From: Myrmaecium sp. VS I D KN 1
Lineage: Eukaryota > Ascomycota > Dothideomycetes > Valsariales > Valsariaceae
NCBI GenBank assembly: GCA_019775845.1
Contig: JADQAV010000016.1
Span: 62,001 to 126,000, forward strand
DNA length: 64,000 nt
Direction: 5' to 3'
Shown here: positions 1 through 64,000 of the stretch, piece after piece
How the letters are laid out: each line of letters starts with the position of its first letter
Position numbering within the stretch: the stretch's first letter is position 1
The notes under the pieces: generated by a model
Told to the model about the DNA's origin: nothing
Databases searched by the model: none
What the model saw: the letters and a program-made list of their open reading frames with translations, nothing else
Made by a program: the position numbers and the translations under genes

Positions 1-935
1 GGAACCTGGAAGGGAACGTTCTTTTGGTGGCGGAAGCCTTCGCTTAGCTAGCTTGTAGTACCTAGTCGCTTCGGTCCCCCATCATCCAATCCCCTCGCAT
101 CGGATGATAAACTGCACGTTGCTCGTTGCTCGTTGCTCGTTGCTCTGCAGCGCGTGGCCCGGTACTGGTACCTTGGTACACTTTTCTTGTGTTTGACACG
201 TGCAGAACCGACAACCCGTTTTCACGACATTCGAAGGGTGGACGTGATGAATGTCATGTCATGTGTGTGCATGCCTGAGGCAGAAGAGATCGACTTTTTA
301 AAGTGGAAGACGGAAGGTGATGAGTGAGCGGGCGATGCCGGGGGCGAGAATCCTTCAGACGCAGGCTCAATGGTCCGTGCACACTTGGCCTCCAGCTGGT
401 TGAGAGCGAGCCTGATGAATGTAACGTCCGAGGCTGGATGGGAAGGCGATCGCCCCCATTCGCAGCAGTAGATATGTGTTGTACATATCAGCGTTGATGC
501 CACAGTAAACCCATAACAGGGTATAGATGAGCTCTTCTGGAGTGAAATCAAAACGCACACGGCTCGCCATTAGCCAATCGATCTCTCATTGACTGCATTC
601 GATTGAACCGGTAGACCCCGATGTTGCCTTGTCTAACACGACCTCTATGAACTTGCAAAACCTGCTTGTAGAAGTAGAAAAGAATAAAAGAAGAAGGGGA
701 AATATATATACCTATGTACAAGTAGATAAAGGAAGTGAAGAAGCAAATGATGCTGCGTCCCAGCGCCGAAGATATGCGAATGCTCCGATATGCGAAAGAT
801 GAGGGGAAACAACGAACCAAAGTTTGGCTCTAGGCGAAGGAAAGAAAGAAAGAGAATAGAATAGAATAGATGGGTATCAAAGAAAACAAGATGATACGCT
901 TATATGCTGGATCGTGTTTGCTTTATTCTTTCGCG
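1..935. other. Left-edge intergenic sequence, no gene assigned
   Basis: This stretch holds the probable 3' flank of the Uds1-domain gene and the window edge. Only short overlapping open frames occur. The best is a 67-residue frame on the minus strand (367-570), which opens with an ATG but matches no family I know and has no convincing splice sites. A four-copy tandem GTTGCTC heptamer lies at 118-145. A gene running off the left edge cannot be excluded. Confidence 0.5.
118..145. repeat. Tandem GTTGCTC heptamer, four copies
   Basis: Four perfect head-to-tail copies of GTTGCTC fill positions 118-145, followed directly by TGCAG. It is a simple minisatellite-like repeat in non-coding sequence and no function is evident. 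Confidence 0.9.
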
Positions 936-3802
936 CTACGAGACGGGCAAGGTCATGCTGCGACCAAGGGTGGACTTGGTGTGCGGCCCCAGAGCCTGCT
1001 CCTTGCGGAGGGCGTGGAGTTGCGACTCGAGCTTGCGGCGTTCGGCATCGGCGGCCTGGAAAGAACGTGCGTCAGTAAAAGAGGGGAGAGGGGGAGGTAA
1101 GATCGCAACGTTCGACGTACCCTCATGTTCCTGATATGTTCCGCCGTCTTGTCCCTCATCAGCTTCTTAAACTCCTCTCGGAGCATCTTGATGCTCGTCG
1201 CCTCCACCGGCGTCATCATGCCCGGACCCGGGCTCCGCACGCCCATCAAGGCGATGCGAGCGTCGTTGAGCTCCATCTCCATCTGATCCTTCTCCAGCTT
1301 GAGCGCATCGATCATGCGATCCAAGTCGTCGCGGATCTTCTCCTCGCGGATGCCTTGCTCCGTCAAGCCCTCCAGCTCCTCCACCAATCCCTTCAATTGC
1401 TCCTTCGCGATGCTCTCGTTCCTCCGAGCTTCCGCTTCGGCCTTGGACGTGGTCTCCGCCGTCGCGCGAAGAGCCAAGATCTCTTCCTGAAGGGCCATGT
1501 TCCTCTCGCTAAGTTCCGTAAGCTCTTTCTGGATCTCGGGGTTGGCAGCCACTTCCGCAGCGCGCTGGGCACGGCTTCCGTAAGCCCCATCGAGCTCAGC
1601 GCGGGCCATGGTGAGCTCTGTCTGGACGCGGATGAACTCGCCCTCAAACTCTCGGAGCTCCTTCTCCTTCTCTTCGAGGGCTTGCGCAGCTTCAGCAGCT
1701 CGCTGCTCCGCCGCCTCCTTCTCGACCGTGGCAGCCTCGAGAGACGCAGCAACCGCCTCGGCCTTTTGGTTCGCCTCGGCAACCTGAGCGAGGTGTTCCG
1801 CCTCGGCTATACGGACGTCATCTTGGAGATTGGTCAACTGGGCCTCTAGGTCGGCAATACGATCCTCCGCTTCTCGACGGGCGACCTGTTCGCTCTCAAG
1901 CATGGAGTCGGAGCGAGCACGCTGTTGCACCCCGTCCCTCATCTGTTCGATCTCCGTCATAGCTTGGATCAGTTCTTGCTCGGCCTTATGGTAGTCCTCG
2001 CGAGCCTGTCTGAGCTGTTCATTCAGGCCTTCAACCTGCTCTTCACGCTGGGCGTCAGACTTGCTGTTGAGCTCGCGCTGCTGCTTGATCTGACGGCGTA
2101 GGATGACCTGCTGATCCTTCATGCTGTTCAGACGACGGTAGATCCATTGCATCTTGGAGGTGAACGCTTGCAGCGAGAACGACTCGTTGTAGGACTCCTC
2201 ATCCGGAGACAGCTCTTCGTCGCCGAATGCATCTGGACTAGCTTGTATTTGCTCGCGACGTTGCCGCTTCCGCTCGCGACGCTCTTCTTCGCCCGCCTGG
2301 ATCATGTTCCATAGCTCATGTAGTGCAGTCTTGTATTTCGAGAATTCTTCTTGCAACTCAAACTCAGTTGTGGAATCGGACCTTGTCTTGTGCTGCTGCT
2401 CCATGACATACAGCGCTTCTTCGAGATAGTTGATTTGCTCCTGTGAGCTTTGTCCAGTCATTTCAGGAGGTGGTGGGTAGTCGTCCTCGCTATCTCGTCG
2501 TGCTTGATTGATAAGCGTGCGTAATTGATTGTTGATAGCCTCCAAGCGGCCTTCGACTGCATCCTGAGCGTGCTTTGCCTGGTCACGCACACTGCCATGT
2601 TCCGTGGTGAGCTCCTGAAAGCCTTGTTCCAGGTAATTGAGATGGTCTTCCAAGCTCGAAGTACGCTCCTCTTCTGGTAGATGTAGAGATGCCTTTGGCG
2701 GTTCAGCGTAATCGCGCTGCCGTTCAGGATTCGCTTGAAGAATGGATCCTCGAAGAAGGTCGTTGAACTGCTCGAGGCGTCGTTCGACATCGATCAATTC
2801 TTGACGCTGCTGTTGCAAACTCTCCTCGGACATGCCTCGCTGTGCATTGTTCAACCTCTCCCCTATTCTATCTAGGTCAAATTTCTCACGATAGTAGCTG
2901 CGGTCGTCGAAGTCATTCGCGTTCAGAGCGGCAAGATATGAGCTATCCTTGTGGTAGGTGAATATGCTCTCAGGACTATCAGGACGCGCACTATCGCGGC
3001 TCAGCCTGTCCCGCAAGCTCGCATTTAGACTGCGCTTGCTCGGTCCCTCGTGCGTCATCTGAAGGACACGAGCGGTATGCTTTAGAAGCTGTGTCTGTAA
3101 GTCGTGCAAGGCGAGTACCGTGCTGGAGAGTTGCTTGTGAAGGTCCTCCACCGCGGCAACCTTCTTCGAGACCTCTTCGGCGTACCGTGCGATGGTATTC
3201 TGGGGTCCTTGACTGGTGCGAGTGCGATTTCCAGGAGACAGCAGCGTCATGACCGAGCTCTTCAGGACGGCCGGGTCTTCATTTTGCGCGTTCAAACGAT
3301 ACATATTCCGTGCCGAGTCGCGGAGTTTCGTCTCATACTTCAGCTGCTTCTGTATGAGCATAACGCGGTTCTGAAGGCGAGCCTCCTCCTTCTTGAGCAT
3401 CTCCACCCGCTCGAACGGCAACACACTGAACTTCTCGCTATCAAAGAGTGCATTCTCCACCAGCAGGTGGGTGCTGACGGGATCTTCAGGGAGATCCGTG
3501 GAAGCATTGTCCCGAGCCTCCCCCAGAATACTTTTATATCCGTTTGCTACCGTTCCTGGAGACAGCGGACTCATCTGATACGGCCCAGGAGGGAAACCGG
3601 GGCTGGTATCGAGCCCTGGCGAAAACCCCCCATAGTTCGATGGCGACGGAGCACCGTAGTAATTGGGATTGTATGCCGCGAGACCATTGGCATTAGGTGG
3701 CGGGCTCTGCGGGCCAAGATTCTGGCCTGCGGAACTTCGGTTCATAGCGGCTTGCGTGCGAGGGGTGTGTCGTGTCGGAGGTCGTGGGAAGATGTAAGGC
3801 AT
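936..3802 (-). CDS. Uds1-domain coiled-coil protein
   Basis: Two exons, complement(936..1055, 1121..3802), give 933 residues. The 65-nt intron (GTACGT donor, CCAG acceptor) restores a coiled-coil tail ending in LPVS; reading through it gives an implausible Arg/Pro/Ser tail. The start is the ATG at 3802; the frame is open slightly further, but only through a TTG. Residues 1-105 are Pro/Asn/Tyr-rich and disordered. About 108-230 match the Uds1 ('up-regulated during septation') domain, with DPVSTHLLVENALFDSEKF followed by a basic helix. From about 290 to the end the protein is almost continuous charged coiled coil, densest at 560-870. In fission yeast the founding member is induced during septation, so a structural role in cell division or polarity is plausible but inferred. 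It shares a 595-bp divergent promoter region with the acetyltransferase gene. Confidence 0.85.
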
Positions 3803-4397
3803 GGAGGACAATCGGAGGGTTCAGGGGCAATCGTTGTAGAACAACGGAGCTTATACGAGTCAGAGAGCTCGAGGAGGCGCGGCTACAGGCGCCAACGCAT
3901 TGTCAGAGAGGACGGATGCGTGGCAGAGAGCAAGGAAGTGGGAAAAGAACAGTCTATGAGAGTTGAGGGGCGCGTACGAGCGTGGCCAGGGGGTGAAGTG
4001 CGATCTGCAGGAGCGCGGTGGTGAGGGTGGCCTTGGCACCCAGGTACCGCCGTACGCTAGACGGATGCGGAAATTAACCGCGGCGTGCGACCGGCGAAAG
4101 AAACAGAGCGTTTCTCTCCGTCGACGCGTTCCCGGCGCAAGGCCACATCCGACGGGACGTTCTGTTCGGCTGTCTCCCGTCATCCATCTCCCTCTCGTCC
4201 ATCCGAAGTCCCTGGCCAAGCAAGCTACCAGCATCCCTTGCCCGCCCACGCCGCCCTCCCGAGCCGCTTGGGACCCTTCCCCACACACACCCTGCCGACA
4301 TCCTAGCCGCTCGGGTTCTCCGCCCAGTCCGCGCGTGTACCTCCCCGCTGTGCTCCCTAACCCCGTTTCCCACCCGCATCACCGCATTCACTACAGT
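3803..4397. promoter_or_regulatory. Divergent promoter region, Uds1 gene / nat
   Basis: These 595 bp separate the two start codons and must hold both promoters. The part next to the acetyltransferase start (about 4180-4397) is strongly C/T-rich on the plus strand, as is usual for Pezizomycotina leaders. No TATA box or specific operator stands out. Confidence 0.55.
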
Positions 4398-5474
4398 ATG
4401 CCTGATGCTAAACAGCCTGTGTTGACTAACCTGGAGGTGGCTCGGTACTTCGACCGTATTCACCTCCCACCCCAGCATCGCATTTACGATGTTTCCCACA
4501 TGGACCCTGTGACGCAGCTCAGCCACCTGGCGGAGATCCAGAAATATCACCTCGTTTACGTTCCCTTCGAGAATCTAACCCTGCACTACTCCTCGCATCA
4601 CCAAATCAGCTTGGACATCGAGGATCTATTCAAGAAAGTGGTGGAAAATGCACGAGGTGGCTATTGCATGGAGAACAACACGATGTTCGGAACCCTGCTG
4701 AGGTCCATCGGCTACAGGCTGTACTCCGCCGGAGCACGGGTAAACGAAGGCGAGGATTACAACGGATGGTGAGTGAATAGTGAAAGGGCTATTGGAGTAG
4801 AGCTGCTTCGTAGATCTGCCGCCTAAATGATGTTTCATTTTCCTCCATTTCCCCTATCGTAGCAACAGGCCTAATGCATACGATAATATAGGAGCCATAT
4901 GATAAACATCGTCATTATCGGCTCCAAGCGCTATCACGTCGACGTCGGTTTCGGTCCGAACGGGCCAACCCGTCCTCTCGAGATCTCCCATGAGCCCTCG
5001 GTTCATGGCCAGACACATGTTCAGATTGCACCGGCAACGATGCGCCTCGTCTACAAGAATATCGCGGACAACACAGACCCTGATCAGCGACTGTGGGTGT
5101 ATCAGCATCGCATCGGTGACGATGCAGATTTTCAGGATACCTACTGTTTCACGGAACTGGAGTTCCTCCCTCAGGACTATGCAGTCATGAATTACTTCAC
5201 CAGCACAAGCTCGAAGACGTGGTTTACATCGAAGGTCATATGCGCGAGGATGATCTTCGAGGAGGCTGAAGACGGTGGGGCCCTTGCCGGAGCACTGATT
5301 GCGCAAGAGAACCTCAAAAAGAGATTGAACGGAGTCACAGAAGTTGTTGAAGAATTCAAGACGGAGGATGACAGAGTGAATGCGCTAGAGAAGCACTTTG
5401 GAATCAAGATGACGTCTGCGGAGAGGAATGGAATCAGAGGAATGACCACGGAGATCAAGGCGGAAGGCTCGTAG
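4398..5474 (+). CDS. nat: Arylamine N-acetyltransferase (NAT)
   Basis: Two exons, 4398..4768 and 4892..5474, encode 317 residues, a normal length for fungal NATs. The enzyme transfers an acyl group from acyl-CoA to arylamines or hydrazines in the cytosol. In Fusarium and relatives such enzymes detoxify plant benzoxazolinones or other xenobiotics. The cysteine-protease-like triad is complete: Cys90 in RGGYCMENN, His126 in SHM and Asp141 in VDVGFG. The 123-nt intron (GTGAGT ... ATATAG) falls inside the codon for Trp124, just before the catalytic His. Using the TATAG acceptor restores WSHMINIV, which is family-typical, so I prefer it to the nearer CGTAG and ACAG alternatives. The C-terminal 60 residues after the core domain are charged. 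Substrate preference (acetyl, malonyl or propionyl) cannot be read from the sequence. Confidence 0.93.
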
Positions 5475-5601
5475 ATGATCACGACTGGTGCCCGAAGCAC
5501 GTAAGGAGAGAAAACAGCGCGGGTGTGTACTGGACTGTTCTTGAACGCTATGATATCGCTTTGAAATGAAACACATCAAATGAAGCTCCCCTGGCCGTCT
5601 T

Positions 5602-6139
5602 CTATAGCCAACGCTTCTCCACCTGCGATTGCTGTCAGCAATCCAGTTTGTGCTAGGGCTGGGCTGTTCCACTTACCCGCCAAGGGTTGTTCAACTCGAA
5701 TCCAGGCGGCGCCAGCGGCTTGTCCGTCTGTCCACGCAAGAACCCAGTCAACCGCCTGTCACGATCCATCACTATTTCCAAATTTAGTATACTCTGCTCG
5801 GATGTCTGTTGCGATTCGCTTATAGGGAGATAGCATACTTTGCTATACGCAGGTGCACATTAGTTTAAACCTACGAGTTTAGTCGAAAGATGCGGGAAGA
5901 ACTTACCCTATCCCACCTATCAAGAGAACGCCTGCCTCTCTTTCCGCCATTCTGAAGGCTCCGCAGGAACGACAGACCGACACCGGTTACACCGAACATC
6001 TGTTATCAAAGCATCCCCAGTCAGCCAGTCAAGATGGATGCAATCTAAAGCCGGGTGGTAAGGTCTGTGGGAGTTGAAAGAGCCAACGTACGCCGAGCAT
6101 GATCCCGTAAGGGAGCAGAGCTTCGAATGGCACGCCCAT
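5602..6139 (-). CDS. Complex I subunit NDUFA1 / MWFE (NI9M), with 4-nt micro-exon
   Basis: Five exons, complement(5602..5622, 5677..5771, 5839..5842, 5907..5999, 6092..6139), give an 86-residue protein. It is a small accessory subunit of mitochondrial NADH:ubiquinone oxidoreductase, anchored in the inner membrane. Exon 1 encodes MGVPFEALLPYGIMLG, the conserved N-terminus. Exon 2 continues the single membrane helix and the basic NGGKRGRRSLDRWDR stretch. Exon 4 encodes MDRDRRLTGFLRGQTDKP and a proline-rich end. The family reads WDRQMMDRDRR across the exon 2/4 junction. That is obtained only if the 4 nt CAAA at 5839-5842, flanked by TATAG and GTATGC, is spliced in as its own exon. All introns are GT-AG (92, 64, 67 and 54 nt), and ACTAAT or TACTAAA branch-like motifs are visible in the two introns beside the micro-exon. 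The gene is divergent from the Sas3 gene. Confidence 0.88.
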
Positions 6140-7078
6140 TGTGAGGTTATTTGCGCAATTATGATTTACGAGTAGTGATAAGAGGCCAGGTGCTGCGTCG
6201 GTCCGCAATGCGATGAGGTCGTGCTCCACTGTGGAGGTGGGTATGGAGTAGTAGCTTCCGGACGGTCGCTGCCAAGGAGACATTAGTTACCGCTAACGCT
6301 GCTTACAAACCCGTGTAAAATACATGGATGCCGAGCTGCTTAGGTGCCTCAGTTCTTAGTGAATCTGGCTGGATTTAGGAACAGACCGCTTGTTTATACA
6401 TTAGATATGGCTATAGAAGCTCAAGTGTCGACTCAGAGAGTCATTTCCAAATGCTGCGTCTGCAGATGCCTTTTCCATCGCATACATTAAGGATGTAGGT
6501 ACCTACGGAATACATCCTCAACGTTTACGTGATCTCCTCCACGCCGCCCGAACCCCATCCGCGTCCCCCAAACCTCACGTCCAAGGGGTCTGACAACAAG
6601 TAGCTCACCACAACCGCATCACGCGTCTACCTGGCATCATTCTTGCATTTCCGGTGTCGCCTCGTCCGTGCCTGTACGTTGAGTCGCGAAAATACACGTC
6701 TTTCCATGCCCGATGCGGCTCTTTGAGCTGCGCGCCTTCGCCCTTGCCTTCGAGCTGAAGCTGACAAGTTACTGCGCTCTTAGATATCTCCGCGAACTGT
6801 CTCACCGCAAACCTCCCGCGTTAGCGTTTGGCTCTTTGCCTACGACCAAAATATTGCCAGAGGGGCCGCTGCTGCCATCGATTGAACCTCCTGCTTACAG
6901 TTCCATTACAACGGCACCGTGCGCCTTGCCCCGTGCTCACTTGATGCTTGCCTTCGGACGGTGATCCTAGGTTGTAACCGGATCTTATACATTATCTCAA
7001 GAAAGTGGAAACGCGGAGACAAAACTAGACGTGACGCTGGAGTACTTCTCCAAGCTGGCGTCGGTGGTCACGTACGCG
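6140..7078. promoter_or_regulatory. Divergent promoter region, ndufa1 / sas3
   Basis: About 940 bp separate the two start codons. The sequence contains only short open frames and no recognised family. The 350 bp before the Sas3-type start are presumably its leader. No specific binding site is obvious. Confidence 0.45.
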
Positions 7079-10000
7079 ATGGGTAGGGAGACGGGAGGAA
7101 GACCCGAGGCTGAGGAGTCAGTGACCAAAAGCGACCTGGAAGGCGGCAGTGACATTGATGCAGAGGGGGAGGAGGATGACGGATTTGGCCACACCACATC
7201 TGGTGAAGGACATGAAGTGCAGACAGCAGAGGCTGAGAACTCAGATGTGGATGCTGAAGGTGAGGAGGTGGAAGATGAGCTCGCTGCTGCAGAGCCGGTT
7301 GGCGCTGTGAAAATATCAGAAGAGGATGCTGAAGGTTCTTCTGACGGTGAAGGGGAGATTGTGGTGGCGGAACTCGATCGCGACGTTGCATCGGAGTCCG
7401 AGAGCGAAAAGAGCGTCAGCTCACCAAACTTAGGCACTGATAGCTCTGACTCAGGTGCCGAGGGTGGTTGGGAAGGCGAGAGCGCAAGTTCGGAGGAGGC
7501 AGAGACGGAAATCGTGAACCCGAACCTATGCGTGTAAGTCCGGGGAACGCATGACTGGGTATGGCGTGGATACTAATGAAGCATTGATAGGTTCTGTGGA
7601 CAAGACGAAGAAAATGATCCAAGCGAGGAATTTGAAGATTACCTTGCATGCGCTGTATGTGGAGACAATGGTAAGTAGAAAATTGTATCGCGTTGGCAGA
7701 AGATTGAACTGACTTATGCTGTATCAACAGCCCATCGACAGTGCGCAAGGCATGCCAGTAGCCTCCACCCTGATGACGGTACGTAATCATCATCTGTGCC
7801 ACTCCTTCAACCTACGTACGCATCGCTGACTACCGCAGATCCCGCACACTGGCGGTGCCGGACTTGCGTTGAGCATGGTCTCGAGGAAGAATCAAAGCAA
7901 AAGGTTGAAACTACCACAACCCGCAGACGCTCTTCAATACCGAAGATCACCAGAGACCTTTTGCCGGCCTACAGAGGTGCACCAAAGCCTGATGCTCATT
8001 CCGTATTCAATACCTTGGTTCTTCCCGATGATCCCTTGGACGGCTCGCGTTCTCTACGAAAACGTAAGCAGTCTTCAGAAGATAGTGAGCAGCAAGCCGC
8101 GACAAGGTCAACACGGAAGCGGAGGAAGGCCTCCGACGCTGCTTCAAGAAACGGGGGTAGGGAAGTTTCGCTACCACGGTCTTCGCCAAACACCGTTAGA
8201 GTGATCATCGCCAGAGCCAATTCACAAGCGCTGGATCGTACTGGCTCAGAAGGTGAAGTGATACGTGGCGGAAGACCTTCACGTCTTAGGCGTTCCCGTC
8301 AACAAGATCCGAAGCGTGAAGTAGGTCATGAAGGCTCACTGGTTGTCGTTGAGCGTTCAAATGGGATTTGCTCGAAAGTCATTTTCCGACTCTCACCTGA
8401 CGAGCTCCGAAAAATAAAGTCGCGGAGGGCCAACCCAAACCGTAACCGTAGGCGCGATCGAACACGTAAGATTGTCCCGGCGCACACAGAACCTGAAGTG
8501 TCGCATTATCCGTCCATATCGACCAGTTTCAATATGAATCTCTTTGGCTTCCAGGACCGGGAGACGGACGAGTCGAAATCGAAACCCTATGGCGGCATCC
8601 TCACCGAAACCGAAGCCGACACTTCGAAGACTTTTCCTCAGGAGGTTGACCGTAGGAAGTTCGAGGCTGCCAGACAGAAAGCAGAAGAAGACTGGAAAGC
8701 AAAGATGGCTGCCGCGAATCTCGCCAATCCCGAACCTACTCGCACGTCACACAAAGTGGCCGGTCCTCCGAGCAAGATCAAATGCATCAACTTCGGCGGT
8801 TATGAGATCGATACATGGCATGCAGCTCCATATCCGGAGGAGTACAGTCGGAATAAGGTCCTCTACATTTGCGAATTCTGTTTAAAATACATGAACTCCG
8901 ATTATGTAGCTTGGCGACACAAGGTACGAACCTGTCTTTATAATATGACCGGTACCATCACTAATTATGATACAGCTAAAATGCCCTGCCAAGCATCCCC
9001 CGGGCGATGAAATATACCGCGATGGTCGATTCTCCTTTTTCGAAGTTGACGGGCGTAAGAACCCCGTATATTGCCAAAACCTTTGCCTTCTCGCCAAGCT
9101 CTTCCTGGGCTCGAAAACGTTATATTATGACGTTGAGCCCTTCCTTTTCTATGTCATGACGGAAAACAATGAATATGGCTGTCATTTTGTGGGTTATTTC
9201 TCGAAAGAGAAAAGGCCGAGTTCTATGAACAATGTGTCCTGTATCCTCGTCTTGCCGATCCATCAGCGAAAAGGATTTGGACACATGCTCATTGAGTTTT
9301 CTTACCTTCTGACCAGGGTGGAAAAGAAGACCGGAAGCCCAGAGAAGCCGCTGAGCGATATGGGCCTTGTGAGCTATCGCAGCTACTGGCGACTTATATT
9401 ATGTTATCAGCTGCTAGACCAACGGACACCTATAAGCATCGCGCAAATATCGGAACGCACTGGAATGACAGCTGACGATATCGTTTCAGCGCTTGAGGGG
9501 TTGCGTGCTCTGGTGCGGGATCCCGTCACGAAAACATACGCACTTCGCCTCGACTATACCTACTTCAAGCAATATATCGAGAAGTTCGAAGCCAAGAACT
9601 GGCCTAAGATAAACCCGGATGCTCTTGTCTGGACACCATACGTAATGGGCCGCAACAACTCACACTATGAAGATGGACCGGCGATTCACACCGTGGCGCA
9701 GCGTGAAGACGAGGAAGAGGACGAAGAGGAAGCTGAAGAAGGCGCGCAACCCAAGAACGCCACCTCGGAAGGCAGTGACGCCGGTAAAGAAGAGGCATTG
9801 CAAACTAATGGTCATTCCGAGATCAATGGCGGGGCATCAGCTTCACAAGGCAAAGCCAACCCGTACGCCACGAGTCCTTCCAAACCCGGGGCTGCTCCTT
9901 CTTTCGAAGAAGCCAAAAATCACCATCCAAACGGCGCCGCAAGCTCTAAAGGTTCTCGCACGCCCTCCATCTCCTCCGTGCCGTATATTCCACCCACCCG

Positions 10001-10475
10001 ATATGAAGTATACCCGCCTATTCCGGGCAATGCTGCCGGTAGCACCACCACCAGACGCCGATATAACCGACCTTTCGGGTCTAGAAGACGGCCAACTTCC
10101 GCCGTGACACCACTCAGGCGGAGCAACACCCTGTCAACTCCGGCACGTGGGATGGCTACGCGGACGCCCAAGGAACCACGAACCGTCAACGGAACGGTCA
10201 GGCGGACGAGAAGCAAGCTCGCCGAGGCCTTCACGCCGGATAGCGCGCATCATCCAGCGGACGAAGAGGTGATAGAGGATGATGACGAGGGTCATGACGA
10301 AGAGGAAGTAAGGAAAGTCATGCAGAGCGGTGATGAGGCGGATGCGGATGCGGAAGGGGAGCAAGAAAGCCCCGCCGCGCCATTGATGCCGGTTCTGCAA
10401 GACGAGGACTTGGTACACGGCGACGACGATATCGATGCCCAAGGCGAAGCCGATGTCGAGATGGTCGATGCGTGA
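7079..10475 (+). CDS. sas3: MYST histone acetyltransferase, Sas3/KAT6 type, with PHD finger
   Basis: Five exons (7079..7533, 7591..7670, 7731..7778, 7839..8923, 8976..10475) encode 1055 residues. The N-terminal 150 residues are very acidic. A C4-H-C3 PHD finger follows at about 150-210: CxxC in LCVFC, CxxC in ACAVC, HRQC, then WRCRTC. After a basic linker comes the MYST domain at about 520-800. It has the C2HC zinc finger (ICEFC ... HKLKCPAKH, completed across intron 4), the active-site segment SCILVLP, the acetyl-CoA loop QRKGFG and the EKPLSD motif with the catalytic Glu. The tail is acidic and Ser/Pro-rich. The yeast homologue is the catalytic subunit of NuA3, acetylating H3 K14/K23 in the nucleus. 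Yeast Sas3 itself lacks the fused PHD; in this it resembles metazoan MOZ/MORF. The start ATG at 7079 is the first in frame, and an additional upstream exon is possible. Confidence 0.93.
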
Positions 10476-13089
10476 ACCAACCTCTATGCACTGACGTTCC
10501 TCTTCGCCGGCCGTCCTTCGCTTAAGCCCTGGGCGTCGGGATGTACTCACTTGTAATTCTTTTTAACGGCGATTGCTCCTTTCTGCTTTTCTGCCCCTTC
10601 TTTCTTTTACTTCTCATTTCTTCATATCTTCACCCGAACAAGGCAGAGGCGTTTTGCGGTGGCCATCACATGTCTTTGGAGAAACTGAAGATACCTTGCT
10701 TTGCTTTCCCTTCTTCTTTTTCTACTTCAAACGTTGGTTATCGATGGTTGGTGGCACAGAGGCGAATTTCGATCGCCCGGTAGGCGAGAGTCTCCATCCA
10801 AAAATGATGGGTTGATGGGTTCAACCTTTCTTACCCTGCCGGATGCGTGCTTTCTTCCGGCCTGTGACTGTACGGCATACACTACTAATATTTGACGAAG
10901 GAAAAAGCTCCGCCTCGCTCTGATCAAGTTCATCTTATTTCGTTGCCATCTTGTGATGAAAGGGTGAGGTGCACCTTGGGCGGGAATCTGAACTCTTAAA
11001 CCAGTGCACTCATACACAGACACCACGACACATACTTACCTCAGCTCTTTATTCCCTTGACTCCTGCCTCCGCGCCCTCGCCCACAGTTAATCAATCCAT
11101 CCATGCTTTCTTTACTTTCGCAGTCGTGGGATCTCACCCTTTCCTTGGCTTCGGTAGAATGCATAGTCAGCGTTGGTATGTAGGATAGGGAAAGAATAAC
11201 AAGAATAAGGAAAAACTACCGCCGACAGCTGACAACTGAGAGCATTGCATCTTCTTCGCAGGGAAACAAAAGGGAAAAACCGAAGACACCAAACAAGGAG
11301 AGAGGGAAGCCCTGCGGGCCGCGGCGCCCCGTTTCAGCCTTGCGCCAGCTCGCTTGAGGGAAAAAAAAAGCTAACGAGGAGACGAGCTGGGTTGTTCGGT
11401 AAGGACCCCGAGTGCTGGACAAACAGAAAAACGCAACCGTACATTAACCGGTGACACCAAAACTCCGCCCATATATACAAGAGTCAAAAGAAAATGGTTA
11501 CGAATAGAAGAAGCTATCATATCAAAATTTATCCCTCTAAGTTCTAAAAGCTTTTCGTTCAACATCGGCCGAGGGCTAGGTACATGACTTGTCTATATGG
11601 TGAGGATGAGCTTTCATTCCTACCTTTTCAGCCTCGCCCCCGCTCCGCCCTCCTTTCCCTTCTTTACCAATTCAACGAGTTACCACAATAGATTATATCT
11701 CTTGATGTAGGCTATTATTTCGTTTTAGCCGGCTACCTCGCTTAAGCCAATCCATTCCACGCCCCAGAAGAAGGGGAAGGAAAAAGGGATGATATCACGA
11801 AAGGAAGAAAGGCAGCGGCGGCTGCGAAAAGACTATATATCTAAGGGTTCCTGTTCACGGTAAACGGGCTAGAGAGAGGAAAGTGAATAGTAGGGACGAT
11901 AACGAGCAGCCCAAACCGCGGAATCATCTAAAGTCGGGGTGGTTATCGTTCGAAGAGAGAGTGTGGGGGGGAGGGGAGGAAGAAGAAAGAGGAAGAAAGA
12001 GGAAAGGAGAGGAAGAAGAAGAAAAGGAAAGAAAAAGAAAGAAAGGGAGGGAAAAAGATAAGGGAAGAGGGAGAAGAAAAAGAAAGGAAAGGGAAAAAGA
12101 AGAGAGAAAAGGAGGAAAGAAGAGAAGATAAAAAGAAGAAAAAGGAAAAAAGAGGAGGAAAGAAGGAGAGAGAGGCGGGGAAAGGGGATATTCAAGCTCA
12201 AAAACAAAGGACGGCCATGCATGCACAACCCTCCCCTCTTCCCCCAGCAGGGGTCAATCATTCACCGCCATCGAGTGGATAATCCTGTCTTGCTCTTTAG
12301 GAAGGCAAACGGTTCACAGTCAGCCGCTTAGGGCTGAACAAATAAGTACCTTAGGTACGTGAGAGTAAGGGGGGGAAGGGGTAGCTTCATGTGTCCCGTT
12401 ATCGAAAAAAAAAATCCACTTTTCTCACATCCGCATGACCAGGTTGGTTTGATTCTCTAAATTCTTAAGTTCTTTCCTTTCCCCCCGCTCCCCTCCTGTC
12501 CTAAAGGTCACCGTTATCTTTTCGAACAAGCAGGATATAGAGGAAGGAAGGGAACGTAGCCGTTTTAACATACATGAATAAAACGAAACAAAAAAAAGGG
12601 GGGAGGAAATGCAAACAATAGATAAATCAAAGAAATATTGATAATAAAACCACTAAACAAAAAAGACCAGGGGGAATGAGAAATAATCCAATGGAAAAAA
12701 ATCAAAAAGACCCATGCCAAAATGGAAGATTTTGCATATGCCGGAAAAGAAAAACCAAACACCTCACTGCCTGCTGCACAACAAAAAACAAGGACAAAAC
12801 TGAGGGGGGTCTATGGGAAAAGGAAAATCGTCACGCAACTGAACACCATCACCATACAAATACACACAGTGAAAGATAACCGTCCTCCCCCATCAAGCTA
12901 CAACACCGGGGTCCCTTTTTGAATGCCCAAATAATAGTAGCATCCTGTTCCGCGAACACACACGCGCTATCCCAGGCGAAAACATTTTTCGTAGATCTGA
13001 TGCGAACACGGGTATCTCTTCCATCGATGCATCTGAGACAGCAGCCACTTATATCATATTATGCGTAAGTTGCGGGACATGGTGAACTT
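10476..13089. other. Convergent 3' region between sas3 and vosA
   Basis: These 2.6 kb separate two converging genes and should hold both 3' UTRs. No coding signal was found. The stretch is skewed in composition: pyrimidine-rich just after the Sas3 stop, a long purine run at 11965-12175, and an A-rich plus strand at about 12400-12880. Confidence 0.6.
11965..12175. repeat. 211-nt polypurine tract
   Basis: On the plus strand this interval is entirely G/A apart from single T residues at 12059 and 12129. The longest pure runs are 94 nt (11965-12058) and 69 nt (12060-12128). It is non-coding and lies in the convergent space between sas3 and vosA, closer to the vosA 3' end. Such tracts can form intramolecular triplexes (general knowledge). 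Confidence 0.95.
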
Positions 13090-14803
13090 TCACTGATATG
13101 AATAGCCGTAATGGGATGGAGGAGGACCTTTGTTGCTGTAGGCCCGCGCTCTTTGGGCATATACCTCGTTGATGTGCGCCTGCGTAGGAGAGTGACCGAG
13201 ATGAGATGTCGGCGTGTAGACGGAGTCATGGGGGGAAGGCTGTTGCGAAGCAATGTGCGCGACCTGAGAGCCGGGGCCGCCTGATCCGAACCCTTGTGAA
13301 TCGTACGTGGTGTTTGAGCTATAGTTGCTGTTGAAATTGGCCCAATCATGCCTGGAGAGTGGGTTCATGGAAGGCGCCTGAGTGAGCAGACTCGGGCTAT
13401 GCCCTGCCGAAGCACTCGAGTATTGACCAGTGCCTGTATACGAAACGGGCGATGGAAGTGTCATACTGCCGGTACTGGCATAGCCTTGAGGAGTCTGCAT
13501 GGCAGACCTAGGTAGGTGATCCATGGAACTGTATCTCATTCGTTTTTGGTCCCCGTAGCCGTGTGTATACTGGGGTAGAACTTGAGGAGATTGATGCTGA
13601 TATGGCGGAGGTAACGAATGGGTTAATGCTTGTGGTGCTGGTTGTTGGAGCGGCAGCTGAGAATATTGAGAATGGTCTTCTGGGGAGCCTGACGAGTGTC
13701 TCATCTCCTGCGATACTCCAGGTGTAGCGGGTCCGCCTTGCGAGTACGCTCGCTTTCTAGCACTTCAGGATATCAGCGGTAGTCAGAATGGACGAGCAGT
13801 GCATCTACATACCTAGGCTCTTTCCGCAGTCGTAATCGGACACCCTGATCTGAGAAGGCCCTAGAAAGATATGTCGACTCCTCCAATCCTTTGTATTGTT
13901 TGGCGGGTAGGACTAGACGAGGCTTAGAATCAGAAGTAGTGCACACCAGGGGGAACGCACATACCTTGGAACGGCGCGGATAGGATCTCACCAAGTGCTA
14001 CAACGTGTCCATCGTCCCTGGATGCACGGTTAGTTATCTGCAAGCTTGGGCAAAGCGGATGCTCGTCTTACTTTCGTAGATCGAACAGTGAGAACCGTAG
14101 CCGAAAGGTCCCTTTAACCTTGACAGACACATCGCCAAACACAAAGAAGCCGCCGTCTTGTATATGAAACAGTTAGCCCAAATCATATCATCCACGGAAC
14201 AACAGGCGGGATGGACCTGGCACCGATCCGTAGCCGCGAACTTGGACCTACCTCTATTGTTGATGTCTTTCAGCTTGTGTATCGAGGAGACCAGTGATCC
14301 TGCAAGCAGAGTCTCGGGTTTTCCTTCCCAAGCATGATCCTTTTCAGGATGCCACAGAGTACAGCACATGAACAAGTATGGGCTGGACAAGTAGTGTTTT
14401 CTGTGAGCGCGTTCAAAGTCAGCATGTCTTCCCTTGTTGTTCTTCGGTTCCAGGGACTCACTGGAACGGATCTGCATCCTCAGATAGCTCCATCTGGATA
14501 ATGGGCGGAGGATCAATTGGTTTACGCACTATGATGGCATCAAGTTAGCTAGAAACAAGCAACCTAGACGATGAACAGGCGCCACGAACGTTTTTCTTTG
14601 CCTTCCTGCGTGACCAAAGCTTCTTTCGGCTCTTGTCTCATGGTCAACCGGACATGTTGGCTGGAGGAACGCACGTCAGTCGCGGATTTCTGATGAGTCG
14701 ATGATGGCTGCTCATCTGCCTGCCTGTCGTACCTCCGTAGGGGAGTTTGGGTCCAGGGAACAGATGGGTTGTACCCGGCGACTGGAAGCCCGAGAAAGCT
14801 CAT
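13090..14803 (-). CDS. vosA: Velvet-domain developmental regulator VosA
   Basis: Seven exons, complement(13090..13756, 13813..13912, 13965..14017, 14072..14156, 14252..14400, 14462..14528, 14590..14803), encode 444 residues with every junction in frame. The velvet domain spans about 50-235: [75 protein letters not shown] and [20 protein letters not shown]. This order and wording fit VosA better than VeA, VelB or VelC. The C-terminal 210 residues are rich in Gln, Ser, Pro and Tyr, matching the activation region of VosA. VosA binds DNA, often with VelB, to drive spore maturation and trehalose storage and to repress early conidiation genes. The first intron has a weak GTTCGT donor. The ATG at 14803 gives about 50 residues before the domain, so a different first exon is possible. 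Confidence 0.9.
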
Positions 14804-17800
14804 CTCGCACGAGGACAGCGCGCCTTTGCAGGTGGCCGCGTTCTGTTGATCTTGCCCGTCTGTAATTCACGGCAGAGAAGGAATCTGGGACGCACGACCC
14901 AGAGCTCTGAAGCGAGAGACTGCCAGCAAGCAACTGAGCTTAGCCGCGTGTGACGACGAAACGTTGCTGTGGTTTGTTATCTCGGCCTGAGCAGGTAGAT
15001 GGCGCTCAGAACCTGACGATGCTTGATCGGACGCGTGAACCAGCAATCGGACGATACAACGGACGTGTCTCAAGAGGTCGGGTAGGATGCCCACAGTATA
15101 TCTGCCAGGAAGTAATAGATGACCTTTGTCAGATGTCTCATGGTCGAGATACCGGGCGACTGTGGAAGAGACCGCCTTCAAGGCTGCAGGGCTGCGTTTT
15201 GGAGACTGCTGGAACGCCGGTGCGCGAAAAACACAAGTTTCAGCACCGTCCGGACGCTCCCGATGCCTCAGTGCGCAGGCTTCCCAAAGCTGCGGCAGCC
15301 GTCCACGGTAAGGCGACAGCAGGGACCAGATGATCTCGTCGTCGTCCCGGTCTCCCGAGCTACCGGCTGATAGAACGGACACGGAGGATCGCAGGGGACG
15401 GACGGAGACAGGGAGAAGAAGCGGCTTGGAAGTTGGAGAGGGAAGAGAGTGCGAGCACAAGACAGGGCGGCGCAGGCGGGTTCGACAGAAGGTGACGCAG
15501 GAGATCACGGCCATGCAGCAAGAAGACAGAAGGTTCCTCGCACCCGCGCACGCGCGTGGGGAAAACAAGTCGATCCAAGGACGGAAGGGAACCCAAGGGA
15601 CCCAAGGAAACCAAGCAGCGAAGGACCCACGACCCTAGATCTCCGACCCTGGACGAAGAGGAACCGGCTCGAGATCCCACGGTACGGCCCCAACGGTCGA
15701 CGGACAGTCTACCACGGCCGAGTTTCTGGGCGAGCTATGGGAAACTACTGGGCAACTACGGGGGAGGTGGCGCGGCTTGCTCGAACTCGGTACGGCCACC
15801 GAGATATCCACTTAGACTGTCTAGACGCCCGCCGGCTTCCCACTCGTCTTCAGTTGACTTTTGCTTTCCTGCCGGTGCTTGCCGCGATGGAAACGGGCTC
15901 GACGCGAGCGGGGGATCCGGGCAACTGCTGGCGAAGCGTTCGTGGTGGTGGAAATGTGACTTGGCTTGCTGTCCCCTCCACGTCGCCGAAACTTGCGGGT
16001 TATACGGTGATGGAGGCCCTCGAGACGTGAATTCTGGTACGGCGACAGCGCTCATGCGGGTTCTCGTCACCTGGTCGAATCGCGGAGGAGTCGAATTTTA
16101 GTCCGGTTCAGTGTCGAGTGAAGGGCGAATTGCGGGAACAAAAAAACTGCGCAGAGAAACAACCCAGCAACCAAGCGAGTGAACAGTCGTGTCGACGACT
16201 TGTGAGGCTCTACGAAACAACGGAAAGCAACTCAGCGTACCCTCCTCTTGTGTGGACCTTCTCCTCGGCTTTTCGGAAATGCCCTCTTGAATGCGCAGTC
16301 TCTCGATTCTCGCCACCGCCCTCTTAGAGTTTCTTGAGATTGCCAGCTAATCTGGCTCGGTACCAACTTCTGTCCGTCCTACCGCCGCACCATGGGCTGA
16401 TGGAGGCAGTAGGTAACCTATGGCAGTAAGGCGCGTCTCTTGCTAGTCTTTCAAGCGTCCTCCACTGCAAGAGGTGCGAACAGCGTTCTCGGTTTGATGC
16501 GATCACTCGGGGGTGTTGTTGGATGTCGGATGCGGTGCCGCCACAGCGTTGTCGAGGGACTCACGATGACTAGAAACGTGGCGAGGCAAGGAATGCAAGG
16601 AGGGGAGGTATAACATGTATGATCTTGAGAAAGACACCAATCCGTGCTCGCCGGGACGAAAGAAATCCTCCGCGTTGGGCGTAATTCACGTTTGGTATTT
16701 TGGGGGAAGGCGATGGGCCAGCACGGCGAGCCCGTTCAGCGGACGACGGCACGACGAACTCACTATGTACCGCCGGTGAAGGGACGGGCGTTGGAAGGGA
16801 TCTGAGGCCAAGGCCCAGACGGGCGTTTGAATCAATGGCGGAACAATAAACAGCCTGTCACATTTAGTTCGGCGGCGTCAGGACCCCCCGGTGGACTCTG
16901 CAGCTGTGATGTGCTGCGCAGGCGGAACCGGCGGTGGCAGGGCCGCGACATGGGGTGGGAGGATGATCCCAGGTTCGAGTGGCCGACTTCCACCTGTTCG
17001 AAACGGCTGTGGGCGTCCCTTCCCGGGGGGCGGAGAGGTTGGACCCGGTAAGTACAATGGATGGAAGGCAGCCTGGTACCTAGTACAGTACAATTACGTG
17101 AAAGCACCTGGCAGGCGAGTACTATAGGCAGGCAGTCAGACGGGAGGCTCACTGCGCTCTCACCGTTGGAACGCAACACCCACCTGGGCACTGCTGCTGC
17201 TGCTGCATTCATCAGGGAAGCGTTGCGCGCACAAGCCCGTTTGGCCCTGCGAGCCTTGTCCTCCGCGACCGACGGCCGTTGTTGGCGCCCGACACTCACT
17301 TTTGATCACCGTTCGCCGCGATGATGAAAAAGGGCCGCTCGGCGCGAGAGTCGCAAGGCGGCATGTCATCCATCTAATCTACCTAGGTAGGCGTGCTAGG
17401 TAACTACATACCTTAGCCATAAGAGAGCGGCTTTCACCCTCCGTTCACATGCACGCCCGCCCGCACGCACATCGCGCACATCGCGCACATTGGTCTACGA
17501 CATTATCTACTGATGAAGCGTCTTGGCCATTGCACCTTGTACAAGAGCGCCCCGGTTGGGGAGGGTGCGTCCAAAGCAGATGGATCCGCGCAGGAGGAGG
17601 GAGCACCGGCGGCTGCGCTCATCGCCCGTCCACGATGTCGCACGGCAGGATCGTGGAGGAAGTCTCTAAGGTAGGTAGCGGAGAGCGGAACTTTGGATGG
17701 CAGTCAAGCACAGGGACGGGAGGGCAATGGATGGGAGGGAAGCAGATCAGCGGTCAAGCTCCTACTCAGCGCGTCGCACACCCTCGATGCTGTAGGAGTG

Positions 17801-19112
17801 AGAGTGATTCCTGTCATCTTCCTCCTTCTTCTTCTCACACAGTTACTCCTCGGTCCGTCCGACCGCGCACCGACTCCTCCCTCCCTCCCTAGCCACCACG
17901 CCGAGAGTCATCCTCGGGGTGATCTGAGGATTACATACCGCATCTTGTGGCAGGCCGAGCGAGCAAGCTCGGGCGTGTCTGCGATCCCTGGAGGGGAGGG
18001 AGGGTCGACGGCGTGGCAGGCATGTTCCTCCATCCTCTTCCTCCTCCTCCCTCGGTCCCAAGGCGGACGACCCATTTGGGGCCAAGGAAGCTGTTCAACG
18101 GCTCAAAGGGGGTGTGGGCAAAGCAAAAGGGAAGGGGGGCCTGCTGCGATGATTCGGGGTCTTGGCACCGCCCACGGTTAGCTGCACCGGGGGGCGGCGG
18201 GCGCTTTTTTTCGTTCTTTTTCCTTTTTCCACGGCGGACAGGATAGATGAACTCGGCGTACAGGGGGGGAGTGGTAGTAGTAAGGAGGGAAGGCCTCGAG
18301 TCACAATCTCTGCTGACCTGGTAGTAACGATATGATAGAAAAGAAAAGAAGAAAAAACGAAGAGAGAAGATACAGCGCGGTGATTGTTCTCCTTGGTTTG
18401 TCATCGACAGGCAGGCCGACGGACTCAAGCAAAGCATCGCGGGGGCGGGTCTGCTTATCCTGGCCGCACTCCACCGCTGACCCACTAGTCCCTGAGTGGC
18501 ATGATTTGGCTTGATCGTTTCCGTTGTCCGCGGAACAGCCTCGACGGCCAGCAAGCAGCAAGCAGCAAGCCACGAAGGAGAGGAGAGAACCCCACCACCC
18601 ACCACGATGTCCATCACCTGTGCTCCCATACAAATCATTTATTGATCTCACCCGGCTTGGCTTCCAAATCAACCGCATCTCTCCCTATACACCATGCTCT
18701 CTCTCCTCCGAATCCCGCCAGCGTAGCACACCGATCACAACGATGGACATTGTGAAAGTCTTCCTTCGATCGGCCACGTTCCCGTTTGCTCCACTTTTTA
18801 GGCCATGAGCTGGGCTGAGGTGGGCGTCTCAAGTCCGCTTCTTTCTTTTCTTCCTTGAATCCAGGTTGCCGCAACGGCATGAGTAATCACGGACTTGCTC
18901 AGCATGGACGGCATCTCTTTGTCTCTCACGCGTGCTCTTGGTGCAGCAATAACCGGGTTTTCTCGATGTAACGAGGAAATGAATCCGGGTTCTCTGGACG
19001 AATTGCCATCAGCCCTACAGGAGGAGGAGTTGGGACGAACCTCTCTCAGAGAGAAGTGCCTCTGCGCATGTGGCACGTACATACATACTGTACATACACA
19101 TCCCTGGCTGCT

Positions 19113-19156
19113 TGCATACACACATACATACATACATACATACATACATACATACA
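19113..19156. repeat. (CATA)n microsatellite
   Basis: A near-perfect CATA tetranucleotide run fills most of this interval, with looser TACATA units about 30 nt to its left. It ends at CAGTATGTATTTACAG. A short (CA)n run at 19308-19324 lies 150 nt further on. Confidence 0.85.
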
Positions 19157-19307
19157 GTATGTATTTACAGTATATACCTACCTACAATAAATTGAAGTGC
19201 ACTCGATGCGGCCTCACCCCTGCCCTTGAACTGCTTTCTGCACTGACGCCAACGCGCCCAAGCCACTACGAGGACAATGGAGCCTGCATAGTACATAAAC
19301 GGTATCG

Positions 19308-19324
19308 ACACACACACACACACA
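19308..19324. repeat. (CA)n microsatellite followed by GA repeat
   Basis: A short pure CA dinucleotide run passes directly into AGAGAGAGA. It is non-coding, in the gene-poor region upstream of vosA. Confidence 0.85.
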
Positions 19325-22300
19325 GAGAGAGAAGGACCGAGAACATCTGCCCACGTGTCTGCTGCGTTAGCACAACGGATCGCCCTCCCCGTCGGCGTGT
19401 AGGTAGGCAAAGCCGTAGTGGTTATGATGATCCCCGACCCAAAAGGACTAAAAGCGAGATAGGAAGGGGGAAGAAGGATGAAGGAGGAGGAGGGAGGGGT
19501 GGTGGTTCGAGACGAGCATTAACCGACCTGCCTACCTTGCCTATTTTAATTCCAACACACCCCCCTCCCCCTCCACCTCCATCCGAAACGGGCGCTCGTC
19601 GCTTGGGCCCGTTTGCCTGTTTCAGACGGATCGACACGCTGGGTTGGCCATTTTTGGAGAATGGGATGGATGGGGGAGAAGGAAGAGGAAGGGGGAGAGG
19701 GATGACTACAATGCATCGAGCCTCCGATCTTCATCCTCTCCTTTTCTCGGCTGATATTTTGCTTCCAGGGGTACGTGCATGCAGATTTACATATGTATAT
19801 TACCTGATGATCTTGCCGAGGCTGATTGATCGAATCGCATTCATCATCCACCACGATGAAATTGCCCATTTTTGTCAGGTACTGTATACAGGCTATCGGA
19901 CATGAAGTCGAAGCAGGAGGAGTGACTTGAAGATTTGAGACTTTGAAGACTTACGGAGTACATCCGAGACCTCTCTCCTCCCGCCTCGCTGGCCGCTGCT
20001 TACTACTTAGCACACACACGCCCCATCTCCGCTACAAGAGACGCTAACCTTTAGCTTAACGGCGGGTGGCGCAGCACATAGGGAAGTTTCCGAAACGCGC
20101 GACTTCCCCCCTCGCCCCCCTCCCCACCTCCCATGAATAATGATGGCATCTGAAACTTGCAACTCAAACACACGCATCGCGTCAAACATGCACTTTCTTA
20201 AAGTCCACTTTCCCTCTCTCTCTATATCACTCCTGCTCTCGAATATCTCTCTTCTCAGCTAGGATCAAGCCTTTCCAAAACGCTTCCCTATTCTTTCCTG
20301 TTATATTAACAATGCGCAGTGCTTAACGTCGCATACCTCAGGAAAAATATCCTGAAACCAACCCAACGTCACCAACCAACCTAACCCCCTCCCTTCCCCG
20401 AGTCCTTTTCAGAATGAAACTAAAAAACCGCACATGCACGCACGTACCGACGGTACCAACTTTTCATCAAGCGGTACGATGACGCTTTTCTTCCCTGGTG
20501 GACCAGAGATACGCATACACACGCGATGCGTGCGTGCGTGCACGGGTGGATGGCCGTCGTCCCTCCTGCCGCGACTAATTTACCTCGGTTGCGAGCAGCA
20601 TTGTTCATCTGCTCGCGCGCGTGCCATGCGCCGGCGCGGTGTTTTTTCTTCTTGACAGCGATTTTCGTCCGCCTCACCAGCCTCACTTGGACTTATCTCA
20701 TGGTGTATGGTGTCTGTGTGCGATGGGATGGTCCGATCACTTTTGCACGAGGCGTGGGGGACTGCTTTGTTCGTTGTGGGGTGCGTTCGTTCAGGAAGTG
20801 AGCGAGCGAGAGAGCGAGGATCTGAATAATTTGTACGTCACCTGCCTTTTAAGTTAACTTGGTGCCTTGCTTGTTACTACTACCTGGAGTAGTAAATGGT
20901 GAGTGTGACGTACGGCATCACCGCGTCTTAAGGATGCTGGAGGTTATGAGTATGTATATCATGCAGGTCGCGGGGATGATCAGAAAAAGTGAGTGTGGAA
21001 GTAGTAACTGAAGGAAAGAGAAATCGAAGCAAAACAGAAAAACCGGGTTCACTTCGATCAGAGGGAGGCGTTCCTTGCAGCTATCGTGCAGTAACGATTT
21101 CTGGTCTGGTGACGGGCAGTGCTATATTACCCGGTATTCGACTCCCTGCCACAGCATATTATATGTATGTATGTCGGTGGGGCTTATGTGCATGTATGTC
21201 TGTTCCCGGAGTGTGTACATAGGCGGGCAGGCAGGCAAGCGGGCTGATTTAATGAATGCACTCGCATCGACGGGATCACAGCATGAATATAAATCAAAAG
21301 GAGAAGGGAGAAACAGAGTCCATATCTGAGAGGAAGGATCTCAGGGAGATTCTGGTCGAGGTTCTTTTGCGCGTTATGTGTAAACATGCCTAGTTATACA
21401 AGATATGTATATACGCGTGCGTACTATGCAGCAGTGTTCACTTCTACCTGCTTCTTATTTATATATGCACATACACACATACCCAGCCATATAGCCACCT
21501 ATCTAACAGGGGCCAAATCAAAGCGAGCGTGAAAAGAACCAGCACAAAGCATAAATCTATTAGTCACACGGCGGGGTTTGTTGGCGTGCTACGGAACATG
21601 AGGTACAGACATACGTATATAGTGTACATCATGTAGGTGTTTATATAGTGGAATTTCGTCGCCCGCCACGACGAGCGATTAATAAGTCAATAGGTCGTCG
21701 AGGCTAGGTTCAGGACATAATTGGAAGAAAATATCTAAAAAAGAAATTACTCATATCTTGACCTATTCTCGAAGTCGACAATTCAGAAGACCTGAACCCC
21801 TCCACCCGACGACGAGCAACGTCCCGCATGGGGCCGAACCTCAATATATCCATGGTATAGGTAGTATGGACCTGAAGTATTAATCCATCCCGCCCACGGC
21901 CGTCCCTTCTCGGATGAAAGAAGCTGCGGCACGCATGGACGCATGCATTCGTCCACGTTACAGACCCACGGGTTTTCTGAGATAGTACGTACCGACTCCG
22001 TACTAGTACTTTGGATAGTAGCAACAGCCCCATGGTCTTAGGGAGCCCATACATATGTACATACGGTACAGATACAGTATAACATCCGGTTGTTGGATCA
22101 AGAGAACCACCGGTTCGTTCCCGTCTGACCGCTGGTGACAATAGGAGTACCTACTTATATAGTTTGGTAGCTATAGTTCGGTATCTAAAACCTCGAAACA
22201 AGAAAGCGGATCATAACCGTGGTTCAGCCCGCACAGCCTTCCTTTCGCTTCCCCCTTCGGCCACCTAGCTCCTTAAACAACCATAGCATATCCTTCTGCT

Positions 22301-25300
22301 TCTCCTTCTTTTCTCCATATGTATACCTACCTTGGTTCTTCATCCGTGACAACACTGGTTTCCGGCATGCCAACCAAGGCACAACACTGTTCCTGAACCT
22401 CCTCCCCATCCCCACTTCCCACGATACCTCACGGACACGGAACCCGTGGTACCAAAAGACCCAAGCGGCCTCCGCATCCGTCTCCATCTCCACACGTTCA
22501 TTCTTCTGCATCGAGCTACCACGGACCGTCCTTGCCTACTTCCCCCATCAGTCGTTCGTGGGTCTTGCCGAATACGGGACCCTTCCATGGGTTCTCCATC
22601 CAGCTTTGGAGCTGTCATACAGCTATATATCAGCTACCTCCTTCCCGTGCCATTTCCCCATCCGTTCTCCTTTTTCCGCCTGATGCTGACACTCTTTAGA
22701 CAGACACCCTGTTCCTCTCTCTTCTGCTGGCCATGCATCACAGAAGAACATCAGCTCTCCTCATCCCTCCCAATGTCCATCTTTTCAGCCTTACGGAGTT
22801 TTACTGCGCAAGTTCGTTGGTATCACAACACCTCTGTCATGGTGAGATGCCCTCGTCGGTTACAGCCCACATTTAAAAGCTGGCTTAGACGACCGCCAGG
22901 ATATACTTGATCCTTTCAACGTAAAGACCTCATCGGCGCATTTGTCTGAGGCATATAATGATGCGCACTCGCCGACGCCATATGTCTGAGAAAGACTGAC
23001 TACGCATTGCTAGATTGCTCCTCACACACATCCTACCACCGCTGCTGAACGCCTCGAGGCAATGATTCATATCCTTCATCGCCTCTCTCTTCTTGTCCAC
23101 TGCCGACTTTCGCTGCACCCGCCACTCGTTTGCCTTTACGAAGATCTCGGCGGTCAGAAGCAGAAGACCCGCACTCCCGCATACCCTCACTCCTCTAAGG
23201 GTGAAGAACACTCGGGCTCGAGTCCAAGAACGCAGCACTACGATCTCGTCATGCGAGTCTCCGCGTCGCCTCCTGTAACAATAGAACTTCCCTATTCCCG
23301 GCCGTTTCCCGCTTCGCCAGACCATACACAGCTTCCCCCCAATACGCTACTCTCAACAGCCGCTCGCTTATGGTTACCCCTCTCCATGCTCCTTCAGCAA
23401 TGATGTAGAAGCAGGATGATACATCGACCTCGTTCACTCCTCAATCCTCGCGCTGCCTACCGACACACACTCCGGCACCGCCTTGACACCGAGTTTCTAA
23501 AACCGGGAAACATCGATACGCTTAAGGTTGGAGGCTGTAAACGCGGCGGCAGTCATACCAGTGCTGGGACTCGTCACCGGGAAAGTGGGGAAGGAGAAGA
23601 TGTGTGTGGTGATAATGTCCCAAGTTGCGGCGCAGAAGACAGAAGGGAGATCGATGGGCAGGGACGCAGGCCGCGGAGGAAGCGGGTCCTAGATGATCTC
23701 TATGGTGGCATGGTGGCGTGGGGCAGATGAATGCAGGTAGGCTTCGGAGTAGACGCAGAGGAGCAGCCATCTGCGAGCGACGTAGTTAATGTTCAGTGAG
23801 ATGAAGAAGATGATCGGCGCACTGCGTGGCGGAAAGAGGGTAAGTGAGTGAGCTCGGGAATCGATGTCTACGTGAGGTTGTCAAAACCGAGAGGTTCTTA
23901 TAGAGAGTACTAGTAGATTGCGTAGGTAACACGACTCAGCTTCACCAGACAGGATCCAATTGCAAAGGCGCAACTGCGTGTACGTGTGCTCAAGAGACGA
24001 AACACTAGTTGCGAAGATCAGGAAGATCGAAGACGATGACGCTTTCAGCTTCCCCCATGGAGAAGGGCGCAGGAGAGGTCATTGTTAGGTATAGTAATGT
24101 ATATGTGCATTTCCGCTACGATACAAACGAGGCGGGTTTGTGAGGGGAGCAATGTAACGGATGGTGGCAGAGGGATAGTGAAAGAAGGAAGGGGAGGTGA
24201 GAAGGTCCAAGGATCTGAGCCCACGAAAGCAACTCTATGTAAATTGCAGTAAGAACACGAAGGATACGTAGAACAGATGCATCAATTGCCAACCGCCAGG
24301 ACGTTTCTGTCCCTCGTATCTAATAAGCCGTCATGCGGAGAACGGGAGGTGGGGTGTGGTGGGGTTACGAGGTGGGGACGGAGGGGTGAGGCTGATGTGA
24401 GGCTGACAACGAAATGGTTGAGTCGTCGTTTTTGTCGGTATCCTGCTGTATCATTCGAGCTGCGTCTGAGATTTGCCGTCGGCCTTGCCGTGCACCAAAC
24501 GCGTTTATCCATGTGTTTTACCGTGCCATAATTTGATCATATATCTGTTCATGTTGCTCTTTTCGTCGGCAGGAGTAATGCGTCCTCCTGTTCCTACACA
24601 GATGATTCTCGCGGCTGCCTCCTCCGTGCTCTTCTCGTCAAGAGGGGTGCACGTATACTTACAGTCATGATTTTATCCTTGGATCTCTTACCACTGTATC
24701 TTGCCAGCAGAACGTCGCCTTGGAAAACGCTCCTGCTCATAGATATACACACATTATGTCGTGGCCTAATCGGATACCGATGTGCATCCGCTCACGCAGA
24801 GTGAGGAACTCCGCGGGAAAGGGAGATCAGATATGTTCTCATATCCATTTTCCCCGTCAGCTGCCAACGGAACAGCATCATACAGCGGGGACGGGGGAGG
24901 GAGACATCAGCAAAGGATGGGGAAAACGCAAGCGCGGGAAGGGATGAAGGGTGGATGTATGTAGGGACGTACTGTACATATACCTTAGACATTAGGTAGT
25001 AGGTATAGTTGCGCGATCCGCATCAACTGTTCCCGGGGAGGAAACTGGGAACCAGTGGGAGGGGGGGGGCGTGGGGGGCCGGGGACCAGAAAGAAGGAGG
25101 ACGAATGAGCACCCTTGAGATGCGGGAAAAATGGCATATACACCGTGCGGATTAGCAGTACGAGGGAGAAAAAGACGACGGCGGGGAAACGAAAGAAGAA
25201 AGGTTATTGAAAGGGGCTTAATGAGGAATATTCTGCGCCTTTTTGGCTCGATAAGGGAGGCCGAAGAGAGACTGAGTGGAACAGAAAGAGGAAGATATAA

Positions 25301-25803
25301 AAAAGGAAACAGGGATATGTGAAATCGAAAACAAGAAGGTATAAACAGGTCAAAATGTAAAAACGCGGGAAAATTGAGATAGTTTCTTCCTGCAGCGACA
25401 CAGAGTGAATCGGGAATGCTATATTTTCTGTAGGATATGAAGCCATGCATGCAAGATTGATACAGATAAGTATGCCAACGCATGGGAAAGCTGCGGAGAG
25501 GTGTGAGTAGCTGCGACATTATGGAGGCGTGAGACCCAATCCGGCGCCGGCCAAGGGATGTCAATCCTCCCCCTTGAATCCTAAAAAGCGCCTGCTATAA
25601 AAAGATGGGAAGAAATAGAAGGAAATACGGTAGTTTTCAAGATCCGCTCTCCTAACGCCATCGCAATACGCCGGGAGGCCCAAACAAGTTGATCGAATCG
25701 ATCGGGTGGTATGAGTGTGTATATGCAGGGGACCGCTTATGACGTGATATCCTTTCAACAAGGGCATATGGGTGGGGTATCTCGGAGTTGTAGTGGCATC
25801 CTG

Positions 25804-27926
25804 TCATTGTCGGCTTCCAGGGCGGTTCTTCTTCATGTTCTCTTTGCATTCGTCGCAGTACCACTTGGCTAGTAAAGATAGTTAGCCACCTCCCCGTCGC
25901 ACGGCGCGGAGATGGAGACTTACTTTTCGAACTGGGAGCCTTACTCATCCCGACGCAGTCGAGATGGAACCATTCGCGCGGGCACTCGTCGTTGTCGCAC
26001 GCCACCATGTCGCCGTAACTGACGCCGTTGCAGTAACAGTACCTTGGCTCGTCGCCGTCCTCTCCGACCTCTTCCGAGAGTTCGCCCGCTTGGCTACTGT
26101 TGTCCTCCGCATGGAGACGGACAGCAGCGGCGCTTTGCAAAGCGGAGGCGCCCTTCTTGTGGGAGCGCTTGACCTGCGTGTTGTTTGTAGCGACGACGAT
26201 GGTTGGATCTGGAGATTGTTGTCCGCTTCCGTTGTGATTCCGCGTGCTTCTGCTCCGCGCCATAGGAACTTCCGGAAAAGTTGCCGTGTTCGGCGTGGCC
26301 GTCTTAGAGCTCCGACCCCCTCTCGTTGTTGCGGGGGCGTCTGTCATGTCAGTGTCCTGCACTTCATTGTTCTCCTTTTTCAACCCGGCACTTTCAGCAT
26401 TCTCGGCAGGCCCATTATCTGCGACCTGCGGCACGGATCCAGAGCTGGTATTATCCTTTCCGACGATGGTAGGTCGGCTGATCCCGGCAGCCTGCTCTAG
26501 TTCCTGAATAGCATTTACAGGACGATTGGAAGCAGATGATGAAGGACGGTTGCGAGAGACTTCTTGCGTAGCCGGCAATGAGGGGGTTGTATTGGAGTTC
26601 TGCCGAGCGCGCGAAGCTTGCGGCCTTGGAGCCGGTGGCTCTTTCGCAATACCACTCGTAAGCGGTGACGAAGCTAATGGCGGAGAAACACCGACAGCCT
26701 GGGTTCTGCGGGGAATTAGTAGGAGAGACGAGAGATACCAGTCTTCGAGCGTACCTTTTCTTGGGTTGAACCGGCGCCGGCGCTGTCCTGGGCTTCTTCT
26801 TGCTTCCTTCGGCCGCTGGTGTCTCCCGCGGGCTATTCCTACCGCCAGCACCACCGTTGACTACAGAGCCACTCATTGTACGTTCCATTGCGGGGGCAGT
26901 AGCTTTTTCCGTCTTCTTGCGTTTACCTGACTGAGCGACCCCGTTGCTAATGCCGAGACCAAAGGCTTTCGGATCAGAAGCTCCAGCTGCTTCGGCGCCC
27001 TTGCGCGCCCGGTTGGTCTGCGTTTTCTTGGTAGGACGGTTGTCATCAAAGTCAGAGTCTGCGTGTTGGTGTCTGCCCCTCTTTGCCAACATGGCCTCAC
27101 GCCGCGCTTCACTTCGCGAGGCGGCCAGATCGCCTTCGTGAACAGCGGCCGCAGCCGCCGCTAGGTTATTCGCGGAAGCAACCTCGCGCCGAGAGCGTTC
27201 ATTTGTAGTGCCGCCCTTTTTCTTCTCTTCTTTGTCGGCATATGCCCAGTGGGTTGTACTTCCCCAGCGTGCTTCTTCGCTGATTTCGTTCTCAACGTGC
27301 GGGAACGAGCTATCCATGCGTGCCAGGACCTTATTCTTCGTCTGGTTCGCAGACGTTAAGACGACAAGTTTCTCATCAAGTGTTCCCAGCATCGAGGCGA
27401 TCGTCATCCGAAGACGGAAGAATAGTTGGCGACGTTGGAGCTCCGCTTGCTCTTCGGGAGGCAGGGTGTTGAAATTGTCAGGAAAAAGCTCGACGGCGAG
27501 CTGCTGGTGCAGCGAAGCGCTATCATGGTATTGGGATCCAGTGACACTACCGGTCACACTATTGTTAGCTGTGAGTGTCTGTGGGTTTTGAGAGGTTTGC
27601 TGGGGTCGGACTGCAGGGACTGGCCGCCGCGCGATTTGGTCCAAGAGCGATTGTAGCTCTCGCTCGGGCTCGTGTATTTTCGCCTCGACTTCTTTGAACA
27701 TGGAAAAGTGTTTGATCAGTTCCTTAGGCATCGCCTCGACTGAGTCAGTGAAGTGAGTTATTGCTGGATAGAAGCCCGGCGTGGTATTGCTGGACGACGC
27801 TTGATCGGCGCCTCCGAGGGAGCCCACACGGCCGGTCCAGGTACGCGCATAGTAGTTCGTCGGTCGAGTAGTGCTCGTACGCACTTGTCGCGTGGACTGT
27901 CGACGATTCGGTGCTGGAGCCGACAT
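25804..27926 (-). CDS. ING-family PHD-finger chromatin protein
   Basis: Three exons, complement(25804..25868, 25924..26705, 26755..27926), give 672 residues. The N-terminal ING dimerisation region lies at about 55-235, beginning HFTDSVEAMPKELIKHFS and including MTIASMLGTLDEKLVVL. A long basic, Ala/Ser/Pro-rich disordered linker follows. The C-terminal ING-type PHD finger (about 610-665) is a complete C4-H-C3: YCYC, ACDNDEC, WFHLDC, WYCDEC. The last intron splits the finger, and the restored codon gives KTKWYCDECKENMKK. ING proteins read H3K4me3 and recruit acetyltransferase (NuA3, NuA4) or deacetylase (Rpd3L) complexes. Which of Yng1, Yng2 or Pho23 this corresponds to cannot be settled here; the length and linker resemble the long mould proteins. 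It is divergent from yme1 across 1.4 kb. Confidence 0.92.
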
Positions 27927-29326
27927 TATGAAGGCGACTTGAGTGGTAGATTGAGCAGCGCGCCCGTGAATGTATCGGAACTCGACGGTGAGGGATGGCG
28001 CTCTGCGTCCTCGCAGCGTCTACGAGTTGGACTAAGAGTAAGACGTGGAGAAGAGGAAATGGAGACTGGACAAGCGAACATGCGACTTGCGACGCTCACC
28101 AAGCAGGCAGCTTTGACGCACCGAGACAGCGTGAATAGGGTGAGGGGTGACAGTGACAGACGGACAGCGACCGCGGGAGCGACAGCTCCGATTTACTGTG
28201 AGTGGATGCAAACAGTGCAAACTCGACACGGTAGGGTGGCTGTGATAAGATAACCGGCAGAGGGATGGGCTGTCGCGCGTCATCAGGCCTGCCGAACGGG
28301 CTTCTCCCCGCAACCCAACCTCAACTCATGAAGTATTGCAAAAATCGGCCAATATAGCGGGTATGTCCATTGACGGCTTGCTATATGGGCTATAATAGCA
28401 TCCGTAGTCTGGCACCCACTCTCTCCCTTGCGATCTGTATTCACGCTTTTACCTCGCATCCAGTCCGGGGGCGCAACTTGAGTTTGGGAATGCCCTCACT
28501 ATTCGATGAACATGCACGAGTATTTATTTCCCACGAGTTACAATTTCATGCAAAGCAGAGCGAGCGGCAGTGGCTCAATAGGTTCGGCAGTTGCAGCAAT
28601 AGTTGGAGACAATAGTAACATCGTCTGACTGTGGTGACACTCCGCACACCATTCTATTGTCCCGTCGTTCATTGCTTCCGAGAAGCTAGTAGTAAGCATG
28701 CCTTCATCTGAAGAAACAAGTAGAGGCAAGCTGATGATGAATGCGGATCCACCGCGATCTTGCCGGGGGCTCATGTTAGAAACAAGCCACCGTTCTTCCC
28801 CTGAGTAGATAGAGAAAAGAGGCTTATGATTGGTATAGTAGATATACGTGCTATAAATACTGAACGTAGAGTTAATGTAGATATCTCAATACTCAAAGAG
28901 AAGGATATGCTGATAGTGGAGGGGTATAACTTGTCCATGATGAAGAAGGACCAAGGGTGGCAAATAAAGGATTCCCAGCAGTGACAATTTGTCCATTTCT
29001 TGGAGCTTGTGCTGATATTTATTTTATTGTCTTTATATCCCATGAGGCACAGTGAGTGGAGGAAAGCGTTGGAAGGCGGCAAACGGCCGTCGCCGAATGA
29101 CGGCGGGAGATCCACGCCAAGCCATATTATATCAGCACCTCCAAGCGTGGCGAAGGCGCATCTCCGTCAACCCGTGAGTCTTTCGACTCGATCTTCATCA
29201 ACGCCGCCTATTCTTTCGTCTGCCATACTTTGCACCCTGCCTGTCTCTGGCTTTCACTCCTTCTGGGCGGCAGGTCTGGCAGTTTAACAGCATATTTCGC
29301 GGCGATAGCCGCCTACACACTCCGTC
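27927..29326. promoter_or_regulatory. Divergent promoter region, ING gene / yme1
   Basis: This 1.4-kb space holds both promoters and leaders. Open frames are short and unconvincing. A/T content rises at about 28780-29030. No specific factor site is evident. Confidence 0.45.
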
Positions 29327-31889
29327 ATGGCCTTTCAAGCTCCGCTCACCCTATCCGTAAGTGCTCCCCGCTGGCAGCAGTCGCGCCGCAGTTCCGCTGA
29401 CCTCTGTATAGATCCAGAACATGGTGACCGCCACTACTGAGTTATGGCCCTCGATGTCTGCTGTAATTCAGACGCCGTGGGGGTCTGGCCGTCTACGCCG
29501 CGGCACTCTCGTCTCCGCCGAAGAGCGCGCTGCTCCCCAGCATACCTTCGCTCCGATGAAGCCGCAGGTCGCTAAGGCAGCGTCATCGGTGCAGCTGCCC
29601 GAATGGCTGAACTCAGAGACAATCTCGGCCCTGCGCATCCGCTCGCAGACCCAGCCTTTTCAGTCAATCCCGACGGCTTCTGGCATATTTTCATCGGTTC
29701 ACCGGCGTGGTCTAGGGCTCTGTACGCCATTCGCATCCAGAGCTATGCCCGGTCTTTACAACGCGCGTTCCTACTCTTCTCTCAGTCGCATCATCTCTCC
29801 GAATCTTCGTCCCATTTCAAGGACCGGACAGCTGGGATTAATGCAACAGCGATCGTTCTTCGGCATCGGTGGCAACACCTCACGGAATCTTCTTGCGCAC
29901 ATGGAACAGACTGCCAACAATCACCCCCAAAGCGCTACCGCACAGAACGCGTTTTACTCCGCTTTGCTCCGCGCAAACATGCCCGAAATTGTTGTGGAAC
30001 GCTACCAGACCGGCCGGTTTGCATCGAACCCCGCTTGCGCGCAGCTGTATATACGTGCCTTGGAACAGATTGGACAAACAGAAAAGGCCTCGGCTTTCCA
30101 AAACGATATGGGCTCTACCGGAAAATCTTCCCTTAGTCAGAATCAGCTCCAGGCTGTGGGTCAAGCTGTTGGCGCCCGCGTCCGAGGCGGCAACGTATCC
30201 GTCGCTCGCAACGGCTCCGGCGCAAGGGAAAGTCCGCTCTACGTTGTGGTCGAAGAATCATATGGCAGTACAATCTTCAAATGGGTCAAGTTCCTCTTTT
30301 GGTTTGGTCTTATCACCTACTTCTCGCTTGTTGCCGTCACCTTAATTATCGAGGCAAGCGGGGTGCTGAAGAAGGTCGGTGGGGCCCAAAACGCAGAGGC
30401 AAAGCCTGAGCTTCAGACCACTCGATTCAGCGATGTCCACGGCTGCGATGAAGCCAAGGAAGAGTTACAGGAGCTGGTTGAGTTCCTCAAGGCTCCTGAC
30501 AAATTCTCGACCCTCGGCGGAAAGCTTCCTAAAGGTGTCTTGCTCGTTGGTCCTCCTGGAACCGGTAAGACTCTCTTGGCCCGTGCTGTTGCTGGTGAAG
30601 CTGGCGTTCCATTTTTCTACATGTCTGGCTCCGAATTTGACGAAGTATACGTTGGCGTTGGTGCTAAGCGTGTCCGGGAACTGTTTAACGCTGCTCGTGC
30701 CAAGGCCCCGTCCATTGTCTTCATTGACGAACTCGATGCCATAGGCGGCAAACGCAACGACAGGGATGCCGCTTATGTCAAGCAGACTCTGAATCAGCTT
30801 CTTACCGATCTTGACGGCTTCGACCAGAACTCCGGTGTCATCTTCCTGGCTGCTACCAACTTCCCTCAACTTCTCGACAAGGCATTGACGCGTCCTGGAC
30901 GCTTCGACCGAAGCATCACTGTCCCGCTCCCGGATGTCCGAGGCCGCGTGGAAATCCTGAAATACCACATGCGCAACATCCAGGTTGGCAATGACGTGGA
31001 TGCGGCGCTTATTGCTCGCGGAACTCCTGGATTCTCCGGTGCCGAGCTTGAGAACGTTGTGAACCAAGCAGCTGTACATGCCTCTAAGAACAAGCAGAAC
31101 AAGGTAACCATGAAGGACTTCGAATGGGCCAAGGACAGGATCATGATGGGCGCCGAACGTCGCAGTGCTGTTATTCAAGAGAAGGACAAGATCATGACAG
31201 CCTACCACGAGGGCGGCCATGCCTTGGTTGCCATGTTCACCAAGTACACTGACCCCCTCTACAAGGCGACCATCATGCCTCGCGGTCATGCCTTGGGCAT
31301 CACGTTCCAGCTGCCTGAAATGGACAAGGTCAGCATGGCTAAGAAGGAATACCTTGCAAAGATCGATGTCTGCATGGGCGGTAAAGTTGCCGAGGAGTTA
31401 GTTTACGGACCGGATGATGTCACCAGCGGCGCCTCCAGCGACATCCAGCAAGCGACACAGATTGCCTTCGCAATGGTGACTCAGATGGGCATGTCCGAAG
31501 AACTGGGCAACGTCGACCTGTACAGCGATTACGACCGCCTCTCCGCCCTGACGAAACAACGCATCGAAAAGGAGGTCCAGCGCATCATCGAAGAGTCGCG
31601 CAAGCGCGCCACAACGCTCCTGACCGAGCGACGCAAGGAGCTCGATCTGTTAGCCAAGGCCCTCGTTGAGAACGAGAGCCTGACGAAGGAGGAGATGGAG
31701 AAGGTGGTGAAGGGCGAGAAATTGCCGGATCGACTGCACTCGCTTAGCGGGGTGCCCATCAAGATTCCCGAGATACCCTTCCCGCCCGCTGTCGTTCCGC
31801 CCGGTGGCGCGGGCGGGAGCGATGGCGGAAAGGGCGGAGCCGGCGTGCCGGGTCAGCAGGGACCCGGGGCGTATCCGGGTAATGTGTGA
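29327..31889 (+). CDS. yme1: Mitochondrial i-AAA protease Yme1
   Basis: Two exons, 29327..29356 and 29412..31889, give 835 residues. The first exon is only 30 nt and encodes MAFQAPLTLS. The 55-nt intron has a GTAAGT donor and TATAG acceptor, and an in-frame ATG also lies just inside exon 2. Residues 1-150 are a Ser/Arg-rich mitochondrial presequence region. One transmembrane segment follows at about 290-325 (FLFWFGLITYFSLVAVTLII). The AAA+ module has Walker A GPPGTGKT (about 390) and Walker B IVFIDELDAIGG (about 445). The second region of homology includes ATNFPQLLDKAL and RPGRFDR. The M41 zinc-protease domain carries HEGGH at about 609. Yme1 forms a hexamer facing the intermembrane space that degrades unassembled inner-membrane and intermembrane-space proteins. 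The short Gly/Pro-rich tail is common in fungi. Confidence 0.97.
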
Positions 31890-33246
31890 TTAATCTTTCT
31901 TACTCATCTTTGATCTCATGTACGTTTTACAGACGGGGTTTTGAAGGGGAGCAAGAGGTGGAAAAAAGTTGAACGGTGAACGGACGAAGCCCGTTCAAGA
32001 CTGACGATCGTTTCGGTCGAGCCTTGGTGCGCATACTGGAAAAGCAATCCCATGAAAGAGGTTTCGAGATGATGCCTTGGATTGCTTGCACCGGCCGACG
32101 TCCTCCCGCCCCGCGATCTATCCTGACATTGCGGGGAGCGGGAAGGTGATGCGGTATCGTTGAAAAGCGAGAGGTTGGGTGCTCCGTCATCACTGGTGCG
32201 GTTTGTTCCCGCGTCGAGGACTCGTTTCTTTTCCTTTTGTTGACGTTGACGAAAGCGCCTGGTTGGCTATTTTTGATAGCAACTATTGCATACTTACACT
32301 AGTACTGTACTCATCACTACTTGTATCATACCAAATCACCCGCAATCTTCTCAAGTATCCCTTCTCTCGTTCTGTTCATCTCATTGCTGCTGCCTTCCCG
32401 TGGCCCCCTCGTCATATCGTGTCTTGTCCGGTCGTCAGTCCGTCTCTTCTTTCCCCGGGTACCAGAGTCTCCACCAAGAAACTCATGACGCAGAAGCTCG
32501 TCCGCAGACGCTCGCCGTGCCCGATCCATCCGCAGCATCCGCTAAAGAAACGACGCGAAGCGCCGCACATCTTGCGTGTCAAACGCGGGCATCCGCTCCC
32601 GCAGGTACTGCGTGAAGCGGCTGGCGGCTTCCTGTTGAAGTAGAGGTGGTGATAATATCAAGATATATTTCCATTTCCTCGACTGAAAGTAAATCATTGA
32701 GTTGGAGTAAAGAGCAAAATGAAGCGAAATTCTAAACAATCAACGGAGCACTTTTTCCAGACGATGGCATGTGGTGGGAACTAAACGGTCCGAGGTCATA
32801 GGGAATAGTCTTCAGAGCAACGACTTTTTGATAGCTTTGACATGATTCAAACCACATGAGTTCGAAGACTCCTCTCGGAAGATGCCAGATGATCTAAAGA
32901 TTCCAATATGGTGTTTTCGATGCACTACTGCAGGATCTTGTGATTTGGTGCTTGCGTTCACAGCTCAACGTGCAGCCTCAAAAGAGGGCGACGGCATCAT
33001 CAGGCAGTGATGTGAGTATGGATAGTGAATTGTTGGTGTTCGACAAATCGGCCCGGGGTGAATTCCAGGTACTTGACAGCGCTGATGCCGATGATTAATT
33101 AAATATGGGGAAAGGGACGGCGTCATCCTATCGACCCCTCAACACCACACCACCACCCATTTACCCCTCATCTTCCTGCCATAGCATACATCTCTACACT
33201 TCACCTTCACCACAACCAACCCTCACACTTCCCTAACCTCGCCAAC
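31890..33246. other. Intergenic, yme1 3' side and ABM-gene promoter
   Basis: These 1.36 kb contain no credible coding sequence. The last 120 bp before the next start (about 33127-33246) are a C/A/T leader almost lacking G, ending GCCAACATGG, typical of highly expressed ascomycete genes. Confidence 0.55.
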
Positions 33247-33793
33247 ATGGTCTACACTATCGTCGTCCACCTCTACGCCAAGGACTCCCCCGAGGCCATC
33301 CAGAAGATCAGCAACAAGCTGATCGAGGCCTCGCGTGTCTACAGCAAGGACAAGGAGACTGTAAGGCATTGCTCGCCCGTTGCAGGGCTTCCCATTGCAG
33401 ACGACATTGTTACGCTGACCACCCCCAGCTCTCCTGGTTCGTCATGCAGGACCACAAGGATCCCCGCGCCTTCACCATCGTCGAGCGGTACGAGCAGGAA
33501 AGCGTACGTGACCCATTCCCATGGGCATTTCCACATCAACCCCCTCAACCCGGCTTGTTTCTCGCCGAGGGTCCGGGGAGAGACAGGCCACTACGACGAC
33601 TGCACGACATATAGAAAGCCGAAAGAGAAACCCTGTACTGATGAATCGCCCCCAAAAACAGAGCCAGAAGTACCACCTCGAGAACCCATACTGGAAGACC
33701 TTTGACCCCTACGTCATCCCCTTGCTCGAGAAGCCCATGGACCTCCGCCGGTTCAACGAGCTGGACACCAGCAAGGACGTCGTCGTTGAGTGA
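33247..33793 (+). CDS. Small ABM-domain (dimeric alpha-beta barrel) protein
   Basis: Three exons, 33247..33360, 33429..33503 and 33662..33793, give 106 residues, all junctions in phase 0. The sequence VYTIVVHLYAKDSPEAIQKI, SWFVMQDHKDPRAFTIVERYEQES and YHLENPYWKTFDPYVIPLLE follows the antibiotic biosynthesis monooxygenase (ABM) pattern: two strands flanking a helix, then an aromatic-rich segment and a last strand. Family members are often cofactor-free mono-oxygenases or heme-degrading enzymes that work as dimers, but many small fungal ones have no known substrate. The G-poor CA-rich leader and GCCAACATGG start context suggest strong expression (inference). The second intron is 158 nt, larger than its neighbours. 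The gene converges with the OCD-family gene. Confidence 0.85.
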
Positions 33794-34681
33794 ATGTAGC
33801 CTTCTCCTCCATCCTTTCCTTCTTTCTTTCCCCCTTTCCCACCTCCACACGTTCCTTCTCCGTCCCTGTCCCCTTATCCTCTCCTTCCTCTTCACGACCG
33901 AAAATGAGAGCCGGGGAAGAGTCAAATGCAAGGAAAGAACTCCGAGCCTAAATCTCCGTTCTCCTCCGCACAGCGTTCGGCACGACCCACTACCCCGGCA
34001 TGCGACATCCGCCGAAAACGACCTGAGAAGGGAACAGAAAGAAAAACGAAAACGAAAATGGGCGACCACGAGAGGGAGAATCACAGAGGCTGAAAGGTTT
34101 TGTGGGGAAGGCTAGTCAAGGGGAAAGCGGAAAGAAGAAAAGAAAGTCATCTGCTGCCGAATTATAGAGCTCATCATCGAATAGAAGGGGGGATGTGATT
34201 TGATATGCATATAGAATTGGCAATACAAAGAATTATAGACATCCGGAGAGTTTCAATCAGCAAGATCGTCATGCCGGCACGCGATTCGGATTTCGAAAAA
34301 AAAGGTTCATCAGGTGTCCTCTTGTACCATCTCCGACCATCGGCGCGGACGTCCTCGGGAAAGAGAGGCGACCGGGAGTTACCCCGCCCCCGCCACAGCC
34401 TCGTTGCTTCCCGGGAATGCTCTTGTTGTCATACCACCACCACACCATCAACGCTCTGAAAATATCATGTCCGAAATTACTGTTGTTCATTATATAAAGT
34501 GCGTAAATATTTATGAGATAATGTCGAGAATGTAATGACATGTCGTTCCCGTGATTATGATCGTGACCTTCCATCCATCGTACAACAGCGCCAGATCGCC
34601 TTCCTAGGAAAGAAAGGGCAAGAAAAAAAGAGAAAAAAAAGGCAAGGCAAAATCGTCAATCCGTCCTGAATTCCGAGGCGA
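33794..34681. other. Convergent 3' region, ABM gene / OCD gene
   Basis: This 890-bp space contains the 3' flanks of two converging genes. It begins C/T-rich after the ABM stop and becomes A-rich near 34600-34660. No coding or RNA gene was seen. Confidence 0.5.
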
Positions 34682-36022
34682 TCAGAAATCCTCAATCTTC
34701 GTGCCCACCCCCCGTCGATCCGCCAAGTTCACCACGTCCCCGCCGACGACGACGTCCATGAGGCCCAAGCCGACGGACTTGTAGATGACGTTGCCGCGCT
34801 CCAGCCACTCCTTCAGCGAGCCGTCCTCGGCCGCGTTGCCCTGCTGCTTGATCTCCACCCCGCTCGAGTCGAGGCCGTGATCCGCGCTGGCGCTGGCGGT
34901 CGCCGCCTCCCGCCGCCGCCGCTCCGCCTCCTTCCGCAGCATAACCAGCTCGCCCAGCTCGACGACCTCGTGGCCGGCCAGGCCGGCCTGGATGACCTCG
35001 CCGGCCTCCTTCATGCACGCCTCCACGCTGTCCACAACGATGGCCCCGCTCGTGCGCGCGTGCTTGTGGTAGTGGTGGCCCGTGTGCGGCGCCACCGCCT
35101 GCCGCACGATGTCCGGGTGCAGCTCCACCATGTGCGGCTTGTAGCTGCCCACCGCCGCGATGTACCGGCCCTTCCGGCGGCCCTCCGGGTTTGTCAGGTA
35201 CGACGCCGGGAACAGCGGCGCGAGCGAGGGCGTCGTGCAGAAGATCACGTTGCTGCCCCGGACCGTGCTCTTGAGCAGCCGCTCGTACTCCGTGTGGCCC
35301 GACGTGATGATCGCGATCTTGGGCCGGTGGATCTCCGTCGCCCGCTCGAGGCGCGGGCCGAACAGCTGCTCGAGAAGCTTCTGCGCCGTCGGGAAGGTGC
35401 GGTTGATGATGTTGACGTGGTGCACGTCCTCGCCGCGCAGGAGCAGCGCCAGCCGGATGTGCCAGTAGGCCTGCTTGCCCGCCCCGAAGACGCAGATGTC
35501 ATGCACGTTGCGGCGCTTGCGGAAGAGCATCGTGGAGGCGAGGGCGGTGCGAAAGGCCGTGATCTCCTCGGCATTGATGAGGGCGCGCGGCGCGCCGTCT
35601 TTGTCCAGTAGCGTGATCGAGCCTTGCGGAGCAGCCTTAGGTCTGTTAAGCAGGTCAGGCGGGACGTCGAACGAAGTCGTGACGGAGCCGACGTAAGGTG
35701 AGACGGACCTTGTGTGCAGGTTTGCGAGGGACGTGGTGAGGTCGATCTCTGTGGAATTATCCTCCAGAGGCGGCAAAGTGACGATCTTCACGCCCATGCC
35801 TTCGTTGCTGCTGGCGGGCATGACCAGGGTCGTTCCGCCGTCGGTGCGGCGCAGTGAAGTGCGCAGGGGCTGATAAGAAGAGCAGCAGGCATTGCCCTCA
35901 GCGGAGGTCGAGTAGAAGTGCAGGGCATCGGCGAGAGATTGCTGGAGATCCAGAATATCTTGTCTGGTGAGGAAATGAAGAAGTGATCGGACTTGGGCGT
36001 CAGACAGAACGGTGAGCGGCAT
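34682..36022 (-). CDS. Ornithine cyclodeaminase / mu-crystallin family protein
   Basis: A single exon encodes 446 residues from the ATG at 36022. The frame stays open upstream but only through non-ATG codons. An N-terminal mixed region (about 1-150, with TTLVMPASSNEGMGVKIVTL) is followed by a Rossmann fold with the dinucleotide loop VFGAGKQAYWH at about 193. ALINAEEITAFRTALAS just before the loop is also family-typical. Members bind NAD(P) and include ornithine cyclodeaminase, ketimine reductase/mu-crystallin and alanine dehydrogenase. The exact substrate cannot be inferred. The C-terminal half has very high G+C at third positions, stronger than in neighbouring genes. A Lys/Glu/Arg and Ala/Ser-rich insertion lies near 365-390. 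A GGAGGG-TAC-CCCTCC palindrome sits about 165 bp upstream of the start. Confidence 0.88.
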   Translation of the reverse strand: MPLTVLSDAQVRSLLHFLTRQDILDLQQSLADALHFYSTSAEGNACCSSYQPLRTSLRRTDGGTTLVMPASSNEGMGVKIVTLPPLEDNSTEIDLTTSLANLHTRSVSPYVGSVTTSFDVPPDLLNRPKAAPQGSITLLDKDGAPRALINAEEITAFRTALASTMLFRKRRNVHDICVFGAGKQAYWHIRLALLLRGEDVHHVNIINRTFPTAQKLLEQLFGPRLERATEIHRPKIAIITSGHTEYERLLKSTVRGSNVIFCTTPSLAPLFPASYLTNPEGRRKGRYIAAVGSYKPHMVELHPDIVRQAVAPHTGHHYHKHARTSGAIVVDSVEACMKEAGEVIQAGLAGHEVVELGELVMLRKEAERRRREAATASASADHGLDSSGVEIKQQGNAAEDGSLKEWLERGNVIYKSVGLGLMDVVVGGDVVNLADRRGVGTKIEDF

Positions 36023-36187
36023 ATCGGCTTGTGGTCGGGGTCCGATTGGCGAGGCTACAGGTTCAGGACAACGCCGAGCGATGGCTGGATTGGAAGACAA
36101 GAAAATGAAAAGGACGATGAAGGTGTACAGATTATTTGCGGCATTGTGACTTTGTCTATGAGTGATTTCCGCCCAAGCTACCTGGAA

Positions 36188-36202
36188 GGAGGGTACCCCT
36201 CC
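36188..36202. promoter_or_regulatory. Candidate palindromic operator upstream of OCD gene
   Basis: GGAGGG-TAC-CCCTCC is a perfect inverted repeat of 6-bp arms around 3 bp. It is followed at once by CCGGCTCCGG, another CGG/CCG-containing motif of the kind Zn2Cys6 factors bind. It lies about 165 bp upstream of the OCD-family start. Function is inference. Confidence 0.35.
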
Positions 36203-36533
36203 GGCTCCGGACCCTAGCGAGGTTACTGCCTGAAATCAGGCCAGTTACCCCAGGGTCCCACCTCTGCGTCATCTGTCGGGCAGTGCGTTGCAGTCCAAAG
36301 TCCCTTAGCACGGCAAGGATAGGCGAGCCAAATCTTCAAGGGTCTAATCGGATAACTTTTCACTAATCTGATGATGCGAGCACGTTCCTGAGACGACATA
36401 TGACTTCAGTGCAATTGTCTTGGACATAGAACCAGGTTGCCTCGTTAGACCGAACCCATTTATCCCATTGATCAACGCCCGCTAATGCACATGAAATCGA
36501 ACGCCGTGTTTATTGAACTGGTATCGTCACTTT

Positions 36534-37443
36534 TTAGATCTTGATAGCGCTCTCAACGGCCTTGCGCCTCTTCTCCTGCTTGGCCTGGGCCTTGGCGCCC
36601 ATGATACCACCACCCCAGTGGCGGCGGGCCTCCTCGTGCTTGTCGGTGTAGCCCTCCTTTATGGCAGAGACGAGCTTGGAAAGCTCGTTCTTGTCCTCAG
36701 CACGGACCTCAGTAAGAGCAACGACAGCGGCAGTCTGGTAGATCATTAGTTGAAACCCTCTTGAATATACGGTTCGATCATCTTACCTTCTTGTGGACGA
36801 CGGTACCGAGACGGGCCTTGCCCTTGATGATGGCGTAGGGGACACCCATCTTGCGGCAGAGTGCGGGAAGGAAGATGACCAACTCGATGGGGTCAACGTC
36901 GTTGGGGATCAAGACGAGGGAAGCCTTCTTGTTCTCAATGAGAGCAGTGACGTGGTTGAGACCGTACTTGACGGTGTAGGGCTTCTTGGAAACCTCCTCC
37001 TTCTTCTTGCCCTCGGCAACAGCGGTGGCCTCCTTGGTCAGACGCTCCTTCTTCTCGGCCTTGGTCTCAGGGCGGTACTTGTTGAGGAGCTTCAGGGCCT
37101 GGGCGGCGGTGTTGCGGTCAAGGACGTGCTGGAACTGAGCGATCGCAGGGGGGACCTTCAGGCGAAGGTTGAGGATCTTCTTCTGGCGCTGAAGGCGGAC
37201 ATACTCGGGCCAGCGGACGAAGCGGGAGAGGTTGCGCTTGGGCTGGATGTCCTGGCCGATACCGAAGTTACGGGGACGCTTCTCGAGGAGCGGGTTCTAA
37301 GCAAAGGTCATGTTAGTTGTTGTCTGCGGTGTCGTCTCTGGAGTGGCAGTGGATGCAATACATACCTTAGCCTGCTTCTTGGAGCCAGCCTTGCTCTGGG
37401 GGAAGGGAGCAGGGGCGGTCTTCTTGCCGGTCTTGGGGGCCAT
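36534..37443 (-). CDS. rpl8: Ribosomal protein eL8 (L7a/L8 family), large subunit
   Basis: Three exons, complement(36534..36734, 36787..37296, 37366..37443), give 262 residues, all introns in phase 0 (52 and 69 nt). The sequence is unmistakable: [82 protein letters not shown] and [19 protein letters not shown], with a basic C-terminus. It is a core 60S subunit protein that binds 25S rRNA through its L7Ae-like fold and also acts in pre-60S assembly. The short first exon (26 codons) encoding a basic N-terminus is usual for ascomycete ribosomal protein genes. Codon use is strongly biased to C-ending codons (for example AAG, GTC), fitting high expression. Confidence 0.98.
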
Positions 37444-38135
37444 TGCGATTGTCGGTTGGGGGAGAAGCGGCTGTCATTGCGAAAGAATCAGCATATGATT
37501 CTTCATCGCTAGAGAGCCGAGGTCGCATTTCTGCTTCCTCGAGCTCAAGCCATTGTCCGCATCAAACACCCTCGGGTGAGATGGGATTGCATCGCAACAT
37601 GCTCTCGCGCATCGAGTCGCTCCGATGGCAATGCAGAGGTACGCGACGACTTTCAAGGCATGGTGGGATAAAATATATTCGACAAGCTTACCTTTGTCGT
37701 TGGGCGCTGATCGTGGGTTGGTCGAGAGAATCAAAAGAAAATCGAAGAGGTTTTTGCAGAAAGGTTTGTGGAGCTCGCTTCGGAATCCGGCAAAGCGTTG
37801 TTCCGTGACGCTCCGTGGACCGTGCACGCAACATCGATTAGCGAGGGCCCCAGCGCGCATCATTCGTCTTCAGTGCCTAAGGCATAATCTACGAAGGACG
37901 ACGTCCCTATGCACCCATTCTAGAGATCGTCAAGGTTTTTTTACAAGTCATGGGTGTTTTTGGTTATCTACCCGATCATCTTTTTCAATGCTCGCCATCC
38001 TATGCAAGTCGAATCACCTCCCTTAACCTATACCAACCGAGCCTCGCACACCCCCCTTCCGTCGTGAATAATCGTACAAACAAGTGGTGCCATGCGAAGT
38101 ACAACGTGCACTGCAAATTGGCAATGTCCAGATAA
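37444..38135. promoter_or_regulatory. rpl8 promoter and blm10 3' flank
   Basis: About 690 bp between two co-directional minus-strand genes. The part adjoining the rpl8 start is pyrimidine-rich on the coding strand, consistent with a ribosomal protein gene leader. No further feature was recognised. Confidence 0.45.
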
Positions 38136-41100
38136 TTAGGCAAAGTAGCTCTTCCAGAGCACTCCTTCCAGATCTTCCAACTGCTCGGGCTCGAATGCCT
38201 GATGGTATCGTTAGTCTCAAGAGCTGTCTTATCGCATTTCAGTGGGTGAACTTACCTTGACATCGACATGCCATGTATCCTGCCGCGTCTTCTTGAAGTC
38301 GGCCAGGATGGTTTTCACGCTCTTTCCCACCGTTCCAGGGTCTGCGGACGCTTTCATAGCTAGAATTGCAAGAACGTCCGGAAGCCACGCTGGAGGGGGG
38401 CTGGTATAAGGGAAGGCCTGGACCAGGGCACCGAGGCCTAGAACGGCAGCATGCCGAGTGAGAATAAGCTTGTTCTGATCCGGCGTGGGGGTGCCCGGAG
38501 TTCTGCGCTTAGGAAGTGGATTCTTGCAAAGTTGTTCTGTGAAACGTGACTTGAGGGTCTTGATCATTCGGTCCCGGAGTCCAACTGGAGAGCAGCGTAT
38601 CATGCCGGACAGAGTGGTCGCGGCGCCGAGGCGAACTTCGAGCTGAACATCCCCCAGCATGGCAGACACACAGTCAAATAGAGCCTGCTGTTGTTGCTCC
38701 GACATCAGGAACAGCCGGCGGAAGTAAATAACTTGAGTATTGATGAGAACACGGAGGCGTTGGTGCCATGACGTGGCATTGCGTCCAATGCGAATCAATG
38801 CTTCTATGAAGCCCGCGTCCTCTCCCTGACGGTGTGGCACATTGGGAAGGTGGCGGAAGACATGATAGGCAAGAGACTGAAGCTCAAGATCTTCCTTGAT
38901 ATCCATCATATGAAGAAGTTGTTCCATGAAGAGGTTAGGGAAAAACTCAACCAACTGTATGCACTCATACGACGACAGTGTCGCATCAAGCCAGAGAAGA
39001 ACTGTCTTGCTGCCGGAGGTGTAAGCAGAGGGAGTCTGCTGTCCAGGCTGGCGTTCCTGACGCCATTTTTCTAGACGCTCGAATATCTCCGTCATGGTAG
39101 ACACAAATTCTGGGGTAGGCTGGTAAGGTCGCACTCCGATGGAGGAAGTGTTCCTCTGTGCCTCGAGGAGGTCCTTGACGCTGGGATAGGATTCATGGTA
39201 CCTGGTCCTCTGGATACTTGCCAATGTCTGGCCCATAGCCTCACGCACTCCCTTATACGGGTGATCGAGATGGTTCAAGAAGTCTTCCAGGATAGGCTTC
39301 TCAAGCTGGAAATGCCATCCGGAGTCGAGGATGCACTGGGTAAGTAGATTGATCTTCGAACTCTCCTTGAACGCGGCATTGGATGACATGTCCAGGCGAT
39401 AGCTGGTGAGCCAGTCGATCAGCGGCCAAGCTCGCCTTGGATCTTTGCCCTGGAGCGTCAAGTGCAAGAATGTTGTCCAGTAGGAGGAATTCTCGGGGGT
39501 CAGGCCGTCTTGGAACACAGACTTCACTAGCGGGAACACATATTCCCAGACTTTCGTGCGGGTCTTCACTGGAAGATCAGGTGCGCATGATAGTAACGCG
39601 CCCATAATCTCAGCAGTGGCTCTGTGTTGATGTTTGTCACTACCGTCGCCATAAACTGCTTGTGTCAGGTCTTTGATGTCCTCGAAGTTGGCGACTGTTA
39701 GACCCGCGAACAGCAGTTCGAACGTATGTGACAACATGAGAGCGCTGGACATGCGGAAGCGATCGGCTCCCTGATCTCTTGGCTCCTGTTTCATATACGA
39801 AAAGAACGTAGAGAACCAGTGCCGATCAAGGTGCTTGCCGATCTGCGTACGAACCGCTGTCTCTACTCCATCGTACTCCAGGGGTTTGGGATCAGGGAGG
39901 AAAGCGGGCATAGTCTCGTTCCATACAAGCCAGCCCGGATAGTCATGATCAACATAGTACTCCGCTTCGGGCTTGGCAAAGCTCGATAGAAACTCGTCAG
40001 TCCACTTAGGGTCTTGGGGACGTGTCGGCACTTGGATCTTGTCCGGTAGCTCTTCCTTAGCCAACAGATATTTTTCGTAGTCATGTTTGCTCAGAGCTCT
40101 AGTTTGGATCAAGGCGAAGATGCTGACAAGTGCACTGGAATAGAGCCCACGAAGGCTGGGATGAGGATCAATCGAGCCGGTCGTAACAAGGTCGATCATG
40201 TCTTCTGAGGCTATATTGTCAAACCGCATACCAAGCCCTAGGAGAATGGCCGTCGTTCGGCTAGCCTTCTTCCAGTGTGAAGCTTTGGCAATTTCAACCA
40301 GATCATTCGAGAGACTGCCCTTCTTCGCCTCTACCCGGTCGCGTTTTGACTGGATGAATTTCCGTCTGCTCTCGATCTTCTGCTGGACTGCATCCATGTC
40401 ATCCTCAGCAGCATATGCTATCGCGTCGATGTTCTTCTGGTCAAGTATAACCATGCGCTCTAAGGGTTTGCCCATGTCCATAATCTGGAACGTGGCATTT
40501 GATGCAAGCTTCTGAATCGAAGGCTTGTCGGCGCCAGTCACCTCGATGAAGACCTTGATCAAGGTTGGCGTAAACCTCCAGTCACGGCCAATGGTCTTTG
40601 CCAGACTCCCGAACAGCAATGAGAACATGGCACCCTTGATACGCGGATAGTCATTCTCTTTAACAGCTTTCTCTAAGGCCTCTAGAAGCGGAGGAATGAC
40701 AAGTGGTCTGGCGCCAATGACACATTTGACTGCAGCCTCGTTTGCAGTTTGCGCTGTACGACGAATCTCCGTATACAGGGACACACTCGATTCTGCTAGA
40801 TCGAGCAGGAGCCTCTTGTCTAGAGCAGTCTTCGGTCTAGGGCTAGCATTATGGCGAAGCCGCTGTAGGTGGTATACATTTGCCCTCCTGACAAGGAGTG
40901 GTCTTGGGTATTCTTTCCTCAACCCACTGAACTTGAAGGGGTGGACATCTGCAGCGAGCAACCGCATAACGCGATCCAAGACATGTGCAGACCTCTCGAT
41001 GCCAACGTCGACGAACCAGGAGCGGTAGGCGTTGTAAAGTGAGTTAAAGCATGGAACGTCATCTTCTTGTTGCTCGTGAAGGAAACGATGAACACGATGC

Positions 41101-44096
41101 AGAGTCTCTCCAGCTTTTTCCCGTAAGGCGTGGATCAGCTTGTAGTTCTCCTCGTCACGTTTGAGGGGGTAGCCTGTCTCATATTGGAACGTAGGCTTCA
41201 CGTCCTCATCTTCGGCTTCTCCCAGTCCAGCTTCGTCCTCGCCACCTTCGGTCTCCATAGCATCTGGGTCGTTTGACTTAGAAAGGTTTGGCGACTCCAC
41301 CTGGTCGTGCCTAGGATCGAACAATACTGATATACCAGAGATGATCAACCTAAGCAGTACCAGATTACGAGAGACCTCATCAGACCAGTCTTTTCCAGTA
41401 CCCTCACGCTTTATGGGCGGGTTGTCACTCGTTAAGGCCTCGAGACCCGAGATGGCGCTTTCCGCTTGAGACTGGAATAGCTTTACAGCAAAATCGATTT
41501 CCTCTGCATTCGGCTTGTGCCACACGACATGTAGGCTCTTGGGGTCGACGAGCCTGCCCCAACTGTCCGCTGACAGCCCTTTCGCCAACTCCTCGGGCTC
41601 GTAAATCGAGTAGTCCACGGTGTACGTGACGGTGAGATTGAGAAGCAGGTGGTGTATAAAGTTCGAGACATGAACCGTCGGAATACCCCGGCATTTCTCT
41701 TGCATGTAGAGAGCAATGTCAAACAGCTCTCGTCGCCAGTCAAGGACCGCATCTCCGACATGGACCACACACATGCTGAGAAGACTGATATTCCAGACCA
41801 ACGCACGGTCGCGGGGAAGGACATCTGTGCCAGTCATACGGGTAGAGCCAGCGCCATTGTCGTCGATCTCTGTGCGAATGCATGCGATCAAGTCCGGCAG
41901 GAGACGCTTGAGCGCCTTCTTGGGGTTGATCTTCACGAGAGCGTTGCAGATGAAAGCCATGGCATCTCTGGCTTGATGTATTACATGGTTGGTGACAAAG
42001 TTGGCGATCTTATCCAGAGCCAAATCGTATAGCTCAGGTGACAGAGCTGACAGAAGCGGGGTGAATGCGGCCGGCAAAGTGTTCACTACGTTCTCTTCGG
42101 GAGAGCCGCTCCTGACACGGGACGCATCTGGCAAATTCTCGAGGAGCGTGAATACGCGCCCTAGGAAGGAGATCAAGAATTCAGAAAGGCCGGTGGTAGA
42201 GGAGCGAAGGATCATTTCTTCCTCTCGGTCCGTGAGCTCTTTGTCGTAGTCGATCTCCACGGACGCGCCTTCATTCTCGAGACGCTCTACTTGGGCTGTG
42301 ATCCACCGCATTGCAAGGCCTGTATCCGCATCTTCTTCAATTGGGGTTTCTGTGCCTTCCATATGAGCGGAACCATTCGAAATCGACCTCTTCTCCTTGG
42401 TCAGATCGTGGAAAGGTATGTTGTAGCAGATGCCTTGGAAAAAGGATAAGGTATGCAAGGTCTTCTCCAAGTCATTGGCATCGATGCCTGGCAAAGCGAG
42501 CCCTAGCAATGTGGTGACATGGCATCTATAACCTTTAGTTTTGGCCATTGTCTTAGACAACATATGGAGAGCTCTGATGGAGGAGATCGTACGGTGTACC
42601 TCAACCAGCCCCTGCATAGCAGGGTATATGCGCTGAAGGGCACCCGGCAGGATGAGGTTGGGCTCAAGGAAGGCCAGCGCCTGCAAAGTGGACAGAGCGA
42701 AGTTCACGGCCGTTCCACTCTTCGCAAAGATTCCCATGAATATGACGTCGCGCAGACATAGTACGAACCGTTTCTTCAAAGGTTCGTTGAGCCGCCTCTC
42801 CGGAGGCACTTCCATCTCACCACTATGCTCCCGGTTCCATCGCATGACGAAGAAGTCGGAGAGGTAGAACACGAGTTGCGATAGTGTCTTCGTCCACGCC
42901 CCTGAATTAGAAGGGTGGAAGAACGTCTCCACAGCCTGAATCAACCCCTCCAGCTTTGTCAAGACCGAGTCTGGCTCGTCTAAACATGCGGGAGACAGAG
43001 ACATGACAATCCATCTGGCAATATGATGTGCAATTGGGTGTTTTCTCTGATCCCGATCCAACATGATAGCTAAGCCCGCAGACAAATCGATCGACGAGAC
43101 ATACGGGGAAGTGGCTTGTCCCACTGGAATTTCCAGTAGTCGAAGTACGGCCGTGAAGACCAGGGAAGACTGTTCGGCCGTGAAGATGCCATGCTGTGAC
43201 CACGGGATATGCGCAGCAGGCAACGAGTCTCGCGACAGTCTCGACAGGACGTCCAAGAAATGAATATCGAAGAGTTTCGAACGGTTGATGAGGGACCAGA
43301 GGTGGAAGAGGGTCGGAAGGTATTGCTGCGGCAGAAGATCTGGCCTATCGCTCGGTCCGGGGTTAGTAGGCAGCAACAGGTTCAGCAGCCCTACAACAAC
43401 GTATGCGGTTTCGGTAAAAGAGGTGCTGAAATACGGAAGGAATTCCTCAAGCATAGCCGGAATCTCGGCCGGATCGATGTATAACTGCGCAAACGTGCAC
43501 AGCTTGGTGAGCGTACGGATGTTCCGCCTGGAGTTCGGAGGGCTCTGACTCCCAGAATCGTTCGGGAGGACGAAGGCTTTGAGCTCACGGTACAGGGGCT
43601 TCCAATCCAAGACCAGATCCTTCCCCGGGCGCAAGTAGTGTTTTCGCTTGGTCAAGACCATAAACATACTGGCGAAGCGCTCTGCGACGAGATAGTCTAG
43701 CCCTGGAGCCAGCGCGAGCTCGTAGTAAAGCTTGACCAGCTTCACCCGCGTGGCTCGGGGCAGGTCAAACTTCAGAGACAGCCACCCGCGAAGCTCCCGA
43801 GTCCAATGCACGGCGCCGGGAGCGAAGTCGCCTGCGGACACCGCAATGTAGAGGTGCTTGATGCATATGTTGAGGTTCTTTTCCCGCTCCGCGTGGTCTT
43901 CCGTTTCGTATGGGAGGTACTTTTGGTAGGGAAATGTGCGAGGTCGGCTGCGGCTCGCCTTCTCGTAGTCGGTCCAGTCTAGATCGCCATTGTTGTCCTT
44001 CCAGTCCCCTCCCGGGGAGGTCGCACGGGATATATCAGTGCCCGACTGGCCTTCGAAGCTGCTGATGAGGCTGGCTATCCTCTCGTTGACGGCCAT
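38136..44096 (-). CDS. blm10: Proteasome activator Blm10 / PA200
   Basis: Two exons, complement(38136..38198, 38256..44096), give 1967 residues, near the usual size of fungal Blm10. Recognisable segments are the N-terminal FPYQKYLPYETEDHAEREKNLN region, the long HEAT-like solenoid, and YCHVFRHLPN-like motifs late in the protein (YHVFRHLPNVPHRQGEDAGF). It caps the ends of the 20S core particle, opening its gate, and acts in nuclear proteasome function and acetylated-histone turnover. The last exon, after a 57-nt intron, encodes the final 20 residues, AFEPEQLEDLEGVLWKSYFA, the docking tail. Yeast and human homologues end YYA; here the penultimate residue is Phe. An acidic loop (about 950-985) includes DPDAMETEGGEDEAGLGEAE. 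It diverges from psf3 across 1.1 kb. Confidence 0.95.
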
Positions 44097-45197
44097 TGCG
44101 CAATGCCGTCCGTCAGTTCGGGTCGGGCTTTAAACGACGGGAGGTGCGTGTGCTCTGAGCCGACAAGGGCTCGGTCATCCAAGGAGGATTTGTGTGACGA
44201 TCGGGATTGCTGCTTTGGTGGAGGAGTCAACGAAAGTTCATGACGTGAGGAAGTTGACCTGAAGGCTGGAAAGACGAGCCACACGACGGAGCGCACTCGC
44301 TGATGTAAACGATCCACAGTGTGGACCGGGATTTGGTGTCGGAACCGGGGGACTCAGGTGATGGCAGGACGTTGCTGACCTTTTCTTCTTTTTTCGGGAT
44401 TATGCTGTGTGCATTGGCGACAAGGGTAATTAAAGCGGTAGGGGAGGATTGGAGTGTCGCATGTACGTAGGCGCGGGGGTGATGAGGTCGATGCAGTAGG
44501 TTGATCGCTAGTAGTGAGGTACTTTAGGTACCGCCCGAGTGAGTGGCGGCGGAGGGAAAGGGAGCTATGACCCCGGCGAATGAGGTCGGGGAAGCTTCAA
44601 TCCGTCCCCGAGGCTTGCCCAGTCGGTTGGCGCGTCCCAGGTTCAGATTGGTGTCGGGTGCGGTGTGCCTGCTTGGCGGAGCCTCGATCAACTTTTCCTT
44701 GCGCCCTATAGAAGGAGGTTCGTCGCCGACGAGTCAAGGATGAATCGAGGGAGAATAGCGCGTATACGGGGATCTCGACTTTAAGAGGAGTCAATATCAT
44801 CCCAGGTGAACGGCAGACTCGGTCCCTATTTAACCTTCTACTGGACCACGTCGTGCCTCGTAGGCAAACACGACCGCGCAACCCTCCATCAGCGGTAGGG
44901 TGAGAGAACTCGCATCTCAAACCACAAGACGCGGCACAGTGAGTAAGTATATCTGATTGGTCTTTCAAGATCACCAGGCTCCTTCGAGTTCTTCTCATAA
45001 TCTACTGGATTTCTTCTGTCTCTTGTTCGATCTTCTGGTCAATCAAATCTCATAACGCGCCTCACGCCTTTTTTTCCTTTGACATCGATATCCAATACTT
45101 TTTCTCGGAAATATGGAGATCTCCGTTCTCTAACTATATCTTTACCCGAAAGCTATCATAAACCTAAGCTCTTCAAGGACATCTTCAATCCTGAAAC
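44097..45197. promoter_or_regulatory. Divergent promoter region, blm10 / psf3
   Basis: These 1.1 kb separate two start codons. The stretch before psf3 (about 44990-45197) is T/C-rich. No recognised RNA gene or conserved protein lies here. Confidence 0.45.
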
Positions 45198-46072
45198 ATG
45201 GACTCATACTACGACGTCGATGCCATCCTGACGGACGCCCAGGTACGCATGAAGGATTCTCCTCCACCAACAACAAGCCACCCCAGCTAACCCCTCAAAG
45301 AAAGTCCCATGCGTCTTCGAGCTCACCGTTCCGGGACTCGGGTACATGGACGGTAACGCGGGCGGCGATGTACGTGCCAAAGCAAAAGAAAAAAAAAACA
45401 TTCACCATCCCATCCCCCCCTTTTCCCCCTCTCACCAAGCCCTCCCACTAACCAACCCCAAACCCGCCCGACGGGGCCGGGCGTGCGGGATGCGATATAG
45501 ATAAAAAAAGGCGCCAAGGTCGAGCTGCCCCTCTGGCTGGGCAAGATGCTCGCCGTCAGCCAGAACAACGACCTCATCACCCTCGACCTGCCCGCCGCCC
45601 TCAGCGCCCGCGTCCTGAACGCGCTCAAGGCCGACCCCCGCTCCGTCGACCTCCGCGCCCTCGCCCCGCACTTCTACAACCTCGGCGCCCGCATGCTCGA
45701 GCTCTTCGAGGAGGAGGAGATGGTCGAGGTGCTGAGCGAGGTGAGCATGCTTTGCGTTTTTCCGTTGATTTTCTTTTTGGCAGGCGCTTTTGTGGTGCGT
45801 TTTCCAGCGTTGCTGACGGGACTCGTGACTGCAGACCTTCAAGGCTCGGGCAATGGTGATAGCGGATCAGGCCCACAATCCCAGGGGCGCTCTGGGTGAG
45901 GGCGCTGATTTCTTGAGGGGACTGGATGAGAACGAAAGACAACGTCAGTGATATCTGTCCATTCGTACGTTGAACCCAAGGAACGATTGCTGATGACACC
46001 ATAGTGTTTCGCGCTGCACATGATAGTGCGAAAGCGGTGAGAACGTGGATAACGGAGAACAAGAAGAAATAA
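45198..46072 (+). CDS. psf3: GINS complex subunit Psf3
   Basis: Five exons (45198..45242, 45301..45369, 45501..45740, 45835..45943, 46005..46072) give 176 residues. The protein opens MDSYYDVDAILTDAQKVPC. It continues with FELTVPGLGYMDG, KVELPLWLGKMLAVS, LNALKADPRSVDLRALAPHFYNLGARMLELFE, and a last segment FRAAHDSAKAVRTWI, all characteristic of Psf3. GINS (Sld5, Psf1-3) joins Cdc45 and MCM2-7 to form the CMG replicative helicase. Exon 3 begins at the ATATAG acceptor, giving DIKKGAKVEL; the nearer AAAAAAG would break the frame. The first exon has only 15 codons. All introns are GT-AG with typical donors except the fourth (GTCAGT). Length is slightly short of yeast Psf3. Confidence 0.93.
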
Positions 46073-46401
46073 TGAGCATGGGTTTCAAGATGAAAATAAT
46101 CAGATGGCGTTGCATTTACAAGGCGTCAGATTGCTATGGAACATGGCGTGTCATAGGCGTATTTATATGATATGATCAAAAGCTTTGAGGACATTGGTAT
46201 AGTTCTAAAGTATAACATCGCGCTTCCGATCGAGCATAAACTTGTCAGTTGTGGTATCTCTGCTAACGCTGGAAGCGTGGGAAAGAAAAACCTGCCGCAT
46301 ACAAAAAAGACTTCATTCCTGAAGCAGCACGAAGCAAGACCTTAATGTCCATACTATTCAGGAAGCGGAAGGAATTCATCTATAACTGGATACGAGAAAC
46401 C
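46073..46401. other. Convergent 3' region, psf3 / CP-repeat gene
   Basis: A 329-bp A/T-rich spacer between two converging genes. It is just long enough for both 3' UTRs, which may overlap. Nothing else was seen. Confidence 0.5.
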
Positions 46402-48287
46402 TCAATTTCTTTCCCCGAAACCAGCTTGGAGAACAGTGAGAATCTGCTCCGGCGGGTAACCGATGAACACCGGTCCGTGGAAAATCATTTGGGGAGGCAC
46501 ATGTTTGGCCCCTGCAGTGGCACCCGCAGGATCAGGTACTTGAGTAGAATCCCGCTCTGAGTCAGGTTCAGGCTCTTTAGGCTGATCAGCGGTTGAACGA
46601 TCTGCTACCACGTCTGCGGTCTTCCCGTGGGTAGGCGGAGGCGGTGATCCTTGAAGTTTGGTGTGATCAAATGGACATCCTTTCGGTTGTGCTAGAGTGG
46701 GGGAGGGAGCAGCCTTTTCCGCTTGGAGCTTCGTATGATCGATTGGGCATCCGTTAGGTTGCGCTGAAAGGGTAGCAGCAGTCTTGTTCGGTCGAAGCTT
46801 TGCGGGATCGAACGGACATCCTCTTGGCTGTACTGGAGGCGGGGGAGCAGCTGTTTCCGGCTGCAACGGTGAAGCGGTGGCGGCTGATTTTGGGCTTGGA
46901 CTCCTGATGTACCTTGCAGGCACAGAAATTCCCCAGGGCCGGCTCGGTGACTCGCCTACCCTTACTTCTTTCAGGGGACGGTCGAAGCGCGATTGCCTGT
47001 CCTCAGGGCCCGCTTCTTCAGGGGCAGGGTGTGCGTTCGCATCTGGCGCATCCCCATCCTGAACACTAACGCTTACAGCCTTTGCCCACTTCGCAACCTT
47101 CCCTTTGGACTCTTGCACTTCTGGGTCATCTTCGTCCTCTTCATCCGCTTCGTCTTCCAAATCTGCAGGTTCGTTCGGTAACCACGTTTGATGTTTCTCA
47201 CCGAGTCCTCGTATCATGCTCGCAAGGTTACCATACTTGGCATCGAGCTGACGGATACTTTCGGTGTTATTCTGGAACCGCTTGATGCATACTTCATGGC
47301 TTCGTGGGAGCTCATGCTTGTGGTTTTCGAAGTATTGGGCAACTTCTTCCGGGGAATGTTGATCAAGAAACCGGATCGGGCAAACAGCTGCGGTTGGATC
47401 CTCAATTGCGGCCTCAGAAACAGATCCAGGATCATTGCCACATATCTCCGCTTTGATCGGGTCTGTGAAAGACGATCGCTTGGAACGTCGACCACCATGT
47501 CCGCTAGCCCTAGATATCGAGCTACGCGGAGTAATCACGCTTTGCTGCCCGCTGGTCGATAGAGGATTACCAGTGGGTTTGACGGCAAAGGGGCAACCAA
47601 GTCTACTAGGTGTACCCGAAGTAGTGAAGTCCTGCTCCAGTATCATCGGCTCGGTTGACTTGGGGGCAGCTGAGCGTACACGCGACCTCTTGGTGTCGGC
47701 AGACGGACCATTCCATATCCGTACGCCGTCAGCTCTATCCTTCTGATTCTTGTAGGCATTACAGGCGACCTCTGCTCGAATTATGATACCGCCAAGCCGC
47801 TTTTGCTCTTCGAAAGTTGCGTGAGGGAAAAGATCGGACCATCTTTGACGTTCAGGGGTCAGATTTGGAAGATCATTGCGCAGCTCCTTTTCGAAGTCGC
47901 GGTATTGCAGAGTGGCGATATCAGGATTATGCTGGTGCAAGAGCTTGAGGTACTGAAGACACGGTTTGTGTTAGCAAGCAAGTCCATAATTGTGCTGAGA
48001 TGAGACTTGATGAGGGTGGAGAGGAAGTCAGAGTCAATTTGAAATGTCTAACACCGCTGTCGAGCAGCTATAGGTCTAGAGCTAAAAAGGTGTTCATCAT
48101 ACAGAGAATGTGCTTTTGGGAGAAAGAAGAAAAGTGGTTGACTAACCTGCTCCTTCGCCTTGGTAAGCTGAGCTTCGAGTTGGCGATAGCGGCCAAGAAG
48201 CAGTTTGTACTCAGCCGTCACGGTTCCAAAGCCATCGGCGATCTGGTCCGCAAGGTCCGCAGCAGTACTCTGCTCCGGTGTGGCCAT
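46402..48287 (-). CDS. Unknown protein with repeated Cys-Pro (GCPFDHTKL-like) motifs
   Basis: Two exons, complement(46402..47952, 48147..48287), encode 563 residues. I cannot assign a named family. The N-terminal exon is a short coiled coil (YKLLLGRYRQLEAQLTKAKE). An acidic/Glu-rich stretch lies at about 310-330. Five Cys-Pro dipeptides occur at Cys167 (GCPFAVK), Cys238 (CPIRFLDQHSPEEVAQYF), Cys426 (GCPFDPAKL), Cys449 (GCPIDHTKL) and Cys473 (GCPFDHTKL). The last three are spaced 23-24 residues apart in a Pro/Ala-rich region. The C-terminus ends in a compact PQMIFHGPVFIGYPPEQIL segment. CPF with a neighbouring His resembles heme regulatory motifs, but zinc or redox roles are equally open. The intron is 194 nt, so an additional small exon is possible. 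It shares a 790-bp divergent promoter with rer2. Confidence 0.8.
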
Positions 48288-49077
48288 GGCGCGTACGGAG
48301 AGGATGCTGGGTAAGTCGAACACGACGCTCGCGGGGGTGATGGCGAGATGGTGGGAGGCTGACGGAGAGTTGATGTGCCGACGGGGCCGGTAAGGAGCGT
48401 TAATAAGCCAGCGAGGGTCGGAGAACAATGGGCATAGGCAGGCACAACTGCGCCATGCGACGTCCCTTGACCCTCACTCGCCCAGATGCCGGAGTGAGTG
48501 CATTTCGATCGCTGCACTACGGCGAGAGCACGCGTGGAGCATTCGGAGTGAATTTTGCAGCGGGGAACAAGAAGGGACCGTGGGAGTGCGTAGAGACGGA
48601 AAAGCGAAATTTATTTGCTTGCCGGCGGAATATCGTCGGACAATTGGCGGCCCGTGTGCGATCTGCCTGCCTCAGGTCAATGCAGTCTCTGCCTGAGGCA
48701 ATGGTCCGGTCCGTAGGGCTGCGAGTGTGACGCGGGAATACCTACGGAGGACGGTGGGTGCCTCGAGGTGCCCTGAGCCGAGCCTCAACGGCGACGTAAG
48801 ACCTTACCAGACCGCCTTGCCAGGCCGATATCTTCGCCTTTCCAACACCACCGGCGGGCCATTGTGTGCTGTCTCTATCCATCATCCACCCGATATTCCT
48901 TTCCACTCCATACCCCCTGTGCGCATACGAAACTGCTCGGGGTCTCTCCCGCCAGCATTTGCGAAAACCGCGGCACCATCCGATACGTGTTGAGCTGCCA
49001 ACTTCTTCGAACCTCCTAGCTTTCTCCAGCTTCTGTGGACCGCCTGCCCGGAAGAACTTCCACAAAGGCAAATCGCA
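48288..49077. promoter_or_regulatory. Divergent promoter region, CP-repeat gene / rer2
   Basis: These 790 bp must contain both promoters. The interval has only short incidental open frames. No known operator motif was identified. Confidence 0.5.
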
Positions 49078-50249
49078 ATGACCTCTCTTCACCTTTCCCA
49101 AGTGCGAAAATGGCTCCTATCTTCGCCGCCTCTGGAGTGGGCGATTCTGCAGCTGAGAGAGCTGCTCATAGGCGCTCTTCGACAAGGCCCGATCCCGCAG
49201 CATGTTGCGTTCGTGATGGACGGAAACCGAAGATTCGCGAGGACAAATAAAATCGAAACCGTGGAGGGACATAACCTAGGGTTCGAAGCTCTTGCTAGAG
49301 TAGGTCTGGCCATCGTTGTTCTCGTAGATCTTTCACTAACAGATCGCAGATCCTTGAAGTGTGCTACAAGTCCGGGGTCAAGGTCGTCACCGTGTATGCA
49401 TTCAGTATTGAGAACTTCAACCGGTCGAAGTATGAAGTGGATGCGCTCATGGACATGGCCAAAGTCAAGCTCTCCCAGCTGGCGCAGCATGGTGATCTGT
49501 TGGATCGGTACGGCGCTTGCATCAGGGTTCTAGGGCAGAAGAGTCTCGTGAAGCCCGATGTGCAGGCCGCCATCGATAGAGCAGTCGAGCTGACGTGCGG
49601 GAACACCAAGTATGTGATCTAGGATCCCCACCGGGTCGTGGTGCATTGCTAACGCTATAGCAGGGCTGTTCTCAACGTCTGCTTTCCATACACCTCCCGC
49701 GATGAGATCACGACCGCAATCAGAGAGACCGTCGTGGATTACAGCAAGCCTCACGCTCCCTTCATCAAGCGTCCGTTTTCCGAAAGCCACATCGTCCGCA
49801 ACATCCGAGCACAACACCTAAGCGTGGTCAAGGAGGAGCAACGCGACGGAGAGCAATACCCGGTCAACGGGGACAGCAATCCCTACTTCGACGGCTTCGA
49901 TCACAAGGACGCTTCTTCCAACGCCTCCACGACGCTCAACTCCGTCGGGACCCCGAACCACCCCGCCTCCTTCCCGGATCCCGAGACCATCACCGCCCAG
50001 ACCCTCACCGACCACATGTTCACCGCCGGCTGCCCTCCGCTAGACCTGCTCATCCGGACCTCCGGCGTCGAGCGCCTGAGCGACTTCATGCTCTGGCAAT
50101 GCCACCAGGACACCCAGATCGTCTTCCTGGATTGCCTCTGGCCCGAGTTCGACCTCTGGACCTTCTTGCCCGTGCTGGTGGAGTGGCAGTGGCGGATGAG
50201 GAAAGCGAGCGAGGAAGGGAAGGGCGCGGCGAGGGTGAAGGCGGCCTGA
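49078..50249 (+). CDS. rer2: Dehydrodolichyl diphosphate synthase (cis-prenyltransferase) Rer2
   Basis: Three exons, 49078..49299, 49350..49609 and 49664..50249, give 355 residues. The undecaprenyl-diphosphate-synthase fold is clear: HVAFVMDGNRRFAR with the diphosphate-binding Asp (about 47-60), GHNLGFEAL, VVTVYAFSIENFNRS, LNVCFPYTSRDEI, and LDLLIRTSGVERLSDFMLWQ near the end. The enzyme adds isopentenyl units to farnesyl diphosphate at the ER to build dolichol for protein glycosylation. It usually pairs with a Nus1/NgBR partner, which is not in this window. An insertion of about 65 residues, hydrophilic and Asn/Asp/Ser-rich, separates the YTSRDEI region from the LIRTSG motif. Intron 2 ends in TAGCAG, so two acceptors 3 nt apart compete; both keep the frame (TK-AVLNV or TN-RAVLNV). 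Confidence 0.95.
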
Positions 50250-51764
50250 GATGAGCGGGCGTGGCCCTGCTGGTAACCCTGTGTGTGTATTTGTGTATAG
50301 TATAGGTATCAGAGGCGGAGCGATGACATTGTGTGTGCGTTATTGATACCCCCGTCATCTGGCCGCGTAGAACTTTTGCATCGATTCGACATCATGTAGC
50401 TTTCGAGATATCAGGAGAATCATGGCAGTCCTGTCTTCATCCTTATATTCGCATCTCGCTGGGACTTTGAACTGTAATCTGATCTCGCCTTATTCTTTCG
50501 AAATTCTATTCTATTTATTTTATTTTTATGTTTTGGGGTATAGATCTATTGTGCAATATCGCCACGCAACAACAACGCAGGACCTCCAACCAACGAAATT
50601 TTAGAGACAACTCCACCTAATGCCTTCCTACGCAACAAGATCTCACCATCCTCCATCTTTCCTCTTCCCCCTTTGGTCCAGTAAACTGGCGGGTCAGCAT
50701 CTTCACCGTCATAAGCCCCGGCCCCCTCCTCCCAACAACGGTATTCTCGGATAAGGACAAAGAACGATAAAGAGAACAACTGCAGCTGAGACAAAGTCGT
50801 GCTTATTTCTCTATCTATATGATTTTCTTATGTGAAAACCAACCAAGGAAAAACTGGTCTCAGCGTACCCAACGGGGTGTTTGATAGCCGGACGGAAAGT
50901 CAAAAGAAAAAAAAAGGAGCGGGATTAGTGCTTCCTGGATATCTATGATTTTCTCTTGATAAAACGAAAAGGGGAAAAAATGCTTGGAGTAGATAATCGT
51001 CCTCCCACCTCCCCCGAAGAGATAAATGCAGCTTTGCCCCTATCCAACGTGCGTGAGGAAAATAGGGGAGGGGGCGGAGAGAGATGAAGAATAGGGAATG
51101 GTATACATACATCAAAATGTTTGCCCGAAAGCCCGAAACAATATATACCACAAAGGAGATGCGGAATGGGTTTGGTCAAAGTAACTGAGACCGGTCTAAA
51201 TGATGTGAAGAGCAAAAAGAAAAAAGAGATCATGGGGGCACACCGACCCATCCAGATATAACAATAGGCGAATGAATCGCAAGAGAAGGGAGAAAAAGGA
51301 GAAATAACGAACAGCATATCGGGATATAAGGAGCAATGAGTATGCTACAGCAAAAATACAAGAAAACGCCAGAAAAGTGTGGCAAGAGAAGAAAGCAAAA
51401 GACGCCTGCCGGAAGCGTCGGGATGTTGAAGCTCGACAAGAAAGAGACGGGGATTTCCCTAAAAGAACGGGAAAATAACTCAACCATGCTGCTGCCCATG
51501 ACTAATAGGAAAGACCAGAGTAGAATTACAAGGAAGGTACTGCGAAAGGGTAAAGGGAAGGGAAAGGACACAGTGATGACTTCCGTTCGAGAAAAATGAG
51601 ATCTCCGGTGCCACCATTTTTCATCAACAACGTAAGGTAACCATATCCCGCCACGTCACTAAATCCACAAACCCACACCGGAGCATGGGCTGTGGCTCAT
51701 GCCCAAAAGAGAAGAAAAAACCCCTTTTTGCAGGGGAACCGTAGCGTAACGTGGAAAATCTTCT
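50250..51764. other. Convergent 3' region, rer2 / disordered-protein gene
   Basis: About 1.5 kb between converging genes without coding signal. The plus strand is T/C-rich at 50400-50800 and A/G-rich at 50900-51600. It presumably includes both 3' UTRs. Confidence 0.5.
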
Positions 51765-54700
51765 TCAAAAGCCACCGACGTCCCTCCAGCCGCCCAGGCT
51801 ACCCCAAGCAGCAAGCACGTCTTCGCTGGCAGAACATCGCGTTCCGCTGAGGGCCATGGCAGCGCTGTCCCTGACGCCAGACTCGTGCCTCTTCCGGCTG
51901 CCGGTCGTGCTGGGGACGTGACTGTCCCGGATACTGCTCCGCGCAGAGTTGGGGACGATGGTCGAAGCGTTCGATGAAGATGTGGTACTGGCGCGGGTGT
52001 TGATTGGTGGGAGAGAGTCACTAGCTTTTCGGCGAAGGGTTTGTGACGCTTTCTTCTTGGGTTCTGGGACGTAGACTGAACTGGAAAGAAGTTCAAGCTC
52101 AGGTTCCAAGTCCCGTTCTGGAGGCTGCTTGGATGTCGTAGGAGCATCTGCACCGCTGCTAGCGGTGCGCCTCCTCGTATGTGAGCTCCCGCGGTCCTTA
52201 AGTTGTGGACGAGGGAACACGGAGTCGACCAATGCGCCCCCAGTGACGCTGGAGCTGTCAGCATCATCTCCATTGCAGCTGGGTTCGCTGCTGGCCACCT
52301 TGACCTCGACGTTGTCCGCCTCTCCTGTGCGAGGTCCAGGGGTGACTGGTGAAGGAAGCGGGGAAGCATGAGAGACCGTTGTGGGAGAAGTGACGCTAGT
52401 GGTGGGCGTTGCAGGCAAGTGGTCCGAGTGACCCAGAGCTGCATCGGGCGCGAGGTGGTACATGTTGCTTTCGTGCTCGCTCATCAAGCCAGAATTCCTG
52501 GTAGATTCAGACGTCGTGGATGTTGAAACATCCCGGCGGAGATTGTTCGGCGTATAGGGAGAGGGCTGGCGGGACTGCCATGTCCCCCCTCGGTCAAAGG
52601 ACTGGGCAGAAGTTTGCGTGCTTGACCGAGAACGTGCCGTTCTTTTAGAGTGAAGGGACGAGGGAGCGGGGAAAGCATCCATTAGCTCGTCTGATGGGCT
52701 ATCCATTGCCAGGAAACCAGAAGTCCGGGGAGGTTTAGCGCGAAGGTCAAGTCGACGCGGCTTCGCCTCTCGTGGACCGATCACACTCTGCTCACGAGAA
52801 AGTGGACTCTTGCGGTCTTCCGTCAGCGTTGCCTTAGCCATAGCAGCTCGTTTACGTCTCATCATCTCGAGGAGCGCCTCTTCCTCTTGCGTAACCGCCA
52901 TGAGCTTATGATGTGGCTCGTTGTTGCTCCGGGATTCACTGCGCGACGTATCTTCACTGCGAAGGCTTGGTGAAGTCGAGGACGGCGACATGGGACGGCG
53001 TTCGTCCGTCATGCGACTGGCGGAAATAAGCCTGCCATCATCTTCGGGGATAGCAGAAGGCTGCCGCAGATGCGCGTGCGCGCTCCTCTTGCTCTTGGAT
53101 TTTCGCGGGACCACCAAGTGAGAGCTTCGCGGGCTCGTTGCAAGCATGATATCGATCGTGGCTGCACTGGTGGACGTTGATAGAACGCTCGTATCCGAGG
53201 TATGCCTCAATTTGGACTCCGCACGGTCAACCTGGGATCGCGTATGGATATCAAACGCTTTGGCCTTGCCGATGATGATTTCGCTCTCGTTATCAGTAGA
53301 AACGGCAAGGCTATCTCTAAGAGGCACTCTGCCTAGCTTGTCTTCATCTTCCTCGTCCGACGAAGAGAAAGACAGCACACTCGTTTGCTGAAGATTGGAG
53401 GCGCCAATTTTGCCCTCCCTCGTCCTGACCGAGTTGCTGGTTGTATGACTGCCGCTTGAGTGCTGACTAGATATGGTACTGCGCCGTACACCTGTGTTAC
53501 GAGAACTTCCTTCGGATCTGAAGACCGTAGAGGGCAGTGTGATTTGGGAGACGTTATGACCCTTGTTATTGAACGGCAGGACACTTGCAGCCGGCGGCGT
53601 CTCTGAGGGTCCTTGTCGTATCCTCTCCCTAGAAATACTTTGGTCACGGCTATCATCGCGAAGTGTGGAAGCTCCATGAGGTGGCTTCTCTTGAAGGGGT
53701 GGCTTCCGTGGTACCTCCGCAAATTTCGGATCATGTTTAGCGTTCAAGATATTTCCGAGCGAACTCTTTCTAACAGGCATTGCTCTCGGCTGTCCAGTAT
53801 TGGGTGCTGATGGACGGCGCGCCTCAAGGTCTTCCCCCTCCTCCTCTTCGTCATCATCATCAAAGTCGCTTAGCCCGTCAAACCAGTGATGGATACCCTG
53901 TGGCGGTTTACGTACGTTCACCTTAGCATTGTCGTACCTATCTTGCCCTTTATAACACTGTTTTTGTGAAGACGAACTAGACTTCTTCGAGCCCGGCCTT
54001 TCATCCTCCGCATACGGTGGACGAGGTGGTTCGGCGGGGATGTACTCTGAGAAAGTGGACAGTCGCGTGGGCGAATCAACAAACTTGGTAGGGGAGAGCA
54101 TGCCACTAGACTGCTGAGTGCCTTGCGACTTCGGTTTCGGAAAGAACCTGGAGAGATCAAGTCTCGTAGGTTTGTTTCGGCGCCCAGAATTTTTCGAGCG
54201 CTCATCATCGTGACGACCACGGGAATGTAGGTCAACGGGGTCGTTTCGCCCCGGATAACCTTTGCGCAAAGCGCCATCTCGGACGGCAGATGCTGAAGTC
54301 TGCTGGGAAACCGACAGAGGCGACTTTTTGGGGTCGTAATATGACCGCAAAGTCGAAGAAGATCCCTGATTGTGTATTTGCCTGCTGTACCTGCTTGGAG
54401 AGGAGCCCGCACGACCGTCTAATCCGGCGCCCAGAGCATTGGACGAAGCGCGCGGATGCAGTCGAGGAAGACTGTAGTCATCCAGCACGCCCCTCGATCC
54501 CCCTTCGACTTGCTCAAAATCGTGATCGGATACCGATACGGTTACGTGGCTGTGATTTGTGTCGTGGCTGGCGTTGGATCCAGATCGTCCTTTTCTCGTA
54601 TAATGCATCCTGGACGGCATCCGCGGTGGCTCATCGAACCCGAGGAGTCGCTCAGCTTTGGAACGCTGGGTATAATCATGCCGTACATTCCATCCATGGT

Positions 54701-54791
54701 GCATCGGGGGAGCATCTTCGGGATGCCTGTCGGCGGCGGCGGCAGGCTTCCGCCCAGGGATAGGAAACGAAAACTTGGAGCCTTTTCCCAT
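51765..54791 (-). CDS. Large disordered protein of unknown function, conserved-looking in moulds
   Basis: A single exon encodes 1008 residues from the ATG at 54791. There is no domain I can name. The protein is Ser/Arg/Pro-rich and probably disordered along most of its length. Short ordered-looking islands stand out: the N-terminus MGKGSKFSFPIPGRKP, SKAERLLGFDEPPRM, TRLDLSRFFPKP, VTQEEEALLEMMRRKRAAMAK (a predicted charged helix near 630) and the C-terminal SASEDVLAAWGSLGGWRDVG. An acidic run DFDDDDEEEEGEDLE lies near 310. I recall similar islands in uncharacterised Aspergillus and Sordariomycete proteins, so scaffold or signalling roles are conceivable, but that is inference. Multiple RxxS-type sites suggest phosphorylation. 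The long single exon contrasts with its multi-exon neighbours. Confidence 0.8.
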   Translation of the reverse strand: MGKGSKFSFPIPGRKPAAAADRHPEDAPPMHHGWNVRHDYTQRSKAERLLGFDEPPRMPSRMHYTRKGRSGSNASHDTNHSHVTVSVSDHDFEQVEGGSRGVLDDYSLPRLHPRASSNALGAGLDGRAGSSPSRYSRQIHNQGSSSTLRSYYDPKKSPLSVSQQTSASAVRDGALRKGYPGRNDPVDLHSRGRHDDERSKNSGRRNKPTRLDLSRFFPKPKSQGTQQSSGMLSPTKFVDSPTRLSTFSEYIPAEPPRPPYAEDERPGSKKSSSSSQKQCYKGQDRYDNAKVNVRKPPQGIHHWFDGLSDFDDDDEEEEGEDLEARRPSAPNTGQPRAMPVRKSSLGNILNAKHDPKFAEVPRKPPLQEKPPHGASTLRDDSRDQSISRERIRQGPSETPPAASVLPFNNKGHNVSQITLPSTVFRSEGSSRNTGVRRSTISSQHSSGSHTTSNSVRTREGKIGASNLQQTSVLSFSSSDEEDEDKLGRVPLRDSLAVSTDNESEIIIGKAKAFDIHTRSQVDRAESKLRHTSDTSVLSTSTSAATIDIMLATSPRSSHLVVPRKSKSKRSAHAHLRQPSAIPEDDGRLISASRMTDERRPMSPSSTSPSLRSEDTSRSESRSNNEPHHKLMAVTQEEEALLEMMRRKRAAMAKATLTEDRKSPLSREQSVIGPREAKPRRLDLRAKPPRTSGFLAMDSPSDELMDAFPAPSSLHSKRTARSRSSTQTSAQSFDRGGTWQSRQPSPYTPNNLRRDVSTSTTSESTRNSGLMSEHESNMYHLAPDAALGHSDHLPATPTTSVTSPTTVSHASPLPSPVTPGPRTGEADNVEVKVASSEPSCNGDDADSSSVTGGALVDSVFPRPQLKDRGSSHTRRRTASSGADAPTTSKQPPERDLEPELELLSSSVYVPEPKKKASQTLRRKASDSLPPINTRASTTSSSNASTIVPNSARSSIRDSHVPSTTGSRKRHESGVRDSAAMALSGTRCSASEDVLAAWGSLGGWRDVGGF

Positions 54792-57482
54792 CGCTCAATG
54801 GTCTGTGAGTCCTTCAACGCACGCGACGAACCAGAGTTCTCTAGGGGACGGTGTCAATTGAGTCTTCAAGCGGCGAGAAAGCAACCGGATTGCTACGAAC
54901 ATGTATCAAAAATCTAGAGCATTCCTGATGTTGCCGAATACCCTCTATATCGTAGTGAAAGTCTGTGGGGTCCGCGTCCACTGTGGTGGAACGCAGCAAT
55001 GGGCGGCGGTTTGAAGGGAGGAGAAAAAGGTTAGGAAACCAGATCAGGGACAGGCTACCTGAGTACGCTGCACATGGCGATGCGCTGCAACATGCGTGTC
55101 CCCGTGTCGTCCGCGGCAGAGGGGCCGTAGCGGCGGGCAAGGGATTGGGTCTGAGGATGAAGTAGCAGGCGGCGCAGTGATGGACCGGTGCGTGAAGGGA
55201 GAGGAGCAGAAGTGAGCTAGGTGCGTTGCGCGAACCGGCAGGGTACGCGAGTTACAGCGTCAACGCTGCGCTGCCTGCAGCTGGCAGCTGGCGGTGCGGA
55301 TGTGCCCCAGGGTCGACGTGCGCCGCGGCCCCTGGCCAGGGCATGAGCTGCGGCCAAGAGAGCGGGAACCCCCGACTTGGTGAGGCCGAGGACTCCCGTT
55401 CCGTCTGCTCTCCACCTAGCCTTTCCATCTCGCCTTTATCCTTATACGCTTGAACCTGTCTTGGAATCGACATCTTCTTTTCCTCCCCCACCCGGAGATA
55501 ATGAGAGGCAGCACGGCTGTAGGTGTGTGAGGGAAGAACAGGGAGTGCCGGACGCCTGGCTGAACTTCTGCCATTAAAGTGACTGATCTGCTCGCTCCGC
55601 TTCAGCCCGCCGCCGCCAATCACGGAGAGCTTGATAGGCCTGGTTTGACCTCCCACCATGCCATGACCTCCCGCAGCATTTGGAATACAAACAAGACGCA
55701 AAGCGACGAGCTCCACTGCACATCGGGGGTGCAAGATCGGGGAGGGGGGAAATAGCAGCTTTTCGGCTTCCATCCTGGTCTTGTGATGCGGCCGCATGGA
55801 TGGTGGAATTGGGGGGGCTGGTACTCCATAGGGCTCGGAGAGACAGGAACAGAAACACACGGGGAGAGGGATGATCGACGTCCGCGGATCCACGCCACGG
55901 ACCGTCTCGCCTGCCATGCAATGTAATGATAATAAAACTGCACTGTACGGATACGCCCCCATTCCCCTTTTTCGTACAGCGTAAGGCCATCGCTCTCCTC
56001 TTTCGGGCGATGCCCTTCGCTCACTGCTCAGATACGGTCCCCAGCTTACCCAGGGACGACAGTGAAGACATCTCCCGCCGTGTGCGCGCCGCTCAACAGC
56101 GTCTCCCACTCCACCCGGACTTCCTTTCTCCAACCGCGCATGGACGTTGGATGAGGATAAGGTTGTGAGGTTGTGTGGTTGTGAGGACACTTTGATTCGA
56201 ATTACAGGGGCTCGTTCCCCTGATTGATCTGATAGACCCTGGATTTCCGAAGACGCCCGCGGGAGCACGGAGGTGCCAAGGTCTCGTAGCTAATCTAATG
56301 TAGGTACCTATTTGTGGAAGGAAGATGGTTGTCTTGACCGGGGCGATGTCGTCTGTCCGCCAGCCCTGCGTCCCCGCTTCATCTTGGTGATAGCGGGTAT
56401 GGTGGTGGCTGATTGGTGACACCGGAAAAGCCTTTGGTCTTCCCCAGCATCTAAATAACGTCTCCCAGCTGCGATGTTGTACGCCAACCACAAATATGCC
56501 GTACCTCCCATCCCCCCCCTCTTCCCCTCTCTTCCACCACCTTTCAATCAACCTCAAGCACCAACGGTCAACTAGCTCGGTCACCCGTCCTTCCCACCCG
56601 CCAACCGAGTGCGGTCGAAACAAAGCAGAGAACCGGAGAGAACTAGCTGGTGGTTTGAAGGCAGCCGATGAACGCAATCAGGCCATCGACTCCGCATGGA
56701 TCACCTCAGATTCCGAAGCAGACGGACTCTGAATGATCCAACCGTTCCAGCGGTGTCACCGGGGCTGGACTGGTGGTGCTTCGATGTTTCCGCTTGTCCT
56801 TAGGGGCCTGAAACGGCGTTTCATCATGCAACAACAGCGCACGGCTGCTGGACCGAAGCGGGACTGGGTGGCCTTTACAGTACGGAGTACCTAACGACTG
56901 CTCAGCATTGGTCTCGTAGCACCTTGGTAGGAACAGGTCCCTGTGGCTATAGCTTGGCTTCCTGCGTCCAGGTGAGGTTGATGTTGATACCTATGAATTT
57001 ATGTAACTTCGCCTGACTTTTGTTAGTTTTCAAGCCTGGCAAATTCATATCCGCACCAAGCGATAAAGGAACAGATGCCGGTGCTCGTTGTCCATCTGTG
57101 GCAAATTGCGTTTGAGCATTACACTGCGCCGTATACTAACTAATGTAGCTACACCTTTCGTTGATCCCAGAGTCAACACATTCATGGCCAGAGCTACCTG
57201 CGTTCATGCACAGTGTGCGAAGCTATCAAGGAGCGAGATTGTCGTGCTTCTTGACCCGTGAGCACGCAATTTCCACGACATAATATGATACGACGTTACT
57301 AATAGTGTGGACTTCGGGTCATGATACCTGGTATCAACTTTTAGATCAATGTGGTCAACTGGATACTAGTAGTCCAGGAAGCTCGATAATCAGCATGATA
57401 GCAAACCATAGATCTTGAGACCTGAACCCACAGTAGCCACCCCTCCGCCGACTTTCGAACGAGCAGAGCGACATACCTTCAC
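54792..57482. other. 2.7-kb intergenic region upstream of the disordered-protein gene
   Basis: The interval lies between the 5' end of one minus-strand gene and the 3' end of hop1. A 338-codon minus frame at 55252-56268 is low-quality (Pro/Arg/Ser-rich, no family) and is not called. No RNA gene was recognised. The stretch 56720-57480 has lower G+C than the rest. Confidence 0.5.
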
Positions 57483-60400
57483 CTAATTGCTGGGTGCGGG
57501 TGCGGGTGAAGAAGATGAAAAGCAGCCCACATTAACCAATTCAGCAGCCACAGAACTCTTTAGTCTCTTCCTCTGGGAGCCGATATGGTGACCCGCTGAT
57601 CTCTTTTTTCTTTCCTCAAGACTTTTCTTCCGGTTTTCTTTTCGGCCCCCTGCACCTTTTCCTGCTTCGGAACCGCTGACGGAGAGTTCACTTTCACCGG
57701 TCTTGCGGAGCTTTGGATAAGATCTTTGTGAAATCTTATCCCTGAAAGTGGCTTGCATTGCAGCTGGACTGCATGTGGCGTCAAAAGAGCCTCTCCACTC
57801 GGGTGATTCGTGCTGAATGCTATTTGGGCCTTTCGCGGCGCCTGGTTCCTGCGAAGCAAGGCTGAGGCATGATTGTGGTGCCGTATCATCCGGTGGAAGT
57901 AGAACAGGCGTATCTAGACTAGCGGTGGGTGAGATCGGATCTCTGGTGGCGAGCTTATACTGTATGGATCAGAACGGTTACATATCACGGAGTACGCCTA
58001 TTTAACTTACATGATGTGCGATGTTGGCCAGTGGATCGAAGTAAGTACTCATCAGCTGGCAACGAGCCTGCGAAGTTCCTAAAACAGTGAACTTTGGCTT
58101 GCCACTTTGCGAGAACCCCTTGCTATGAGATCCAGGCGTCGACAATATAAACCCTTCTTGCTTGAGTCGTTTGGAGACGCGGCCAGCTACCTGGAGTTTG
58201 AGGTCTGGGGAAGATAATCAGCCATTGACTTTAGCCATGCCATCGGTCCCAGGTTGTGGAGCTTACGCATAGCTTCTGCAAAAGCTTTGTCGTTGTGATA
58301 TCCCTCCAATTCCAACACCCTAGCACCTCTACGAAGGCAAGTCAAAGTTTCCATTTGTCGCAAGAGCGATTGCTCTTTCCTGCCAAGCAAGCACACATAG
58401 CAAACGTGAAGAGGCGCAACCCGCGGATCGTGACTGCCGCGGTAACCGTAACAGTACACATGTTGCCATCTGCCGCAGTAGTTGCATCGTATCTGGGAGA
58501 AGCTAGGCTCAGTTTCGGTTCGAAATTCATAAAGTAGGTACTGTGACCAACGGGGCGCACCATGTCGTCGTCTTCACCATTCCATCCACATTGGCAGCTA
58601 ACTTCCTTAAGAGAATCTGCTAACGGAGCACACTTGGCAGCCTGCTCATCTAGCTCTACAATCTTCCTCTGCGATAGGAGTAGGACTGACGTGTCGTCTG
58701 CGCCATACGAGTCCTGATCAAGCTCAGCGGTTCCTGCAAGATCAGCCCGCTGAGTGTCTTCTATACTGCCTCGGTCGGGCAAGGGAGGGTTGATCTGAAG
58801 TATTTAGCTTCCCTTCATTGGCACAGCCTGAATCCTCATAGAGCTCACCACAGTCCGTAGGAAAGCTTTCGTATGTAGATCTGTCGCTGTCGTCTCCACA
58901 GTCTGCTGGGTATCGGTAATCGTCTTGCTCAGACCGGGGGCGCATGGTATACTTGTAGGTGTTTCACTCCGAGTCGGCGAGGTGATACACCGTCTTGAAG
59001 ACTGGGGCATTGAACGGTTGGCTTCAGATTCCTCGGTGATATCTTTTGTCCCGGCTGATGTCAATGGCGGTAAGCTGCTTTCATCAAGTGAAACCCTCTC
59101 ATCTACTGCATCGAATCCCCTTTGGAATGGTGAGGTCAGTGTGCGTGGTCGCTCGCAGCCACTCAACGTTTCCTGTGCCCTCGCTTCACTAGCAGCGGCG
59201 AAGACATAATTCACTGCTCTTGCGTCTATTGTATCTTCCCTAAGTCCAGCAGGTTTATATGGTATGTTCGTTGGGATCCTTGGATGTTCTTCTGTTTCGT
59301 TGCCTCCACTGGCATTGAGGGGTTGAAGATGGGATACTCGCAAGCTCACCCTGAGACAAAAGATATCAGCGAACCGGCTCTTACACTCTACAGCATACTT
59401 ACGCGTGAAACCCAGAAGTTATAGCTCCACACTCCTGCATAGTTGTTTCCCAACCATCTCCTTCTGGAAAAGACACCCTGCTGTCTTCACATTGCTTGAA
59501 GCCAGGAGGCTCGTAATCCGGCAGGCAGTCATCCGTATAGAACAAATGCATGGTCATGAAACGGCTCTCTGAACCTGCGAGTTATCCAACCGTTTCTGAT
59601 GAGCTTTGGATCGTTCGGTGTCGTTTACTCACCCGGCAAATCGGGCAAGGAACTGCACAAGGTGATCAATCGCCTAAGTAGCATGCTGGATGTGAACTTC
59701 GCGGCTTGTATGGTTATGGCGCTCCCTTGTGGGCCTCGCATCTCCATTGCTGTTAACTCGTCCACACCATCCGAAGCCCGCAGATAGTTGAATGTGAACA
59801 TGTATGCTTCCGTCAGTTTGGATAAGTCGGTTTTGTCTTGTATTATGGTTAATTGCAAAGCTCTTAGAACCTTACGCTCCAAAGCCTCGAAGGCTCCTTT
59901 CTCCTGTAAGACGGTCAGCTGGCTGCTAATCCATCCGGAAGTCCTACAATAGGCTTTATCCATGGCCCAGGACCTACCAGCCAATCAAGGAATGCATCGG
60001 CAGATTTGTTCCTTCCTCTGCGCAATACTTTGAGCAAGGTCCTCTTTTTCTTCCCTGCGGACCCTCCCTCAGACTTTTCACAAGGAACATGACCTTCAGC
60101 ATATGCCGCATAAGAGAGGTCGGCATCTCTCCAATTGTCGTACTGTGTGTCAAAGCAGTCTTCTGGGAAAAGATTTCTGGGAAGGAAAGTAAGCCGAAGA
60201 AAGGGACGGGTGTGATACTAGGCTGTATACCTCAAATACGCAAGGCAACTGATCTGCGTCATCCAGTGTTAAGGTCAGCTATGAAGCATACTGCGCAGGG
60301 CACATGATATTACCGAACTATGAAGAAGTCTCTGGATTATGAGGGTGCTTTGCCGCTGGTTTACCACTTGCGTAGTTTGGAAGACATGTTGAACGGTTGC

Positions 60401-60499
60401 CACTTGGTGAGAAACAGTTTGGATGCCTTGTTTGACGGCATTTTCAGTAACTGGTGGTTTGGCGCGAGTTTTGGCAACCTGGACCTGCTTTCGAGCCAT
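57483..60499 (-). CDS. hop1: Meiotic axis protein Hop1 (HORMA, PHD and winged-helix domains)
   Basis: Ten exons, complement(57483..57959, 58011..58204, 58267..58492, 58561..58794, 58849..59350, 59403..59574, 59633..59903, 59978..60176, 60231..60253, 60314..60499), give 827 residues with all phases matching. The HORMA domain spans about 45-270: STLIIQRLLHSSISCLAYLR, LFPEDCFDTQYD, FLDWLEKGAFEALERKVLRA, TEAYMFTFNYL. A disordered linker follows. A PHD finger lies near 505-570 (CQCGW...DDMIRCNYCGRWQHVYCYGY...CYVC). A winged-helix-like segment follows at about 600-645 (LQVAGRVSKRLKQEGFIL). The basic tail (about 740-820, RKENRKKSLEERKKRS) is rich in Lys/Arg/Ser. Hop1 assembles on meiotic chromosome axes, recruits Mek1-type signalling and promotes interhomologue recombination. 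Intact coding across ten exons argues for a retained sexual cycle. One exon is only 23 nt. Confidence 0.9.
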
Positions 60500-60911
60500 G
60501 GGCGGTATAGAGGATGAGACCAGGGGCACACACGAGTGACTTTTGCCCCGAAATTCCGAGTCGTGCTTCAACGTAGAAGCGAAATGGCACTGGGAGAGAG
60601 CGGGGTATTTTAAGACACCATTGTGTGGAAATACAACCCTCAGGCAGACGTACTAGGTAAGTACAGTATCGTCGAACCCGGAAAGCTCTACTAGGCAATG
60701 TAAGACAAAATCGATTTCACAGATTCATTAACCCATAACTCATCCCCACGTGATGCGTGAATGCAACAGTAGCGTAGTGAAATATGTAAGATTCCTTGAG
60801 AGAGGAGACACAGTGAAGAGAAAGTTTTGAACGGAATATGCGACGTTGTGAACAGCATCGCCCATAGTAAGACTCGAATGAAACATAGAGAGAGGGTTGA
60901 AGGCAGAAATC
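60500..60911. promoter_or_regulatory. hop1 promoter and DUF3429-gene 3' flank
   Basis: A 412-bp spacer between two co-directional minus-strand genes. It must hold the hop1 promoter. I see no distinctive meiotic control element. Confidence 0.45.
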
Positions 60912-62073
60912 CTACTCTTCTTCTTCCGCATTGCCATCATTCTCCTCGTCATTCCCTCCAGAAGGTTCCTGAGATATCAACCTTGCACCCTCTGCTTTGG
61001 CAAGTTCTTCCTCCGCGTTTTCTCTAAGTTCCTGCACTCTGTCAACCGGGCCAGGCAGTTTTCCAGACTTGTCAACAATCTGACCACGACCAATGAGAGA
61101 AACTACAATACTAGCTCCGACAATAAACGTTAGCACGAATCGATATGTGCCATACCATTGCGGAGTCCAGCCACGGACGGTTGCACGTGCGTCAGTATAA
61201 TATAAGAAGTTGAATGCGAAGAACTGGGTAATCAAGGCATATTCCACGGGGAGGATGGTTGTAGGCCATGCTATAGCCGGTGCCGCAACTCCAATTGCGT
61301 AGCGCCTATATCCATGGTAGCCACCATACCCGGCCCACTCCAAGCCCCAGTGAATTGCCCCAAGGAAGGACAGGATCTATATTATGTTAATAGATTGCAT
61401 ACTTTTACAAGTAAATGAGACATACCACAGCACCATAGCCAACCTGGAGTGGCTCAAGGATTGCTAGCAGCTCATGGGCTGTTTGCGGAGAAATGATAGT
61501 CCCATATTCACCAAGCTGCGAATGATTGATCTCCCATGCACAAAGGACCGTCGAAAGCGATGTTGCGAGGTACGGAAGGACGCCTGCAAGACCGATCACG
61601 TATGCCTGGTGCGGAACTTCAGTCATGGAGAATGTTTCTTTTACAGTTTGCTTGCCCAACGTTAGCGGTAATCACCCTCCCGAGGATATGATACATACAA
61701 GATCTGCCTTGATGTTTGCAGTCATATCTGTCTCCTGCTCAGGCTCCCTCGTGTTCACTTCTGAAAAGACCGGGTGGATAGACGAGGTCGTAGAGACCCT
61801 CTCCGGATGTGGCTCGATTTTCTTCTTTGCCAATTCAGCCTCTGCTTCCTTGTCCACTTTGTTATAGGGAGTGCTTGAAGAAGATCGTCGCGATAGAATT
61901 GTGGACGAGTTGACGATACAGTTGTGAGCTGCAAGAGGCCTAGGAGTTACCCAAGTGCAGAGCCGGGAGCCCCATTGCTTGCCGGTCGGCGCATTGAGCT
62001 GGAAGCGAAGAGGTTGAGCTGCTGAAGCTTGTAGCGAGCGTAAAATGGCTTTTTGAGCACCCGAGCGCAACAT
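60912..62073 (-). CDS. DUF3429 mitochondrial membrane protein (TMEM69-like)
   Basis: Three exons, complement(60912..61376, 61426..61650, 61699..62073), give 354 residues. The start at 62073 produces an Arg/Ser/Ala-rich, acid-free N-terminus (MLRSGAQKAILRSLQASAAQ) typical of a mitochondrial presequence. A charged linker then leads to the DUF3429 core at about 135-300. The core includes VPHQAYVIGLAGVLPYLATS, SFLGAIHWGLEWAGYGG, IGVAAPAIAWPTTILPVEYA, LITQFFAFNFLYYTDARA and FVLTFIVGASIVVSLIGRG, giving five or so hydrophobic segments. The molecular function of the family is not established; human TMEM69 is the relative I have in mind. The C-terminal 50 residues are acidic and end EEEE. All introns are short, in phase 0, with GTATGT donors. 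Confidence 0.9.
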
Positions 62074-62530
62074 TTTTGGTAATATCGTAATCCGGACTCG
62101 GGTCGAGCTGTTCAAGATGCAGAGGTTGAGTAGCGAGGAGCATATTCCTTCCACTTGGAGCTGTAAGGTGCTGTAGGGGAATTGACCTTGCAAGCTTAGT
62201 AGTGACGTCATATCCACAGGTAAGAGGGTGATCGGTTACAGCACGCTTACTTAGTAAAAATCAGCTCCTTCGTATTTAATCGACTGTAACGCCAAGGCCC
62301 TGCCACTCAGGCAACAACCCCTCCGAAAAGGGTGACACGATCCAGCAGCCATGCTGGTATCGCCGCAGGGACCCGTACATCAATGCCGCGATGCCTCAGT
62401 GCCTCGGTGCCTTACTGCCATGCTGGTCTTGCAGCCATGCGCAGCCTGACATCGACTAACCATCTCCGTTATTAACAATAACTTCTACCCTACCTTAGAG
62501 GGGAGAGGGGGGCCTCGAAACCGAAGATTC
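62074..62530. other. Promoter of DUF3429 gene and boundary to RIP block
   Basis: The first 200 bp are the likely promoter. At 62345-62440 the motif GCCATGCTGGT occurs twice, first preceded by GCA and later by CT, with extra GCAGCCATG pieces nearby, giving a small cluster of imperfect direct repeats. G+C is high until about 62520, where base composition changes abruptly. Confidence 0.5.
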
Positions 62531-64000
62531 TGCGAGATTTTTTAGTTAGCGTGGTATATAGTTATTAAAATAGATAAAAGAATTTTCGGTATGTTAATAA
62601 TATATATATTATAAATATATAGTAGATCTAGAATTTTACGTAAGTTATTACGTATTCTATAGTATATATATAAAGATAGGTCTTTAGTATAGCTACTACG
62701 TATCGGGAAAGTACGATATTTTAAGGATCTTATATATATATTCTTATTTACCGTAGGAAACCGGACTTTATAAATATATAGTATAAAAATAGTATAAATT
62801 CGGCTAGCTAGCTAGCGGCTTTAAGCTTTAGTATAAGTATATAACTCTAAATACCTTAAGTATTTAATTTATATTTATATATCTACCTACCTACTTACTT
62901 ACCTATTTATCTATCTATCTATCTATCTATTTATACTTATTTATCTATTTATTTATACCTATTTACTTATCTAATTTATTTATTTATCTATCTAATCTAT
63001 TTATTTAATCTATCTATCTATCTAATCTATATACCGTCTTAGAGGAATTATATTCGCTAGTTAATAAATAGTAGCTTATTACTTATACTAATATCTCTCT
63101 TACCGCGAAGGATACTATTAAAAGGTATAATATATAGTTTCTTAAGAGTAATAGTAGGAAGCTCGATAATCTCTATATTATTACCTACTATTATAATCTC
63201 TAAGCTTGTAGATAGATTAATATTATAAGGTTAATTAATAGCTATAATAATAACGAAGAGGCGGTATTCGCTAGAAAGAATCTTATATATAAAGATTTAG
63301 TTAATATAGCTAATCTTACTATAATACTCTATGAAATTACCTCTCTTAAATATATAATAATATTCCGTTTCTCTAAAGTTAGGTAAGTATATAATAATAA
63401 ATAGTATTAAATAATATATAGTAAACTTATATATTATTAAAAGAGAATTTCTTAAACTACTAGATTAGATTTCTACTAAAGTAGGTAATATTCTCTATAT
63501 TATAATCTAGATATATAGTCTATAACTACTTCCTAAGTTAATATCTATATAATTAAGTTGTATAAGTAGTTTAAGAATATTATAATAAAATTTTACTTAG
63601 ATTTTAACCTATATAGCTATATTTTAATAAATAGGATTATCGCGAAATAGTAAAGATTTATCTTCCTTATATCTATTATATTTAGATCGTAGTAGTAGAT
63701 AAGTAAAGAGAGTAGAATAAGTAAGGCGAAGTTATTTTAACTAAAATATTAAATAAAGCTCTTTAGAAGTATATATATTAATTAGAAGGAGCTAAATCGT
63801 TTATTATATATTTTCGTATATAAGAAGGTCTTTCTTAGGATTAATATAGTTAGTAAGATAGATATTCTTTTTAAATTAATAGTACTTATTTTTACCTATT
63901 AAGATATTATAGTTACTAACTAAGCTATATTAATCTATAATTACCTAATAGTAGAAACTAATATAAATATTTAGCTGCTTTATATCGTTGCGATATTACT
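62531..64000. repeat. RIP-degraded AT-rich repeat relic, family not identified
   Basis: From about 62531 to the window end the sequence is extremely A/T-rich, with long runs of TA steps. I find no CpA dinucleotide in about 1470 bases and only a handful of TpG, while CpG still occurs. This is the signature of repeat-induced point mutation, which converts CpA to TpA in duplicated DNA. The block is heavily degraded and continues beyond the window. No element family, terminal repeat or gene part can be named from what is left, and it looks old. Confidence 0.85.
62881..63030. repeat. CTAT/ATTT-type simple repeats inside the RIP block
   Basis: Imperfect (CTAT)n, (CTAC)n, (TTAC)n and (TTAT)n units alternate over about 150 bp. 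The purest run is CTAT near 62910-62930. It is a low-complexity patch within the degraded repeat. Confidence 0.85.

Follow-up and report, generated by a model that had tools for sequence, protein, structure and literature searches.

A very probable constitutive four-nucleotide exon in the NDUFA1/MWFE gene of the ascomycete Myrmaecium sp. VS I D KN 1

INTRODUCTION

Can four nucleotides serve as an obligatory exon in an otherwise ordinary fungal gene? The question is raised by a locus in a stretch of 64,000 nucleotides from Myrmaecium sp. VS I D KN 1 (assembly GCA_019775845.1, contig JADQAV010000016.1, positions 62,001 to 126,000; hereafter the window), in which the gene for a complex I subunit is predicted to contain an exon of this size. 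Tiny exons are rare and are already known in people and plants. Human MPC1 is reported to contain a constitutive 4-bp exon (PMC9929638), and exons of a single nucleotide have been described in Arabidopsis APC11 (PMC4674806) and plant VPS55 (PMC8831610), which is why the statement in an earlier note on this DNA that a 4-nt exon comes close to the lower limit for splicing was too strong.

According to the abstract of a report on Trichoderma virens, functional microexons were previously undescribed in filamentous fungi (PMC11121469). Our literature search of titles and the beginnings of abstracts returned no fungal 4-nt exon among the matches listed, and nothing on a microexon in NDUFA1 or an MWFE intron in Neurospora. 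No smaller nuclear exon in a fungus was found in the literature consulted; smaller ones have been reported in plants. Here, we propose from the genome sequence that the Myrmaecium NDUFA1 gene very probably holds a constitutive 4-nt exon required for its protein.

RESULTS

Five predicted exons encode an NDUFA1/MWFE protein

The gene occupies 6139-5602 of the minus strand and is predicted to divide into five exons of 48, 93, 4, 95, and 21 nt, separated by introns of 92, 64, 67, and 54 nt, all with GT-AG ends.

6092..6139, minus strand: exon 1 of NDUFA1/MWFE (48 nt), MGVPFEALLPYGIMLG, placed by homology to solved fungal subunits, with a GTACGT donor next to it
6000..6091, minus strand: intron 1 (92 nt, phase 0), GTACGT...CAG, with branch-like GGCTGAC; splice score 21.2
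5907..5999, minus strand: exon 2 (93 nt), ending at a codon boundary with GAT AGG
5843..5906, minus strand: intron 2 (64 nt, phase 0), GTAAGT...CTAAT...TATAG; splice score 20.1
5839..5842, minus strand: putative exon 3, the microexon CAAA (4 nt; Gln and the first base of Met)
5772..5838, minus strand: putative intron 3 (67 nt, phase 1), GTATGC...TACTAAA...TAG; splice score 6.3
5677..5771, minus strand: exon 4 (95 nt), starting with TG, MDRDRRLTGFLRGQTDKPLAPPGFELNNPWR, placed by homology to solved fungal subunits
5623..5676, minus strand: intron 4 (54 nt, phase 0), GTAAGT...TGCTGAC...CAG; splice score 25.6
5602..5622, minus strand: exon 5 (21 nt including the stop), VEKRWL

The product of this model is 86 amino acids long, free of stops and equal in length to its best solved relative. 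It matched the Pfam MWFE family (PF15879) over positions 1-55 of 55 with 92.0 bits (cut-off, 27), which upholds the earlier assignment to NDUFA1/MWFE. In a search of solved chains with E values up to 10, NDUFA1, NIMM, or MWFE accounted for 15 of the 17 distinct sequences (best, 3.3e-36), the other two being FtsH (E 1.2). The best relative, 7zm7_D, which we take to be from Chaetomium, aligned without gaps over residues 1-82 (126.6 bits), and the second, 6gcs_D (NIMM), presumably from Yarrowia, reached 74.6 bits. Judged by this homology, the gene encodes the NDUFA1/MWFE subunit of complex I. Even before assembly of the exons, a six-frame search found an MWFE match of 35.6 bits at 5999-5892, covering exon 2 and 15 nt of intron. 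Exon 4 was returned with 5.3e-17 as a translated match of the assembled protein to the genome, a value that is circular for its own genome.

A second NDUFA1 copy was not found in the 25.66-Mb assembly, of which only the best candidates were scored, and a pseudogene or duplicate copy was ruled out by the intact frame together with this result. Two scans each of the IMG/VR and GTDB contigs, viral and prokaryotic collections in which fungal genes are hardly expected, also found no relative of the locus. To go by the title of one study, mammalian mitochondria reportedly require NDUFA1 for the activity of complex I. It is described as a single-helix accessory subunit that joins as complex I subassemblies connect (PMC8762328). 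The Myrmaecium gene and its protein are ordinary, and the gene is probably essential.

Splice signals of the introns flanking CAAA

As a reference for splice signals, 14 introns situated between coding flanks were picked by strict motifs in a 264-kb part of this contig (GTRNGY, CTRAY, and YAG, with the branch motif within 45 nt); four mock motif sets yielded 0, 2, 3, and 0 introns. The reference introns measured 56-88 nt (median, 67), so the lengths of 64 and 67 nt on either side of CAAA are typical, and their splice scores ranged from 17.2 to 28.0. Intron 2 (5906-5843), at 20.1, falls inside this range, and only 0.18% of 9,933 GT..AG pairs sampled from the minus strand of the window scored at least as high.

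Intron 3 (5838-5772), at 6.3, lies below all 14 references, although these are poor judges of departures from the motifs because they were selected with them, and 17.7% of the 9,933 sampled pairs reached or exceeded its score. Its donor and acceptor have poor matrix scores (2.5 and -0.1), and its branch-like CTAAA does not conform to CTRAY. In an earlier, noisier splice model, too, this intron stood at percentile 0; that unsupervised model had been dropped as contaminated, with GAG in 31 of its 86 acceptors. The weak signals of intron 3 are the chief evidence against the microexon.

The 135 nt that separate exon 2 from exon 4 contain a single CTRAY motif, which starts at 5863 within intron 2. 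Among the reference introns, which were chosen with the motif at most 45 nt away, the distance from branch adenine to acceptor was 9-36 nt in 14 of 14. A rule that the first AG past the branch is always used was abandoned as unsupported, since it was true for 9 of the 14.

Effects of including and skipping CAAA

CAAA was located at 5842-5839 of the minus strand (TTTG at 5839-5842 of the plus strand; the earlier note named no strand). It stands between TATAG and GTATGC, and thus between AG and GT, with putative introns of sufficient length for splicing on its two sides (64 and 67 nt). These flanks had been described before, as had a preceding 93-nt exon of phase 0 (5999-5907, ending in GAT AGG) and a following 95-nt exon with an initial TG (5771-5677), and we recovered each of them. 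With CAAA included, the conserved reading frame is kept. CAA would supply the conserved glutamine and the final A would complete the ATG of the next methionine, giving WDRQMMDRDRR, to be compared with WDKQQMERDRR and WDSQMMERDLR in the fungal references. Q48 and M50 are invariant in the three aligned sequences, i.e., this protein and the two references; residue 49, also touched by the microexon, is M in this protein and one of the references but Q in the second reference. Since the protein needs the residues that CAAA encodes, we infer that the microexon is always included.

Removal of introns 2 and 3 as one, with the same outer sites, would bring in a stop after 47 residues; the ...WDR-stop junction foretold for skipping was confirmed by translation. 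Such a 47-residue product would amount to loss of function, not to an alternative protein. Its stop would fall where exon 4 begins, before intron 4, and the transcript might be a target of nonsense-mediated decay. If only intron 3 were retained (5842-5677, minus strand), the frame would read WDRQSMLSPYKRIATDIRAEYTKFGNSDGS and then stop, so retention would truncate the protein too.

These consequences could be taken to mean that the microexon is real but regulated, with skipping under some conditions leading to the stop and thereby lowering the amount of the subunit and hence of complex I. Skipping would place the stop where exon 4 begins, with one more intron still to follow, and this, like the weak signals of intron 3, would suit such a role. 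A regulated microexon is reported in T. virens Xlr2 (PMC11121469), and in Drosophila alternative splicing is reported for 283 of the 411 microexons flanked by an exon on either side (PMC8042270). However, skipping shifts the frame for every exon with a length not divisible by three, and such a shift is no sign of regulation; constitutive inclusion is reported for the human MPC1 exon of 4 bp (PMC9929638). No result pointed to regulation, and a constitutive, needed exon is the simpler explanation; the on/off switch that the earlier note had envisaged for this subunit was thus not substantiated, and we consider it improbable. It is likewise improbable that the 4-nt exon is conserved in filamentous ascomycetes and that the weak downstream intron makes its skipping or retention responsive to conditions, thereby setting the amount of complex I.

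Alternative joins between exon 2 and exon 4

The possible joins of exon 2 to exon 4 were enumerated, with donors restricted to GT or GC, acceptors to AG, and intron lengths to 40-200 nt. This gave 666 open readings, comprising 38 with a single intron and 628 with two, and the microexon reading had the best homology of them all. Inclusion of CAAA does restore the family block, as had been claimed; that nothing else would do so proved untenable, since the 38 single-intron readings are open and include one that yields WDRVMMDRDRR. A ranking on the weakest intron's splice score left the microexon reading outside the best 12 open readings and was led by 5906-5806 (22.5) and 5906-5794 (22.0). Most weight is carried by a conditional argument. 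Once intron 2 is removed, retention of the remainder leads to a stop, and the frame is reopened only by a second intron at 5838-5772 (GT donor, at least 40 nt); with intron 2 gone, only the CAAA exon stays open.

The two leaders of the score ranking correspond to a single intron running from the GTAAGT at 5906 to an acceptor at 5806 or 5794, without any microexon. Both readings are open, yet this is weak evidence, because random stretches of 8-12 codons often are. In place of QM they would put 12 residues (TSEQSILNLEIV; acceptor 5806) or 8 residues (SILNLEIV; acceptor 5794) before MDRDRR. These insertions disrupt the conserved block, reducing the Pfam score to 76.5 and 77.6 bits, respectively, versus 92.0 bits, and the score against the best solved relative to 109.1 and 112.4 bits, versus 126.6 for the microexon reading. 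Moreover, with the sole CTRAY starting at 5863, its adenine would lie 54 and 66 nt upstream of the acceptors, versus 9-36 nt in the references; the matrix scores of the two readings rested on a different, non-CTRAY branch-like match. An insertion of this kind thus has a low probability in our view.

Least probable is a single 131-nt intron from a GTTCTT donor at 5902 to 5772, in which GTAA, kept in exon 2, would replace CAAA: the resulting WDRVMMDRDRR is gap-free and nearly equal in homology (Pfam, 90.0 versus 92.0 bits; best relative, 123.4 versus 126.6 bits), but the donor is poor with a perfect GTAAGT only 4 nt upstream (total score, -1.3), the glutamine common to both fungal references is lost, and the good intron 5906-5843, of a quality found in 0.18% of sampled pairs, would have to be a coincidence, as would the in-frame CAAA. 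In homology, then, both insertion models fall far behind the microexon model and the model with valine only slightly, and the splice signals are compatible with single-intron models.

Chance occurrence of a matching microexon

Chance occurrence was estimated with two null models. In one, the 135-nt stretch was shuffled with its dinucleotides kept and the GTAAGT and TAG ends fixed, allowing GT donors and introns of at least 45 nt. In 8 of 5,000 shuffles, some GT-AG reading without gaps resembled the two fungal reference blocks as closely as the real one does, and all 8 reached it via a 4-nt exon; with the outer sites fixed, 4 nt is the only exon length that leaves no gap relative to the relatives. 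In the other, 126-nt stretches from both strands of the first 62,000 bases of the window served as the intron body. Some open 4-nt exon was obtained in 2,613 of 20,000 cases, one scoring at least as high as the real exon in 51, and one scoring as high with a CTRAY motif ahead of the acceptor in 20. Such a microexon rarely arises by chance.

Surroundings of the gene

Several other features of the window were noted around the gene, and scans for Rfam families and tRNAs found no matches in it.

3963-4772, plus strand: open reading frame with a match at its end to arylamine N-acetyltransferase (Pfam PF00797; solved chain 7qi3_A), convergent with the NDUFA1 gene
7796-10475, plus strand: MYST-type histone acetyltransferase over two overlapping open reading frames (zf-MYST, then MOZ_SAS), which an intron near 8967-9010 probably connects
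29421-31889, plus strand: open reading frame of 822 codons for a Yme1-like mitochondrial AAA protease, with AAA and M41 peptidase matches
62500-64000: AT-rich block, running on along the contig to about window-equivalent 69500, with 20-26% GC
about window-equivalent 92000-111000: second low-GC block

Elsewhere in the window, the GC content of 4-kb bins is 51-56%. In 1,500-base bins of the AT-rich block (63001-69000), TpA/ApT was 1.5-1.7 and (CpA+TpG)/(ApC+GpT) was 0.02-0.07, a very strong signature that resembles repeat-induced point mutation. Along with the closest solved relative of the NDUFA1 protein, this block would suggest a filamentous ascomycete.

DISCUSSION

We consider the locus to be an ordinary gene for a complex I subunit with a constitutively included third exon of 4 nt, and assign this reading a probability of roughly 0.87. 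Its introns of 64 and 67 nt, four bases apart, are near the usual size for the contig, and each would most likely be recognized as a unit by the spliceosome, that is, by intron definition. Introns 2 and 3 would then be removed one after the other, because four bases offer no room for two machines simultaneously. We infer this order and mode of splicing, as well as the use of the exon and its constitutive inclusion, from the genome; the identity of the gene, the splice-site dinucleotides, the reading frame, and the effect of skipping can be read from it directly.

One near likeness among known tiny exons is that of human MPC1, which is also a four-base, frame-changing exon of a nuclear gene whose product is mitochondrial (PMC9929638). 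It differs in gene and sequence, in its long flanking introns, and in its reported reliance on exon-definition signals within the neighboring introns (PMC9929638), whereas both introns flanking the NDUFA1 microexon measure 64-67 nt. Like the NDUFA1 microexon, the plant APC11 and VPS55 exons are needed to keep the frame. They were missed by annotation, and for APC11 intron definition together with stepwise (recursive) splicing has been proposed by the authors (PMC4674806). The plant exons differ in being 1 nt long and in having been put to the test, with constructs or with RNA-seq plus RT-PCR (PMC4674806, PMC8831610). Among fungi, Xlr2 of T. virens likewise has a microexon in a filamentous ascomycete, but in a gene for a transcription regulator and with switch-like behavior toward glucose (PMC11121469). 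In P450 genes of the white rot basidiomycete Phanerochaete chrysosporium, microexons also lie between small introns, but these are other genes and the shortest exon reported has 6 bp (2 amino acids) (PMC1184071).

Plant microexons are easily overlooked by gene finders and read mappers (PMC8831610). A frame-changing exon of 4 nt is similarly easy to miss for both, so fungal gene sets may well carry faulty annotations of NDUFA1. With introns of 64-67 nt lying four bases apart, this gene would offer a compact natural test of stepwise intron definition in fungi.
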